A stretch of 64,000 bases of DNA from Rhodomicrobium vannielii ATCC 17100 (GTDB lineage Bacteria; Pseudomonadota; Alphaproteobacteria; Rhizobiales; Rhodomicrobiaceae): NCBI RefSeq assembly GCF_000166055.1, contig NC_014664.1, forward strand, positions 2,821,501 to 2,885,500. Direction: 5' to 3'. Within the stretch, counting starts at the first letter, position 1. Every line of letters begins with the position of its first letter. The notes beneath the pieces were generated by a model. That model was not told the origin of the DNA. It worked only from the letters and a program-made list of their open reading frames with translations, and ran no database searches. This document shows positions 1 through 64,000 of the stretch, in pieces. The position numbers were made by a program, and so were the translations under genes.

Positions 1-193
1 GCACCTTGCGGTCGATCGCGGCTTCCCAGTCGATGGTCGGCTCACCGTGCACCTGACACCGGAAACCGCGCTCGGCGTAATCTTTCGCCTTGACGATGCC
101 GGAGCGCCCTTCACGCAAGGAGGCAACCACCTCCTGGGTGTTGTTACCGATGGACGAGATGATGCCCATTCCCGTGACAGCAACACGTCTCAT
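1..193 (-). CDS. fabB: 3-oxoacyl-ACP synthase I (KAS I), N-terminal part, cut by window edge
   Basis: Only about the first 64 residues are visible. They begin MRRVAVTGMGIISSIGNN, the typical N-terminus of ketoacyl-ACP synthases, and continue with the Gly-rich and VVASLREGRSGI region of the family. The active-site Cys and both His lie outside the window. The enzyme elongates the cis-unsaturated acyl-ACP made by FabA, in cytoplasmic type II fatty-acid synthesis. It lies 52 bases downstream of fabA on the same strand, the usual fabA-fabB operon of rhizobia, so the pair very probably forms the unsaturated fatty-acid branch. The start at 193 follows a GGGGTCAAG sequence that can act as ribosome site. 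The family call is firm; KAS I rather than KAS II rests on the fabA neighbour and the N-terminal sequence. Confidence 0.93.
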   Translation of the reverse strand, partial: MRRVAVTGMGIISSIGNNTQEVVASLREGRSGIVKAKDYAERGFRCQVHGEPTIDWEAAIDRKV

Positions 194-245
194 GTCTTGA
201 CCCCACGTTGTCGCATTTGTTGAAAAGGCCTCGGCGCGATCCGGC

Positions 246-782
246 TCAGCCAGCCGCCGCTTCAATGCCCACGTTCGCGTCGGTAAACAAGCCTACGCGG
301 AGATCCTTGGCAGAATAAATAACCGTGCCATCGGCCTTGAGAATGCCGTCGCCGACACCGAGCGTCAGCTTGCGGCGAATGACGCGCTTCAGATCGACGA
401 TGTATTCGAGCTTCTTCACCGTCGGCACGACCATGCCCGTGAACTTGACCTCGCCGCATCCGAATGCGCGGCCCCGGCCCGGCGAACCGCCCCAGCCAAG
501 GAAGAAGCCCAGCAATTGCCACAGGCCGTCGAGGCCGAGGCAACCGGGCATCACCGGGTCGCCCTTGAAGTGGCAGTCGAAGAACCAGAGGTCCGGGCGG
601 ACATCCAATTCGGCGATGACGTGCCCCTTGCCGTGCTCTCCAGCCGTCTCGGAGATGCTCGTAATGCGGTCGAACATCAGCATGGGCGGAAGCGGCAATT
701 GTGCGTTTCCGGGCCCGAATAGTTCGCCGCGACCGCAGGCGAGCAAGTCTTCATAGTCGTAGCTGTGGCGCCGCTCGGACAT
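246..782 (-). CDS. fabA: 3-hydroxydecanoyl-ACP dehydratase/isomerase
   Basis: A 178-residue protein, close to the usual FabA length. It dehydrates 3-hydroxydecanoyl-ACP and isomerises trans-2 to cis-3 decenoyl-ACP, the entry point to unsaturated fatty acids. The hot-dog fold active site is visible: His71 in [13 protein letters not shown] and Asp85 in [10 protein letters not shown], as in characterised FabA enzymes. The [10 protein letters not shown] loop separates FabA from FabZ. The gene is first in the fabA-fabB operon and is transcribed away from irr, so the 197 bases between them carry both promoters. That arrangement is common in rhizobia. I see no obvious Irr operator there, so iron control of fabA is only a possibility. 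Confidence 0.97.
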
Positions 783-979
783 ATTTCCTCTTTAGATAGT
801 CATCATGCCTGCTCGTCGGCAGGCCGTCGCTAAACTGTCACATACCGTAACTATCACACCTTTCGGTGCTCGCAACCCACGCCATCGTTGCGTTCAGACT
901 TCCGGGGCCTTGGGCGGCGCTTGCGAGTTAAGGCGTCGCTACCTATACTACAAGGTGGAACGCGACGGAATGCCAAGTG

Positions 980-1408
980 ATGCCTGACAATATCCCGGAA
1001 CTCCCTATAGAAAGACTGCGCCTCACGGGCTTACGACCGACGCGTCAACGCGTCGCGCTCGCGGAGCTGCTGTTCGGGCGCGAGGACTGGCATTTCACTG
1101 CCGAGGAGATCCACGCCCAGGCCGTGAAAAGGGGTGTGCCCGTCTCTCTTGCAACCGTTTATAACACGCTACACCAGTTCGTCGAAGCGGGCATTCTGCG
1201 CGAAGTCGCCATCGAAAGCTCGAAGACGTATTTCGATACCAAGATTAACGACCACTTTCATTTCTTCTTCGAAAAGAACGGCTCGCTTGTCGATATCGAC
1301 ACAGCCGACATCAAGGTCGAGAATCTACCGAAGCCGCCGCCCGGAACCGAAATCGCCCGCATCGACGTTCTCGTCAGGCTGGAGCCGACCAAGAAAAAAG
1401 GCGGCTAG
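980..1408 (+). CDS. irr: Iron-responsive regulator Irr (Fur family)
   Basis: A 142-residue Fur-family protein. The winged-helix DNA-binding part is visible (RPTRQRVALAELLF, then SLATVYNTLHQFVEAGILRE), followed by the dimerisation part. The His-rich stretch HFHFFFEKNG (about 92-101) is the site that in Irr binds heme. The N-terminal heme regulatory motif (GCPW) of Bradyrhizobium Irr is absent, as in several other rhizobial Irr proteins. In the family, Irr accumulates under iron limitation and represses heme and iron-protein genes. ATG 980 is preferred; GTG 977 directly before it is the only nearby alternative. Divergent neighbours are fabA-fabB. Irr rather than Fur, Zur or PerR is supported by this context and by the lack of the CXXC zinc motifs. 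Confidence 0.9.
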   Translation: MPDNIPELPIERLRLTGLRPTRQRVALAELLFGREDWHFTAEEIHAQAVKRGVPVSLATVYNTLHQFVEAGILREVAIESSKTYFDTKINDHFHFFFEKNGSLVDIDTADIKVENLPKPPPGTEIARIDVLVRLEPTKKKGG

Positions 1409-1467
1409 GTTGCACGTCAAATTCGGCGACGCGTGCGATGCCTCGTCCCCATCGATATGGAGAAATC

Positions 1468-1863
1468 GTGCGCGACACGACCAATCACAGACCGGACCCT
1501 CCGAAAAATGTCTTCGGAGAGCCTCTGTCGCCCTGCTCGCTCTCGCCGCTGACCGGCTTTTTCCGCGACGGATGCTGCAATACGAGCCCTGAGGATGTCG
1601 GATCGCACACCGTGTGCGTGGTGATGACCGACGATTTTCTCGCCTTCTCGAAGGCGGCCGGAAACGACCTGTCCACGCCCGTTCCCGATTTCGGCTTCCC
1701 CGGCCTGAAGGCAGGCGACCGCTGGTGCCTGTGCGCGGCGCGCTGGGCGCAGGCTTTCGCGGCAGGGAAAGCCCCTAAAGTCGTGCTCGCGGCTACGCAC
1801 CAGAACGCGCTGGACATCGTGTCGCTCGCCGACCTGAAGCGCCACGCGATCGACCTTTCGTAA
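1468..1863 (+). CDS. DUF2237 family protein
   Basis: About 131 residues from a GTG preceded by GGAGA at 1459-1463; an ATG at 1438 is in frame but lacks a ribosome site. The protein matches the DUF2237 family throughout: NVFGEPLSPCSLSPLTGF, then RDGCCNT, EDVGSHTVCVVMT, GNDLSTPVP and KAGDRWCLCAARW. Several conserved Cys (C in the DGCCNT, HTVCV and WCLCA motifs) could bind metal, but the biochemical role of the family is unknown. It lies about 60 bases after irr on the same strand and could be cotranscribed with it. The next gene is convergent. No signal peptide or membrane segment is visible, so it is probably cytoplasmic. Confidence 0.88.
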   Translation: MRDTTNHRPDPPKNVFGEPLSPCSLSPLTGFFRDGCCNTSPEDVGSHTVCVVMTDDFLAFSKAAGNDLSTPVPDFGFPGLKAGDRWCLCAARWAQAFAAGKAPKVVLAATHQNALDIVSLADLKRHAIDLS

Positions 1864-1880
1864 GATTGCGCGGACATCGC

Positions 1881-3776
1881 TCAGCCCACCAGAAGCCCTA
1901 GATAGAAGTTCAGCTCCAGCTCAAGGCAATCGCGGATGGTTTCCGCCTGCCGGAAACCGTGGCCCTCGCCCGCGAACTCGTGATACGCGACGGGCACGCA
2001 CTTCGCTCTCAGCGCGTCGGCGATGGCGAGCGATTGCGCCTTCGGCACGACCTTGTCTTCCGCGCCCTGAAAAAGGACGAGCGGCGTCGTGATCGCGTCG
2101 GCATGCGTGAGCGCCGACCGCGCGCGATAAAGGTTAGGGTCAGCCTCGACAGTCGCGCCGAGCAGCGTTTCGAGATAGCCCTGTTCAAATTTGTGCGTCG
2201 TCTCCTGCAAGCCGATGAGGTCAGCCACGCCGTAGTAACTCGCCGCGCCGCGAAATGCGTTCGATGTCGCAATCGCCATCAGCACCGTGAAGCCGCCCGC
2301 GCTGCCGCCCGTGACGAAAACCGCGCCGGGATCGGCGAGGCCGCTCGTCGCCGCATATTCCGCCGCCGCGACCGTGTCCGCGACATCGGCGACGCCCCAC
2401 GCGCCCTTGAGCCGGTCGCGATAGGCCCGGCCATAACCGACGCTGCCCGAATAGTCGAGGTCGAGCCAGCCGAAGCCGCGGGACGTGAAGAACAGCGTCT
2501 TGGCTTTTAGTCCGCGCAGTGCGGCGCTGGTCGGGCCGCCGTGCAGGCTGATGATGAGCGGCGGGGCCTCGCCTTCCGGGCCGCGCGCTTCCGGGTTGGC
2601 GGGCGGATAATAGAGGCCGTAGACCGGGCCGGAAGGGCTCGGGATTTCGAGGCGCTGGGGTGGCGCGATGAAGCCTGGGTCGATGGCGAACGTCGAGCTT
2701 CGGCGGACGATGGCGGGCGCGGCGCCGTCCGCCTCGGCCGCGACGCAGAGCGCCTCGTCGTCAGCCATGGCGACGAACGCGGTCAGATCGCCGTCTCCCG
2801 ATAACGCGCCAACCCAGGTGAATGGCGACACGAGCGGCGTCAGAGCGCCGGTTTCGAGGTCGAGCAGCGCGGCGCGCGTCTCGCCCTTGTCAACGTAAGA
2901 CAGCCGCGCGTTGCCACCTTCGAGAAGCGCATAGCTCGCCTGATTGAACACCCATAGCGGCAACGAGAGGTCGCCGTCGAGCCGCGTGATCTGGATCGGC
3001 GCGGACGCCTCCATCCAACGCCACAAATTGCCAGCGCCGCCCGCGTCCCACACGAAGAGCAGCGCCTCGCCGGTCCATTCCGGCTGGAAGCACGCGGTTC
3101 CGCCACCGCCCGCAACTTTCACCACGCCGGAGACCGCGCCATCCGCGTCGAGATGCGCGACGAACAGCTCCGCTGCGTCCCACGGCATGTGCGGCAGGTT
3201 CCAGGCGAGGTAGGCCAGAAGCGAGCCGTCCGGGCTGACGCGCGGGCTGGCGTAGAAGTCGTGCCCTTCAACGAGGACGCGCGGCGCGCTCCCATCGAGC
3301 GGGATCGACCACAGCGCGTTGACCGGCTCGGTCGTCTCGCCCACGCCGTGCGTTTCGCCGACCGCGATGAGGCGATTGCGACCCGCGTCGAGCGCTATAT
3401 CGGCGAAGCGAGTGTCTGGCAGTTCGGTGATGCGGCACGGTGCGGCAGCGCCCTCGGGCGTCAAACGAGCCTCGTAAATATCCTGATCGCCGTCGTTGAC
3501 GAAATAAAGCGCACCGCCCGCCACCGTGAATTCGCCGCCGCCATATTCATGCACGCGCGAGCGCGCTGACCATGGCGCAGGCAGAAGCTCCGTGACGCCG
3601 TCCGCGGCCGTCCAGCGCAGCACGGGCGAACGGCCTTTCTCAGCCGGGCGGCTCTCGCCCCAGTAGACCGCACCGCCCTTCGCCTCAACGCGCCCGAAGC
3701 GCAGCGCGCCCGCCGCGACCGCTGCGGCGGAGATCGGGGAGGGCCAGTGGCCGCAAGGTAAAGTGTTGTTATTCAT
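1881..3776 (-). CDS. S9 family (prolyl oligopeptidase-type) serine peptidase
   Basis: A 631-residue cytoplasmic peptidase of the dipeptidyl aminopeptidase / acylaminoacyl-peptidase type. The N-terminal two-thirds are a beta-propeller (repeated short strands such as RVSPDGSLLAYLAW), and the C-terminal third is an alpha/beta-hydrolase domain. The catalytic triad is visible: Ser492 in GGSAGGFT, Asp574 in GAEDKVVP and His606 in GEGHGF. The oxyanion-region motif SLHGGPTSAA precedes it. No signal peptide is seen. It probably cleaves peptides into dipeptides or removes acylated N-terminal residues; the exact specificity cannot be read from the sequence. It stands alone, convergent with the DUF2237 gene and divergent from the repeat protein. 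Confidence 0.9.
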   Translation of the reverse strand: MNNNTLPCGHWPSPISAAAVAAGALRFGRVEAKGGAVYWGESRPAEKGRSPVLRWTAADGVTELLPAPWSARSRVHEYGGGEFTVAGGALYFVNDGDQDIYEARLTPEGAAAPCRITELPDTRFADIALDAGRNRLIAVGETHGVGETTEPVNALWSIPLDGSAPRVLVEGHDFYASPRVSPDGSLLAYLAWNLPHMPWDAAELFVAHLDADGAVSGVVKVAGGGGTACFQPEWTGEALLFVWDAGGAGNLWRWMEASAPIQITRLDGDLSLPLWVFNQASYALLEGGNARLSYVDKGETRAALLDLETGALTPLVSPFTWVGALSGDGDLTAFVAMADDEALCVAAEADGAAPAIVRRSSTFAIDPGFIAPPQRLEIPSPSGPVYGLYYPPANPEARGPEGEAPPLIISLHGGPTSAALRGLKAKTLFFTSRGFGWLDLDYSGSVGYGRAYRDRLKGAWGVADVADTVAAAEYAATSGLADPGAVFVTGGSAGGFTVLMAIATSNAFRGAASYYGVADLIGLQETTHKFEQGYLETLLGATVEADPNLYRARSALTHADAITTPLVLFQGAEDKVVPKAQSLAIADALRAKCVPVAYHEFAGEGHGFRQAETIRDCLELELNFYLGLLVG

Positions 3777-3865
3777 CCGATTCCCAGATGCAGATTGTAT
3801 TTATCCGTGTACTGTATTAAAATTATAGTCGGGTGTTTATTGTGTAATATTTTGAGGTGGGTGTT

Positions 3866-5824
3866 ATGGGTGAGCGTCTTATCCTCATGCGGCCGCTGTA
3901 TATGGCGGAGAAGAAACTTCTGTCTTGTCTTTCCACCGGGAAAACATGCCAAATTTCTCTTGAAGTCCCCAAAACGGGTTCCTTCACTAACACAATCAGA
4001 GGAAGTTTTCTCCGATCTCTCCTTGCCAGCAAGAAATGTCATTCGAGCGGCCTGACCGTTGCTGGTGCATATATCAAAGGACGCGTCAATCTGGATGGCA
4101 CAAACGCGATTGTGCCGCTTCGATTTTCGCGCTGCGTTTTCGACGCATTTTCCTTCGCCGACGCATCTGTAAAGACCATGAGCTTCGACAGGGTGATTTT
4201 CGGCAAATTTGTTGGATACAGCGCCAAGGTCGATGGTGATCTTTTTCTGAAGAAATGCGAGATAAAAAGTGCGCTGGAGCTTTTTGGCATCGAAGTGACG
4301 GGAACATTGTGCTGCAAGGGCACAAAAATAGGTGTTAATGACGATATTACCTCGGTAAACCTCATTACGGCGTCGATTGGCGGGCAGCTTGAGCTTCGCG
4401 ACGGTTTTTATTCGGAGGGCGTGATTCATCTTGACGATTCAAAAATAAACGGCAGCCTCAATTGCTCGAACGCTACTTTCGCAGGTGCGACGAAAGCCAA
4501 TTTCGCAGATCATTACGATCACTCTATTCGCTCCTTGAGCGCTCTCAGAATTGAAATTCGGGGCGATTTGCTTTTAAGAAACAGTCACAGCGTGAGCGAA
4601 CTATGCTTCATGGGAGCGAGAATCCGGGGAGGTGTCGACTGCAGCGGCGGTCGTTTCGACGCGGTTTCCAAAGAAGATCCTCTCGCCCTTCGCTTCTCAA
4701 GGACAACAATCGGCGGAAATGTATATTTTCGCGACTCCGTTTTCGCTGCAAAAGTAGAATTTCGCGGAAGCAAAATATCCGGGGGCATCAATTGCGAAAA
4801 AGCAGAATTCATCGCACCGAATATTACAACAACGGACCTGAGCGCGCCAGATGAGGATCTTTCGTTCGACGCGCTCTCGCTGGTGAACGCAACGGTTGAG
4901 GGGGGCCTTTTTCTGCGGGGGGCAAAGTTCGACGGCTCGCTGGATCTGAAAAGCGCTCATGTTGGAGTTTTGGTCGATTGCAAGGATTCGTGGCCAATAC
5001 AGCCGAAGAAGGGTTTTTTCTTTCGGCCAATTGACCGGAAGCCGCGAAATGCGATTCATCTCGACGGTTTCACCTTCGACCGTTTCGGCGGCAATGCTCC
5101 GCGCGGGGCGGCGAAACGATTGAAGTGGCTCAAGCATCAGCCGAAGACACATATGGGAAGCGACTTTCGACCGCAGCCCTTTGAGCAACTCATAAAGGTG
5201 CTTCGAGACATGGGGCATCCGGAAGATGTCCGACGACTCGCGATCGAGCGGGAAAAACGACTTCACCAAAGCCGGCGGCAGCAATTCCTGAAGCCAGGAG
5301 GGCAATGGGCCGCGGTCGGCTCTCTCATCTCGACCGTTACATGGGGCTGGATGATGGGTTACGGGTACCGTCCGCTCCGAGTTTTGGCCTTCATGCTCGT
5401 CGTTGGATTAGCGTGCGGTGCGTTTTATGACGCTGTTAAAGCTCAACAAGCATTTGCACCTCGCGATTCTCAAGTTCTGCTGGATAGCAAGACACGAGAG
5501 TGCGTTTATCCTCTGCAAGAAGCGGCAGCAAAGTTAAATGCGTGGCCGGTTTGCCTGACGATCAATGTCCCCGATTACCCGCGATTTGACCCCTATGTGT
5601 ATTCATTCAATGTCATGTTTCCGGTTGTTGATCTCATTCAGGAAAAAGCCTGGGTACCTGTACAAAAAAGCGTCCATGTCTCGCTTCCGCTAATTGGTCG
5701 ACAGCAATTACCTGAGATGACGGTAAAATGGCTCGTCTACGGAGAGGTCGCTTTCGGCGGACTCGTGAGCATTCTCACGGTGGCCTATTTTAGCGGCCTG
5801 ATCCGCAAGGTGCGCCCGGATTGA
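3866..5824 (+). CDS. Membrane-anchored repeat protein (pentapeptide-like beta-helix), unknown function
   Basis: A 652-residue protein. From about residue 50 to 380 it contains irregular repeats of the form 'ALRIEIRGDLLLRNS', 'LCFMGARIRGGVDCSGGRF', 'TIGGNVYFRDSVF', 'KISGGINCEKAEF', 'VEGGLFLRGAKFDGSLDL'. These alternate small, Gly-rich turns with short beta strands, as in pentapeptide-repeat or right-handed beta-helix proteins. The C-terminal part has membrane segments at about 485-510 (VLAFMLVVGLACGAF) and 630-645 (VAFGGLVSILTVAYF). Similar proteins are often labelled membrane-associated oxidoreductase without evidence; no redox cofactor motif is visible. ATG 3866 has GAGGTGG at 3854-3860; GTG 3857 lies inside that site. 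The gene and its upstream region are visibly AT-richer than the neighbours, which suggests transfer. Confidence 0.75.
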   Translation: MGERLILMRPLYMAEKKLLSCLSTGKTCQISLEVPKTGSFTNTIRGSFLRSLLASKKCHSSGLTVAGAYIKGRVNLDGTNAIVPLRFSRCVFDAFSFADASVKTMSFDRVIFGKFVGYSAKVDGDLFLKKCEIKSALELFGIEVTGTLCCKGTKIGVNDDITSVNLITASIGGQLELRDGFYSEGVIHLDDSKINGSLNCSNATFAGATKANFADHYDHSIRSLSALRIEIRGDLLLRNSHSVSELCFMGARIRGGVDCSGGRFDAVSKEDPLALRFSRTTIGGNVYFRDSVFAAKVEFRGSKISGGINCEKAEFIAPNITTTDLSAPDEDLSFDALSLVNATVEGGLFLRGAKFDGSLDLKSAHVGVLVDCKDSWPIQPKKGFFFRPIDRKPRNAIHLDGFTFDRFGGNAPRGAAKRLKWLKHQPKTHMGSDFRPQPFEQLIKVLRDMGHPEDVRRLAIEREKRLHQSRRQQFLKPGGQWAAVGSLISTVTWGWMMGYGYRPLRVLAFMLVVGLACGAFYDAVKAQQAFAPRDSQVLLDSKTRECVYPLQEAAAKLNAWPVCLTINVPDYPRFDPYVYSFNVMFPVVDLIQEKAWVPVQKSVHVSLPLIGRQQLPEMTVKWLVYGEVAFGGLVSILTVAYFSGLIRKVRPD

Positions 5825-5861
5825 TGCCTCCCACGGTGCGAGCCCAAAGAGCAAATTGCCC

Positions 5862-8543
<2,682 letters not shown>

Positions 8544-8691
8544 GTCTCGACTTATCCTTTACGCCTATGCGGCGAGCAAGGAACCTTGGTGAGGCCCGCG
8601 CGAAGTTTCAAGCGAAATCAGCGGCTGCGGTCATCGGCATCTGCGCGCTTTGCTCCGAACAGCGACGCAGTGCTGCCTTCGCCGTCTTCCC

Positions 8692-9156
8692 TCATTTCAG
8701 CGGACGAATCCTGCGCGGGGCTTTTCGATGCCGCTTTCCGGCATGACGCCGCGCGGCCGCGTACTGGTGAGCCCTCGCCGCCGCCCGTTTTTGTCTCATG
8801 ACCCGCCGCTGCTTCTCAAGCCATGCCTGTTGCTGCCGGAAGCGGCGCTTCTTGTGCGCGAGATTGCGGCCCTGCTTGTGCTTCAGCCGCGCGGCGAAAC
8901 TTCTTCCTTCCTCGGCGCTCTCGTCGCTATCGGACGTGAGCCTTTGATGGCGCACCGGGATGGCGTAACGATCGCGGGGGAACGAATCAGGTCCGCCTGC
9001 ATCCGAGAAGCCATCTGCGGCGCTATCAGCGAAATCGGCCGCCAAGGTCGCCGCAATGCGTTGCGCGGCGAACGCTCCGAGGGGCGAGCAGCACACTCCT
9101 GCCGCGACCGCGATCACGACGGCGAGCCGGCTCGCCAAATGTGGAATAGACTGCAC
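8692..9156 (-). CDS. Small basic secreted protein, unknown
   Basis: About 154 residues from a GTG with AAGGAGA 6 bases upstream. The first 30 residues form a clear signal peptide (SRLAVVIAVAAGVCC, then SPLGAFA before the likely cleavage site). After a short acidic stretch (DSDESAEEG), the C-terminal half is extremely rich in Lys, Arg, His and Gln (for example KHKQGRNLAHKKRRFRQQQ and RRHAGKRHRKAPRRIRP). Such a basic tail could bind nucleic acid, lipopolysaccharide or acidic wall polymers, but no known domain is recognised. It lies upstream of metH on the same strand with 148 bases between. The strong ribosome site and the signal peptide support a real gene; the basic tail alone could be a composition effect. 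Confidence 0.6.
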   Translation of the reverse strand: MQSIPHLASRLAVVIAVAAGVCCSPLGAFAAQRIAATLAADFADSAADGFSDAGGPDSFPRDRYAIPVRHQRLTSDSDESAEEGRSFAARLKHKQGRNLAHKKRRFRQQQAWLEKQRRVMRQKRAAARAHQYAAARRHAGKRHRKAPRRIRPLK

Positions 9157-9428
9157 TAGCGTTCTCCTTGGCGGCAAGCAGGGCAATGTGATTCTGGCCG
9201 CAACAAGACAGCGTTTCCGCGCATCGTCGCGCGCCCTTACGGACAGCAGGTTTTCGGAGTTGACAGAAAGCCGCGGCGCATTCATCGTCTTTCAGGAAAG
9301 CTCCGGCTTCACACACTTTTTGCGCGAGTGTGCGACACCTCCTACGCAAATCATCTGACACCTCCCGGCTCCCCGGTCGGCGGAACGAACGAAGCAAGGC
9401 AGGAAGGCGTCGCTTCGATCCCGAAGCG

Positions 9429-11210
9429 ATGGCCTCAAACACGGAAGCGAGGCGCGCGATGACGATGCCCCAGTTCGCCGGCAACCGCCGTATCGCCAAT
9501 ATTTCCGCAACTGTCGCGCAGGCGTGGCCGAACCGCTACGACGTGGTTGTGTTTCTTGCGCTTGGCGCGGTGCTCGTCGCGATGGCGCACGGCGCGAAGA
9601 CCATGCAGCAACCGCTGACGGGGCTTGCCGCGAACCCCGTCTCGCTCGATCCGGCGAACCTGCCGCAATACGCGCTGCTGACGACGCTTCGCATGTTCGC
9701 GGCGCTCGGCTTCTCGCTTCTGTTCACCTTCATCGTCGCACCGCTCGCCGCCAAGAGCCGCAAGGCCGAGCGCGTCATCATTCCGGCGCTCGACATCCTG
9801 CAATCGGTGCCGGTGCTGGGCTTTCTCACCTTCACCGTGGTCTTCTTCCTGAACCTGTTCCCCGGCAGTCAGATCGGCGCGGAACTCGCGGCCATCTTCG
9901 CGATCTTCACGAGCCAGGCGTGGAACATGACGTTCTCGTTCTACCAATCGCTGAAGACCGTGCCGCGCGACCTCGAAGAGGTGACGGAGCAATTCCGCCT
10001 CACGCCGTGGCAGCGCTTCTGGAAGCTCGAAGTGCCCTTCGCGACGCCCGGCCTCGTCTGGAACATGATGATGTCCATGTCGGGCGGCTGGTTCTTCGTC
10101 GTGGCGTCGGAAGCGATCTCGGTCGGCGACACCACAATCACGCTGCCGGGTATCGGCTCCTATATCGCGCTCGCCATCGAGCAGAAGAACATCGGCGCGG
10201 TGGCGTGGGCCGTCGGCGCGATGGGGGTGGTCATCGTCCTGTATGACCAGCTTCTGTTCCGCCCCATCGTGGCATGGTCGGACAAATTCCGCGTGGAACT
10301 CGTCGCATCGCAGAACCCGCCCGAATCGTGGGTGCTGAACCTGCTGCGCCGGACGCGGCTGATCCAGGCCGTGAACGGCCTTCTGGGCAGGATCGCGGGC
10401 TTGTTCGGCGGCGGGGTCAGCACGCTGTCGCGCCATGCTCCCGAGCCTCGGATCGGGAAGACGGCGGGCCGGGCGCTCGACATCCTGTTCAATATCGTGC
10501 TGGCGGCGGTTGTCGTGTGGGCCGCGTGGTCGATCTACAGCTATGTCCGCGCGACGCTCGGCTGGTCCGACGTCGTGCAAGCGGTGACGGACGGCTGCAT
10601 CACCTTCGTGCGCGTGATGGTGCTGATCGCCATCGCAAGCCTCATATGGGTGCCGGTCGGCGTCTACATCGGCTTGCGGCCGAAGCTTGCCGAGCGCATT
10701 CAGCCGCTGGCGCAATTTCTCGCGGCCTTCCCGGCGAACGTGCTGTTTCCGTTCGTGGTGATGGGTATCGTCGCGTGGAAGCTCGATCCGAACATCTGGC
10801 TCTCGCCGCTCATCATCCTCGGCACGCAGTGGTATATCCTGTTCAACGTCATCGCCGGGGCGAGCGTATTCCCTCGCGATCTCGGCGAGGCGTCGGAGCT
10901 GTATCGCCTGAAGGGTTGGCTCTGGTGGCGCAAGGTGATGCTGCCCTCGATCTTGCCCTATTACGTAACGGGCGCGCTCACGGCGTCGGGCGGCTCGTGG
11001 AACGCGAGCATCGTGGCCGAAGCGGTGAGTTGGGGCGATACGAAGGTGGAGGCGCAGGGTCTCGGCGCTTATATCGCGGATGCGACCGCCGCGGGCGATT
11101 TCCACCGCGTCGTGCTGGGTGTGGGCGTGATGTCGGTGTTCGTCGTCGCGCTCAACCGCGTCTTGTGGCGGCGGCTGTATGCTTATGCCGACCGCCGTCT
11201 TCGCATCTGA
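9429..11210 (+). CDS. ABC transporter permease, NitT/TauT type, two fused permease domains
   Basis: A protein of about 593 residues with two tandem BPD_transp_1 domains. Each half carries the EAA-type loop that contacts the ATPase: first half 'DLEEVTEQFRLTPWQRFWKLEVP', broken here as EVTEQFRLTPWQ and FWKLEVPFATPG; second half EASELYRLKGWLWWRKVMLP. Single-domain permeases of this family are about 260 residues, so the protein is an internal duplication or fusion. Hydrophobic segments are seen throughout. It is the first gene of a four-gene operon (gaps 35, 11 and 15 bases). It should form the membrane channel with the ATPase encoded next. No NitT/TauT-type binding protein is encoded nearby, so the substrate is unknown. 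ATG 9459 is an alternative start. Confidence 0.88.
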   Translation: MASNTEARRAMTMPQFAGNRRIANISATVAQAWPNRYDVVVFLALGAVLVAMAHGAKTMQQPLTGLAANPVSLDPANLPQYALLTTLRMFAALGFSLLFTFIVAPLAAKSRKAERVIIPALDILQSVPVLGFLTFTVVFFLNLFPGSQIGAELAAIFAIFTSQAWNMTFSFYQSLKTVPRDLEEVTEQFRLTPWQRFWKLEVPFATPGLVWNMMMSMSGGWFFVVASEAISVGDTTITLPGIGSYIALAIEQKNIGAVAWAVGAMGVVIVLYDQLLFRPIVAWSDKFRVELVASQNPPESWVLNLLRRTRLIQAVNGLLGRIAGLFGGGVSTLSRHAPEPRIGKTAGRALDILFNIVLAAVVVWAAWSIYSYVRATLGWSDVVQAVTDGCITFVRVMVLIAIASLIWVPVGVYIGLRPKLAERIQPLAQFLAAFPANVLFPFVVMGIVAWKLDPNIWLSPLIILGTQWYILFNVIAGASVFPRDLGEASELYRLKGWLWWRKVMLPSILPYYVTGALTASGGSWNASIVAEAVSWGDTKVEAQGLGAYIADATAAGDFHRVVLGVGVMSVFVVALNRVLWRRLYAYADRRLRI

Positions 11211-11245
11211 ATCTGAAGCGACACCTTAGAAAAGAGGAGGGGGCC

Positions 11246-12571
11246 ATGGGAGTTGTCACGCCGCGCAGCAACGGCCGCACGCCGCTCGTCGCCGTGCAAA
11301 ACGTCCGCCACTTCTACAAGCGCGGCACGAGCAGCAACCTCGTCGTGCTGGAGGACGTGAACCTCTCGCTGTACAACGGCGAAATCGTCGCGCTGCTGGG
11401 GCGCTCCGGTTCCGGCAAATCCACGTTGCTCCGCATCATTTCCGGCCTCCTCACGCCGAGCGAAGGCGAAGTCTCGGTCGAAAGCAAGCGCGTGGACGGC
11501 CCAGCCGACGGCCTCGCCATGGTCTTCCAGAGCTTCGCGTTGTTCCCGTGGCTCACCGTGCAGGAGAACGTGGAAATTGGCCTCGAAGCGCAAGGCGTGA
11601 GGGCCGAAGAACGCAAGAAGCGCGCGCTGGCCGCCATCGACCTGATCGGCCTCGATGGCTTCGAGAGCGCCTATCCGAAGGAGCTGTCGGGCGGCATGCG
11701 TCAGCGCGTCGGCCTTGCGCGCGCGCTCGTCGTCGATCCGAAGGTGCTGCTGATGGACGAGCCCTTCTCCGCGCTCGACGTGCTGACCGCCGAGACGCTC
11801 CGCACCGATCTTCTCGACCTGTGGATGGAAGGGCGCATGCCGATAAAATCCATCCTTCTCGTCACACACAACATCGAGGAGGCCGTGCTGATGAGCGACC
11901 GCATCCTCGTGTTCTCGTCGAACCCGGGCCGCGTCATCGCCGAAATCAAGGTGAACCTGCCGCAGCCGCGAAACCGCGTGGACCCCGCCTTCCGCGCCAT
12001 GGTGGACGACATCTACGCGCGCATGACCGCCAAGCCCACGGCCACCCCCGCGCGCGGCGAAGGCATATTCCCCGGCACCGGCATCAACATGAGCCTGCCC
12101 GATGTGTCCACGAACACGCTCGCGGGCTTGCTCGAAACGCTCGCCGAGCCGCCCTTCAACGGCCGCGCCGACCTGCCGCCGCTCGCCGAGCGCGCGCAAA
12201 TGGAGGTGGACGAGCTTTTCCCCGCCGCCGAGACGCTGCAACTGCTGCGCTTTGCCGAACTCGCGGAGGGCGATCTGAAGATCACCGACGCAGGCCGCCG
12301 TTTCGTGGATGCGGGCGTCGACGAACGCAAGGCGCAGTTCGCGCAGCATCTTCTCGCCTATGTGCCGCTCGTGGCTCATATCCGGCGCATCCTTGAGGAG
12401 CGATCGAGCCGCCGCGCCTCGATCATCCGCTTCCAGGACGAGCTTGAAGACAACATGCCGGAGGACGATGCCGAGCGGACGCTTCACACCGTCATCAACT
12501 GGGCGCGCTATGCAGAAGTGCTTGCCTATGACGGCGAGACGGGGATGATCAGTCTCGACAATCCGGCATAA
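11246..12571 (+). CDS. ABC transporter ATP-binding protein with AAA-associated C-terminal domain
   Basis: A 441-residue ATPase of the nitrate/sulfonate/taurine family. Visible motifs: Walker A GRSGSGKST (52-60), Q-loop in VFQSFALFPW, signature LSGGMRQR, Walker B VLLMDEPF, and the switch His in LLVTHNIEEA. After about residue 270 comes a second domain of about 150 residues (from LPDVSTNTLAGLLETL to the end) resembling the AAA-associated C-terminal domain, which in this ATPase subgroup usually accompanies fused dual permeases like the one encoded upstream. It may sense a ligand or the energy state; its function is not established. A strong AGGAGGGGG site precedes ATG 11246. Confidence 0.9.
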   Translation: MGVVTPRSNGRTPLVAVQNVRHFYKRGTSSNLVVLEDVNLSLYNGEIVALLGRSGSGKSTLLRIISGLLTPSEGEVSVESKRVDGPADGLAMVFQSFALFPWLTVQENVEIGLEAQGVRAEERKKRALAAIDLIGLDGFESAYPKELSGGMRQRVGLARALVVDPKVLLMDEPFSALDVLTAETLRTDLLDLWMEGRMPIKSILLVTHNIEEAVLMSDRILVFSSNPGRVIAEIKVNLPQPRNRVDPAFRAMVDDIYARMTAKPTATPARGEGIFPGTGINMSLPDVSTNTLAGLLETLAEPPFNGRADLPPLAERAQMEVDELFPAAETLQLLRFAELAEGDLKITDAGRRFVDAGVDERKAQFAQHLLAYVPLVAHIRRILEERSSRRASIIRFQDELEDNMPEDDAERTLHTVINWARYAEVLAYDGETGMISLDNPA

Positions 12572-12582
12572 GGACGGCTCGC

Positions 12583-13383
12583 ATGATCGCACTCGAAGCG
12601 CGAGGCATCACCAAGAGTTTCGGCGCCGTTCAGGTGCTGAAGGGCATCTCGCTCGCCGCCGAGAAGGGCGAGGTCATCTCGATCATCGGTTCATCCGGCT
12701 CAGGCAAGAGCACGTTCCTGCGCTGTCTCAATCTGCTGGAGACGCCGGACGCGGGCGAGATCGTCGCGGGCGGCGAGCATGTGCGCATAGAGCCGGGCAA
12801 GAAGCCCGACGCGCGGCAGGTGGAGCGTTTGCGCCGCCGCGTCGCCATGGTGTTCCAAGGCTTCAATCTGTGGCACCACATGACGGTGCTCGGCAACGTG
12901 ATCGAAGCGCCGGTGCATGTGCATGGCCGCTCACGCGCCGAGGCCATCGAGGAAGCGCACGCCCTGTTGAAGAAGGTGGGCCTTGCGCACCGCGCCGACG
13001 CCTATCCGGCGGAGCTGTCCGGCGGACAGCAGCAACGCGCCGCCATTGCTCGCGCGCTCGCCGTTCATCCCGAGGTTATCCTGTTCGACGAGCCTACATC
13101 CGCGCTAGACCCCGAACTCGTCGGCGAGGTGCTGGCGGTGATCCGGCGGCTGGCGGATGAGGGGCGCACGCTCGTCATCGTGACGCACGAAATGGCATTT
13201 GCCCGCGACGTGTCGTCTCGCACGCTGTTTCTCGCCGATGGCCGTATCGAGGAAGAAGGCCCGTCAGCAGACCTGTTTGCCGCGCCGCGAAGCCCGCGTC
13301 TCGTTCAATTCCTCGAAGCTTTCCGGGCAGGCGGCTTTACGCGCGAAACTCCGCTGCCTACGTTAGAGAGCAACGGACTCTAA
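12583..13383 (+). CDS. Polar amino acid-type ABC transporter ATP-binding protein
   Basis: A 266-residue ATPase of the HisP/GlnQ/OccP group. Motifs: Walker A GSSGSGKST, Q-loop in VFQGFNLWHHMTVLGNVIEAP (a HisP-like hallmark with WHHM), signature LSGGQQQR, Walker B VILFDEPTSALDPELVGEVL and switch His in VTHEMAFARDV. The family powers uptake of basic or polar amino acids or opines. It starts 11 bases after the previous ATPase gene and is followed 15 bases later by a matching periplasmic binding protein. What is missing is the HisM/HisQ-type permease pair that normally belongs with it. Confidence 0.9.
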   Translation: MIALEARGITKSFGAVQVLKGISLAAEKGEVISIIGSSGSGKSTFLRCLNLLETPDAGEIVAGGEHVRIEPGKKPDARQVERLRRRVAMVFQGFNLWHHMTVLGNVIEAPVHVHGRSRAEAIEEAHALLKKVGLAHRADAYPAELSGGQQQRAAIARALAVHPEVILFDEPTSALDPELVGEVLAVIRRLADEGRTLVIVTHEMAFARDVSSRTLFLADGRIEEEGPSADLFAAPRSPRLVQFLEAFRAGGFTRETPLPTLESNGL

Positions 13384-13398
13384 CCGCCCGGCGAAACC

Positions 13399-14172
13399 AT
13401 GGTCAAAGCCTCTCTCACGCGCCTTCTGGCGCTTGTCTGCCTCGCTTTCCTTCTGCCGCTCACCGCCTCGGCTCAAACGAAACTCCGCATCGCGACCGAG
13501 GGCACGAACCCACCGTTCAGCATCATCGACGCACGCGGCGAGGTGACGGGCTTCGACGTCGATATCGCGAAGGCGCTATGCGCGAAGATGCAGGCCGAGT
13601 GCGAGATTACCGAGCAGGATTGGGACGGCATCGTTCCGTCGCTGCTCGCGAAGAAATATGACGCCGTCGTCGCATCGCTCAATATCACCGAAGACCGCAA
13701 GAACGTGGTGGCTTTCACCAAGCCCTATTACCGCTCGCCGAGTGTGTTCGTGGTGCGCAAGGGCTTCGACGCGAAGGACGTTTCGCCGAAAGCGCTGACC
13801 GGCAAGCCCGTGGGCGTGCAGACGGCGACGAACCATTCCGCCTTCCTGGAAGACAAATATCACCGCTCCATCGTGCGGCTTTACAACACCGTGGCCGACG
13901 CGTATCGCGACCTTTCGGCCGGGCGCGTGGATTACGTGCTGTACGACAAACTTGCCGTTTATGATTGGCTGAAGACGCCCGAGGGCCAGTGCTGCGAGAT
14001 CGCGCCAACGGAACTCGCCGACGAGGCGTATTTCGGCTCAGGCGTGGGCATCGCGCTGCGGAAGGGCGATGACGCGTTGGTGAAGCGCTTCAACGACGCT
14101 CTCGACGGCATCGTGAAGGACGGCACCTACGCGAAGATCAACGCGAAATACTTCCCGTTCCCGGTGTTTTGA
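13399..14172 (+). CDS. Periplasmic polar amino acid-binding protein (SBP_bac_3)
   Basis: A 257-residue secreted binding protein. Residues 1-26 are a signal peptide (LLALVCLAFLLPLTASAQ). The mature part shows the family's features: LRIATEGTNPPFSIID, GFDVDIAKALCAKM, DWDGIVPSLLAKKYD, NITEDRKNVVAFTKPYY and the second-lobe GKPVGVQTATNH, all typical of lysine/arginine/ornithine or histidine-binding proteins. It is the last gene of the operon and most likely delivers a cationic or polar amino acid, or an opine-like compound, to an ABC importer powered by the preceding ATPase. The permease it docks on is not encoded here. Confidence 0.92.
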   Translation: MVKASLTRLLALVCLAFLLPLTASAQTKLRIATEGTNPPFSIIDARGEVTGFDVDIAKALCAKMQAECEITEQDWDGIVPSLLAKKYDAVVASLNITEDRKNVVAFTKPYYRSPSVFVVRKGFDAKDVSPKALTGKPVGVQTATNHSAFLEDKYHRSIVRLYNTVADAYRDLSAGRVDYVLYDKLAVYDWLKTPEGQCCEIAPTELADEAYFGSGVGIALRKGDDALVKRFNDALDGIVKDGTYAKINAKYFPFPVF

Positions 14173-14253
14173 CGCGCTCCAGCTTCGGTGCCCGCGGAGG
14201 TGCTGCGCGGCTTGTGCCATTAAAACCGGCGCGCACTCTTGCCGGATCAAGCC

Positions 14254-15588
14254 TTAAGCGCCGTCTTTTTGAGTTCGTGGCGCGCGCGGGTCTGTGTTCT
14301 GCGCCGGCCTCGCGGCGTCCTGCGGCGTGCGTCGCGCAAGTTCCTGTGCCGCGCGCTTGGCAGCTGTTTCGAGTTGCGTCTGAGCCGGGGGGGCGTGCGC
14401 TTCCGCTGCCTGAGCCGAAGCCTGAGGGGCTACCGCCTGCGTCAGCGCGGCGCGTTGCCTCTCGCTCCGGGCCGGTGAAGGTGATGCCGGTGCTGTTGCA
14501 GGGCGTTGTTGCGCTTGCGCCGTGGCTGGAGCGGGCTGAGCCGGGGCCGCAGGTGCCTGGGCTGTGGGAGCGCCCGCAGGGGTTGCCTGAGCCGGTCGGT
14601 TACCCTGTTGAGCGGCCGATGTGGGTTGAGCCTGCGTCGGCGCTGTGGCCTGTACGGGTTGCGCCGGTGCCGCAGCCTGTGCCCGAGCGTTTTCGGATGG
14701 CGCGGCGATTTGCGGCTCGGGGGCGGCCTTTGCCTCAAGGTTCGGGCGGATGATCGCAAGGACCGGGCTTCCCGCTTCGGCATAGCGCTCCACGGCGCGC
14801 CGGATCTGCTCCACCACAACTTCCATGTGATGGCCGCTCGCATGGATCATCCAGTCCGGCGATTGCGCGATGGCGACATGGCCTTTCCAAAAGATCAGGT
14901 CACCGCGCTGGATGGCGTCGAGATTGTTCGGATCGAGCGCCTCGCCGAGGCTCGCCATCTGCATGTCGGTGTCGCGCAGGCAATGCACGCCCGCCGCCTG
15001 CAACGAAACCTGCACGAGGCCCGAACAGTCGATGCCGAGCGTCGTCTTGCCGCCCCAGAGATAGGGCACACCGACCATGCGTTCCGCCACGCGCACGAAG
15101 TCGCGCGCGCGCTCGCGGATGCCCACCAGATGGTCGGCGAAAATGAAGCCGCCGCGCGATAGCTCAAGGAAGCGGCCATCCGCGCGGCTGATCGGCAGCA
15201 CCGTTGTCGAGAAGCTGAGCTTCGTAATCGGCGGGCGCTTCATGTCCGGGATGGGATAGAGATAGGTGAGCCGCGCACTCACGCGATGCGTGTTGTCCTC
15301 GACCAGCGACGACAGCGCGTCGAGCGGCATATAGCCCACATAGCCGTCCTCGTGAAGCTGAACCCAGCCGAACCCGTCGCGCACCTCATAGAGCGTCGCG
15401 AGTTCACCGGACAGCGCTTCCGTCGCCTGCTCGGCCTCGAATTTCGGCGCGACACGCACAGGCGCGGATGGCGCGGCAACCTGTCGCACTTCGCCCTGAA
15501 CGTAGCGCTGCGCGCGCACACGATCTTGCAGCGTTGCGGCGGCGAGGTCTTCCCGGTAAGCGTGAAGGCGAGGATCGAGCTGTGTCAT
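14254..15588 (-). CDS. NlpC/P60 family peptidoglycan hydrolase with SH3-like domains and long Ala/Pro/Gln tail
   Basis: A 444-residue protein. Residues about 45-155 hold bacterial SH3-like segments (ELATLYEVRDGFGWVQLHED, VGYMPLDALSS). The NlpC/P60 catalytic domain follows, with Cys188 in GIDCSGLVQVSL and His237 in GHVAIAQSPDWM. These enzymes cleave D-Glu-diaminopimelate bonds in wall peptides. From about residue 286 to the end the chain is almost entirely Ala, Pro, Gln and Thr, which most homologues lack. No signal peptide is visible, which is usual for the family member found beside this aminopeptidase and suggests muropeptide recycling in the cytoplasm. Its ATG overlaps the aminopeptidase stop codon (ATGA), so translation is probably coupled. 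Confidence 0.9.
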   Translation of the reverse strand: MTQLDPRLHAYREDLAAATLQDRVRAQRYVQGEVRQVAAPSAPVRVAPKFEAEQATEALSGELATLYEVRDGFGWVQLHEDGYVGYMPLDALSSLVEDNTHRVSARLTYLYPIPDMKRPPITKLSFSTTVLPISRADGRFLELSRGGFIFADHLVGIRERARDFVRVAERMVGVPYLWGGKTTLGIDCSGLVQVSLQAAGVHCLRDTDMQMASLGEALDPNNLDAIQRGDLIFWKGHVAIAQSPDWMIHASGHHMEVVVEQIRRAVERYAEAGSPVLAIIRPNLEAKAAPEPQIAAPSENARAQAAAPAQPVQATAPTQAQPTSAAQQGNRPAQATPAGAPTAQAPAAPAQPAPATAQAQQRPATAPASPSPARSERQRAALTQAVAPQASAQAAEAHAPPAQTQLETAAKRAAQELARRTPQDAARPAQNTDPRAPRTQKDGA

Positions 15589-17009
15589 GCGCCTCTCCCA
15601 TATTCGTTGCGGATCACCTCGAACAAGGCACGCACGCCTTGCGGCTCGCCACCCATCGGCTTGCCGGGCAACGCGCGCGGCGTCCAGCCGAAAATATCGA
15701 GGTGCACATAGCGCCGCGCGTTTTTAACGAAGCGCTTCAGAAACAGCGCCGCCGTGATCGATCCGGCTAGCGGGCTGTTCGAAATGTGGTTCACGTCGGC
15801 GACCTTGCTCTTGAGGTCGCGGTCGTAGGGCATCCAGAACGGCAGCCGCCACAACGGATCGCCCACATGCGCGCCCGCCTTGTAGACGGCAGCGGCGAGG
15901 TCTTCGTCCTCGGTGTAGAACGGCGGCAGATCCGGGCCGAGCGCAACGCGCGCTGCGCCGGTCAGCGTCGCCATGTCGATCATGAGATCGGGGCCGTCCT
16001 CGTCGGCATAGGCCAGCGCGTCGGCCAGAACGAGGCGGCCTTCCGCGTCGGTGTTGCCGATCTCGACCGTGACGCCTGCGCGGCTCTTGACGATGTCGCC
16101 CGGCCGGAATGCGTTGCCGGAGATGTTGTTGTCGGCGGTGGGCACGAGAACGCGGAGCCGCACCGGCAGCTTCGCGGCCATGATCATCGCGCCGAGAGCG
16201 ATCACACTCGCTGCGCCGCCCATGTCCTTTTTCATCAGCGCCATTGCGGGCGACGGCTTGATGTCGAGGCCGCCGGTATCGAAGCAGATGCCCTTGCCGA
16301 CGAGCGTCACCTTGGGGTGCTTCGTGTTGCCCCAATGGAGTTCGGCAAGGCACGGCTCGCGCGTGGAGGCGCGCCCGACTGTTTGCAGAAGCGGGAAGTT
16401 CTTTTCGAGGAACGCTGCGCCGCGAAGGATTTTTACCTCGGCCTTGAAGACGCGCGCCATGCTCGCGAACGCGTCCGCGAGGTCGGACGGGCCGAGATCG
16501 TTGGCGGGGATGTTGATAAGTTCGCGCGCGAACCACACGGCCTGCGCTCGGGCGATCACCGACGCGCGGTCGACGCCTTCGGGGAGCACGAGCGTGCGGA
16601 TGGGCTTCGGGGCACGCGTGAAGTAGCGGCGAAACTCGTAAGCGCCGAGAAGCCACGCAAGGACGGCGTCTTCAGGCGCGCCGGGAAAGTCTGAAAGCTC
16701 GTAGGTGCCCTCGGGCAAGATTGCGGGCAGCGCGCCGAGCGCGAGCGCTGAAGCGGGCGAAGGCTCTGCGTCGCCAAGCGCGAAGATGACTTCGGCGATC
16801 CCGGTTTCACCGGGAAGAAGCGCATGCGTGCCGGGTTTCGCCTTCCAGCCGATGGCATCGAGCCATGCCGCCTGCGCGGGCGTGACGAAGCGAGCGAAAT
16901 CGTCGCGAAGTTCGGCGGCGGGAAGAGCCCGGATCTTGATGGCGCCCTTGTTATGGCTCGCCAGAAGCTCGGAAATGTCGTCGTGAATCGTTTCGTAGGA
17001 AATCGTCAT
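15585..17009 (-). CDS. Leucyl aminopeptidase family protein (M17)
   Basis: A 474-residue cytosolic metallo-aminopeptidase. The M17 signature NTDAEGRLVLADAL is present, along with the metal ligands in GKGICFDTGGLDIKPS (Lys and Asp), KKDMGGAA and MIDMATLTGAARVALG. These coordinate two divalent metals and release N-terminal residues from peptides. The N-terminal domain is of the PepB/short type. The gene is translationally coupled to the NlpC/P60 gene that follows, a pairing widespread in rhizobia, which suggests a joint role in breaking down wall-derived peptides. The start at 17009 (MTISYETIHDDISELL) agrees with the family N-terminus. Confidence 0.93.
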   Translation of the reverse strand: MTISYETIHDDISELLASHNKGAIKIRALPAAELRDDFARFVTPAQAAWLDAIGWKAKPGTHALLPGETGIAEVIFALGDAEPSPASALALGALPAILPEGTYELSDFPGAPEDAVLAWLLGAYEFRRYFTRAPKPIRTLVLPEGVDRASVIARAQAVWFARELINIPANDLGPSDLADAFASMARVFKAEVKILRGAAFLEKNFPLLQTVGRASTREPCLAELHWGNTKHPKVTLVGKGICFDTGGLDIKPSPAMALMKKDMGGAASVIALGAMIMAAKLPVRLRVLVPTADNNISGNAFRPGDIVKSRAGVTVEIGNTDAEGRLVLADALAYADEDGPDLMIDMATLTGAARVALGPDLPPFYTEDEDLAAAVYKAGAHVGDPLWRLPFWMPYDRDLKSKVADVNHISNSPLAGSITAALFLKRFVKNARRYVHLDIFGWTPRALPGKPMGGEPQGVRALFEVIRNEYGRGA

Positions 17010-17125
17010 GCCTTGAACCTATAGGGGATCGGCGGAGAAAATGCACCCCTATAACGTGCATAAGACTTGGCCGCGATCCGGACGCGAAAACGGCGGAGAA
17101 GGACGATTTCGGTGCAAAAAAGCCG

Positions 17126-17611
17126 CTAAATTGAGGCGAGCCAGTCCGGCATCACGGCAAGGCCGCCCGCGGCGATGGCCGCGCCATAGGGGATCGCCGT
17201 TGCACGGTCGCGCGTGTCGGCGTCGGAGCGAAGGACATCGCCCGCGAAATCGGCGGCGATATAGGCCAACGCCAGAGCCCCACCGGCGAGAGCCGTTCCA
17301 GCGAGAAACGGAAGCAGCGCATTCGGGCCGATCCAGAGGGATGCCACGGCCAGAAGCTTCGCGTCGCCTCCGCCGAGAAGGGAAGCCGCGAAAAGACCGT
17401 AGGCGCAGACGAGAACGAGAAGTGCGCACCCGGCGTGGGACGCGATCCGGGCGGCATCAAGCCCGGCGAGCAGCGCGAAAACGGCGAAGCAGGCGGCCAG
17501 CACCAGCACAAGCCTGTTCGGTATCACGCGCGTCAGGAGATCGACGGCGGCGGCCCATACAAGCAGGACGGGAAGGGCCGCCGCGACGGTCGACGTCAGG
17601 GACGATTCCAT
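17126..17611 (-). CDS. cpaA: Prepilin peptidase CpaA (A24 family)
   Basis: A 161-residue integral membrane aspartyl protease that removes the leader from Flp-type prepilins. The two catalytic Asp are visible: in AAVDLLTRVIPNR near residue 24 and in LLGGGDAKLLA near residue 86. About five to six hydrophobic segments span the whole length, and the large N-methylation domain of type IVa peptidases is absent, as expected for CpaA/TadV. It starts 22 bases after the flp pilin gene on the same strand, so the two form an operon. The remaining tad/cpa genes (secretin, ATPase, platform) are not in the window. Confidence 0.9.
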   Translation of the reverse strand: MESSLTSTVAAALPVLLVWAAAVDLLTRVIPNRLVLVLAACFAVFALLAGLDAARIASHAGCALLVLVCAYGLFAASLLGGGDAKLLAVASLWIGPNALLPFLAGTALAGGALALAYIAADFAGDVLRSDADTRDRATAIPYGAAIAAGGLAVMPDWLASI

Positions 17612-17633
17612 CGGCGCTCACCTGAACGGAGGG

Positions 17634-17816
17634 CTATTGCAGCGTGTTGAACGAGCGCAGCATTTCCCGCACCCGCTCGAACATGATCTTCACCTCGTCG
17701 TTCATCTGGCCCGCGAGCGTGATGAGCGCCACGCAGAAACCGGCAGCGATCAAGCCAAGTTCGATGGCGGCCGCGCCCTGTTCGTCCATCCAGAATTCTT
17801 CAAGCTTTGCACGCAT
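17634..17816 (-). CDS. Flp family type IVb pilin
   Basis: A 60-residue prepilin from ATG 17816, preceded by GGAGG. The leader MRAKLEEFWMDEQG is followed by the mature N-terminus AAAIELGLIAAGFCVALIT, with the Glu at position +5 required for assembly and a single hydrophobic helix. Flp pilins usually have Glu-Tyr at this point; here it is Glu-Leu. The protein is the probable substrate of CpaA encoded directly downstream and would build adhesion pili of the tad type. A TTAA-N7-TTAA box 72 bases upstream of the start suggests control by CtrA, which in Caulobacter activates the pilA gene. Confidence 0.9.
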   Translation of the reverse strand: MRAKLEEFWMDEQGAAAIELGLIAAGFCVALITLAGQMNDEVKIMFERVREMLRSFNTLQ

Positions 17817-17887
17817 TACACACCTCCGACGATATGGACATCGCCTCCATGGAAGCGGCGTCTCCCTGCACGTTAGGGGCACAAGAT

Positions 17888-17902
17888 TTAACACGCATTT
17901 AA
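17888..17902 (-). promoter_or_regulatory. Candidate CtrA-binding site upstream of flp-cpaA
   Basis: The sequence is a perfect match to TTAA-N7-TTAA, the consensus of the alphaproteobacterial cell-cycle regulator CtrA, with spacer CACGCAT. It lies 72 bases upstream of the flp start codon, in a locally AT-rich stretch of otherwise GC-rich DNA. The match is seen directly; binding is inferred from position and from known CtrA control of pilin genes in Caulobacter. Confidence 0.6.
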
Positions 17903-18074
17903 TTCGATTTTCTGTGCGGTGGGTAACGCTCTGAATGGTTATCGCGAGGTTTAACAAGTCGCCGTTGGACGCGCGGCGCGGCTGTTCTGGGCCACGCGGG
18001 GCGGCGCAAGACTTCGGGCGCGCCGATGCGACGCGCGAAACGGCTGCTTTTCAGATCGGCGGGAGACTTGCGGA

Positions 18075-18959
18075 TCAGGGGCAGGGCTTGGACGGCAGGA
18101 ATTCGATGGCCGACAATTCGCCGCTGAGCGCGAACGCGCCATAATCGAGCGTCAATTTACGGCTGACACCGTTCGCATAGATGCGAAACGAGACCTCATA
18201 GGTCGGCAGGCCGTCTTTCTTGCCGTTCTGCTCGTAGTAGCTGACCACCACGGGCCAGGACTGGATGCTGTCGAGAATTTCCGCGTTCTTGATCGTGGGG
18301 AGCTGCGCATTGGCCGCCAGTTGCAGCGGCGCGCCAATCACGGTCGTGGTCTCGTAAATCTTGGTGCCCTTGTCGGAGCCATCGAAAAAATCGGCCTGAA
18401 GCCGCGTATCACCAGCCTTCGCCGCCTTCAGGATCGCAATGGAATGCTGCGTCGGGAAATAGATGTTTCCGGGCAGCGTGAACGAGCCTTTCTTCGGCTT
18501 GTACAGCGTCACCGTCACGGTCTCACGGCCGCCCTGCGGCGCGCGGACCGCCAGCCCGGACGTGGCGTCGGCCGGCTTCGGGCTCTTGTTCATGTACTGC
18601 GACGTGTTGAAGCGAAAGCGGCGGCCTTCGCCGTCCTCGACGCTCTCGGAGCGCGTATCGGTGGTGCTCTGCTTGCCTTCACGGTCGTAGATTTCCGTCA
18701 CCAGCCGCGTGTTGAGCGTGTAGCCTTGGCACGCCGAGCCGGTGAAGTCGTAGATCAGCTGCCCACGGATGTCGCTGATGTTCGAACCCGCGCCCGTCCT
18801 GTCGAGCACGAGTTCGTAGACGGCCCGATGAGGGACGAGTTCGATCGCCTCGGCCGGTTTCTCTTGCGCCGACGCCGGGGCGCAGGACAACGCGACACAG
18901 GCGGACAGACCGAGCCAGCCGGAAACCGCAGCCACTGCGGGCATTGTGAAAGACGTCAT
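18075..18959 (-). CDS. eipB: Cell envelope integrity protein EipB family (DUF1849)
   Basis: About 294 residues from ATG 18959; an ATG at 18998 is also in frame. A signal peptide (VSGWLGLSACVALSCAPASAQ) precedes the mature protein, which starts with the family motif VPHRAVYELVLD. EipB is a periplasmic beta-spiral protein important for envelope integrity in Brucella. Two conserved Cys, in GSACQGYTL and in SKPCP at the extreme C-terminus, match the pair that forms a disulfide in Brucella EipB. Further family segments are visible: QLIYDFTGSACQGY and GNIYFPTQHSIAIL. It stands as a single gene upstream of flp-cpaA, with its own promoter region. Confidence 0.88.
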   Translation of the reverse strand: MTSFTMPAVAAVSGWLGLSACVALSCAPASAQEKPAEAIELVPHRAVYELVLDRTGAGSNISDIRGQLIYDFTGSACQGYTLNTRLVTEIYDREGKQSTTDTRSESVEDGEGRRFRFNTSQYMNKSPKPADATSGLAVRAPQGGRETVTVTLYKPKKGSFTLPGNIYFPTQHSIAILKAAKAGDTRLQADFFDGSDKGTKIYETTTVIGAPLQLAANAQLPTIKNAEILDSIQSWPVVVSYYEQNGKKDGLPTYEVSFRIYANGVSRKLTLDYGAFALSGELSAIEFLPSKPCP

Positions 18960-19052
18960 GAACGAACCACCGGCCGCTGTTTTGTAAGGTGCAGTCATAA
19001 GCGATATCGCGAACAATAACAGCCGTTATAGGGCAGCGTCGTTGCCCATCGG

Positions 19053-20573
19053 TTACGGTCTGACAAGCGGAAACGTTACCGCGATGGCCCAGGCGAAGGC
19101 GAGCGCGTTGGCGAGCCCTGCGACGAGGGGATCGTTCGTGCGTCGGTTAGCCCAGCCGCTGAACAGCCCGTAGATGACGAAGAACACAAAAATGATCGGA
19201 ATGATGAGGATCAGGAAGAACAGCTTCCCGAAGTTGAGCGCGACGGCCAGCGCGAGCGACGCGAGAAACAGCGCCTTGGTCGCCGGGTAGCCGCCCCTCG
19301 CCGCGCCGTGCCCGCGCGTCAGCCATTCATCCGCGAGGAAGAACAGGATCGTGCCGCCGAGCACCGCGAACAGCAGCGGCAGGCGTTCCGCGATCGGGAA
19401 AAACGATAGCACATAGCGATCGAGCGGCAGGCCGAAGGCGAGGATGCTGTAGGCCGCGACGAGCGCCGCAGCGACGATGAACGCCACGTTGACCGGCGGC
19501 CGCGCCATGCCCTCGCCGCGCGTCGCGACCCACAACGCGGCGAGCGTAACGAGCCCGTAGCAGGCGAAATGCATCGCGATGTAGTCGCCGAGAACGACCG
19601 GCAGGAAGCCCGTCGGCATTTTCCACAGGATCAGCGGCGTCAGCAGCGCGGGCGCGAAGGCGACGGGCCAGAAGCGCCGCCATGGCAGCCCCGCGCCGAG
19701 CGGCATCGGCGACACGCGCGGCAGAAGCGACGCGAGCGGCCACGCCAGCAGCGTCACGCCGAAGAACAGTGCGGCGATTGCGGTGCCGCGATCTTCGACG
19801 GGCGCGCTGCCGCTCATTGCGAACGCGCGGTTCAGCCAGTCGAGCGCGGCCTCCATGCTCGCCGCGCTGTAGAGCACGCCGATGTGCTCCGCGCCGGGGG
19901 ACAGCGTGAAGCGGCGCGCGGAGCCGTCCGTGAAACTGCCGTAGATGACGCCGGGCTCGGCCGCGCCACCCGACACCATGCCGACCACGCGCCGGGCCTC
20001 GTCATGCAGCATGCCGAATTCCGCCGCGCCGTCGATGGCAGCGAGGTTTTTCGGGCTCGTCGGCGTCACCACGGGTGAGAACATCGACACCGCGACCACC
20101 GCCGCCACCTCGGGATGCGCCTGCGCGAACCGCACGACGATATCGCTCGACATGGAATGGCCGAGGACGGCGATGCGGCCGTCGCTCTCGGGCAGGGTTT
20201 TCGCAAGCGCCGCCACCTCGCCCACTTGCGCCAGAAGCCTCGGCGTCGGCCCCTCCTCAACCTTCGTGATGTCGCCGCGCATCGGCTCCGGGTTGCGGCC
20301 GTGGCCGAGGCTGTCATAGGTGACGGCGATGTAGCCATTGCGCGCGAGCGTGATCGCGAAGGGCTGCATGAGTTGCTGCGATCCGGCGAAGCCGTGCGCG
20401 ATCAGCACGACCGGGCCTTTCGCGGTCCCCTCGGCCCGGAACACCGTCACCGGCGTGTCGCCCGCCTGCATCCGCGTCACGGCGAGACCATGCGTCGCGC
20501 CTTCGAGCCGCCACAAGCCGAACGCGATGCAGGCGAGCGCGATTGCGGCGGCGATGATGCGATACGGTGTCAT
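19053..20573 (-). CDS. Alpha/beta hydrolase fused to a multi-pass membrane domain
   Basis: A 506-residue inner-membrane protein. A first membrane segment (IIAAAIALACIAFGLW, residues 5-20) leads to an alpha/beta-hydrolase domain at about 40-260 with VVLIAHGFAGSQQLMQPFA, the nucleophile elbow VLGHSMSSDIV (Ser at the centre) and a probable His in LSPGAEHIGVLY. From about 270 to 506 follow roughly seven hydrophobic segments (for example AALFFGVTLLAWPLASLLP and LFFLILIIPIIFVFFVIYGL). The topology would put the hydrolase on the periplasmic side. The substrate is unknown; lipid or ester hydrolysis at the membrane is plausible. Its neighbours give no clue. Confidence 0.8.
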   Translation of the reverse strand: MTPYRIIAAAIALACIAFGLWRLEGATHGLAVTRMQAGDTPVTVFRAEGTAKGPVVLIAHGFAGSQQLMQPFAITLARNGYIAVTYDSLGHGRNPEPMRGDITKVEEGPTPRLLAQVGEVAALAKTLPESDGRIAVLGHSMSSDIVVRFAQAHPEVAAVVAVSMFSPVVTPTSPKNLAAIDGAAEFGMLHDEARRVVGMVSGGAAEPGVIYGSFTDGSARRFTLSPGAEHIGVLYSAASMEAALDWLNRAFAMSGSAPVEDRGTAIAALFFGVTLLAWPLASLLPRVSPMPLGAGLPWRRFWPVAFAPALLTPLILWKMPTGFLPVVLGDYIAMHFACYGLVTLAALWVATRGEGMARPPVNVAFIVAAALVAAYSILAFGLPLDRYVLSFFPIAERLPLLFAVLGGTILFFLADEWLTRGHGAARGGYPATKALFLASLALAVALNFGKLFFLILIIPIIFVFFVIYGLFSGWANRRTNDPLVAGLANALAFAWAIAVTFPLVRP

Positions 20574-20735
20574 GAGGGGACCGGATGCTTGAGGCTGGGA
20601 GTGCTGGCCAACCTACTCCGATTGCGGGATTTCCGGCAAACGCGATCTCTTCCGGCTTCGCGTAGCGGCCGTGTCGGACGGCTGCGTGGCGTGGTCAGCT
20701 TGGGGGCCTATCGACGGTAACAGATGAGACCGGCG

Positions 20736-21401
20736 TTAGCCGATCCACATGGACAGCTCGACGTCTTCGGCAAAGGGCACCGTCATGTAACCATTTGCGG
20801 GGGAGCGTACCCGCGCCAAGTAGTCGGGGCTGTGATCGGCATTATCGGCGACGATGAGTGCACCCGGTCTGAGGCGGCCCTCTACCAGACTCAGGATATC
20901 GGGATAAAGCGCCTTGGCGCCGTCGAGCAGAAGCAAGTCGATCGTTTCAGGAAGATTGACACTCAGCGTCTGCAGCGCGTCACCCTCACGGAGTTCCACC
21001 AAGTCCAGCAAACCGCCGGACTTCAAATTCTCCCGGGCACGCGCCACTTTGGACAGCTCGAACTCGCTTGTGATAAGGCGGCCGCCGCCATTGTCCCGCA
21101 ACGCCGCTGCGAGATGCAACGTTGAGATGCCGAACGAGGTCCCGAACTCGACGATCGTCCGCGCGCCACAGGCACGCGCCAGCATGTAAAGCAGCGCGCC
21201 GGTTTCTCGCGAGACGGCAAGAGGGAAATCTTTCAAGCGTCCGTAAAGCTCCCGGTAAGCGGTTTTGCTCTGCATCAGACGTGCCCGGTCCTCGGGGGAG
21301 AGAGCCGCCATCACAGGGCTTGATAGCGGAGACGACGCCGCTTCCTCTTCGAACAAACGATCCAACAGGGGTGAAAGCGGTGAGTTAGTGAGGGTGGTCA
21401 T
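20736..21401 (-). CDS. O-methyltransferase (class I, SAM-dependent)
   Basis: A 221-residue enzyme resembling the catechol/caffeoyl-CoA-type O-methyltransferases (Methyltransf_3). SAM-binding motif I is TIVEFGTSFGISTLHLA, the acidic loop is RLITSEFELSK, and the metal/substrate region IDLLLLDGAKALY with IVADNADHSP follows. It probably methylates a hydroxyl of a small aromatic or related molecule. It is transcribed divergently from a TetR-family regulator only 94 bases away, a layout in which the regulator typically represses both genes until a ligand binds. Confidence 0.85.
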   Translation of the reverse strand: MTTLTNSPLSPLLDRLFEEEAASSPLSSPVMAALSPEDRARLMQSKTAYRELYGRLKDFPLAVSRETGALLYMLARACGARTIVEFGTSFGISTLHLAAALRDNGGGRLITSEFELSKVARARENLKSGGLLDLVELREGDALQTLSVNLPETIDLLLLDGAKALYPDILSLVEGRLRPGALIVADNADHSPDYLARVRSPANGYMTVPFAEDVELSMWIG

Positions 21402-21495
21402 GAGAGTGCTCCGGTTTGAGGTTGCTTCGCCTTGTACGCCGGCCCATAATGCGACGAATTATTCAGGTTTACCATTCGCGTTGCGGCGTCCCGTC

Positions 21496-22125
21496 ATGAA
21501 CAATCGCCTAAGCCCCGAAATTATCTCAAGAAAAGAGCCCAAGCAGGCACGGTCTGCCGTGCTCGTCGCCTCAATTCTGGAGGCGGCTGTTCAGGTTCTG
21601 GCGAAGGAAGGCGCGCATCGCTTCACCACGGCACGGGTGGCCGAGAAAGCCGGTGTGAGTGTGGGATCGGTTTATCAGTATTTCCCGAACAAGGCGGCGA
21701 TCCTCTTCCGACTCCAAAGCGATGAATGGCGTCAGACTGCCGGCCTGCTGTGTGACATCCTTGAAGAGGTCCAAAGGCCGCCGCTCGAACGGCTGCGCGC
21801 ACTTGTCCACGCCTTCATCCGTTCGGAATGTGATGAAGCTGTGGTGCGCGTCGCGCTTGATGATGCGGCCCCTCTTTATCGCGATGCACCCGAGGCGCAG
21901 GAGGTGAGGGCGTCAGGAGGCCGTATTTTCCACGTCTTCATGCAGGAGGTGCTGCCCGAAGCTTCAAAGGCAACTCATGCATTGGCCGGCAACCTGATCA
22001 TGACGACGCTCAGCGCGGCGGGCAAGCAGTTCTCCGAGGTTCCTCGAGCCGAAGCGGAGATTGAAGCCTATGCCGACGCTATGGCCGACATGTTCTGCGC
22101 CTACCTTGAGGGCCTACGTCGTTGA
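21496..22125 (+). CDS. TetR/AcrR family transcriptional regulator
   Basis: A 209-residue repressor. The N-terminal helix-turn-helix is clear (RSAVLVASILEAAVQVLAKE, TTARVAEKAGVSVGSVYQYF, PNKAAILFRL), followed by a helical ligand-binding part with no recognisable ligand signature. Starting from ATG 21496 places the HTH at the expected position near residue 20; the reading frame is open further upstream but that part overlaps the O-methyltransferase start and has no family match. It most likely controls the divergent O-methyltransferase gene and itself from the 94-base gap (21402-21495). Confidence 0.88.
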   Translation: MNNRLSPEIISRKEPKQARSAVLVASILEAAVQVLAKEGAHRFTTARVAEKAGVSVGSVYQYFPNKAAILFRLQSDEWRQTAGLLCDILEEVQRPPLERLRALVHAFIRSECDEAVVRVALDDAAPLYRDAPEAQEVRASGGRIFHVFMQEVLPEASKATHALAGNLIMTTLSAAGKQFSEVPRAEAEIEAYADAMADMFCAYLEGLRR

Positions 22126-22231
22126 GCACGGGCCGGACACCGCGGCACCCGCGATGCAGAAACGCCTCACAATGGTGCGATGCAGCAATCACGCCCTTGA
22201 CGCACGCGCGCGAATACCACAGTTACCGCTT

Positions 22232-23512
22232 ATGACCCTGCCGACGAATCATCCCCTGCGCATTGTCCTCAACGACGAGGTGCACGCCCGCACGCCCGAG
22301 GCGCTGAGCGCCCCGTGCCGCATTTCCTATCTCGCCTTCAAGACCGACGAAACCTCGCGGGGAGACATCGGCCGCAAGGTGCAGGAGCTTGCCGAGCGCT
22401 TCGGAAGGCCGGTGCCCGACGACAAGGCGACCCATTACAGCGAAAACTTCGGCACGTTCCGCTTCACCTATGAGCGGCACTCTGAGTTCTCGCGGTTCAT
22501 GGTTTTCACCGAGGGCCCGAACGGCGAGTTGTTCGGCCATCCGGCGATCAAGGCGCTCCCCGAAGACTGGGTGGCGGGGTTGCCCGGCTCGCTGATCGTC
22601 GCGGCGAATGTCGAACTCGTGCGCGGCGCGGACTCGCTGCCCGATCCCGATGAAATCTCCTCGCGCTATTTCGCCGGGAATGTCCTCGTCGGGGCGAGCG
22701 TCGCCAGCGGCGCGGGCCGCGTCTTCACCGATTTCCGCATTCACGACGACGGCTTCACGCGCTTTCTGATGCAGGACATCTCGCTGACGCCCAGGCAGGC
22801 GGGCCGTCTCGCGCAGCGCCTCCTCGAAGTCGACAGCTATCGTATGATGGCGCTGCTGGCTTTCCCCGTGGCGCGCGATCTTTCGCCGTTCCTCTCAACC
22901 TGCGAGGCGGAGCTTGCCCGCATCACGGCCGCGCTCGTCAAGCCGGGCGATATCAACGAGCCGGAGCTTCTGGAACGCCTGACAACGCTTCAGGCCGAGA
23001 TCGAGAACCGCCGCTCCGTCAGCGCCTACCGTTTCGCGGCCGCCGCCGCCTATTACGACATCGTGAAGCATCGCATCGCGGAACTGCGTGAGGGCCGCAT
23101 CGAGGGCCTTCAGATGTTTCAGGAGTTCACCGAGCGCCGTCTCGAACCGGCGATGAGCACCTGCGCAGCCGTAACAGCGCGTCAGGAGTCGCTCTCGACG
23201 CGCGTGGCGCAGGCGACGCAGCTTCTCTCCACCAAGGTGGACGTCACGCTCGAACAGCAAAATCAGGCCGTGCTCGCCTCGATGGACCGCCGCGCGCAGC
23301 TTCAACTTCGCTTGCAGGAAACGGTCGAAGGGCTGTCGGTTGCGGCCATCACCTATTACATTGTGGGTCTTGTGGGCTATGGCGCGAAGGGTCTGAAGAC
23401 GGCGGAACTGATCCCGCTCAACCCCGAGATCGTCATGGGCGCGAGCATCCCCATCGTCGCCGCGCTCGTTTTCTGGGGCACGAGGCGCGTCAAGGCCCAC
23501 ATCGCGAAATAA
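22232..23512 (+). CDS. DUF3422 family membrane protein
   Basis: About 426 residues, matching the usual length of DUF3422. Family motifs: MTLPTNHPLRIVLNDEVHAR at the start, SYLAFKTDE, THYSENFGTFRFTYERHSEF, FTDFRIHDDGFTRFL and the [17 protein letters not shown] block. A coiled-coil-like region lies at about 240-370, and two membrane segments are at the C-terminus (SVAAITYYIVGLVGYGAKGL and ASIPIVAALVFWGTRRV). The overall layout, a large soluble domain followed by paired helices, recalls CorA-like or membrane-tethered proteins, but the role is unknown. ATG 22232 gives the conserved N-terminus; the frame is open upstream across the end of the TetR gene. Confidence 0.88.
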   Translation: MTLPTNHPLRIVLNDEVHARTPEALSAPCRISYLAFKTDETSRGDIGRKVQELAERFGRPVPDDKATHYSENFGTFRFTYERHSEFSRFMVFTEGPNGELFGHPAIKALPEDWVAGLPGSLIVAANVELVRGADSLPDPDEISSRYFAGNVLVGASVASGAGRVFTDFRIHDDGFTRFLMQDISLTPRQAGRLAQRLLEVDSYRMMALLAFPVARDLSPFLSTCEAELARITAALVKPGDINEPELLERLTTLQAEIENRRSVSAYRFAAAAAYYDIVKHRIAELREGRIEGLQMFQEFTERRLEPAMSTCAAVTARQESLSTRVAQATQLLSTKVDVTLEQQNQAVLASMDRRAQLQLRLQETVEGLSVAAITYYIVGLVGYGAKGLKTAELIPLNPEIVMGASIPIVAALVFWGTRRVKAHIAK

Positions 23513-23560
23513 GCTATCGTTGCCTTTTGCGAAAGGCGTCATACCCGCACCACTTCGTCG

Positions 23561-24229
23561 ATGCAGGCTGACGGCATGAAAGACGCGCGCCCTCTTTTTC
23601 CATCCTACACCAAAGCCGAACAGACAGTCGACGCGGGCGTGCACGCGGCGGGCGTAACCTTCGCCGTCGTCGCGAGCGTCTGGCTGCTCGTCGAGGCGGC
23701 GGACGCTGTGCCGGGCGCGCATCTCGCCGCCATGATCGTCTATTGCCTCGGCCTCGTCGCCATGTTCAGCGCGTCGGCCGCTTATAACCTCGCGCCGGAG
23801 CGCCGCGCGAAGGAGCTGCTGCGCCGCGCCGATCACGCCGCGATCTTCGTCATGATCGCGGGGAGCTATACGCCCTTCGCGGTTGTCGTCGGCGGCGGAG
23901 CGGGCATCGGCATGTTGGTGGCGGTATGGGCTATCGCGGCGCTCGGCGTCTTCGTGAAGCTGCGCTTTCCGCGCCGGTTCGACAGGCTGTGCGTGGCGCT
24001 CTATCTCGCGCAAGGCTGGATCGTGCTCGCGGCGCTGCGCCCGCTGATGCGCACGCTGCCCGAGGACGCGCTGACGCTGCTGGTGGCGGGCGGCGTGGTC
24101 TACACTGCGGGCGTTCCATTCCATCTCATGGAGTGGATGCGCTTTCACAACGTGATCTGGCACGTTTTCGTGCTGGCGGGCGCGGCGACGCAGTTCTTCG
24201 CGATCCGCGCCGCTGTTTTTCCGAGTTAG
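23561..24229 (+). CDS. Hemolysin III / PAQR family membrane protein
   Basis: A 222-residue protein with seven hydrophobic segments. PAQR-family marks are visible: AEQTVDAGVHAAGVTF (conserved His), LVAMFSASAAYNLAP, RRADHAAIFVMIAGSYTPF (the D-H-x-x-I/F motif) and MEWMRFHNVIWHVFVLAGAATQFF with two His. In this superfamily the Ser, Asp and three His bind zinc and suggest lipid-hydrolase activity; the name hemolysin is historical. Start 23561 or ATG 23576 cannot be separated. A strong hairpin follows the stop codon. Confidence 0.88.
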   Translation: MQADGMKDARPLFPSYTKAEQTVDAGVHAAGVTFAVVASVWLLVEAADAVPGAHLAAMIVYCLGLVAMFSASAAYNLAPERRAKELLRRADHAAIFVMIAGSYTPFAVVVGGGAGIGMLVAVWAIAALGVFVKLRFPRRFDRLCVALYLAQGWIVLAALRPLMRTLPEDALTLLVAGGVVYTAGVPFHLMEWMRFHNVIWHVFVLAGAATQFFAIRAAVFPS

Positions 24230-24237
24230 TCAAAAAT

Positions 24238-24260
24238 AAAGGCCGGAAACCCCGGCCTTT
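24238..24260. terminator. Bidirectional terminator between the PAQR gene and leuD
   Basis: A perfect 9-base-pair inverted repeat, AAAGGCCGG and CCGGCCTTT with a five-base loop. It lies 8 bases after the PAQR stop codon and 23 bases before the end of leuD on the other strand. The flanking A and T runs suit termination in both directions. Confidence 0.8.
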
Positions 24261-24283
24261 GCATGATTTCATGGTCGCCGCGA

Positions 24284-24889
24284 TCAAGCCCAAGGGCGCG
24301 AAAGCTGTGATGTCGTTTCGTAAAGCTCGATGCTGTCGGCCTTCTGCATGGTGAGGCCGATGTCGTCGAGCCCCTCGATCAGGCACTTCTTGCGGAACGG
24401 ATCGATGTCGAACCGCACAACGCCGCCGTCCGGGCCGCGAATTTCCTGCGCTTCGAGGTCAACCGTCAGCGTAGCGTTGGAGCCGCGCTCGGCGTCGTCC
24501 ATCAGCTTCGCGAGGTCTTCCGGGCTGACCGTGATCGGCAAAATGCCGTTCTTGAAGCAGTTATTGTAGAAGATGTCGGCGAACGAGGTCGAGATCACGC
24601 AGCGAACGCCGAAGTCGAGCAACGCCCACGGCGCGTGCTCGCGGCTCGAACCGCAGCCGAAATTGTCGCCCGCGACGAGGATCTTCGACGCGCGATAGGC
24701 GGGCTTGTTCAGCACGAAATCCGGGTTCTCGTTGCCCTGCTCGTCAAAGCGCATTTCGTAGAACAGCGACTTGCCGAGGCCGGTGCGCTTGATCGTCTTC
24801 AGGAACTGCTTCGGGATGATCATGTCGGTGTCGATGTTGATCAGCGGAAGCGGAGCGGCGACGCTCGTCAGCGTGGTGAATTTTTCCAT
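24284..24889 (-). CDS. leuD: 3-isopropylmalate dehydratase small subunit
   Basis: A 201-residue protein, the expected size of proteobacterial LeuD. Together with LeuC it isomerises 2- to 3-isopropylmalate in leucine biosynthesis. Family motifs: [17 protein letters not shown] (start of the swivel domain), [20 protein letters not shown] and [17 protein letters not shown]. leuC and leuB are not in the window. The amidase gene upstream on the same strand ends 47 bases before leuD, so readthrough from it is possible, although a functional link is not obvious. Confidence 0.96.
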
Positions 24890-24936
24890 GGCGTTTATTC
24901 CTTTTCCTACCCTTTAAGCGGGAGGCGCGCTGCAAA

Positions 24937-26409
24937 TCAAGCGGGTTGGCGAGAGGATGCACCGGACCAGACGCGCGGGCGGCGCTCGCCCCACGGCGCG
25001 GCCTGCTCCAGTTCACGCGCTAGCCGAAGAAGAAGACCGTCATCGCCTATGCGCGCGGCGAACTGCATGCCGATGGGAAGCCCGTCCGGCGTCTCGCACA
25101 GCGGCACCGAAATCGCGGGCTGGCCCGACATGTTGAACGGCGCGGAGAAGGCGGCGAAAGCGAAACTCTTGCGGGCCACCGCGCGGACGATGCTGCGCAT
25201 GCGCTCCGGCGAGCCTACGGCGTCGGCGATCTTGGCCGCTGTCTTTTCGGGGAACGGCGCGCCCGCCTCGCTGATGCGGAGCGGCGGCGTCGCGAGCACG
25301 GGGCTCAGCAACACGTCGTAGCGCGTGAAGAAGTCGATGAGCTTCGCGCTTTCCGTAGCGAGCGTCGCCTGCGCCTCCGCGCGCTGCGACATGAGGTGCC
25401 CGCCGATGGTTGTCAGCGTCCACGTACCGAACTCGACATCGTCCTTCGTGGCGGCGCGGCCAATCAGAGCGGGCGGCAGCTTGTCGAGTATGAAACGCGC
25501 ACCCGTCGCCCATTCGATCAGGAAGGCGGAGGCGAACGCGTCGTAATCGAGCGCCGGTTCCGCGTCCTCCACATGGTGGCCGAGCGACGCGAGGAGGCGC
25601 GCCGCCTCGTCGAGCGCAGTCTTCACCACCGGCGAGACAGCGCCCGCGAGCATCGCCGAACGCACCACGGCGATGCGCAGTCGGGGCGGCGGCGCATCGA
25701 GGCCCGCAAGAAAGCCCGCATCCGCACGCCCGCATGTCGCGTCGAGCGCGGCGGCGCTGTCGCGCACCGTGCGGCTCACGACATGATCGACCACGTAATC
25801 CGGCGTGAATGGTTCAACCGGGTTCAGCCCGCGCGAGGTCTTGAGGCCCACGAGACCGCAGCAACTCGCCGGGATGCGGATCGAGCCGCCGCCATCCGTC
25901 GCATGCGCCATCGGCACGACGCCCGCCGCCACCGCCGCCGCCGCTCCGCCCGACGAGCCGCCGGGCGTGCGCTCTGTGTCCCACGGGTTGCGGCATGGGC
26001 CGAACAGCACCGGTTCCGTCACCGGCACGAGGCCAAATTCCGGCACGTTGGTCTTGCCGAAGGCGATGAGGCCCGCCCGCTTGAAGCGCTTGACGATCTC
26101 GCCGTCATGGTCCGGCACGTAATTCGCGAACAGCTTCGACCCGCATGTGAGCGGCGCGCCCGCGAGCGGCGACCCGAGGTCTTTCACGAGGAACGGCACG
26201 CCGGCGAGTGGCGCGTCCGGCGCCACGGCGTCGGCCTCGCGCGCGGCTTCAGCGTCGCGGCGGTAGACGATGGCGTTCAGCGCCGGGTTCACGGCATCCG
26301 CGCGCGCCCGCGCCTCGGCGAGAAGCTCGCCCGCCGAAACCTCGCGACGCCGCACAAGCTCCGCGAGGCCCACTCCGTCGAAAGCGTCGTAGTCCGCGAA
26401 GCCGCTCAT
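24937..26409 (-). CDS. Amidase (amidase signature family)
   Basis: A 490-residue enzyme. The amidase signature is complete: catalytic Lys in VPFLVKDLGSPLAG, then GTPGGSSGGAAAAVAAGVV-type Gly/Ser-rich region (written here as PGGSSGGAAAAVAAGV) with the cis-Ser, and the nucleophile Ser in ATDGGGSIRIPASCCGLVG. Such enzymes hydrolyse carboxamides; the substrate cannot be read from sequence. It is not GatA as far as can be seen, because gatB/gatC are absent here and it resembles stand-alone amidases such as 6-aminohexanoate-cyclic-dimer hydrolases. Followed by leuD on the same strand. Confidence 0.88.
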   Translation of the reverse strand: MSGFADYDAFDGVGLAELVRRREVSAGELLAEARARADAVNPALNAIVYRRDAEAAREADAVAPDAPLAGVPFLVKDLGSPLAGAPLTCGSKLFANYVPDHDGEIVKRFKRAGLIAFGKTNVPEFGLVPVTEPVLFGPCRNPWDTERTPGGSSGGAAAAVAAGVVPMAHATDGGGSIRIPASCCGLVGLKTSRGLNPVEPFTPDYVVDHVVSRTVRDSAAALDATCGRADAGFLAGLDAPPPRLRIAVVRSAMLAGAVSPVVKTALDEAARLLASLGHHVEDAEPALDYDAFASAFLIEWATGARFILDKLPPALIGRAATKDDVEFGTWTLTTIGGHLMSQRAEAQATLATESAKLIDFFTRYDVLLSPVLATPPLRISEAGAPFPEKTAAKIADAVGSPERMRSIVRAVARKSFAFAAFSAPFNMSGQPAISVPLCETPDGLPIGMQFAARIGDDGLLLRLARELEQAAPWGERRPRVWSGASSRQPA

Positions 26410-26504
26410 CCCGCCAGCCCTTTCATTCGTTCCTGCGCCAAGGGCTTAGCCGATTTCATGTCTTTTCGCCAATGTCCCGCCGCGTCGAACGTCGCGTGAG
26501 GCGC

Positions 26505-27332
26505 TCAGGCCGCGCGCATCTCCCGCGCGGCCGCGACGCTCGGCTTTGTTGCGGCGGCGATGATATACGTCTTGCACACCGCCGCGAAGTACCGCGCAAT
26601 CGAGCGGCTCACCACGCCTGCTACGAGCGATTGACCGAGCGACATTTGGTGCTTGCGCCGTTCCTCCGCCGGCCAGTGAGACAGGTGGCGACGGAAGCCA
26701 TCGAGACAGGCATGCGTTGCGTCCCGCACGTCGATGTCCACAAAACCGGCTTTCGCCATCCGCGCCCGATATTCGTCGAGGTCGCGCATGAAATTCGCGG
26801 GCGGAACCTGTCCGAAATTGCCGATGGGTTTCATGAAGCCGCGAAACAGCATGTCGGTCATGACGAGCGTTCCGCCGGGCTTCAACACGCGCGCGGCCTC
26901 GCGCAGGAACGATTGTCGCGTGTCGAAGTGGAAGGCGGCTTCGACGCACATGACGGCGTCGAAGCTCTCGGCGGGGAAGTCGAGATGCGCCGCGTCCATC
27001 TTGATGAACGTGCAACCGGGGGCGCGGTCGCGCGCCGAGGCGAGTTGCGCCTCGGAAATGTTGATGGCCGTGACATTGCGCGGCTCATAGGACCGGCAGA
27101 GCCTTTGCGTGGACGCGCCCGGCCCGCAGGCCACGTCCAGCACTCGCCCGCCCTCATGCCCGATCAATGAAACGAGTTCGTCGATCAGCGCTTCGCTTGC
27201 CTCGCGCTGCGAGGAAGGCTCCCCGTCCCACAGACCGAAATTGTAGAAGCCGCTGTTGTCGAAATACTGCCGGTAGCCCCGGCTCACCAGCGCCTTGTCA
27301 TAGGTGCGGATCATGCGTTCGCGCGAAGTCAT
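26505..27332 (-). CDS. Class I SAM-dependent methyltransferase
   Basis: A 275-residue methyltransferase. Motif I is RVLDVACGPGASTQRL, motif II is NVTAINISEAQLASARDRA, and the post-motif FDAVMCVEAAFHFDTR with PGGTLVMTDML completes the SAM fold. The overall pattern resembles the UbiE / cyclopropane-synthase-like / tocopherol-methyltransferase group that acts on small lipophilic molecules. GAGGGAGAAAT precedes the ATG at 27332. It is divergent from the tyrosine phenol-lyase-like gene. Substrate unknown. Confidence 0.85.
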   Translation of the reverse strand: MTSRERMIRTYDKALVSRGYRQYFDNSGFYNFGLWDGEPSSQREASEALIDELVSLIGHEGGRVLDVACGPGASTQRLCRSYEPRNVTAINISEAQLASARDRAPGCTFIKMDAAHLDFPAESFDAVMCVEAAFHFDTRQSFLREAARVLKPGGTLVMTDMLFRGFMKPIGNFGQVPPANFMRDLDEYRARMAKAGFVDIDVRDATHACLDGFRRHLSHWPAEERRKHQMSLGQSLVAGVVSRSIARYFAAVCKTYIIAAATKPSVAAAREMRAA

Positions 27333-27521
27333 ATTTCTCCCTCGCAGTTATACGCTGAGGGAACCCGCCGGGCGGAGTTTCGGGTCCGTGACGCATGCCA
27401 GACGGCCGTGCACCGCATCAGGCTAAAGTCGAAGCGCCGCGTCTTATTTCCACATGGGATTGCGGCGGCAAAGGTTGTTACGCTCGCGCCGGGTCAACGA
27501 AAAATTTCACATGAGGTCCCC

Positions 27522-28970
27522 GTGCCAAGAATTAAATTCCACAGCGGCGAAACCATTCCGCTGGAAATGCACAAGGTCCGCATCGTCCAGAAGCTCACCC
27601 TCCTTCCGATCGAGGACCGGCTCAAGGCAATGGACGATGCAGGCAACAACACGTTCCTGTTGCAGAACTGCGATGTCTTCATGGACATGCTGACCGACAG
27701 CGGCGTGAACGCGATGAGCGATCAGCAGCTCGCCGCCATGATGATCGCGGACGACAGCTACGCGGGCAGCGCCACCTACACGCGCCTCGAAGCGAAGCTC
27801 CGCGAGCTTTTCGGCATGCACTACATCCTGCCGACGCATCAGGGCCGCGCCTGCGAGAACATCCTCGCGCAGACCTTCGTGAAGCCGGGCACCATCGTGC
27901 CGATGAATTATCACTTCACGACGACCAAGGCGCACATCGTGCTGAACGGCGGCGTTATCGAGGAACTCGTCAAGAAGGAAGGGCTCGAAGTCACGAGCGA
28001 TCTCCCGTTCAAGGGCGATATCGACATCGAGGCGCTTGAAGCGCTCGCCAGGAAAGAGGGCGCGGACAAGATCGCCTTCGTGCGCATGGAGGCGGGCACC
28101 AACCTCATCGGCGGCCAGCCGATTTCGCTCGCGAACCTCGCCGACGTCCGCCGCGTGTGCGACAAATACGGCCTGATCCTCGTGTTCGACGCGAGCCTGC
28201 TCGCCGACAACCTCTATTTCATGAAAGAGCGCGAGGACTCCTGCAAGGATCTCTCGATCCGCGAAATCACCCGCCGCGTCGCCGACCTGTGCGACATCAT
28301 CTACTTCTCTGCCCGCAAGCTCGGCTGCGTGCGCGGCGGCGGCATCTGCATCCGCGACGAGGGGCTGTACAAGCGCATGCGCGGTCTCGTGCCGCTCTAT
28401 GAGGGCTTCCTCACCTATGGCGGCATGTCCGTCCGCGAGATCGAGGCGCTGACCGTCGGTCTCGAAGAGACGATGGACGAAGACATGATCAACCAGGGGC
28501 CGCAGTTCATCGCCTATATGGTGAGCGAACTGCTGAAACGCGGCGTGCCGGTGATTACACCTGCGGGCGGCCTCGGCTGTCACATCGACGCGATGCGCTT
28601 CCTCGATCACATCCCGCAGGCGGAATATCGCGCGGGCGCGCTCGCCTCGGCCTGCTACATCGCGTCGGGCGTACGCGGCATGGAACGCGGCACCCTGTCG
28701 GAGCAGCGCAACCCGGACGGCACCGAAGTCTTCTCCAACATGGAATTGCTGCGCCTCGCGATGCCGCGCCGAGTATTCACGCGCTCGCAGGTGGATTACG
28801 CGATCGACCGCATCGACTGGCTGTACCAGAACCGCAAGATGATCGACGGACTGGTGTTCGTCGAGGAACCGGAGATCCTGCGCTTCTTCTACGGGCGCCT
28901 GAAGCCCGTCTCGGACTGGCAGGAGAAACTCGTCGCGAAGTTCCGCGCGGATTTCGGCGACAGCCTGTAG
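27522..28970 (+). CDS. Tyrosine phenol-lyase-like / tryptophanase-family PLP enzyme
   Basis: A 482-residue beta-eliminating lyase from a GTG preceded by GAGG at 27513-27516. The fold marks are clear: LTDSGVNAMSDQQLAAMM, DDSYAGS (Tyr80), PTHQGRACEN, and the PLP lysine Lys266 in FSARKLGCVRGGG. Substrate-side residues follow tyrosine phenol-lyase rather than tryptophanase: HFTTT at 131-135, GMERG with Arg389 (tryptophanase has an aliphatic residue), and LRFF at 453-456 (tryptophanase has His). However, the cofactor-side Arg of both enzymes (DATR in tyrosine phenol-lyase) is Leu226 here, in DASLLADN. The enzyme probably releases pyruvate and ammonia from an amino acid, but its substrate is uncertain. 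It is a single gene with its own terminator. Confidence 0.85.
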   Translation: MPRIKFHSGETIPLEMHKVRIVQKLTLLPIEDRLKAMDDAGNNTFLLQNCDVFMDMLTDSGVNAMSDQQLAAMMIADDSYAGSATYTRLEAKLRELFGMHYILPTHQGRACENILAQTFVKPGTIVPMNYHFTTTKAHIVLNGGVIEELVKKEGLEVTSDLPFKGDIDIEALEALARKEGADKIAFVRMEAGTNLIGGQPISLANLADVRRVCDKYGLILVFDASLLADNLYFMKEREDSCKDLSIREITRRVADLCDIIYFSARKLGCVRGGGICIRDEGLYKRMRGLVPLYEGFLTYGGMSVREIEALTVGLEETMDEDMINQGPQFIAYMVSELLKRGVPVITPAGGLGCHIDAMRFLDHIPQAEYRAGALASACYIASGVRGMERGTLSEQRNPDGTEVFSNMELLRLAMPRRVFTRSQVDYAIDRIDWLYQNRKMIDGLVFVEEPEILRFFYGRLKPVSDWQEKLVAKFRADFGDSL

Positions 28971-28987
28971 CCGCAGACCGAGCGACA

Positions 28988-29016
28988 GGGCGGGAACGGG
29001 AGCGCTCCCGCCCTTT
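28988..29016 (+). terminator. Probable terminator after the tyrosine phenol-lyase-like gene
   Basis: An 8-base-pair stem (GGGCGGGA / TCCCGCCC) around a 10-base loop that itself contains GAGCGCTC, followed by TTTC. It starts 17 bases after the stop codon at 28970. The T tract is short, so efficiency is uncertain. Confidence 0.6.
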
Positions 29017-29071
29017 CATGCACAGCATCCGCTCTGCCCGTGATAGACTGGCGAAAACTCGGGAGGATTGG

Positions 29072-29821
29072 ATGCGTCTTCAGCACAAGGTTGCCATAGT
29101 GACCGGAGCGGCTTCCGGCTTCGGGGCGGAAATCGCGCGCGTGTTCGCCCGGGAAGGCGCGAAAGTCGCCGTGCTCGACATCAACGGCGACGGTGCGCGG
29201 GCCATAGCTCGCGAGATCGGCGATGCCGCCATCGCGATCAAGGCGGACGTCACCAAGCGCTGCGAGATCAATACGGCGGTCGCGAACACGCTCAACGCGT
29301 TCGGCGGCCTCGACATCGTGGTGAATAACGCGGGCTGGAGCCACAAGAACCGGCCCATGCTGGAAGTGTCCGAGGAGGATTTTGACCGCGTCTATGAGAT
29401 CAACGTGAAGTCGATCTATCACATGGCGTTTGCCGTCGTGCCGGTGTTGGAGGAGCGCGGCGGCGGCGTGATCCTCAACATCGGGTCCACGGCGGGCATT
29501 CGGCCGCGCCCGGGCCTCACCTGGTACAACGGCTCGAAAGGCGCGGTGAACCTGCTGTCGCGGTCGATGGCGGTGGAGCTTGCGCCGATGAAGATCCGCG
29601 TGAATTGCATCGCGCCCGTGATGGGCGTCACGGGGCTGCTCGAACAGTTCATGGGGTTGCCCGATACACCGGAAAACCGCGCGAAGTTCAGCGCCACGGT
29701 GCCGCTCGGGCGGTTGTCCGAGCCTGCCGACATCGCAAACGCCGCGCTTTATCTTGCCTCGGACGAAGCCGCGTTCGTGACGGGCGTCGTGCTGGAGGTT
29801 GACGGCGGCCGCACGATATAG
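29072..29821 (+). CDS. Short-chain dehydrogenase/reductase (SDR), FabG-like
   Basis: A 249-residue classical SDR from ATG 29072 with GGGAGG at 29061. Cofactor motif TGAASGFGAEIAR, NNAG motif in DIVVNNAGWSH, catalytic Ser in ILNIGSTAG, and Tyr/Lys in WYNGSKGAV. The Asp in AVLDINGDGA, after strand 2, favours NAD over NADP. The C-terminus VLEVDGGRTI is typical of oxidoreductases of the 3-oxoacyl-ACP-reductase/glucose-dehydrogenase group. The substrate is not evident. It follows the terminator of the lyase gene and is probably transcribed separately. Confidence 0.9.
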   Translation: MRLQHKVAIVTGAASGFGAEIARVFAREGAKVAVLDINGDGARAIAREIGDAAIAIKADVTKRCEINTAVANTLNAFGGLDIVVNNAGWSHKNRPMLEVSEEDFDRVYEINVKSIYHMAFAVVPVLEERGGGVILNIGSTAGIRPRPGLTWYNGSKGAVNLLSRSMAVELAPMKIRVNCIAPVMGVTGLLEQFMGLPDTPENRAKFSATVPLGRLSEPADIANAALYLASDEAAFVTGVVLEVDGGRTI

Positions 29822-29963
29822 GGCGCGGGCGACCAAGGTGCACGGCGGCGTGGCAAGCACGGGTTGCGCCCCTTCGTCGGCCCTTCCGCAGCGCGATTGC
29901 GGTCAAAGCCTTTCACACGGCGCTTGCTCTCAAATTCTTTGTGCGCTACGGGTTCTGATCTGT

Positions 29964-30040
<77 letters not shown>

Positions 30041-30635
30041 CTAAACACCTTGAAGACGCTGGATTGTTGACCCTTTCCTTAGCTCCTCAAAAGGGGGGCA
30101 ATTGGCTCCATCCCGCTCGACGACTGGGACAAGCCCGTATAGAGAGCCCGGCGGTGGTGCGGGACGTCAGCGGCCGCGTCGCCCCAGACGCCGACCGGCT
30201 TAAGGCGTTCGCCGAGCGGATCCGTCGGCCATATAGGTCGTTCCTGAGAAAAAAACTCGCTCGTTGGTGTCCGCATGCCGCGCAACTAGCGTCATTGGCG
30301 AGGGCGTGCCCGCGCCGGGAACAGCCCGTGGAGAATCCATGAGGCTTTCGGTTCCCTTCGTGGGATTTCGGTGCCCTTCCGTTCCCTTCAAGGTGCTCGT
30401 CGGCGTGAGGTCGCCGAAAGAGTGCCGCCATCCGAAGGAGCCCTTGACCGCGCATCGTTCAACGCAAGATCATCGCGGCGTTCGAGGCTGAGCCAGCTCC
30501 CGAAAAGGAAAGCGGCGCGTCCGCAGCGTCGAAGTCACGGGCGACGCCGGGGGTCGAGGGGTTGTCGCTCCTTCCGCGCGGTCGGCGGTCGTTCGGCGAC
30601 CGGCAGGTTCTGAAGGAAATCGTTCGCTCCGCGCT
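30041..30635. other. 595-base region after tRNA-Pro without a recognisable gene
   Basis: Short open frames exist on both strands but none has a ribosome site, a known family pattern or consistent codon use. One patch (about 30345-30390) holds imperfect repeats of GGTTCCCTTC / GGTGCCCTTC / CGTTCCCTTC. In related genomes secB often lies beside fxsA; nothing like SecB is seen here. The position immediately 3' of a tRNA would suit a decayed integrated element, but no integrase fragment is visible. Confidence 0.4.
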
Positions 30636-31169
30636 CTACCCCTTGTTCCAGGGCGAATCCGTGCGCTTCGCGCTCGAACCGCCCTTGCCTTCGCCACGCG
30701 GCACTTCGGTAAACTCGACGTCGATCACCGTTTCGCTGCGCACCGGGCCTTGCGCGTCCCCCTGTGGCTCAGGCCGCGCACCCTGCTGGGGCCGCGCCTG
30801 CCACTTCCCGCCGCGCGTCCGCACGCCGTAAGATGCGCCGCGCCACAAAAAGCCGCGCACCACCGGGAGCAGCAGCAGGATCGCCACCGCGTCGGACACG
30901 AAGCCGGGGATCATGAACAGGATGCCCGCGAGCGACGTCGTCCCGCTGTCGAGGAGCGTCTTTTCGGGCGACCCGCCGGACCGCATCACTTCCATGACGC
31001 GAACGCCGACCAAGCGGCTTTGCGACTTCACGAGGAACGCGCCAACCGCCACACCCGCCGCCAACAGCAGGAACGTTGGGATGCCGCCAATCCAGCGGCT
31101 TACCTGGATGATGGAGGCCACCTCCAGCACCGGCCACGAAATCATGAGAAAGAGAATGACGAAGGGCAT
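30636..31169 (-). CDS. fxsA: FxsA family membrane protein
   Basis: About 177 residues. The N-terminal 120 residues match FxsA: FVILFLMISWPVLEVASI, RWIGGIPTFLLLAAGVAVGA, KSQSRLVGVRVMEVMRSG, and SLAGILFMIPGFVSDAVAIL with the conserved P-G-x-x-[ST]D. It has three to four membrane segments. The C-terminal 55 residues are hydrophilic (Gln, Arg, Gly rich). In E. coli overproduced FxsA relieves exclusion of phage T7 by the F plasmid; the normal role is unknown. It is divergent from the Tim44-like gene, a conserved rhizobial layout. Confidence 0.9.
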   Translation of the reverse strand: MPFVILFLMISWPVLEVASIIQVSRWIGGIPTFLLLAAGVAVGAFLVKSQSRLVGVRVMEVMRSGGSPEKTLLDSGTTSLAGILFMIPGFVSDAVAILLLLPVVRGFLWRGASYGVRTRGGKWQARPQQGARPEPQGDAQGPVRSETVIDVEFTEVPRGEGKGGSSAKRTDSPWNKG

Positions 31170-31372
31170 CGAGACGCTCGGTCCTAGGGGTTGGATTGAA
31201 AATTCGCACTCCCTAATATGGGAGCGAAGATCGATTTGCGGAGAAGGATACAAAGAATTCGGCAACGCTTGCGTCAAAGGGCGCGCGGCTATAGCCAGCG
31301 GGCCTCGAAGCCCTTATATCACGCGCAGGTAGTCACACAACATCGGGCCCGACGGGGGTCAGGAGCGGCGGT

Positions 31373-32074
31373 TTGACGAGCGAAATTTTCGACCTCACCA
31401 ATATTTTGCTTTTAGCGGTTGCGGTGGCCATCTTTCTGCGGTTGCGGAGCGTGCTTGGCCGCAGAACCGGCGATGAAGAAACACGGCTTGACAATTATGC
31501 GCGCGATGCGGCGCCCACGCGGGACAACGTGGTTCCGCTTCCGAGAGCGGAGCCGAGACCAGGCGGCGCTCCATCGGCAGGCCCCAGCGTTGACGAGCGG
31601 CTCGGCAACGTCCCCGCGGATAGTGCGGTGCGCGCGCCCCTGCGCCAGATCGCCACGTCCGACCCGTCTTTCGACACGGCGTCGTTCGTCAATGGTGCGA
31701 AGATCGCCTACGAATCCATCATCACCGCCTATGCCAAGGGGGACCGCGAAACGCTGCGCCATCTCCTCGCGCCGGAGGTCTTCGACAGTTTCAACGTGGT
31801 GATCAACGACCGCGAGGCGAGCGGCGAGACGGTGGAGTTTCACTTCATCGGCATATCGTCGAGCGAAATCGTCGAGGCCCAGCTTTTGGGTCGCGTCGCG
31901 CAGGTTAAGGTGCGGTTTGTGAGCGATCTCGTGACCGCCACGCGCGACAAGCACGGCGAAGTGGTTGACGGCGACGACAAGGCCGTGCGCCAGGTCACCG
32001 ATATCTGGACCTTCTCACGCGACGTGTCTTCGCCGAACCCGAACTGGCAGCTCGTCGCAACCGACGCGGCGTGA
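31373..32074 (+). CDS. Tim44-like domain protein
   Basis: A 233-residue protein beginning at a TTG with AGGAG at 31361. The N-terminus has one membrane anchor (NILLLAVAVAIFLRLRSVLG), followed by RTGDEETRLDNY, a hallmark of bacterial Tim44 homologues. After a Pro-rich linker, the Tim44-like domain runs from about 100 to the end: FDTASFVNGAKIAYESIITA, LLAPEVFDSFNVVIN, and VRQVTDIWTFSRDVSSPNPNW. In alphaproteobacteria this protein (TimA) is peripheral on the inner membrane; it is the relative of the mitochondrial import motor subunit. It overlaps mltA by four bases (GTGA), so translation is coupled. Confidence 0.92.
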   Translation: MTSEIFDLTNILLLAVAVAIFLRLRSVLGRRTGDEETRLDNYARDAAPTRDNVVPLPRAEPRPGGAPSAGPSVDERLGNVPADSAVRAPLRQIATSDPSFDTASFVNGAKIAYESIITAYAKGDRETLRHLLAPEVFDSFNVVINDREASGETVEFHFIGISSSEIVEAQLLGRVAQVKVRFVSDLVTATRDKHGEVVDGDDKAVRQVTDIWTFSRDVSSPNPNWQLVATDAA

Positions 32075-33138
32075 CCGCCGAAGCTCGGGACGCAGCGCTC
32101 TGGCGCTGGCAGCATAGCGGCGCTTCGTCCGCCGTGCTCTCGCTGGAGCCGATGGACTTCGACGCAATCCCCGGCTGGCGCGACGATAATCATGCGGACG
32201 CGCTGGCCTGCTATCTCCGTTCCGCCGCGCTCGCGCCGCACCTTCAGCGCCCCGCAGGCGATCCGGCCGGTGTTCTCGCTGACAGCGAGGCGGCGCGCGT
32301 CTTCTTCGAGGCGCATTTCCGGCCGTGCCGCGTGAGCGCAGAACAGGGCCTTCTCACATCCTATTTCGAGCCGGTTCTTGAGGGCTCGCGCACGCGTTCC
32401 GCCGCGTTCCCGGTTCCGGTCTACCGGCGGCCGCCCGATCTTTCGCTGCTTCCGACTGAACATCCGCTCGCTGCACAGGGCTTGAGTGCGGCGCGTGCCA
32501 CGGCCGCCGGTTTCGAGCCGTATTTCACGCGCGGTGAAATCGAGGCGGGGGCGCTCGAAGATCGTGGGCGCGCGCTTCTCTATCTCGCGGATGCGGTGGA
32601 CGCCTTCATCATGCATGTGCAGGGTTCGGGCGTCGTCGTGCTGGAGGATGGCGCGCGTGTGCGTTTGACCTTCGACGGCAAGAACGGCCATCCGTACACG
32701 TCCATTTCGAAATGGCTGATCGCGCATGGCGAGTTGAGCGTCGAGGATGCCCATCTCGAAGGCATGAAGGCGTGGCTACGCGCGGAGCCGGGTCGCGAGG
32801 CTGTTCTCGCCGAAAACCGCTCCTATATATTTTTCCGCGAACTCGACACCTCCGCCGCCGCGCCGCGCGGTTCGTCGGGAGTGGAACTTTATCCCGGAAG
32901 GAGCCTTGCGACAGACCCGGCCTTTCATCCGGCGGGGACGCTGCTATGGGTTTCGGCTCCGGGCCTCACGTTTCAGGGAATCCGGTTCCAGCGGCTTACC
33001 GTCGCTCAGGACACCGGGTCGGCGATCAAAGGGCCACAGCGCGGCGACATCTTCGCGGGAACGGGCGACGCAGCGGGCGAAAGTGCTGGCGCAGTGCGCC
33101 ATTCATGCGATTTTATCGTGTTTCAACCAAGGTGCTAG
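32071..33138 (+). CDS. mltA: Murein transglycosylase A (MltA)
   Basis: A 355-residue lytic transglycosylase that cleaves the glycan backbone of peptidoglycan to anhydromuropeptides. The MltA domain is visible (LLTSYFEPVLEGSRTRS, FPVPVYRRPPDL, YLADAVDAFIMHVQGSGVV), then a 3D domain ending in VAQDTGSAIKGPQRGDIFAGTG, which holds the catalytic Asp. No N-terminal lipobox or obvious signal peptide is seen; the start GTG overlaps the stop of the Tim44-like gene. Export would then depend on an unrecognised signal or a downstream start. The gene order Tim44-like, mltA, smr is conserved in rhizobia. Confidence 0.93.
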   Translation: MTAEARDAALWRWQHSGASSAVLSLEPMDFDAIPGWRDDNHADALACYLRSAALAPHLQRPAGDPAGVLADSEAARVFFEAHFRPCRVSAEQGLLTSYFEPVLEGSRTRSAAFPVPVYRRPPDLSLLPTEHPLAAQGLSAARATAAGFEPYFTRGEIEAGALEDRGRALLYLADAVDAFIMHVQGSGVVVLEDGARVRLTFDGKNGHPYTSISKWLIAHGELSVEDAHLEGMKAWLRAEPGREAVLAENRSYIFFRELDTSAAAPRGSSGVELYPGRSLATDPAFHPAGTLLWVSAPGLTFQGIRFQRLTVAQDTGSAIKGPQRGDIFAGTGDAAGESAGAVRHSCDFIVFQPRC

Positions 33139-33164
33139 GTAGCGCGATTGAAGTGGGAAAAGGG

Positions 33165-33785
33165 ATGGAAGGCCGCCGAAAGAAGCGCCTCCTCTCGAAA
33201 GAGGAGATCGAGTTGTGGGCCCGCGTGACCCGCAATGACGAGCCTCTTGCGCGCCCGCAACCGGACACGCCTGCGCCGCAGGAAGGCGATGGAGCGGCCC
33301 CCGCGCCACAGCTCACGACCAAGGCCAAGCCCCTCGACACCGCGCCGACGCGCGCGGCGGCGCCTGTTGCGAGCCCCGGCGCCGTGCCCGCCGCGATGCG
33401 CCCGACTCCGCCGCCGCACCAGCCTTTCGATCACCGCATCGTGCGTAAGATCGCGCGCGGGCGCCGTGAAATCGACGCCCGGATCGACCTGCACGGCCTC
33501 CGCCAGCACGATGCCTACGCGACCCTTCGCGCCTTCCTCGCTCGTTGTCAGGTGGAGGGGCACCGCCACGTCCTGATTATCACGGGTAAGGGGGGCCGCG
33601 CCGATTCCGACAGCCGTGACTTCTGGACCACCGAAAATCGCGGCGTTTTGAGGCGGCTTGTGCCGCACTGGCTGTCCGAACCGGAGTTTCGCGTCCACGT
33701 GGTGAGCTTCACCGAATCCGCGCACCATCACGGCGGTAGCGGCGCGCTGTATGTGACGATCCGCAGGCGCGGCAAGCCGGGCTGA
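33165..33785 (+). CDS. Smr domain protein
   Basis: About 206 residues. The N-terminus is RRKKRLLSKEEIELWARVT, typical of the alphaproteobacterial form, followed by a Pro/Ala-rich linker and a C-terminal Smr domain: DARIDLHGLRQHDAYATLRAF, HVLIITGKGG, GVLRRLVPHWLSEP and GGSGALYVTIRRR. Smr domains nick DNA or RNA; E. coli SmrB and its relatives cleave mRNA at collided ribosomes. The DLHG and GKGG motifs are intact. ATG 33165 is chosen with GGGAAAAGGG upstream; an ATG at 33105 overlapping mltA is possible. It is the last gene of the operon. Confidence 0.9.
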   Translation: MEGRRKKRLLSKEEIELWARVTRNDEPLARPQPDTPAPQEGDGAAPAPQLTTKAKPLDTAPTRAAAPVASPGAVPAAMRPTPPPHQPFDHRIVRKIARGRREIDARIDLHGLRQHDAYATLRAFLARCQVEGHRHVLIITGKGGRADSDSRDFWTTENRGVLRRLVPHWLSEPEFRVHVVSFTESAHHHGGSGALYVTIRRRGKPG

Positions 33786-33817
33786 GCCTGCACGATTACG
33801 CAGTCGAAGCGCCGGGT

Positions 33818-35578
33818 TTACTCCGCCGCGCGGGCGGCCGGGGCATCGGGCTCGTCTTCCTTGAAGTCGCCAGCCTTCACGAGCCGCTCGAAGATGCCGC
33901 CCGCTTCGGCCAACGCGGCGAACGTGCCCATTTCGACGATCCGCCCCTTTTCGAGCACGAGGATCTTGTCTGCGCTTGCAACGGTCGAAAGCCGGTGCGC
34001 GATGAGAAACGTGGTGCGCCCGCGCCGCACGCGGTCGAGCGCGCGCTTGATCTTCAATTCGGTCTCGTTGTCGAGCGCGCTCGTCGCTTCGTCCAGGATC
34101 AGAATCGGCGCGTTCTTCAGGATCGCGCGGGCGATGGCGATGCGTTGACGTTCGCCGCCGGACAACGCCGAACCGCGTTCGCCGATGACAAAGCCGTAGC
34201 CGCCGGGCTTCGCGAGGATGAAGTCATGCGCTTCCGCGAGCCGCGCCGCTTCTTCCACCTCCTCGTCGGTCGCTCCGGGGCGCCCCACGCGGATGTTTTC
34301 CGCGATCGAACGATTGAACAGCCCCGCATCCTGAAACACCACGGCGATGGACTGGCGCAGCGAGTTCAGCGTCACGTCGCGGATGTCGATGTCGTCGATG
34401 AGGATGCGCCCTTCCTGCGGGTCGCGCAGCCGCTGGAGCAGTGCGAGCGTCGTCGTCTTGCCCGAGCCGGTCGGGCCGACAAGCGCGAAGGTCTGCCCCG
34501 GCGCGGCGTCGAAATCGAGCTCGAACACGCCCTGATCGCTCGCCGGGAAACGGTAGGTGACATGATCGAAGCTGACGCGGCCCCTCACGTTTTCCAGCGG
34601 CACCGCGCCCGTCTTCTCGATGGTCATGCCGCTGGTATCGAGCAGGTCGAAAAAGTTTTGCAGCGTCGGCGCCTGCATGAAGATGCGCGCCACGAAGCTC
34701 GAAAGCTGGTCGAGCTTGGAGATGAGCAGCCCCGCGAAACCGACGAAAGCCACGATCTCGCCCACCGTCACTTCGCCGCGCTGAGCGAGGATAGAGCCGA
34801 TGGCGAATACCGCGACCATAGTAATCGTCGCCGCGCCACGCGTCAGCACGGTGAGCATCGCCCACCAGGTCAGCACGGGATATTGCGCGCGCAGGAGGTC
34901 GGCCATGAGGTTGCGGAGCGCGCTCGTCTCGTCCACGAGGCGTGTATAGCTCTGCACGACGGTGACGTTGCCGATGACGTCGCCGACGCGGCCGAAGACA
35001 TCCTGATGGTAGGCCTCGACGTTCTCCTGTCCGCCTTGCGTCCGCTTGATGATGACGGTGTTGGCGAGGAAATAGAGCACAGCTAGTGCGGCCAGCAGCG
35101 CCGCGAGCCGCGTGTCGATGGAGATGGCCACCGGCACGAGCAGGATGATGCTTATGATGGCGGTCAGGTGCTCCCGCAGGAACGAGAGCCACAGCGCGAA
35201 AAGCTGGTCCGTCCCCGCGAGGATGATGCGAACGAGCCGCCCGGTTCCTTGCTGGGCGTGATAGCTCACCGGCAGGTTGATCGCGCGCTCGAACGCCGCG
35301 CCCATGGCCGCGAGCCGTTGCCTGTGCGCGAGGCGGTCCGCCATGATCGACAGCGCGACGCTCGCGATGATGTTGAAAAGCCCGAGCGCGGCCCAGATCG
35401 CGATGATCGGGAACGCCTGATCGCCCTTAGAAAGGGCATCGACCACGCGGCCGAACAGAATCGGCTCGGCAAGTTGCACGATGGCGATGGCCGCGCCCGC
35501 AGCAACGAGCGCCATGGCAAGCCAGCGCTCGGAAGTGAGCATGCCGAGGGCGCGAATGTATATCCTGGCCATCTTCAT
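33818..35578 (-). CDS. ndvA: Cyclic beta-1,2-glucan exporter, ABC permease/ATPase (NdvA/ChvA type)
   Basis: A 586-residue ABC half-transporter, the same length as rhizobial NdvA. The six-helix membrane domain (1-310) has NdvA-like blocks: AEPILFGRVVDALSKG, HAQQGTGRLVRIILAGTDQL, ALWLSFLREHLTAIISIILL and LRAQYPVLTWWAMLTVLTRG. The nucleotide-binding domain has Walker A GPTGSGKTT, signature LSGGERQR, Walker B ILILDEATSALD and switch His in LIAHRLS. NdvA moves cyclic beta-1,2-glucan to the periplasm, where it serves osmotic adaptation and host interaction. The glucan synthase (ndvB/chvB) is not in the window, so another glycan or lipid substrate remains possible. It ends 32 bases from the convergent smr gene. 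Confidence 0.85.
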   Translation of the reverse strand: MKMARIYIRALGMLTSERWLAMALVAAGAAIAIVQLAEPILFGRVVDALSKGDQAFPIIAIWAALGLFNIIASVALSIMADRLAHRQRLAAMGAAFERAINLPVSYHAQQGTGRLVRIILAGTDQLFALWLSFLREHLTAIISIILLVPVAISIDTRLAALLAALAVLYFLANTVIIKRTQGGQENVEAYHQDVFGRVGDVIGNVTVVQSYTRLVDETSALRNLMADLLRAQYPVLTWWAMLTVLTRGAATITMVAVFAIGSILAQRGEVTVGEIVAFVGFAGLLISKLDQLSSFVARIFMQAPTLQNFFDLLDTSGMTIEKTGAVPLENVRGRVSFDHVTYRFPASDQGVFELDFDAAPGQTFALVGPTGSGKTTTLALLQRLRDPQEGRILIDDIDIRDVTLNSLRQSIAVVFQDAGLFNRSIAENIRVGRPGATDEEVEEAARLAEAHDFILAKPGGYGFVIGERGSALSGGERQRIAIARAILKNAPILILDEATSALDNETELKIKRALDRVRRGRTTFLIAHRLSTVASADKILVLEKGRIVEMGTFAALAEAGGIFERLVKAGDFKEDEPDAPAARAAE

Positions 35579-35641
35579 GATGCGCCGGCCCGATCGGATG
35601 TGTGTGTTGAAAAATTTGGCACTTGCGTCGCTGACGAGAAA

Positions 35642-36409
35642 CTATGCGGCCCGCGCTGTCCGCTTCGCATGCGGGGCGGCGATGCCGACGGTCTTTTGCA
35701 TCCCGTCGGAGAATATGGCCACGACGCGGTCGTCGGCAAGAAGCGACAGGCGGGCCACATCGCGTTTTGCCCAGCCGTCCGGCGTAAGCTTCGTCACCTT
35801 GACGCGTCCCGCCTCGCAGGCGAAGCAGGTCAGCGCGCCGAAGGGATGCACAAGCCGCAACCTACGTCCATCCGGCGTCCGCACCGGGAGCGAGATCTCT
35901 TCGGGTGCGTTCAGCGCCGCGCCGCCCTTGGCCTCGAAAATGTAATCGTGATCGACGGCGTGCCATGCGTTTTGCGCGCCCTGACCGCCGAGGCGGACGA
36001 AACAACGCCACACCGCGCCGATTCCCGCGTCCGCCGAGACGCACACCCACCGCAGGCGCAGGGTGATCCGCTCGCCTTTCGCGCCGATGACGGCGGTGTT
36101 GCCAGCGGGGAACGAGGCGGCCAGAAACTCGGCTTCGCCGCCGCCGTCGATGCGGTCGGGAAACTGGGCGCCGAGCACGGGCGTCGGCACGGCTCCGCGC
36201 GTGAGCGGCAGATTGCAGCCGTAAGCGATGGAGCTTGTCGCGAGCGGTTCGAGATAATTCGGTGGAAGGATGAGAGGCTGTGGCGCGCCGTCGAGATTTC
36301 CGGCGGGCCATCCGACGATCGGTTCCGCAAGCGTCGTAACAATGCCGCCGTCCGCGCCGAGGGCAAGCGGTGCGGGATACGCATGGGGCCTTGCGCTGCG
36401 CTCAAACAT
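35642..36409 (-). CDS. Hypothetical protein
   Basis: A 255-residue protein not recognised. It lacks a signal peptide and membrane segments. Composition and codon use match the neighbours, and the open frame is intact, so it looks like a real gene. Possible beta-rich segments such as ERITLRLRWVCVSAD, GGAALNAPEEISLPVRT and VKVTKLTPDGWAKRDVARLS suggest an all-beta soluble protein; five Cys are spread over the chain. It is upstream of ndvA on the same strand with 63 bases between, so cotranscription is possible. The divergent gene is a glycosyltransferase. Confidence 0.65.
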   Translation of the reverse strand: MFERSARPHAYPAPLALGADGGIVTTLAEPIVGWPAGNLDGAPQPLILPPNYLEPLATSSIAYGCNLPLTRGAVPTPVLGAQFPDRIDGGGEAEFLAASFPAGNTAVIGAKGERITLRLRWVCVSADAGIGAVWRCFVRLGGQGAQNAWHAVDHDYIFEAKGGAALNAPEEISLPVRTPDGRRLRLVHPFGALTCFACEAGRVKVTKLTPDGWAKRDVARLSLLADDRVVAIFSDGMQKTVGIAAPHAKRTARAA

Positions 36410-36592
36410 GGAAACCAGCCGCCGGAATCGGAACGTCTACGCTGTCTTGACTGTCACATGAACCCGTCACCAAAGGGTGAATCGCGTGAACGGCTTGTCC
36501 ACACTGGTTGTGCGGCCACGAAAAAGCCTGCTATGAGCGGTTAAGGAAATCGAAATGGGCTCCGCGGAAGCGAGCTTGCGAAGGTGGCGGTC

Positions 36593-37384
36593 ATGACTGT
36601 TGCGGTGGTGATCCCAGCGCTGAACGAAGAAGGAAACATCGGCCGTCTCGTCGAGGAAACGCTGCGCGCCATCGCGCCTGAGATTCTCGGCGAGGTGATC
36701 GTGATCGACGACGGCAGCACCGATGGGACCGGCGCGGAAATCAAGGCGCTCGCCGCGCGCGATCCGCGCGTGCGCTACATCCGCCACCGCGCGCGGTCCG
36801 GCCAAAGCGCCGCGATCCGCACGGGCGTTCTCGCTGCGCAATGCCCCCTGATCGCTACGATGGACGGCGACGGCCAGAATGATCCCGCCGACCTCCCTAA
36901 CCTTTTGAAGAGCCTCGGCACGCCCGGTAAGGGCGGCCCGGCGCTGGTAGGCGGCGTGCGCGTGAAGCGCAAGGCGGTCGGCTCACGGCGCATCGCGAGC
37001 CTTCTCGGTAACCGCGCGCGCGCTGCGATCCTCAAGGACCAATGCCCGGACTCGGGTTGCGGCATCAAGGTTTTCTGGCGCGAGGCGTATTTGCGGCTGC
37101 CGTTCTTCACGAGCATGCACCGCTTCATGCCCGCGCTGTTTCAGATGTACAGCCACAAGGTGGAGTACGTCCCGGTGAACGACCGTCCGCGCATCGCGGG
37201 GCAGTCGAAATACACAAACTTCAACCGCGCGCTGCTCGGCATCTACGACATGATCGGCATCGTGTGGCTGAGGCGGCGTACGCGGGTGCCGGAAATCATC
37301 GAAGATACGCTCGGCGTGGCGCGGCTGAGGGAAGCCGCTCCTATTCGTCGGGTGGCAACGGTCGCTTCGCGGCAAACACATTGA
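36593..37384 (+). CDS. Glycosyltransferase family 2 (polyprenyl-phosphate type)
   Basis: About 263 residues from ATG 36593. GT2 motifs: VVIPALNEEGNIGRLVEE, VIVIDDGSTDGTGAEI, the DxD region MDGDGQNDPADLPNLL, and the acceptor-side QNDP loop characteristic of dolichol/undecaprenyl-phosphate sugar transferases (DPM1/ArnC-like). GSRRIASLLGNRARAAILKD and DSGCGIKVFWREAYLRLPFF also follow that group. The chain lacks the C-terminal membrane helices of ArnC. It probably puts a sugar on undecaprenyl phosphate at the cytoplasmic face. A LAB_N-domain protein gene follows 138 bases later, the usual partner. Confidence 0.88.
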   Translation: MTVAVVIPALNEEGNIGRLVEETLRAIAPEILGEVIVIDDGSTDGTGAEIKALAARDPRVRYIRHRARSGQSAAIRTGVLAAQCPLIATMDGDGQNDPADLPNLLKSLGTPGKGGPALVGGVRVKRKAVGSRRIASLLGNRARAAILKDQCPDSGCGIKVFWREAYLRLPFFTSMHRFMPALFQMYSHKVEYVPVNDRPRIAGQSKYTNFNRALLGIYDMIGIVWLRRRTRVPEIIEDTLGVARLREAAPIRRVATVASRQTH

Positions 37385-37522
37385 AGCGTTTCGAGCGGGG
37401 CGGGCGCAGGTTCGCGTGAATAAGATGTGTCCGCTTCTTTGCGGGCGGGATTTCGAGGCACGTTTCGGCCGGTCCGGCAAGCCGGGTTAGCGGCGTGGCC
37501 TTAAGCCGAGTACGGGGATCGC

Positions 37523-37873
37523 ATGGACCTTGCAAAGTTCAGCCAGTGGTGGGCGCAGGTTTCGGAAGTTGAGATGGCTTGGGTCATCTTCGGCTTCGCG
37601 GCGCAGTCCATGTTTTTCATGCGCTTCGTATTACAATGGATCGCGAGCGAGCGCGTGAAGCGCAGCATCGTGCCGGAAACCTTCTGGTATTTCAGCTTTG
37701 CAGGCGGCCTGATGCTGTTCGTCTACGCCGTTCACCGCGCCGATCCGGTGATCATGCTCGGGCAGCTTGCGGGTCTTTTCATCTACGCGCGCAACATCTA
37801 CCTTATATGGGCGCACAAGCGCTCCGAGCGGGCCGCCGCAAACGCTCCCGCCGGTCTTCGCGCGGCCGAGTAG
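37523..37873 (+). CDS. Lipid A biosynthesis N-terminal (LAB_N) domain membrane protein
   Basis: A 116-residue membrane protein with three helices. It matches the LAB_N domain first seen at the N-terminus of some LpxB proteins: FGFAAQSMFFMRFVLQWIASE, SIVPETFWYFSFAGGLMLF, HRADPVIMLGQLAGLFIYAR and NIYLIWAHK. Stand-alone copies are commonly encoded beside GT2 enzymes like the one just upstream and are thought to assist polyprenyl-linked sugar transfer or flipping for envelope modification. The third usual partner, a membrane GT-C transferase, is absent here. Confidence 0.88.
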   Translation: MDLAKFSQWWAQVSEVEMAWVIFGFAAQSMFFMRFVLQWIASERVKRSIVPETFWYFSFAGGLMLFVYAVHRADPVIMLGQLAGLFIYARNIYLIWAHKRSERAAANAPAGLRAAE

Positions 37874-38106
37874 CCTCCGCGACCGCTCCGGGCCGATGTC
37901 TGCATGCGGCCAGAGACAAGAGTTTTGCGCATAAAGCTTCGGTGCCATGCCGCTACCTCCATGGGGTGGGAGGATTTTGCGTGCCCCGCCGATTCCGTGG
38001 CACGGGCGTCGCTGTGCGGATCAGGAACCGCACCGCCACTTTTTTCGCCGAAATATGAAGGTATGTGTTGCGGTTTCCGGCCGAACGGCCTATGTCAACT
38101 TTGTGA

Positions 38107-38183
<77 letters not shown>

Positions 38184-38190
38184 AAAATTC

Positions 38191-38225
38191 AGCCGTCAAT
38201 CCAATGGATTGGCGGCTTTTTGTTT
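38191..38225 (+). terminator. Rho-independent terminator after tRNA-fMet
   Basis: A 12-base-pair stem, AGCCGTCAATCC with GGATTGGCGGCT (one G-T pair), around the loop AAT, followed by TTTTGTTTTT. It starts 7 bases after the tRNA end. Confidence 0.85.
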
Positions 38226-38651
38226 TTGCCGCATAGCTGACGATGCAGTGACCGCGATCTCGACAAATCGGCGGCGATCATGCATTTTTTTCCGTCCCCC
38301 CGAACCGCCTGCCGCCAGCGGCGAAAAACAGTCGCGGCTATGAATCGGCGGTCACCGATGCGACAGCAAACGTGCCTTTCGCCATAGTAAGCCCTTGCCG
38401 TATCGCGGGAGGGCGCGGGGTGGTAGGCTTCGCGCGGTAGAACATCGCGATCCATTGAGCCATTCATGCGCTACAGACGTGCTTGATCGGCAGCGAGACG
38501 CACCGCACGGCCGAGGTCTGTGTCACGCAGCGAGAGCCTGCTCTTTTCCCATAATTTCTATCGACTTTTGAACGTGGAAATGTTTTTTGATTTATGCGCT
38601 TCTCGCGCGAATTTATGATCCTTCTCCGGCAAATGGCAGAAAGGAAATACG
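38226..38651. other. About 430 bases without a recognisable gene, ending in the Rrf2 promoter region
   Basis: No convincing frame is found on either strand. A 92-codon frame on the minus strand (38189-38467) overlaps the tRNA terminator and has no family match. The last 100 bases before the Rrf2 start are AT-rich (around CATAATTTCTATCGACTTTTG and TGTTTTTTGATTTATGCG) and probably contain its promoter and operator. No CtrA, Fnr or ISC-type site was recognised with confidence. Confidence 0.4.
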
Positions 38652-39110
38652 TTGCTGACCGCGAAAGGAAAATACGGGCTCAAGGCCATGACGCATCTTG
38701 CGCGGCTTGCTCCCGGTGAGATCGCTCAGGTTTCGGAAATCGCCGAAGCGAACTCGATTCCGAAAAAGTTCCTCGACCAGATTTTCAGCGAATTGCGCAA
38801 GGCGGGGTTCGTCTTTTCCAAGAAGGGGAAGGCTGGCGGTTACGCCCTGGCGAAAGAGGCATCGAGTATTAACGTAGGCGACATCGTGCGCGTGCTGGAC
38901 GGTCCGCTCGCCCCGATTCCTTGCGCGAGCGTCACCGCTTATCGCGCCTGTGACGATTGCGATTGCGGCGAATGCGAAGTCCGCGCCATCATGGTGGAGG
39001 TACGCAACGCGATTTCCGTCGTGCTGGACAATCGCACACTCGCCCAATTCGCGGGGTTGAAATCGACCAGACGTCGCGTCGACACGACGCGAGCATCGGT
39101 CGCGGCCTGA
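38652..39110 (+). CDS. Rrf2 family transcriptional regulator with Cys-rich cluster
   Basis: A 152-residue regulator from a TTG with AAGGAA at 38641. The winged helix is clear: LTAKGKYGLKAMTHLARL, VSEIAEANSIPKKFLDQIF, and KKGKAGGYALAKEASSI. After IVRVLDGPLAPIPCAS comes ACDDCDCGECEVR, a cluster of Cys that could ligate an Fe-S centre or sense redox state, as in IscR/NsrR-like members, although spacing differs from both. Relatives with this Cys pattern are often encoded next to sulfonate-type ABC transporters. Consistently, the remnant of such an ATPase lies immediately downstream in opposite orientation. Confidence 0.88.
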   Translation: MLTAKGKYGLKAMTHLARLAPGEIAQVSEIAEANSIPKKFLDQIFSELRKAGFVFSKKGKAGGYALAKEASSINVGDIVRVLDGPLAPIPCASVTAYRACDDCDCGECEVRAIMVEVRNAISVVLDNRTLAQFAGLKSTRRRVDTTRASVAA

Positions 39111-39126
39111 CAGGCGCGACGCGGGC

Positions 39127-39417
39127 TCACACCTCCCTGAGGATTTTCGCTCCGATAGAAGCGACCGCCGGATCGTAGCTGCGCCTCGGGCGCGGGAGGT
39201 CGATTTCGAGGTCGAGCGCGATGTGCCCGTCGCGCAGAACCAGAACGCGGTCGGCCAACGTGGCCGCCTCGGCGACGTCGTGCGTGATAAGCAAGGTGGT
39301 GAAGCCGTGCTCCTGCCAGATGCGCTCTGTCAGTTGATGCATCTCCGCACGTGTCAGCGCGTCGAGTGCACCGACGATGGCGACGAATTGCCCGGCGGGG
39401 ATTTCGAGAAAGGACAT
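39127..39417 (-). pseudogene. Collapsed sulfonate-type ABC transporter ATPase (SsuB-like)
   Basis: A 96-codon remnant. It begins [15 protein letters not shown], the strand just before Walker A, and jumps directly to [17 protein letters not shown], the D-loop and following helix. Walker A, Q-loop, signature and Walker B are all missing. The tail ([20 protein letters not shown] with the switch His, then [14 protein letters not shown]) is intact and typical of SsuB/TauB. The N-terminal 30 residues of an intact ATPase are also lost. The frame is preserved across the join near 39366-39375, so it looks like one in-frame internal deletion. It cannot bind ATP and is probably non-functional. No permease or binding-protein gene remains nearby. 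Confidence 0.85.
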
Positions 39418-39438
39418 CGCCGGGCATTGGAATGATTG

Positions 39439-39465
39439 AGCGGCCGAGGCATCCCCGGCCGCTTT
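39439..39465. terminator. GC-rich hairpin between glyS and the ATPase remnant
   Basis: A 7-base-pair stem GCGGCCG / CGGCCGC with a 9-base loop, followed on the plus strand by TTTTCTTT. For glyS (minus strand) the T tract is weak, so it may stop transcription mainly in the plus direction or only stabilise the glyS 3' end. Confidence 0.45.
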
Positions 39466-39468
39466 TCT

Positions 39469-41634
39469 TTATCCCTCGATCTTCGAGAAATCCGCGATGT
39501 CGAGCGTCAGCGCGCGGATCTGCGCCAGCAGCGTCAGCCGGTTCTCTCGGATGTCGGCGGCGTCGGCGTTCACCGTCACCTTGTCGAAGAAGGCGTCCAC
39601 CGGCGCACGGAGCTTCGCCAGCGCCGTCATCGCCGCCTCGAAATCCTCGGTCGCGAGCGCGGCGCGGACGTCCTTGCCCACGGCCTTCACCGCCGAGGCG
39701 AGCGCCTTTTCTTCCTTTTCCTTCAGCAGCTTCGCCGCCGGTTCGCCGTCGAACGCGCGCGCATCCTTCTTCTCCTCGATGCGCAGGATGTTCAGCGCAC
39801 GGCGAACGAGCGCTAACAGGCTCTTGCCATCGTCGGTTTCGAGGAAGCGGCCCAGCGCCTCGACGCGGCGGACGACCATGAGCAGATCGTCCTGCCCCGG
39901 CAGCGCGAACACCGCGTCGATGAGGTCGTGACGCGCGCCCTGATCGCGGAGGTAGACCTTCAGACGGTCGGCGAAGAAGGACAGCATCTCAGCTTCGCGG
40001 GTACCAATCTGCCTTCCATTCCACTCGACACTTGTCTTTGCAAAGGCGACCGTTCCTCCGCTCTTTTCGACCCGTCGCATCGCGCGCTCGTACTGATCTT
40101 CATCAATCAGTTCAGATGCCTTCTCGATGATTTTCATCAACTCGACCCGCAGCCCATTCTCCAGCACAATCCGAATAACCCCCAGCGCGGCGCGGCGCAG
40201 CGCGAACGGGTCTTTCGAGCCGGTCGGCTTTTCATCGATGGCCCAGAAGCCCACAAGCATGTCGAGCTTGTCGGCGAGCGCTACGGCGACGGCGACGGGG
40301 TTCGTCGGCACGGCGTCGGACGGCCCCTGCGGCTTGTAATGCTCCGCGATGGCGTCGGCGACTGCGGGCTTTTCGCCCTGCGCGAGCGCGATGTAACTGC
40401 CGATGATGCCCTGAAGCTCGGGGAACTCGCCGACCGTCTCCGACATGAGATCGGCCTTGGCGAGATGCGCCGCGCGCACGGCATCGTCCGGGTCTGCGCC
40501 GACGATGGGCGCAAGTTCGCGCGCGAGCGCCTTGATGCGCTCTACGCGCCGAAATTGCGTGCCGAGCTTCTCGTGGAACGTCACCTGACCGAGCAGCGCC
40601 GTCAGCCCTTCGAGCGGGCGCTTGCGGTCGTTCTCCCAGAAGAATTTCGCGTCGGAGAGGCGCGCGCGGATCACGCGCTCGTTGCCCGCGACGATGGCCT
40701 TGCCGCCGTCTTCAGCTTCGAGGTTTGAGACGAGAATGAAGCGGTTCGCCAGCTTGCCCGTTTTCGCCGAGCGCAGCGAAAAGCACTTCTGATGCGCCTT
40801 CATGGACGTCATCAGGATTTCCTCCGGCACATCGAGGAAGCTTTCCTCGAATTGGCCGGAAAGGACCACGGGCCACTCGACGAGCCCCGCATTCTCAGCA
40901 AGCAGCCCGTGGTCTTCAACAAGAGCGAGCCCGGCATCCGAGGCGGCGGTGTGCGCGCCCTCAAGGATGGCCTTCGCCCGGTGTTCTCCTGCGACCACAA
41001 CCTTAGCGTGCATCAATGCATCTGCATAGTCTGAAATACGGTCGACTTTCACAACCTTTGGTTGAGTGATATTTTCGCCACTCAGGAAGCGATGTCCGTA
41101 TGTGATGTCGCCGCTCTTGATGCCGTCCACCTCGAATGCGACCGGCTTGTCATCGAAAAGACACAGGATCGAATGCAGCGGCCTGATCCAGCGCAGCCGC
41201 CCGTTGCCCCATCGCATCGACTTCGGCCAGGGAAACTTGCGGATGATGTCCGGCACGGCCTCCGCGATGATGTCGGCGGCGGCGCGGCCGGGTTTTTCAC
41301 TCCGCGCGAGGTAGTAATCGCCCTTCGGGTCTTTCACCACCTGCGCTTCATCGATGCTGTTAAGCCCCGCCGCCTTGACGAAGCCTTCCAGCGCCTTGGC
41401 GGGCGCGCTCGTGCGCGGCCCCTTGCGCTCCTCGACCGTCGCCGCAGAATGCGCGGGCACGTCATCCGCGATAAAAACGATGCGGCGCGGCCCCGACAAG
41501 GTGCGCGTTGCGCCGACGGTCAGGCCGCCCTTCGTGAGCGCCTCGGTCATGAGCTTTGCGAGATCGTCCGCGCCGCGCCCCTGAAGGCGGGCCGGGATTT
41601 CCTCGGAGAACAGTTCCAGCAGAAGGTTCGGCAT
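39469..41634 (-). CDS. glyS: Glycyl-tRNA synthetase beta subunit
   Basis: About 721 residues from ATG 41634 ([20 protein letters not shown], the family N-terminus). A 23-codon in-frame upstream extension has no similarity. GlyS carries tRNA-binding and HD-like domains and works with GlyQ as an alpha2beta2 enzyme charging tRNA-Gly. Visible family segments: [86 protein letters not shown], and [15 protein letters not shown]. The C-terminal anticodon-binding domain reaches the stop codon. The alpha subunit gene glyQ, usually immediately upstream in alphaproteobacteria, is not there; a 2-hydroxyacid dehydrogenase gene is. Confidence 0.95.
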
Positions 41635-41712
41635 GGCGTTGGCTTTCGTACAGAGCGCTTTCAGGAAAAGTGTATGCGGTTTTCCGCCCGGAAAGCGCGG
41701 CAAAACAAGACT

Positions 41713-42702
41713 CTAGACGAGCGCGGTGGGCGGTTCGCGCCCCGCGAGAACGGCGTCGATGTTGTCGAGGGCGTCGCGGCCCATCTCGTCGCGCGCCTCG
41801 ATGACGGAGGTGCCCATGTGCGGCAGGAGGAACGCGTTTTCCAGGTCGTAATAGCCGGGGTGGATGTTCGGCTCGTTCGTGTAGACGTCGAGGCCGATAT
41901 GCGCGATGTGGCCGGACTTCACCGCCGCGATGAGGTCGCCGTCCACTACGAGGTCCCCGCGCGCGATGTTGGTGACGATGGCGCCCGGCTTGAGCTTCGC
42001 GAGCGCGGCGGCATCGATCGAGCCGCGCGTTTCGGGCGTGGACGGCGCGGCGATGCAGAGGATGTCGGTCACTGCGAGCAGGCTGTCGAGCGTCGCATGG
42101 TAGGTCGCGCCGCGCGCGGCCGCCGCGACGAGCGGCCGCCGGTTGAAATAATGGATGTCCATGTCGAAGCCGCGCGCGCGTTTGGCGATGGCCTGGCCAA
42201 TTTTGCCCATGCCGTAAATGCCGAGCTTCTTGCCGTCGAGCCGCCGCCCGATGAGCTGCATGGGCTGCCAGCCATGCCACGCCTTGGCGCGGAGCAGCCG
42301 CTCGCCCTCACTCGCGCGCCGCGCCGCGCCAAGGATGAGCAGGAAGCCGATTTCCGCCGTCGCCACCGTCACTGCGTCGGGCGTATAGGCGACGCGGATG
42401 CCGCGCGCCTTCGCGGCCTGAAGGTCGATGTGTTCATGGCCGACGGAATAGGTGGCGATGACCTTCACCGAGCGGTCGAGCTTGGCGATCACGTCCGCGC
42501 TGAAGCGGTCCGCCAGCGTGACGAGCAGCGCGTCCTTGCCTGCCGCGCGCGCGATGAGTTCTTCCGGCGTGAACGGCACGTCGGCCTCGTTCAGGTCGAG
42601 ATCGTAGTCGCGCCGCGCCCGGTCGATGGTGGCGGGGCTCAGCACGCGCGTCATGAGGAGTTTGGGTTTGGTCAACGTCTTGCAAGCCTCAGGTGACGTC
42701 AT
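41713..42702 (-). CDS. D-isomer-specific 2-hydroxyacid dehydrogenase (glyoxylate/hydroxypyruvate reductase type)
   Basis: A 329-residue NAD(P)H enzyme. The nucleotide-binding motif is KKLGIYGMGKIGQAIAKRA, and the NRRP that follows at the end of strand 2 (MDIHYFNRRPL) favours NADPH. Catalytic residues: Arg in TNIARGDLVVDG, Glu in DVYTNEPNIHP and His in LLPHMGTSVIEAR. The N-terminal substrate-domain block is VIATYSVGHEHIDLQAAKARG. Members reduce glyoxylate or hydroxypyruvate, as in the serine cycle and photorespiratory salvage. It lies upstream of glyS on the same strand, with 78 bases between. Confidence 0.9.
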   Translation of the reverse strand: MTSPEACKTLTKPKLLMTRVLSPATIDRARRDYDLDLNEADVPFTPEELIARAAGKDALLVTLADRFSADVIAKLDRSVKVIATYSVGHEHIDLQAAKARGIRVAYTPDAVTVATAEIGFLLILGAARRASEGERLLRAKAWHGWQPMQLIGRRLDGKKLGIYGMGKIGQAIAKRARGFDMDIHYFNRRPLVAAAARGATYHATLDSLLAVTDILCIAAPSTPETRGSIDAAALAKLKPGAIVTNIARGDLVVDGDLIAAVKSGHIAHIGLDVYTNEPNIHPGYYDLENAFLLPHMGTSVIEARDEMGRDALDNIDAVLAGREPPTALV

Positions 42703-43116
42703 CAGGTGACTTTAAAAGTCATTTTCGCTTTGAATCGCGCGCCGCGCCTCGATTGGCAAGGCGAAATATTGCGCTGAGAGCCATGCGACAGCCTTACAAG
42801 CCTGCCGTGTTGATCCGTGCGCCTGTGGATCTCTATATACCCCTTGGCCGGGGCTCGTTCCTGCTCGGCGGCTCTCGGGCCAATCCCATAAATATTCTGC
42901 TTTGCGGATGCCGCTCGCGATCGCAAGCCGTGGAAGTTGCGTAAACTTCGCAAAGCTGCCATTTTACGCTACCCTCACAAACATGCTTCGCGGTCCAAAA
43001 AGCTGCCTCAGCCGTTTATAAGGCTGTCGAAAGCTTTAGCTGCCTGCCCCCAATTGCCGCTAAGGATTGACGACGTATCCTCCGCCGCCCTGAATTGAGA
43101 ACCGAAAGCGCTTCAC
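42703..43116. other. 414-base intergenic region upstream of the RNA helicase gene
   Basis: Divergent promoter region of the 2-hydroxyacid dehydrogenase and the DEAD-box helicase. No frame with a ribosome site or family match was found. The length leaves room for a long 5' leader on the helicase mRNA, as is common for cold-responsive RNA helicases; segments such as GTAAACTTCGCAAAGC and AAAGCTTTAGCTGCC could form small hairpins, but no conserved motif is recognised. Confidence 0.4.
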
Positions 43117-44832
43117 ATGATGACTATTGATGGAGTGCCTCCCTTGTTCGCGGAGGCGCTTGCCAAACAAGGGTATACGACGCTGACCGACGTGCAGCGC
43201 GCCGTACTCGAAGAAGATGTCGGCGAATCCGACCTTCTCGTTTCCGCGCAGACCGGCTCCGGCAAGACCGTCGCTTTCGGTCTCGCCATGGCGTCCACAT
43301 TGCTGCGCGGGGAAGATCGCTTCCCGGCCAACTCCGAGCCACTCGCCGTCCTCGTTGCCCCCACGCGCGAGCTGGCGTTGCAAGTGCGCCTCGAACTCGA
43401 ATGGCTGTACGCCCCCGCAGGCGCGAGAATTGCGTCTTGCGTCGGCGGCATGGACATGCGGCAGGAACGCCGGTCGCTCGCGGGCGGCGCACATATCGTC
43501 GTCGGCACGCCGGGACGCCTTCGCGACCACATCACGCGCGGCTCGCTCGACATGGCATCCGTGCGCGCCATGGTTCTCGATGAGGCCGACGAAATGCTGG
43601 ATCTGGGCTTCCGGGAAGACCTGGAGTTCATTCTCAAGGCGGCCCCGCCGGAGCGCCGCACGCTTATGTTTTCGGCGACGGTGGCGAAACCGATCGAAAC
43701 TCTCGCCCGGCGCTTTCAGAAAAACGCCATCAGGATTTCCGCCAATACCGGCGCGACGCAGCACGCCAACATCGATTATCGGGCCGTTGCCGTTGCATCG
43801 GGCGAGCGGGAAAATGCCGTCATCAACGTCTTGCGCTTCTTCGAGGCGAGCAGCGCGTTTGTCTTCTGCACCACGCGCGAAGGCGTGAAGCATCTCGCGA
43901 GCCGCCTCGGCAATCGCGGGTTCGGCGTCGTGGCGCTCTCGGGCGAATTGAGCCAGACCGAGCGCACGCGCGGGCTTCAGGCAATGCGTGACGGCCGGGC
44001 GCAGGTGTGCGTCGCGACGGACGTGGCCTCGCGCGGCATCGATCTGCCGACTCTCGACCTCGTCATTCACGCCGATTTGCCGAAGGACGGCGAGGCGCTT
44101 CTGCATCGCAGTGGGCGAACCGGGCGCGCGGGCCGAAGCGGCGTCAGCGTTCTCATCACGCCGCACAGCAAGCGCCGGACCGTCGACAAGCTGCTACAGG
44201 CCGCGAAGGTGAAGGTCTCATGGATGCCGGTTCCGAGCGCCGAGACGATCATCCAGCGCGACCGCGAACGACTCATGAACGACCCTTCGCTGGAAGGCCC
44301 CCTCACCGACGAAGAAGCCGATTTCGCGCGCGATTTGCTCGCCACGAAAAGCCCCGAACAAATCGCGGCGGCGTTCTTCCGCCAAAATCAGACGCGTCGC
44401 CCGACACCGGAAGAGTTTGTGGACAGCGGACGCGACGCCAGCGAAGTCGAGGCCCCGCGCGGCGATTTCGAAGGCGGCGTCTGGTTTCGGGTTTCGGTTG
44501 GACGGAAGCAGCGCGCCGAGCCGCGCTGGATACTGCCCCTCATCTGCAAGGCCGGCGATGTCACGAGCCGGGAGATCGGCGCTATCCAGATCCTTGAGGG
44601 CGAGAGCATGTTCGAGGTGAGCGCGCGCGCCGCACCAGACTTCACCCGCGCCCTTGCCCAAACGGGACGGCGCGACGACACGATCACGATTGTGCCGATG
44701 AACGGTCGACCCGAGCCGCGCGCGAGCTACGCGGATTCACCTCGGTCGGGCGCAATGAAAAGAAGCCGCAAGATGCCCGGCGCACGTGGCAGGAAACCGC
44801 CGCAGGCTGCGGCGGGCGCGCGCAAGGCCTGA
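43117..44832 (+). CDS. DEAD-box RNA helicase with DbpA-type RNA-binding domain
   Basis: A 571-residue helicase. Motifs: I AQTGSGKT, Ia APTRELALQ, Ib TPGRL, II DEAD in VLDEADEMLDLGF, III SAT, IV FVFCTTREG, V VATDVASRGIDLP and VI HRSGRTGRAGRSG. The C-terminal region (about 455-530, GGVWFRVSVGRKQRAEPRW, SREIGAIQIL, MFEVSARAAPDFTRAL) matches the DbpA RNA-binding domain, and the tail is Lys/Arg-rich. This architecture corresponds to DeaD/CsdA- or DbpA-like helicases that help ribosome assembly and mRNA unfolding. No clear Shine-Dalgarno sequence precedes ATG 43117. Confidence 0.92.
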   Translation: MMTIDGVPPLFAEALAKQGYTTLTDVQRAVLEEDVGESDLLVSAQTGSGKTVAFGLAMASTLLRGEDRFPANSEPLAVLVAPTRELALQVRLELEWLYAPAGARIASCVGGMDMRQERRSLAGGAHIVVGTPGRLRDHITRGSLDMASVRAMVLDEADEMLDLGFREDLEFILKAAPPERRTLMFSATVAKPIETLARRFQKNAIRISANTGATQHANIDYRAVAVASGERENAVINVLRFFEASSAFVFCTTREGVKHLASRLGNRGFGVVALSGELSQTERTRGLQAMRDGRAQVCVATDVASRGIDLPTLDLVIHADLPKDGEALLHRSGRTGRAGRSGVSVLITPHSKRRTVDKLLQAAKVKVSWMPVPSAETIIQRDRERLMNDPSLEGPLTDEEADFARDLLATKSPEQIAAAFFRQNQTRRPTPEEFVDSGRDASEVEAPRGDFEGGVWFRVSVGRKQRAEPRWILPLICKAGDVTSREIGAIQILEGESMFEVSARAAPDFTRALAQTGRRDDTITIVPMNGRPEPRASYADSPRSGAMKRSRKMPGARGRKPPQAAAGARKA

Positions 44833-44860
44833 ATCGGCTAGGCAAAAGACGGGGAACCGC

Positions 44861-45355
44861 TCAGGCGATCCCCGTCGCGCCGCCGAAGCCGTCGCGCTTC
44901 AAACGGACAACTGCAAGATCGAGCGCCGACAGGAAATTGGCTCGGTCGCGCGGCTGAAACGGTTTCGGCCCGCCGGTGACTTGCCCCGCAGATCGAAGAT
45001 CGGCCATCAGGTCGCGTGTGGCGAGCGCCATCCCGATCGAGGCATCCGTCAGCGCGCGGCCGGTCGGCGAGATGACATCCGCGCCAGCCCTGACGCAGCG
45101 ATGCGCGAGCGGCACATCTGCGGTGATGACGATGGCGCCGCGGGATACCCGCTCTGCGATCCAATCGTCCGCCGCGTCGGCGTTGCTGCCAACGAGCACG
45201 CGCTCGATCAGAGGCGACTTCGGAATCTGTATCGCGCTGTTGCTCACCACATAAACCTTGAGCGCGCACCGCTCGGCCACGCGGTAAACCTCCGCTTTCA
45301 CCGGGCATGCGTCGGCGTCGACATAAATTGTGATCGGCCTGGCGGGCTCGGTCAA
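44861..45355 (-). CDS. YaiI/YqxD family protein (DUF188)
   Basis: A 164-residue cytoplasmic protein. Family motifs: [52 protein letters not shown] and [18 protein letters not shown]. The acidic pocket ([14 protein letters not shown]) resembles PIN/FLAP-type nucleases, but no activity has been shown for the family. The start is a TTG with AAGGAG 6 bases upstream. Its 3' end converges with that of the RNA helicase, and an inverted repeat (GACGGGGA / TCCCCGTC, 44848-44876) spans the two gene ends and may act as terminator. Confidence 0.9.
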
Positions 45356-45427
45356 ACGTTGCTCCTTGTTTGTTTCGCGCCAACGTGCGGCGGGCGCGAC
45401 GAATACCGCCGCAGCCTTGCCTATGAC

Positions 45428-45691
45428 TCAGTAACAATCGTTCTGCACGTCGCCAACAGCGGATTCGAGGTTGTCCTGAGCAGACCTGAGCCGCTTGAAC
45501 TCAGTCGAACAATTGTCGGCTCCCTCGCTTTCCGCGAGACATTGCCTGTAGGCGGCCATCTTCTCGGCGACGTCTTCGACCGCCTGATTGTAGAGATCCG
45601 ATGCGATATCGCATTCGGGCCGGGCGGCGGAGGCGGTTGAAGTCAGGGCAAGCGAAGCAAGCAACGCAATCGTTTTGGCGCGGAAATTCAT
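45428..45691 (-). CDS. Small secreted protein with paired cysteines, unknown
   Basis: An 87-residue protein. Residues 1-22 are a signal peptide (KTIALLASLALTSTASA). The mature part is mostly alpha-helical in appearance and carries four Cys (PECDIA, YRQCLA, ADNCST, QNDCY), enough for two disulfides in the periplasm. GGAGAGAGC precedes ATG 45691. No known family is recognised. It is divergent from the methyltransferase gene at 45812. Confidence 0.7.
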   Translation of the reverse strand: MNFRAKTIALLASLALTSTASAARPECDIASDLYNQAVEDVAEKMAAYRQCLAESEGADNCSTEFKRLRSAQDNLESAVGDVQNDCY

Positions 45692-45811
45692 CGGCTCTCT
45701 CCAGACAATAATAAAAACGCAAAGGTGGGCACCGTCAAAGAAATCGCTTCGTTCTTGATATTGTCAAGCTCGGTGCTTTTATGCCTCGGAGCGAAAAAAG
45801 GAGAACCGGCC

Positions 45812-46678
45812 ATGGCGGAAAACGGTCGAAGCGCGGAATGGAATGGGCGCAAGGGCGAAATCTGGGTGGTCAACCACGAGCGCATCGACCGCATGCTTGC
45901 GCCGCTTGGCCGCGCCGCGCTCGATAAGGCCGCGCCGAAGCCGGGCGAATCCGTGCTCGACGTGGGCTGCGGCGCGGGGACGACGACATTCCTCCTCGCG
46001 GACAAGGTCGGCGCAAGCGGCAGCGTGCTCGGTGTGGACATCTCCGAACCGATGCTAAGCTTCGCGCGCAAGCGTGCCGCGACGGCCGCGCCCGGCCTGC
46101 CGGTCCGCTTCGAACTCGCCGACGCCGCGACATATGCCCTGCCACACGCGCAGTTCGATCTTCTTTTCTCGCGCTTCGGCGTGATGTTCTTTGCCGACCC
46201 GGTCGCCGCATTCGCCAACTTGCATCGCGCGATGAAGCCGGGCGGGCGGCTTTGCTTCGTGTGCTGGCGTCCGGCGGCCGAAAATGAGCTGGTGAGCCTG
46301 CCCGCCCGCGCGGTGAAGGGGCTCATACCGCCCGCGCCGCCCGCCGAGCCGAATGCGCCGGGTCCATTCTCCTTCGGCGATCCAGCGCGCGTGACGTCCA
46401 TTCTGTCGGCCGCCGGATTTTCGCACATCGCGCTCGAACCGTTCGGCTGCCGGATGCTCTACGGCGTCGGCGAAACGCGCGACGCGGCCATCGAGGACGC
46501 CGTGGAGCAGGCCTTCGAAACCGGACCATTCTCGCGCGTGCTGGCCGAATTGCAGGGCGACGTGCGCGAGCAGGCGCGGAAGGCGGTGCGCGCGGCATTC
46601 GCGGAGCGCGCCGAGGACGGCGGCGTGTTCATTCAAGGCAACGCATGGATCGTCACCGCGCTAGTGGAGCGAATTTGA
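45812..46678 (+). CDS. Class I SAM-dependent methyltransferase
   Basis: A 288-residue methyltransferase from ATG 45812 with AAAGGAG upstream. Motif I SVLDVGCGAGTTTFLLAD, motif II GVDISEPMLSFARKRA, then ADAATYALPHAQFDLLFSRFGVMFF and MKPGGRLCFVCWRP. The second half (SFGDPARVTSILSAAGFSHI) follows a group of UbiE/Methyltransf_11-25 enzymes common in proteobacteria. The substrate is unknown. It is a single gene; a frame extending 29 codons further upstream has no ribosome site. Confidence 0.87.
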   Translation: MAENGRSAEWNGRKGEIWVVNHERIDRMLAPLGRAALDKAAPKPGESVLDVGCGAGTTTFLLADKVGASGSVLGVDISEPMLSFARKRAATAAPGLPVRFELADAATYALPHAQFDLLFSRFGVMFFADPVAAFANLHRAMKPGGRLCFVCWRPAAENELVSLPARAVKGLIPPAPPAEPNAPGPFSFGDPARVTSILSAAGFSHIALEPFGCRMLYGVGETRDAAIEDAVEQAFETGPFSRVLAELQGDVREQARKAVRAAFAERAEDGGVFIQGNAWIVTALVERI

Positions 46679-46764
46679 GATTTGAGTCCTGGTTGCTGAA
46701 AGCTCTCATCAAATGTCAAATTCAGAAGCTCCACGAAAATCATAGAGTTGCTGGTAGTGCTTGT

Positions 46765-46813
46765 GATTCCGGCATTTGCTCGCGAGCGTGCTGCAAAGGT
46801 AATGCCGGAAATC
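46765..46813. repeat. Inverted repeat with 24-base loop in an AT-richer gap
   Basis: GATTCCGGCATT (46765-46776) is repeated as the inverse AATGCCGGAAATC (46801-46813), with ten perfect base pairs in the core. The loop contains the palindrome GCTCGCGAGC. It lies in the 248-base gap between the methyltransferase and the ThDP enzyme gene, in DNA less GC-rich than the flanks. Confidence 0.5.
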
Positions 46814-46926
46814 GGACCACTGACGTAATCCCCGACCATAGGCTCGTAGAGCGCACCACCTTCCGCGTATAGACTGCCCCTCGCCACGGCTGCGCGCCAA
46901 GACGCGCCGGGCAAGGGGAGGAATCG

Positions 46927-48738
46927 ATGGCCGTAGTGCTGGAAAAGGGGCACACGCGCGACCGCGTCGCCGCGAGCAGAGGCGAAGCACAGGGTGAGGT
47001 GCCGGCGAACTCGGCGCGGCATGCTGGCGATGTGATTGCGGCATCGCTGAAGGCGCAGGGCGTGACCGCGATCTTCACGCTGTGCGGCGGGCATATCTCG
47101 CCGATCCTCATCGGCGCGAAGGATGCAGGCATTCGCATCGTCGACACGCGCCACGAAGCCACGGCCGCTTTCGCTGCCGACGCCATGGCTCGGCTGTCGG
47201 GCGTGCCAGGCGTCGCAGCTGTGACCGCTGGCCCCGGCCTTACGAACATCGTCACACCGCTCAAGAACGCGCAGCTTGCACAGTCGCCGCTGATCCTGTT
47301 CGGCGGCGCGGCACCGACCATGCTGCAAGGGCGCGGCGCGCTCCAGGACATCGACCAGCGCCCCGTCGTCGCGCCTCATGTCAAGATCGTGAAGCAAGTC
47401 CGCCGCGTGCGCGACATCGGCCCGGCGCTGGAGGACGCGTTCGCCGTGGCACGCGAGGGTGTGCAAGGACCGGCGTTCATCGAATGCCCCATCGACCTGC
47501 TGTATCCCGAAGCGCTCGTGCGCCAGTGGTACGCGGAGGCGGGCGGCAGGGGGCAGTCTCTCGGCGCGCGGGCACTGCGATTTTATCTCCACCGGCATCT
47601 GGAAAAAATGTTCGGGGGCACGAAGGCGCCTGCAACGCCACGCCCGCGAAAGATCCGCATTCCCACCCCGGCGTCGTCGAGCGTGAACGCGGCCGCGGCA
47701 GCGCTTTCGAAAGCGGAACGGCCGCTTGCCATCATCGGCAGTCAGGCGCTCGCGACGGGCACGGACGCGGCGGCGCTGGCCGAAGCGATCACACGGCTCG
47801 GCATCCCGGTCTACCTGTCTGGCATGGCGCGCGGGCTCTTGGGCCGCGATCATCCGCTCCAGTTGCGGCATCAGCGGCGCAACGCGCTGAAGGAGTCCGA
47901 CTGCGTGATCCTCGCGGGCGTGCCGTGCGATTTCCGGCTCGACTACGGCAAGCAGATCCGCAACACGGCCACGCTGATCGCGGCCAACCGCAGCCGCAAG
48001 GATGCGCGCCTCAATCGCCGCGCCACTATCGAAGCCATCGGGGACGCGGCGCTTTTCCTGCGCGCGCTCGCCGAGAGAGGCCGCATTCACCGCGACGACT
48101 GGCTCGCGTCGCTTCGTGCTCGCGATGCCGCGCGCGAAACCGATATCGACGCGCAAGCGGCAACCGAGGGCGCGCATGTGAATCCCGTCGCCTTTTTCCG
48201 CGCGCTCGACCGGGAGGCGGGCGAAAACGCGATTTTCGTGGCGGATGGTGGCGATTTTGTCGCGACGGCGTCGTACATCGTGCGCCCGCGCAGGCCTTTG
48301 AGCTGGCTCGATCCCGGCGCATTCGGCACGCTCGGCGTCGGTGCGGGCTTCGCACTCGGCGCGGCGCTGGCGCGGCCGGACGCGGAAATTTGGGTGCTGT
48401 TCGGCGACGGTGCTTGTGGCTACAGCCTCGCGGAATTCGATACCTTCGTGCGGCATGGCATTCCGGTGATCGCGGTCGTCGGCAACGATGCAGGCTGGAC
48501 GCAGATCGCGCGCGAGCAGGAGAAGGTTCTGGGCGACGACGTCGGCACCGTGCTTGCGCGCACGGCCTATCACGAGGTTGCGGCGGGCTTCGGCGCGGAA
48601 GGTATTCTGGTGAAGACGAATGCGGAGGTGCCCGAAGCGCTTCGGCGTGCGCGTGCCGCTGCGAAAGCCGGAAGACCCGTGCTGGTCAATGTATGGCTCG
48701 ACCGGACCAGCTTCCGCGAAGGGTCGATCTCGATGTGA
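46927..48738 (+). CDS. Thiamine-diphosphate enzyme, acetolactate synthase / 2-hydroxyacyl-CoA lyase-like
   Basis: A 603-residue ThDP enzyme. The pyrimidine-binding domain has the catalytic Glu in [19 protein letters not shown], the middle domain starts near [18 protein letters not shown], and the PP domain has the GDG motif in [19 protein letters not shown] ending with GNDAGW. The pattern [14 protein letters not shown] and the N-terminal [13 protein letters not shown] are those of ILVBL/HACL-like proteins rather than of the biosynthetic IlvB; no small regulatory subunit gene (ilvH) follows. Reactions in the group include C-C bond cleavage of 2-hydroxyacyl-CoA and carboligation of pyruvate; which applies is unclear. 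AGGGGAGGAA precedes the ATG. Confidence 0.85.
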
Positions 48739-48795
48739 GGAGGCGGCGCAAGGGCGCATGCCAGCCGAGAGATTTCCGGAAGCGGATCAAATGCA

Positions 48796-48822
48796 AAAAG
48801 GCGGCCGAGGTGGCCGCCTTTT
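48796..48822. terminator. Bidirectional terminator after the ThDP enzyme gene
   Basis: An 11-base-pair inverted repeat, AAAAGGCGGCC and GGCCGCCTTTT around GAGGT. It lies 57 bases after the stop codon of the ThDP gene and 59 bases from the end of the convergent secreted-protein gene. Confidence 0.8.
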
Positions 48823-48881
48823 GGTTCTTTTTCGCGGATGAGGCGGCGCTTCCGCCTCCCGCATCTTCGTTAGAGGCTGTA

Positions 48882-49337
48882 TCAAAGATACTTGCCCGTG
48901 ATCTCGGCGACTTCGAAGCAGCGCGCCTGAGGCTTGTTCTCGACGTAAACGCCGAACTTGCCGTTGAGGACCGTGGAGTGGCTGAGCGTACGGAAGTCCG
49001 ACTTGCCCGCAGTCGCGCAGGGCTTCTCGGCGACGTTGATCTTCACGGATTCGATGGCGACGCCGTTGCAGGCGACCGGCTCGGCGAGAACGGCGAAAGC
49101 GCCGCCGCTCTTGAGGGCGATATTGCACTTCTCGGCAGGAATGACCTGAATGCCGGAAGCAACCCTGTAGGCCACTGCCTGGACGGACTTGGGCGCTTCG
49201 GCGGCCGCCGTCTTGACGACGGAAGCTTGCGGAATGACGGCGGCGGAAACGCGGCCGTGCTGGGACTTAACAAGCACTACTAACGCCACAAAACACGCCA
49301 ACAGGACGACGATCGTCCGGGTGTTAATCTGAGTCAT
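48882..49337 (-). CDS. Membrane-anchored or secreted small protein, unknown
   Basis: A 151-residue protein. The N-terminus has one hydrophobic segment (TIVVLLACFVALVVLV) that acts as a signal anchor or signal peptide. The rest is a beta-rich periplasmic domain with four Cys (AEKCNIAL, PVACNGVA, EKPCATAG, QARCFEVA), suggesting two disulfides. GGGGAATTG precedes ATG 49337. No family is recognised. It has a long upstream region of about 550 bases and so may be specially regulated. Confidence 0.7.
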   Translation of the reverse strand: MTQINTRTIVVLLACFVALVVLVKSQHGRVSAAVIPQASVVKTAAAEAPKSVQAVAYRVASGIQVIPAEKCNIALKSGGAFAVLAEPVACNGVAIESVKINVAEKPCATAGKSDFRTLSHSTVLNGKFGVYVENKPQARCFEVAEITGKYL

Positions 49338-49887
49338 AGCAATTCCCCGTGTGTTGCGTTTGGCTGATGCGGCGCGGCGACGAGACCGGTGAGCTTCAGA
49401 ATAGGACCCCTCCTAACAACAACTGAACTGGTTACTATTTCGTTAATTCCGTAACTTAGCCAAATCGAAATGCACGAAAGCTCAGAACGTGTGAGAAAGG
49501 TGCAATAGTATGTCGGTCTATACACACGCGTGCATGTTTATACACACACAAGGGGCTATTAACGGGGTGATTCGTCAAAAACAGATGTTGGCGCAATCAT
49601 TTCCGAACAACCTTGCGTGGAGCTGACATAAAAAACGAGATCAACGCCTGCTTCGCGTCGCCAACGCTGCGACAACGCACCCGCCAGGCGCGCAAGAAAA
49701 GGCAGTTTGTGACAAAGGGGTAACGACGCGGACGGGGCGATGCGACGAAACGCGCCTCTCCGCGCATCGCGGTTCTCACCGCTCGCGGTGCGTCGGATCG
49801 GGATGGCGGCGAGCGATTTTGGAAGTCTTTGCCAAGTAGATCGGGGAGACGAAAGGGCGGAACGCGGCGCTCCGCTCGCGCTGTGCG
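49338..49887. other. 550-base region without a recognisable gene
   Basis: The half next to the secreted-protein gene is AT-rich and carries the TATACACAC repeats listed separately; it is probably a regulatory region. The other half is GC-rich and runs to the end of smpB. I looked for transfer-messenger RNA here because smpB is adjacent, but found no tag-peptide frame or tRNA-like ends. A 60-codon frame at 49597-49779 has no support. Confidence 0.4.
49519..49550. repeat. Direct repeat TATACACAC spaced 20 bases, upstream of a secreted-protein gene
   Basis: TATACACAC occurs at 49519-49527 and again at 49539-49547 (extended there to TATACACACACA). The 20-base spacing is about two turns of DNA. 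Between them lies CGCGTGCATG, partly palindromic. It sits about 180-210 bases upstream of the start at 49337. It looks like a tandem operator, but no known regulator site is recognised. Confidence 0.45.
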
Positions 49888-50364
49888 TCAGCCGCGATCC
49901 CTCATGAGACGGCCCTTCTGGCGTTCCCAGTCGCGGTTCTTTTCCGTCTCGCGCTTGTCGTGGAGCTTCTTGCCTCGCGCGAGAGCGAGTTCGAGCTTCG
50001 CGCGGCCGCGATCGTTGAAGTAGATCCGCAGCGGCACGAGCGTCATGCCCTCGCGGTGGATCGCGCCCATGAGCTTGTTCACCTCTCGCTTGTGGAGCAA
50101 GAGCTTGCGCGGGCGGCGCGTCTCGTGGTTCAGGCGGTTCGCCTGGAGATATTCGGGAATGTAGGCGTTGATCAGGAAGATTTCGCTGCCCTGCGCCGTC
50201 GCGTAGGACTCGGCAATATTGGCCTTGCCCTGCCGCAGAGACTTCACCTCCGAGCCGCCGAGTGCGATACCCACCTCGAACGTGTCGTCGATGAAGTACG
50301 AGAAGCGCGCCTTCCTGTTCTCGGCTACGACTTTGCGAACGGATGTCGCGGCGGGCGCTGCCAT
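49888..50364 (-). CDS. smpB: SsrA-binding protein
   Basis: A 158-residue protein that binds tmRNA and brings it to stalled ribosomes. Family motifs: [98 protein letters not shown] and [20 protein letters not shown]. It starts 3 bases after the dapA stop codon, the conserved dapA-smpB operon of alphaproteobacteria, and so is translated from the dapA transcript. Confidence 0.97.
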
Positions 50365-50367
50365 TGC

Positions 50368-51255
50368 TTACGCGGCCTCGCTATGCAGCAGGCCGACCTT
50401 TTCGAGCGCAGCGTCTACGCGCGCCTTTGAGGCTTCGGACAGCGGGGTCAACGGGAGGCGCGTCTCCGGCTTGCAAAGGCCGAGCCGCGACGCCGCATAC
50501 TTCACCGGCACGGGGTTCGTTTCGACGAACAGCGCATCATGCAGTGGCATCAGAAGGTCGTGCAGTTCCAGCGCCTTCGCGTAATCGCCCGCGAGGCAGG
50601 CGTTCTGAAAGTCGGAGCAAAGCTTCGGCGCAACGTTGGACGTCACCGAGATGCAGCCATGGCCGCCATGCGCATTGAACGCAAGCGCGGTGCCGTCCTC
50701 GCCCGAGAGTTGGATGAAGTCCGGCCCAAGCACAGCGCGTTGCTGGCTCGCGCGAACGGGCGACGCGGTCGCGTCCTTCACGCCGACGATGTTCTTCAGC
50801 TCGAACAGCCGCGCCATCGTCGCGACCGACATGTCGATCACGCTGCGCCCCGGGATGTTGTAGATGATGATCGGAATCTCGATCGCGTCGTTGACCGCCT
50901 TGAAGTGCTGGTAAAGCCCTTCTTGCGTTGGCTTGTTGTAGTACGGCGTGACGACCAGCACAGCGTCGGCGCCCGCCTTCTGCGCATGCCGCGACAGCAT
51001 GACGGCTTCCGCCGTGCTGTTGGAGCCTGCGCCCGCGATTACCGGCACGCGACCCTTCGCGGCGGCGATACACGTCTCAACGACGCGCTCATGCTCTTCG
51101 TGGCTCAGTGTGGGGGATTCGCCCGTCGTGCCGACCGGAACAATTCCGTGTGTGCCTGACTGGATTTGAAATTCGACAAGGCGCGCGAAGGCATCATAAT
51201 CGACGCCATCGCCTTCAAACGGCGTAATAAGCGCGGTAAAAGAGCCCTTGAACAT
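50368..51255 (-). CDS. dapA: 4-hydroxy-tetrahydrodipicolinate synthase
   Basis: A 295-residue TIM-barrel enzyme that condenses pyruvate with aspartate semialdehyde in the lysine/diaminopimelate pathway, and so feeds peptidoglycan synthesis. Catalytic residues are visible: Schiff-base Lys in [10 protein letters not shown], Tyr in IIYNIPGRS with the nearby Arg, and the Thr-Thr pair in [15 protein letters not shown] 51255 gives the family start [13 protein letters not shown]; ATGs at 51264 and 51270 are less likely. First gene of dapA-smpB, divergent from the lytic transglycosylase; a CtrA-type box lies 44 bases upstream. Confidence 0.96.
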
Positions 51256-51298
51256 CTCGTCCATCCTCACCTGAATGCTGTCATTTTTACGGAAAAGC

Positions 51299-51313
51299 TT
51301 AACGGCCCGTTAA
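51299..51313. promoter_or_regulatory. Candidate CtrA-binding site between dapA and the lytic transglycosylase gene
   Basis: A perfect TTAA-N7-TTAA match with spacer CGGCCCG, nearly palindromic. It lies 44 bases upstream of the dapA start and about 140 upstream of the transglycosylase start, so it could act on either promoter. Binding is inferred from the consensus only. Confidence 0.55.
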
Positions 51314-51453
51314 CCGGGGTATCGTTTCCCCGAATTAGTTCCTTGAGCCGTCGCCGAGCTTGTCATTGTATTGCCGGATTAAACGACCATCAATCATGAC
51401 AGCGTATGCAGGTAGCCTTGTGAAATCCTTGACGAGGCAAAACCATAGGTTTG

Positions 51454-54266
<2,813 letters not shown>

Positions 54267-54270
<4 letters not shown>

Positions 54271-55232
54271 CGACATACGGATCGACTGGCGCAGCGGTTC
54301 CCCAAACGGAAGACATCTTCTACCGCAGCCATGACGATCTCGTTCTGTATGTCCGTAAATATGGCAGCGACGATGCGCCAGCGCGGCCCCTCCTGTGCCT
54401 CGCCGGGCTGACACGCAACGGCCGCGACTTCCACGACCTTGCCGTAGCGCTGTCCACGCATCCGACGCACCCGCGCGCCGTCTATTGCCTCGATTATCGC
54501 GGGCGCGGGCGGTCCGAGTGGGACAAGGACTGGCGGAATTACTCCGCGCTCATCGAGCTTCAGGACATTGAGGCGTTTCTCACGCTGCGCGGCTTGTCCG
54601 ATGTCGCTGTGCTCGGCACGTCGCGGGGCGGTATCATCACCATGTTGCTCGCCATCACGCGCCCCGCCGCGATCGGATGCGCCATTCTGAACGACATTGG
54701 CCCAGTGATCGAAACGGCAGGCCTCGCGCGTATCATGGGCTACACCGGGAAGATCCCCGTGCCCGCCGATTGGGACGAGGCCCTGCGCGTCGTCCGAGAC
54801 ATCAACAAGCGCCAGTTCACCGCGCTCGACAATGCGGGATGGCGGTCATGGACGCGCCAGCTTTTCAACGAGGACGCCGAAGGACGACCCGCGCCGGCCT
54901 ACGATCCGAATATCGGCAAGGCGCTGTCGGAGATCGACATTTCGAAGCCCGTCCCGACGATGTGGGAGCATTTCGAGTCCTTGCGATCCGTGCCGGTGAT
55001 GGTCATTCGCGGCGAGCATTCCGACCTGCTTTCGGCGGCGACTGTGCAGGAGATGCAAGCTCGACACCCGCGCCTGACACCTGTGCTCATCCCGAACGAA
55101 GGTCACGCACCGCTCTTGAAAGACCGTTTCAGCGAGCGGCTTATCGCGGATTTCCTGATCGACGCCGACTCGACATGGCACGCGGTGCCGCGCCCGCCAC
55201 TTCCCGAGCCGCAGGAGATATTTTCGGTCTAA
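54267..55232 (+). CDS. Alpha/beta hydrolase
   Basis: A 321-residue hydrolase. Motifs: PLLCLAGLTRNGRDFHDLA (oxyanion region), RAVYCLDYRGRGRSEWD, nucleophile elbow VAVLGTSRGGIITMLLAI with the catalytic Ser, acid in VMVIRGEHSDLLS, and His in LIPNEGHAPLLKD. No signal peptide. The start codon overlaps the transglycosylase stop (ATGA), so the two are translationally coupled; the functional link to wall metabolism is unclear. The substrate is unknown. Confidence 0.88.
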
Positions 55233-55342
55233 GGGAGATGGCCTTTAAGATCCCGCTCCAACTTCTGCATGCGCACTACAGCGTCGCGCCGTAGATCAGA
55301 CGCGGCACGACGCAAAAGGCGATTGCACAACGAGCCGAAACC

Positions 55343-56335
55343 TCACGGATTGTAGGAGGCGCGCGCCTGATGGGCCGCGAAGCTCATATCCTCGGCACGC
55401 GCAGCGGGTGCACGCGCGACGGGTTCCAGAATGCTGGTTTCGAGTGTGAAGCCTTCGGGCAGCCTTTTGCTATAGACTTTCAGCAGGTCGACCATGGCGG
55501 GCGAAGAATAAATCCCGTCGATCTTCACCACCTTATCGCTGATGGCCACGCTGCCAGAATAAAGCAACGACAGCATTTCAAGTGAAACCTTCGTGGCCTC
55601 GATCCAGCCTTTCGGCTCGCCTTTAGCCACTTCCATGCTGCTGTTGATCGTCAGGTTTTGAAACAGAACTTGTGCGTGGCCGAAGATGACCTTGTCCTGC
55701 TCGGACGGTACATGGCCGCTGAGATGGACAGCGCCCTGCTGCAATTGCGCCAGCCAGACGAACGGGCGAACGTCGTGCGGCTTGAGCGCCACCTGCAAAT
55801 TCAATCCCTTGGGCGCTTCCTCTCGGACCTTCTTCTGGATGACGGCGAAATCATCATCCGCGTTCGTCACGCCTTCGATAGTAATCGCGGCATTCCTCAA
55901 GGATGCGGAGCCGGTGTTCAGTTTCCCCATCTGACGAAGGGCGAATGTCATGGCCGCCAGCCAGACGTCGCGGTTCGGGACGCCTGGATTGATGCGCGTC
56001 CTATCCACGACGGATGCGCCCGGCGCGATGGCGGCGGCGACGCCTTGCAGCACCTTGAGATCGCCATCTGACGGCACGTTGCCGCGGAGCGTGATCGTGC
56101 CCGCTTCTTTCGTAACGCGGCTGTAATAAGCTGGATCGACGTTATTCTGTTGCTCGGCCGAGCCGCTCGCCATCTGAACCGCTGGCGCTTCGTTGTTGAC
56201 GAGGACGCGCATAACGTGATCGAAGGCCGCCAGATACCATGGCTGCGACGGCACCGCGTGTGCGGGGCTGATCAGCGCGCCGAGACAAAGCACGGCAGAC
56301 GCTAATACGGGCAGGCTTACGTTCCCTAACCTCAT
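55343..56335 (-). CDS. Secreted protein with BON-like repeats (OmpA-type sensor module without OmpA domain)
   Basis: About 330 residues from ATG 56335. A signal peptide (LPVLASAVLCLGALISPAHA) is followed by repeated BON-like units: YYSRVTKEAGTITLRGNVPS, ITIEGVTNADDDFAVIQKKV, QGAVHLSGHVPSEQDKVIF and VVKIDGIYSSPAMVDLLKVY. This order matches the N-terminal half of rhizobial OmpA-family proteins that continue into a peptidoglycan-binding OmpA domain; here the chain stops before it. BON modules bind lipids or surfaces. The frame is open for 80 further codons upstream without support. Convergent with the hydrolase; upstream lies the rpoC terminator. Confidence 0.7.
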   Translation of the reverse strand: MRLGNVSLPVLASAVLCLGALISPAHAVPSQPWYLAAFDHVMRVLVNNEAPAVQMASGSAEQQNNVDPAYYSRVTKEAGTITLRGNVPSDGDLKVLQGVAAAIAPGASVVDRTRINPGVPNRDVWLAAMTFALRQMGKLNTGSASLRNAAITIEGVTNADDDFAVIQKKVREEAPKGLNLQVALKPHDVRPFVWLAQLQQGAVHLSGHVPSEQDKVIFGHAQVLFQNLTINSSMEVAKGEPKGWIEATKVSLEMLSLLYSGSVAISDKVVKIDGIYSSPAMVDLLKVYSKRLPEGFTLETSILEPVARAPAARAEDMSFAAHQARASYNP

Positions 56336-56573
56336 CGGAGGGGCGCTCCACCGAGTTAACTGTTTTATGTCCTGCATAGTCAGAGGCCGAAGTCTCCACC
56401 AGGATTGATCAAACGCTATCGTAAGGTCCCCGCCCCCGACAGGTGCCGCCAAACACCCGATGCAAACCAGCATCATCTCGTCGGTAAATGCGACTTTAAC
56501 GGAAGGATTCAGATATTCCAAGGGATTGAGGGCGCTTTTTCGCCGCTTTTTTTGCTTGCACCGTGTCAGAATC

Positions 56574-56603
56574 AAAAAGCCCGGCCATAAGCCGGGCTTT
56601 TTT
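56574..56603 (-). terminator. Rho-independent terminator after rpoC
   Basis: On the minus strand, GCCCGGC and GCCGGGC enclose a short TTATG loop with flanking A and T runs (AAAAAAGCCCGGC, GCTTTTT). It starts 18 bases after the rpoC stop codon, so the rpoBC transcript probably ends here rather than running on into ribosomal protein genes. Confidence 0.85.
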
Positions 56604-56621
56604 CGTCCTTTAGGCTGTCAT

Positions 56622-60848
<4,227 letters not shown>

Positions 60849-60950
60849 TCGTCGCTCCTATGAGCCGCTTCCGCGGCTTCTCCGACCGATGTCCGCCCCG
60901 TTTGGCGGACTGCGAAGCTGCGCCTCGCCAATTTCCTTGGAAACGCCGAT

Positions 60951-60978
60951 GCGGGCACCAGCCGAAGCCGGTACCCGC
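60951..60978 (-). other. RNA hairpin with UUCG tetraloop between rpoB and rpoC
   Basis: Read on the minus strand, a 12-base-pair stem (GCGGGTACCGGC with GCTGGTGCCCGC, two G-T pairs and no mismatch) closes on a TTCG loop in the C(UUCG)G context, one of the most stable RNA hairpins. It begins 8 bases after the rpoB stop codon and has no T tract, so it is not a typical terminator. Confidence 0.75.
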
Positions 60979-60986
60979 TCTTGTTT

Positions 60987-64000
<3,014 letters not shown>

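Follow-up and report, generated by a model that had tools for sequence, protein, structure and literature searches.

The window analysed here, the whole stretch of 64,000 nucleotides taken from the genome of Rhodomicrobium vannielii ATCC 17100 (G000), contains a gene for a small Flp-family pilin followed by the prepilin peptidase gene cpaA, with a CtrA-type box ahead of the pilin (Table 1). A genome-wide search for Flp genes returned this pilin as its single match. The cleavage motif G-X4-E is present as GAAAIE, and CpaA exhibits the aspartate motifs GGGDAK and AVD..IPN, its gene being intact in four species. An EipB-like gene lies upstream of the operon, and the order pilin-cpaA-M17-NlpC is common to four Rhodomicrobium genomes. 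For comparison we used four other Rhodomicrobium genomes (G001, G002, G003 and G004) and one from another genus of the same family (G007). The same order was seen in genome G011, with pilin and then cpaA-M17-NlpC (L178:9446-13074), and in G007 a pilin gene is found near M17 and NlpC/P60 genes (L150:4364-9719). Beside the separate pilin of G002 no match to cpaA was obtained, and a CpaA tree, in which a clade of orphan-type CpaA was sought, showed long branches and unsettled bootstrap values.

Table 1. Features of the pilin-cpaA locus, with positions counted along the window.
Feature	Position	Strand	Remarks
NlpC/P60-like protein	14254-15588	minus	Identified by sight; a conserved neighbour, with an equivalent location in L152, L167, L168 and L178
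M17 aminopeptidase	15585-17009	minus	Conserved downstream neighbour; PF00883
cpaA prepilin peptidase	17126-17611	minus	Peptidase_A24 (PF01478), 58.7 bits; 22 nt after the pilin gene
Flp-family pilin, 60 aa	17634-17816	minus	Pfam Flp_Fap (PF04964), 39.9 bits against a cut-off of 32.2
-10-like element CTAACG	17871-17876	minus	11 nt downstream of the box
CtrA-type box TTAA-N7-TTAA	17888-17902	minus	Exact match; at the -35 position of the pilin promoter
Upstream element TAAA-N7-ATAACCAT	17935-17953	minus	51 nt upstream of the box; conserved in Rhodomicrobium

The box reads TTAACACGCATTTAA on the plus strand and TTAAATGCGTGTTAA in the orientation of the pilin gene, and between it and the start codon of the pilin gene (ATG, 17816) there are 71 nt; the original prediction of a perfect TTAA-N7-TTAA sequence in front of a Flp pilin was correct both in its coordinates and in the exactness of the match. 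In pilin promoters across the order, an offset of 10–11 nt past the box is where the CTA of such a -10-like element peaks. The upstream element is a candidate for a second, degenerate CtrA site: TAACCATT and TAAA show no variation in five Rhodomicrobium genomes, and G000, G001, G002, G003, G004 and G007 all have an N7 site with two mismatches at this 51-nt distance.

An exactly spaced TTAA pair would seldom arise by chance here: the 64-kb window contains two exact N7 matches against 0.07 expected, and an exact site arose within the 200 nt before the pilin in only 0.15% of dinucleotide shuffles. Scanning the complete 4.01-Mb genome (4,014,469 bases) gave a more divided result, with 20 exact N7 pairs standing above a background of about 5.9 pairs per spacing for N8–N20, but with a similar excess of N5 and N6 pairs (both comparisons being among the matches listed). 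The N7 spacing is thus enriched over the longer spacings and not over the two shorter ones, and we did not accept TTAA spacing across the genome as proof of CtrA sites. With N5 and N6 pairs roughly matching N7 pairs in number, the genome count alone is weak evidence and it is conservation that supplies the proof. The second perfect box of the window, TTAACGGCCCGTTAA, is at 51299-51313; an ORF recognised by sight as dapA-like starts 36 nt from it, and on the opposite strand a 939-aa ORF starts at a distance of 145 nt, the box preceding both.

Comparison of the same promoter in relatives revealed a box identical in G001, G003 and G004; in G002, with a pilin of only 65% identity, both TTAA halves are kept and the interior has changed; the box is hence kept in all five Rhodomicrobium promoters. 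The G007 promoter also exhibits a perfect box, with a chance probability of 0.4%. In an order-wide set of 119 non-redundant pilin promoters, an N7 site with at most one mismatch is present in 72, against 19.2 expected. Counts of such sites peak at N7, with N8 next (55 promoters), and N5 sites occur in 26 promoters against 19.9 expected. Sixteen promoters contain the composite TTAA-N7-TTAA-N10/11-CTA, again with at most one mismatch, where 0.3 would be expected. The box is therefore retained within the genus as well as in other genera and is above random frequency in pilin promoters, and this order-wide architecture makes a compact comparative case for the conservation of CtrA control of pilins.

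The genome also encodes CtrA itself (G000:C1:1033455-1034057), with 83% identity to the Caulobacter query and a score of 364 bits against the 350-bit cut-off of the NCBIfam equivalog NF045991. The gene for a SciP equivalog (DUF1153) has a perfect box 38 nt ahead of it (G000:C1:2097573-2097587, L130), SciP being an inhibitor of CtrA and a CtrA target in Caulobacter, and another is found 384 nt before ftsZ. Just upstream of ctrA there is a cluster of TTAA words, including an N6 pair (G000:C1:1033335-1033381, L140), suggesting CtrA autoregulation. Further perfect boxes occur 129 nt before a bactofilin gene (G000:C1:3798947, L139) and 109 nt before a gene for a class A penicillin-binding protein (G000:C1:2493522, L132), both plausible as morphogenesis targets of CtrA. 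In Sinorhizobium meliloti, CtrA binds pilA1 directly and activates it (PMC4433202), and the Caulobacter pilA promoter is bound by CtrA at a -35 site plus weaker upstream sites (PMC11264516). Because the box is conserved, CtrA is encoded, sciP carries a box of its own and S. meliloti pilA1 offers a precedent, CtrA control of the pilin promoter, a known kind of control, is very likely. Judged from sequence, the central proposal of a CtrA-type box before a flp-cpaA operon thus holds: the box is conserved, it is non-random in promoters and its regulator is encoded.

The machinery by which a Tad pilus would be built has been lost from G000, G001, G003 and G004. With a CpaF query that matched 33 of 41 genomes at E<1e-100, the CpaF/TadA motor ATPase is absent from G000, G001, G003 and G004, and it was also not found in G007 and G011, both of which are at least 99% complete and both of which carry a pilin. 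No TadB/TadC platform protein was identified in the four Rhodomicrobium genomes: the T2SSF proteins of G000, G001 and G003 are of the GspF type only, and G004 is without any. RcpC/CpaB gave no match in G001, G003 and G004, which are draft assemblies of 99–100% completeness, the G000 genome being complete. What persists in G000 is a tad remnant adjoining a transposase (G000:C1:3706000-3711300, L164), without CpaF, TadB or TadC, in which CpaB is broken into two parts that are out of frame with each other, a secretin ORF resembling CpaC survives and a CpaE-like ORF is truncated. In G002 a tad cluster is still present, including CpaF and a Glu-Tyr pilin, and a Glu-Val pilin is encoded separately. 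Among the type II/IV ATPases of G000, one, from a type II secretion cluster, is of the GspE type, and the other three are VirB11-type proteins of 338 aa (G000:C1:1194108, 1934103 and 3052405). We rejected the 338-aa T2SSE proteins as CpaF, as they have no counterpart in G001 or G003 and the examined copy, at 3052 kb, is placed among TrbE, TraG and relaxase genes, suggesting that the VirB11-type copies belong to integrated conjugative elements.

The pilin itself has changed at a position that matters for assembly. A tyrosine follows the conserved glutamate (GXXXXEY) in 116 of the 119 distinct pilins of the order, and the only exceptions (two EL and one EV) are all found in Rhodomicrobium: the pilin of the window exhibits leucine at the tyrosine position and the separate pilin of G002 exhibits valine. 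The remark that Glu-Leu stands here in place of the usual Glu-Tyr is hence borne out. Cryo-EM of the Caulobacter Tad pilus shows this glutamate bonded to the tyrosine of a neighbouring subunit, and both residues are described as crucial for Tad assembly and not for expression or processing (PMC11067988). Since the tyrosine is needed for assembly of the pilus and not for processing, the Glu-Leu oddity fits the loss of the machinery: going by the translated sequence, the Rhodomicrobium pilin is one whose assembly residue is gone, whilst its cleavage motif and peptidase are kept. Because motor and platform are absent from the four genomes and the pilin is without the assembly tyrosine, the further suggestion that pilus formation is confined to one cell-cycle stage did not find support; the timed product is probably the pilin and not a Tad pilus. 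Nothing on Rhodomicrobium pili was found in the portion of the literature that our search for Rhodomicrobium and pili returned.

Selection on the two genes was compared across G000, G001, G003 and G004. The pilin displays 0–1 nonsynonymous and 1–7 synonymous changes among these four species, with seven synonymous and no nonsynonymous changes between G000 and G004, whilst the dN of 0.03–0.10 seen for neighbouring genes in the more distant pairs predicts approximately 5–11 nonsynonymous changes in the pilin. For cpaA, dN/dS is 0.13–0.23, somewhat higher than for the M17 housekeeping neighbour. Pilin dS is below that of the flanking sequence, which hints at constraint on codons or at a slowly evolving region, and the pilin dN/dS value is imprecise because 60 residues give few sites. 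Taken from these alignments, both pilin and cpaA look to be under purifying selection and maintained in genomes without the Tad motor, and the strong conservation could also be lagging behind a recent loss of the machinery.

Rhodomicrobium is a budding, dimorphic phototroph, and we propose the following explanation for the locus. Pilin and cpaA form a two-gene operon, in that order, and at the -35 position of its promoter the box would serve as a CtrA site, with phosphorylated CtrA activating transcription, probably in the late predivisional or swarmer phase. CpaA would cleave the prepilin, and the mature pilin would stay in the inner membrane without being assembled into a Tad pilus: none would be built because CpaF and TadB/TadC have been lost and leucine replaces the tyrosine that holds the subunits together. 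Selection would then keep the pilin for a role other than as a filament. Of the candidate roles, a signal to the PleC/CtrA circuit, already proposed for Caulobacter PilA, is the most concrete. We regard this account as a whole, a CtrA-timed pilin that is processed, left unassembled and kept for a non-pilus function, as moderately probable. PleC signalling by the Rhodomicrobium pilin, drawn by analogy, is our leading idea for what that function might be; the narrower reading, in which a Flp pilin uncoupled from its pilus, processed by CpaA and under CtrA control, serves as a cell-cycle-timed signal in the inner membrane (for instance to PleC), is more tentative and in our view somewhat unlikely.

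The main rival is that operon and CtrA promoter are a relic, left behind by a recently lost Tad system and without present function, their conservation reflecting too little time or the small size of the gene. The decaying tad remnant beside a transposase in G000 speaks for such an origin, and because this remnant is still there part of the Tad loss looks recent; the key tyrosine of the pilin is moreover already gone. However, all four species without CpaF retain pilin, cpaA, promoter and gene order, almost every change in the pilin is synonymous (7:0 for G000 against G004) next to neighbours that do accumulate amino acid changes, and the loss is not merely starting, as G001, G003 and G004 are without any CpaB match. 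We therefore hold a relic to be unlikely, if more credible than the two remaining alternatives. In one of these the pilin is assembled by another machine (GspE/GspF, a VirB11-type ATPase or an unrecognised motor), so that CtrA would time a surface filament after all. G000, G001 and G003 do possess a GspE/GspF system, and type II secretion could export the pilin; G000 and G004 hold 338-aa VirB11/TrbB-type ATPases that are 40% identical to CpaF; and in S. meliloti some Flp orphans may enter the pili of other clusters (PMC10934763). Yet none of these machines is common to all four genomes, G004 being without T2SSF or GspE and G001 and G003 without a VirB11-type ATPase, and the genes surrounding the examined G000 VirB11-type copy are those of conjugation (TrbE, TraG and relaxase). 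CpaF is furthermore described, in PMC12019362, as the single ATPase for both extension and retraction of Tad pili, and the pilin is without its assembly tyrosine, so that we consider assembly by another machine improbable.

It could also be argued that the box is simply a -35 region rich in A and T or is bound by a regulator other than CtrA, given that it sits where a -35 element must be and that N5 and N6 TTAA pairs equal N7 in their genome-wide excess (among the matches listed). In pilin promoters, however, the excess peaks at N7 and the interior of the box varies whilst both TTAA halves stay, CtrA is encoded, and the pilin promoters of S. meliloti and Caulobacter are bound by CtrA (PMC4433202, PMC11264516); a site unrelated to CtrA is accordingly the least credible of the alternatives, and highly improbable.

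Returning to the CtrA-timed and unassembled pilin, its promoter most resembles that of S. meliloti and Caulobacter pilins. S. meliloti belongs to the same broad group and its pilA1 promoter is bound and activated by CtrA (PMC4433202), with the difference that a complete flp-1 cluster goes with pilA1 (PMC10934763). The same organism offers a likeness in gene position, the orphan Flp pilin gene smc02446 being distant from a tad cluster; in that case, however, assembly clusters elsewhere may use the pilin, and smc02446 shares its operon with a gene for a hypothetical membrane protein, whereas the Rhodomicrobium pilin gene shares its own with cpaA (PMC10934763). Also close in layout is the Caulobacter crescentus pilA promoter (PMC11264516), where a CtrA-type site also overlaps the -35 element and pilin and cpaA are likewise under the same control. 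At least one weaker upstream site accompanies it in each case, with a gap of approximately 36 nt in Rhodomicrobium and 31 nt in Caulobacter pilA, and site 1 of the Caulobacter CtrA sites 1–4 is one base off the consensus whereas the Rhodomicrobium box is perfect. Caulobacter nevertheless possesses a complete Tad system and produces pili, whilst the Rhodomicrobium lineage is without motor or platform.

As regards function, PMC10790692 (citing Del Medico et al. 2020) reports that Caulobacter PilA interacts with PleC and that swarmer cells without pilA show a slow rise of c-di-GMP and delayed differentiation. By analogy with PilA acting on PleC, as presented in PMC10790692 and PMC11067988, the likeness would lie in an inner-membrane pilin proposed as a cell-cycle signal; the difference is that C. 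crescentus PilA also builds pili, whereas the pilus role of the Rhodomicrobium pilin appears to be gone. In Caulobacter the filament and signal roles are hard to separate because one protein serves both. Rhodomicrobium species appear to provide a natural separation of the two: they have retained the pilin, the peptidase and the CtrA promoter, have lost both motor and platform, and carry another residue in place of the assembly tyrosine. A phenotype of the pilin in these bacteria would mean that cell-cycle signalling by itself can be reason enough for a pilin to be maintained.
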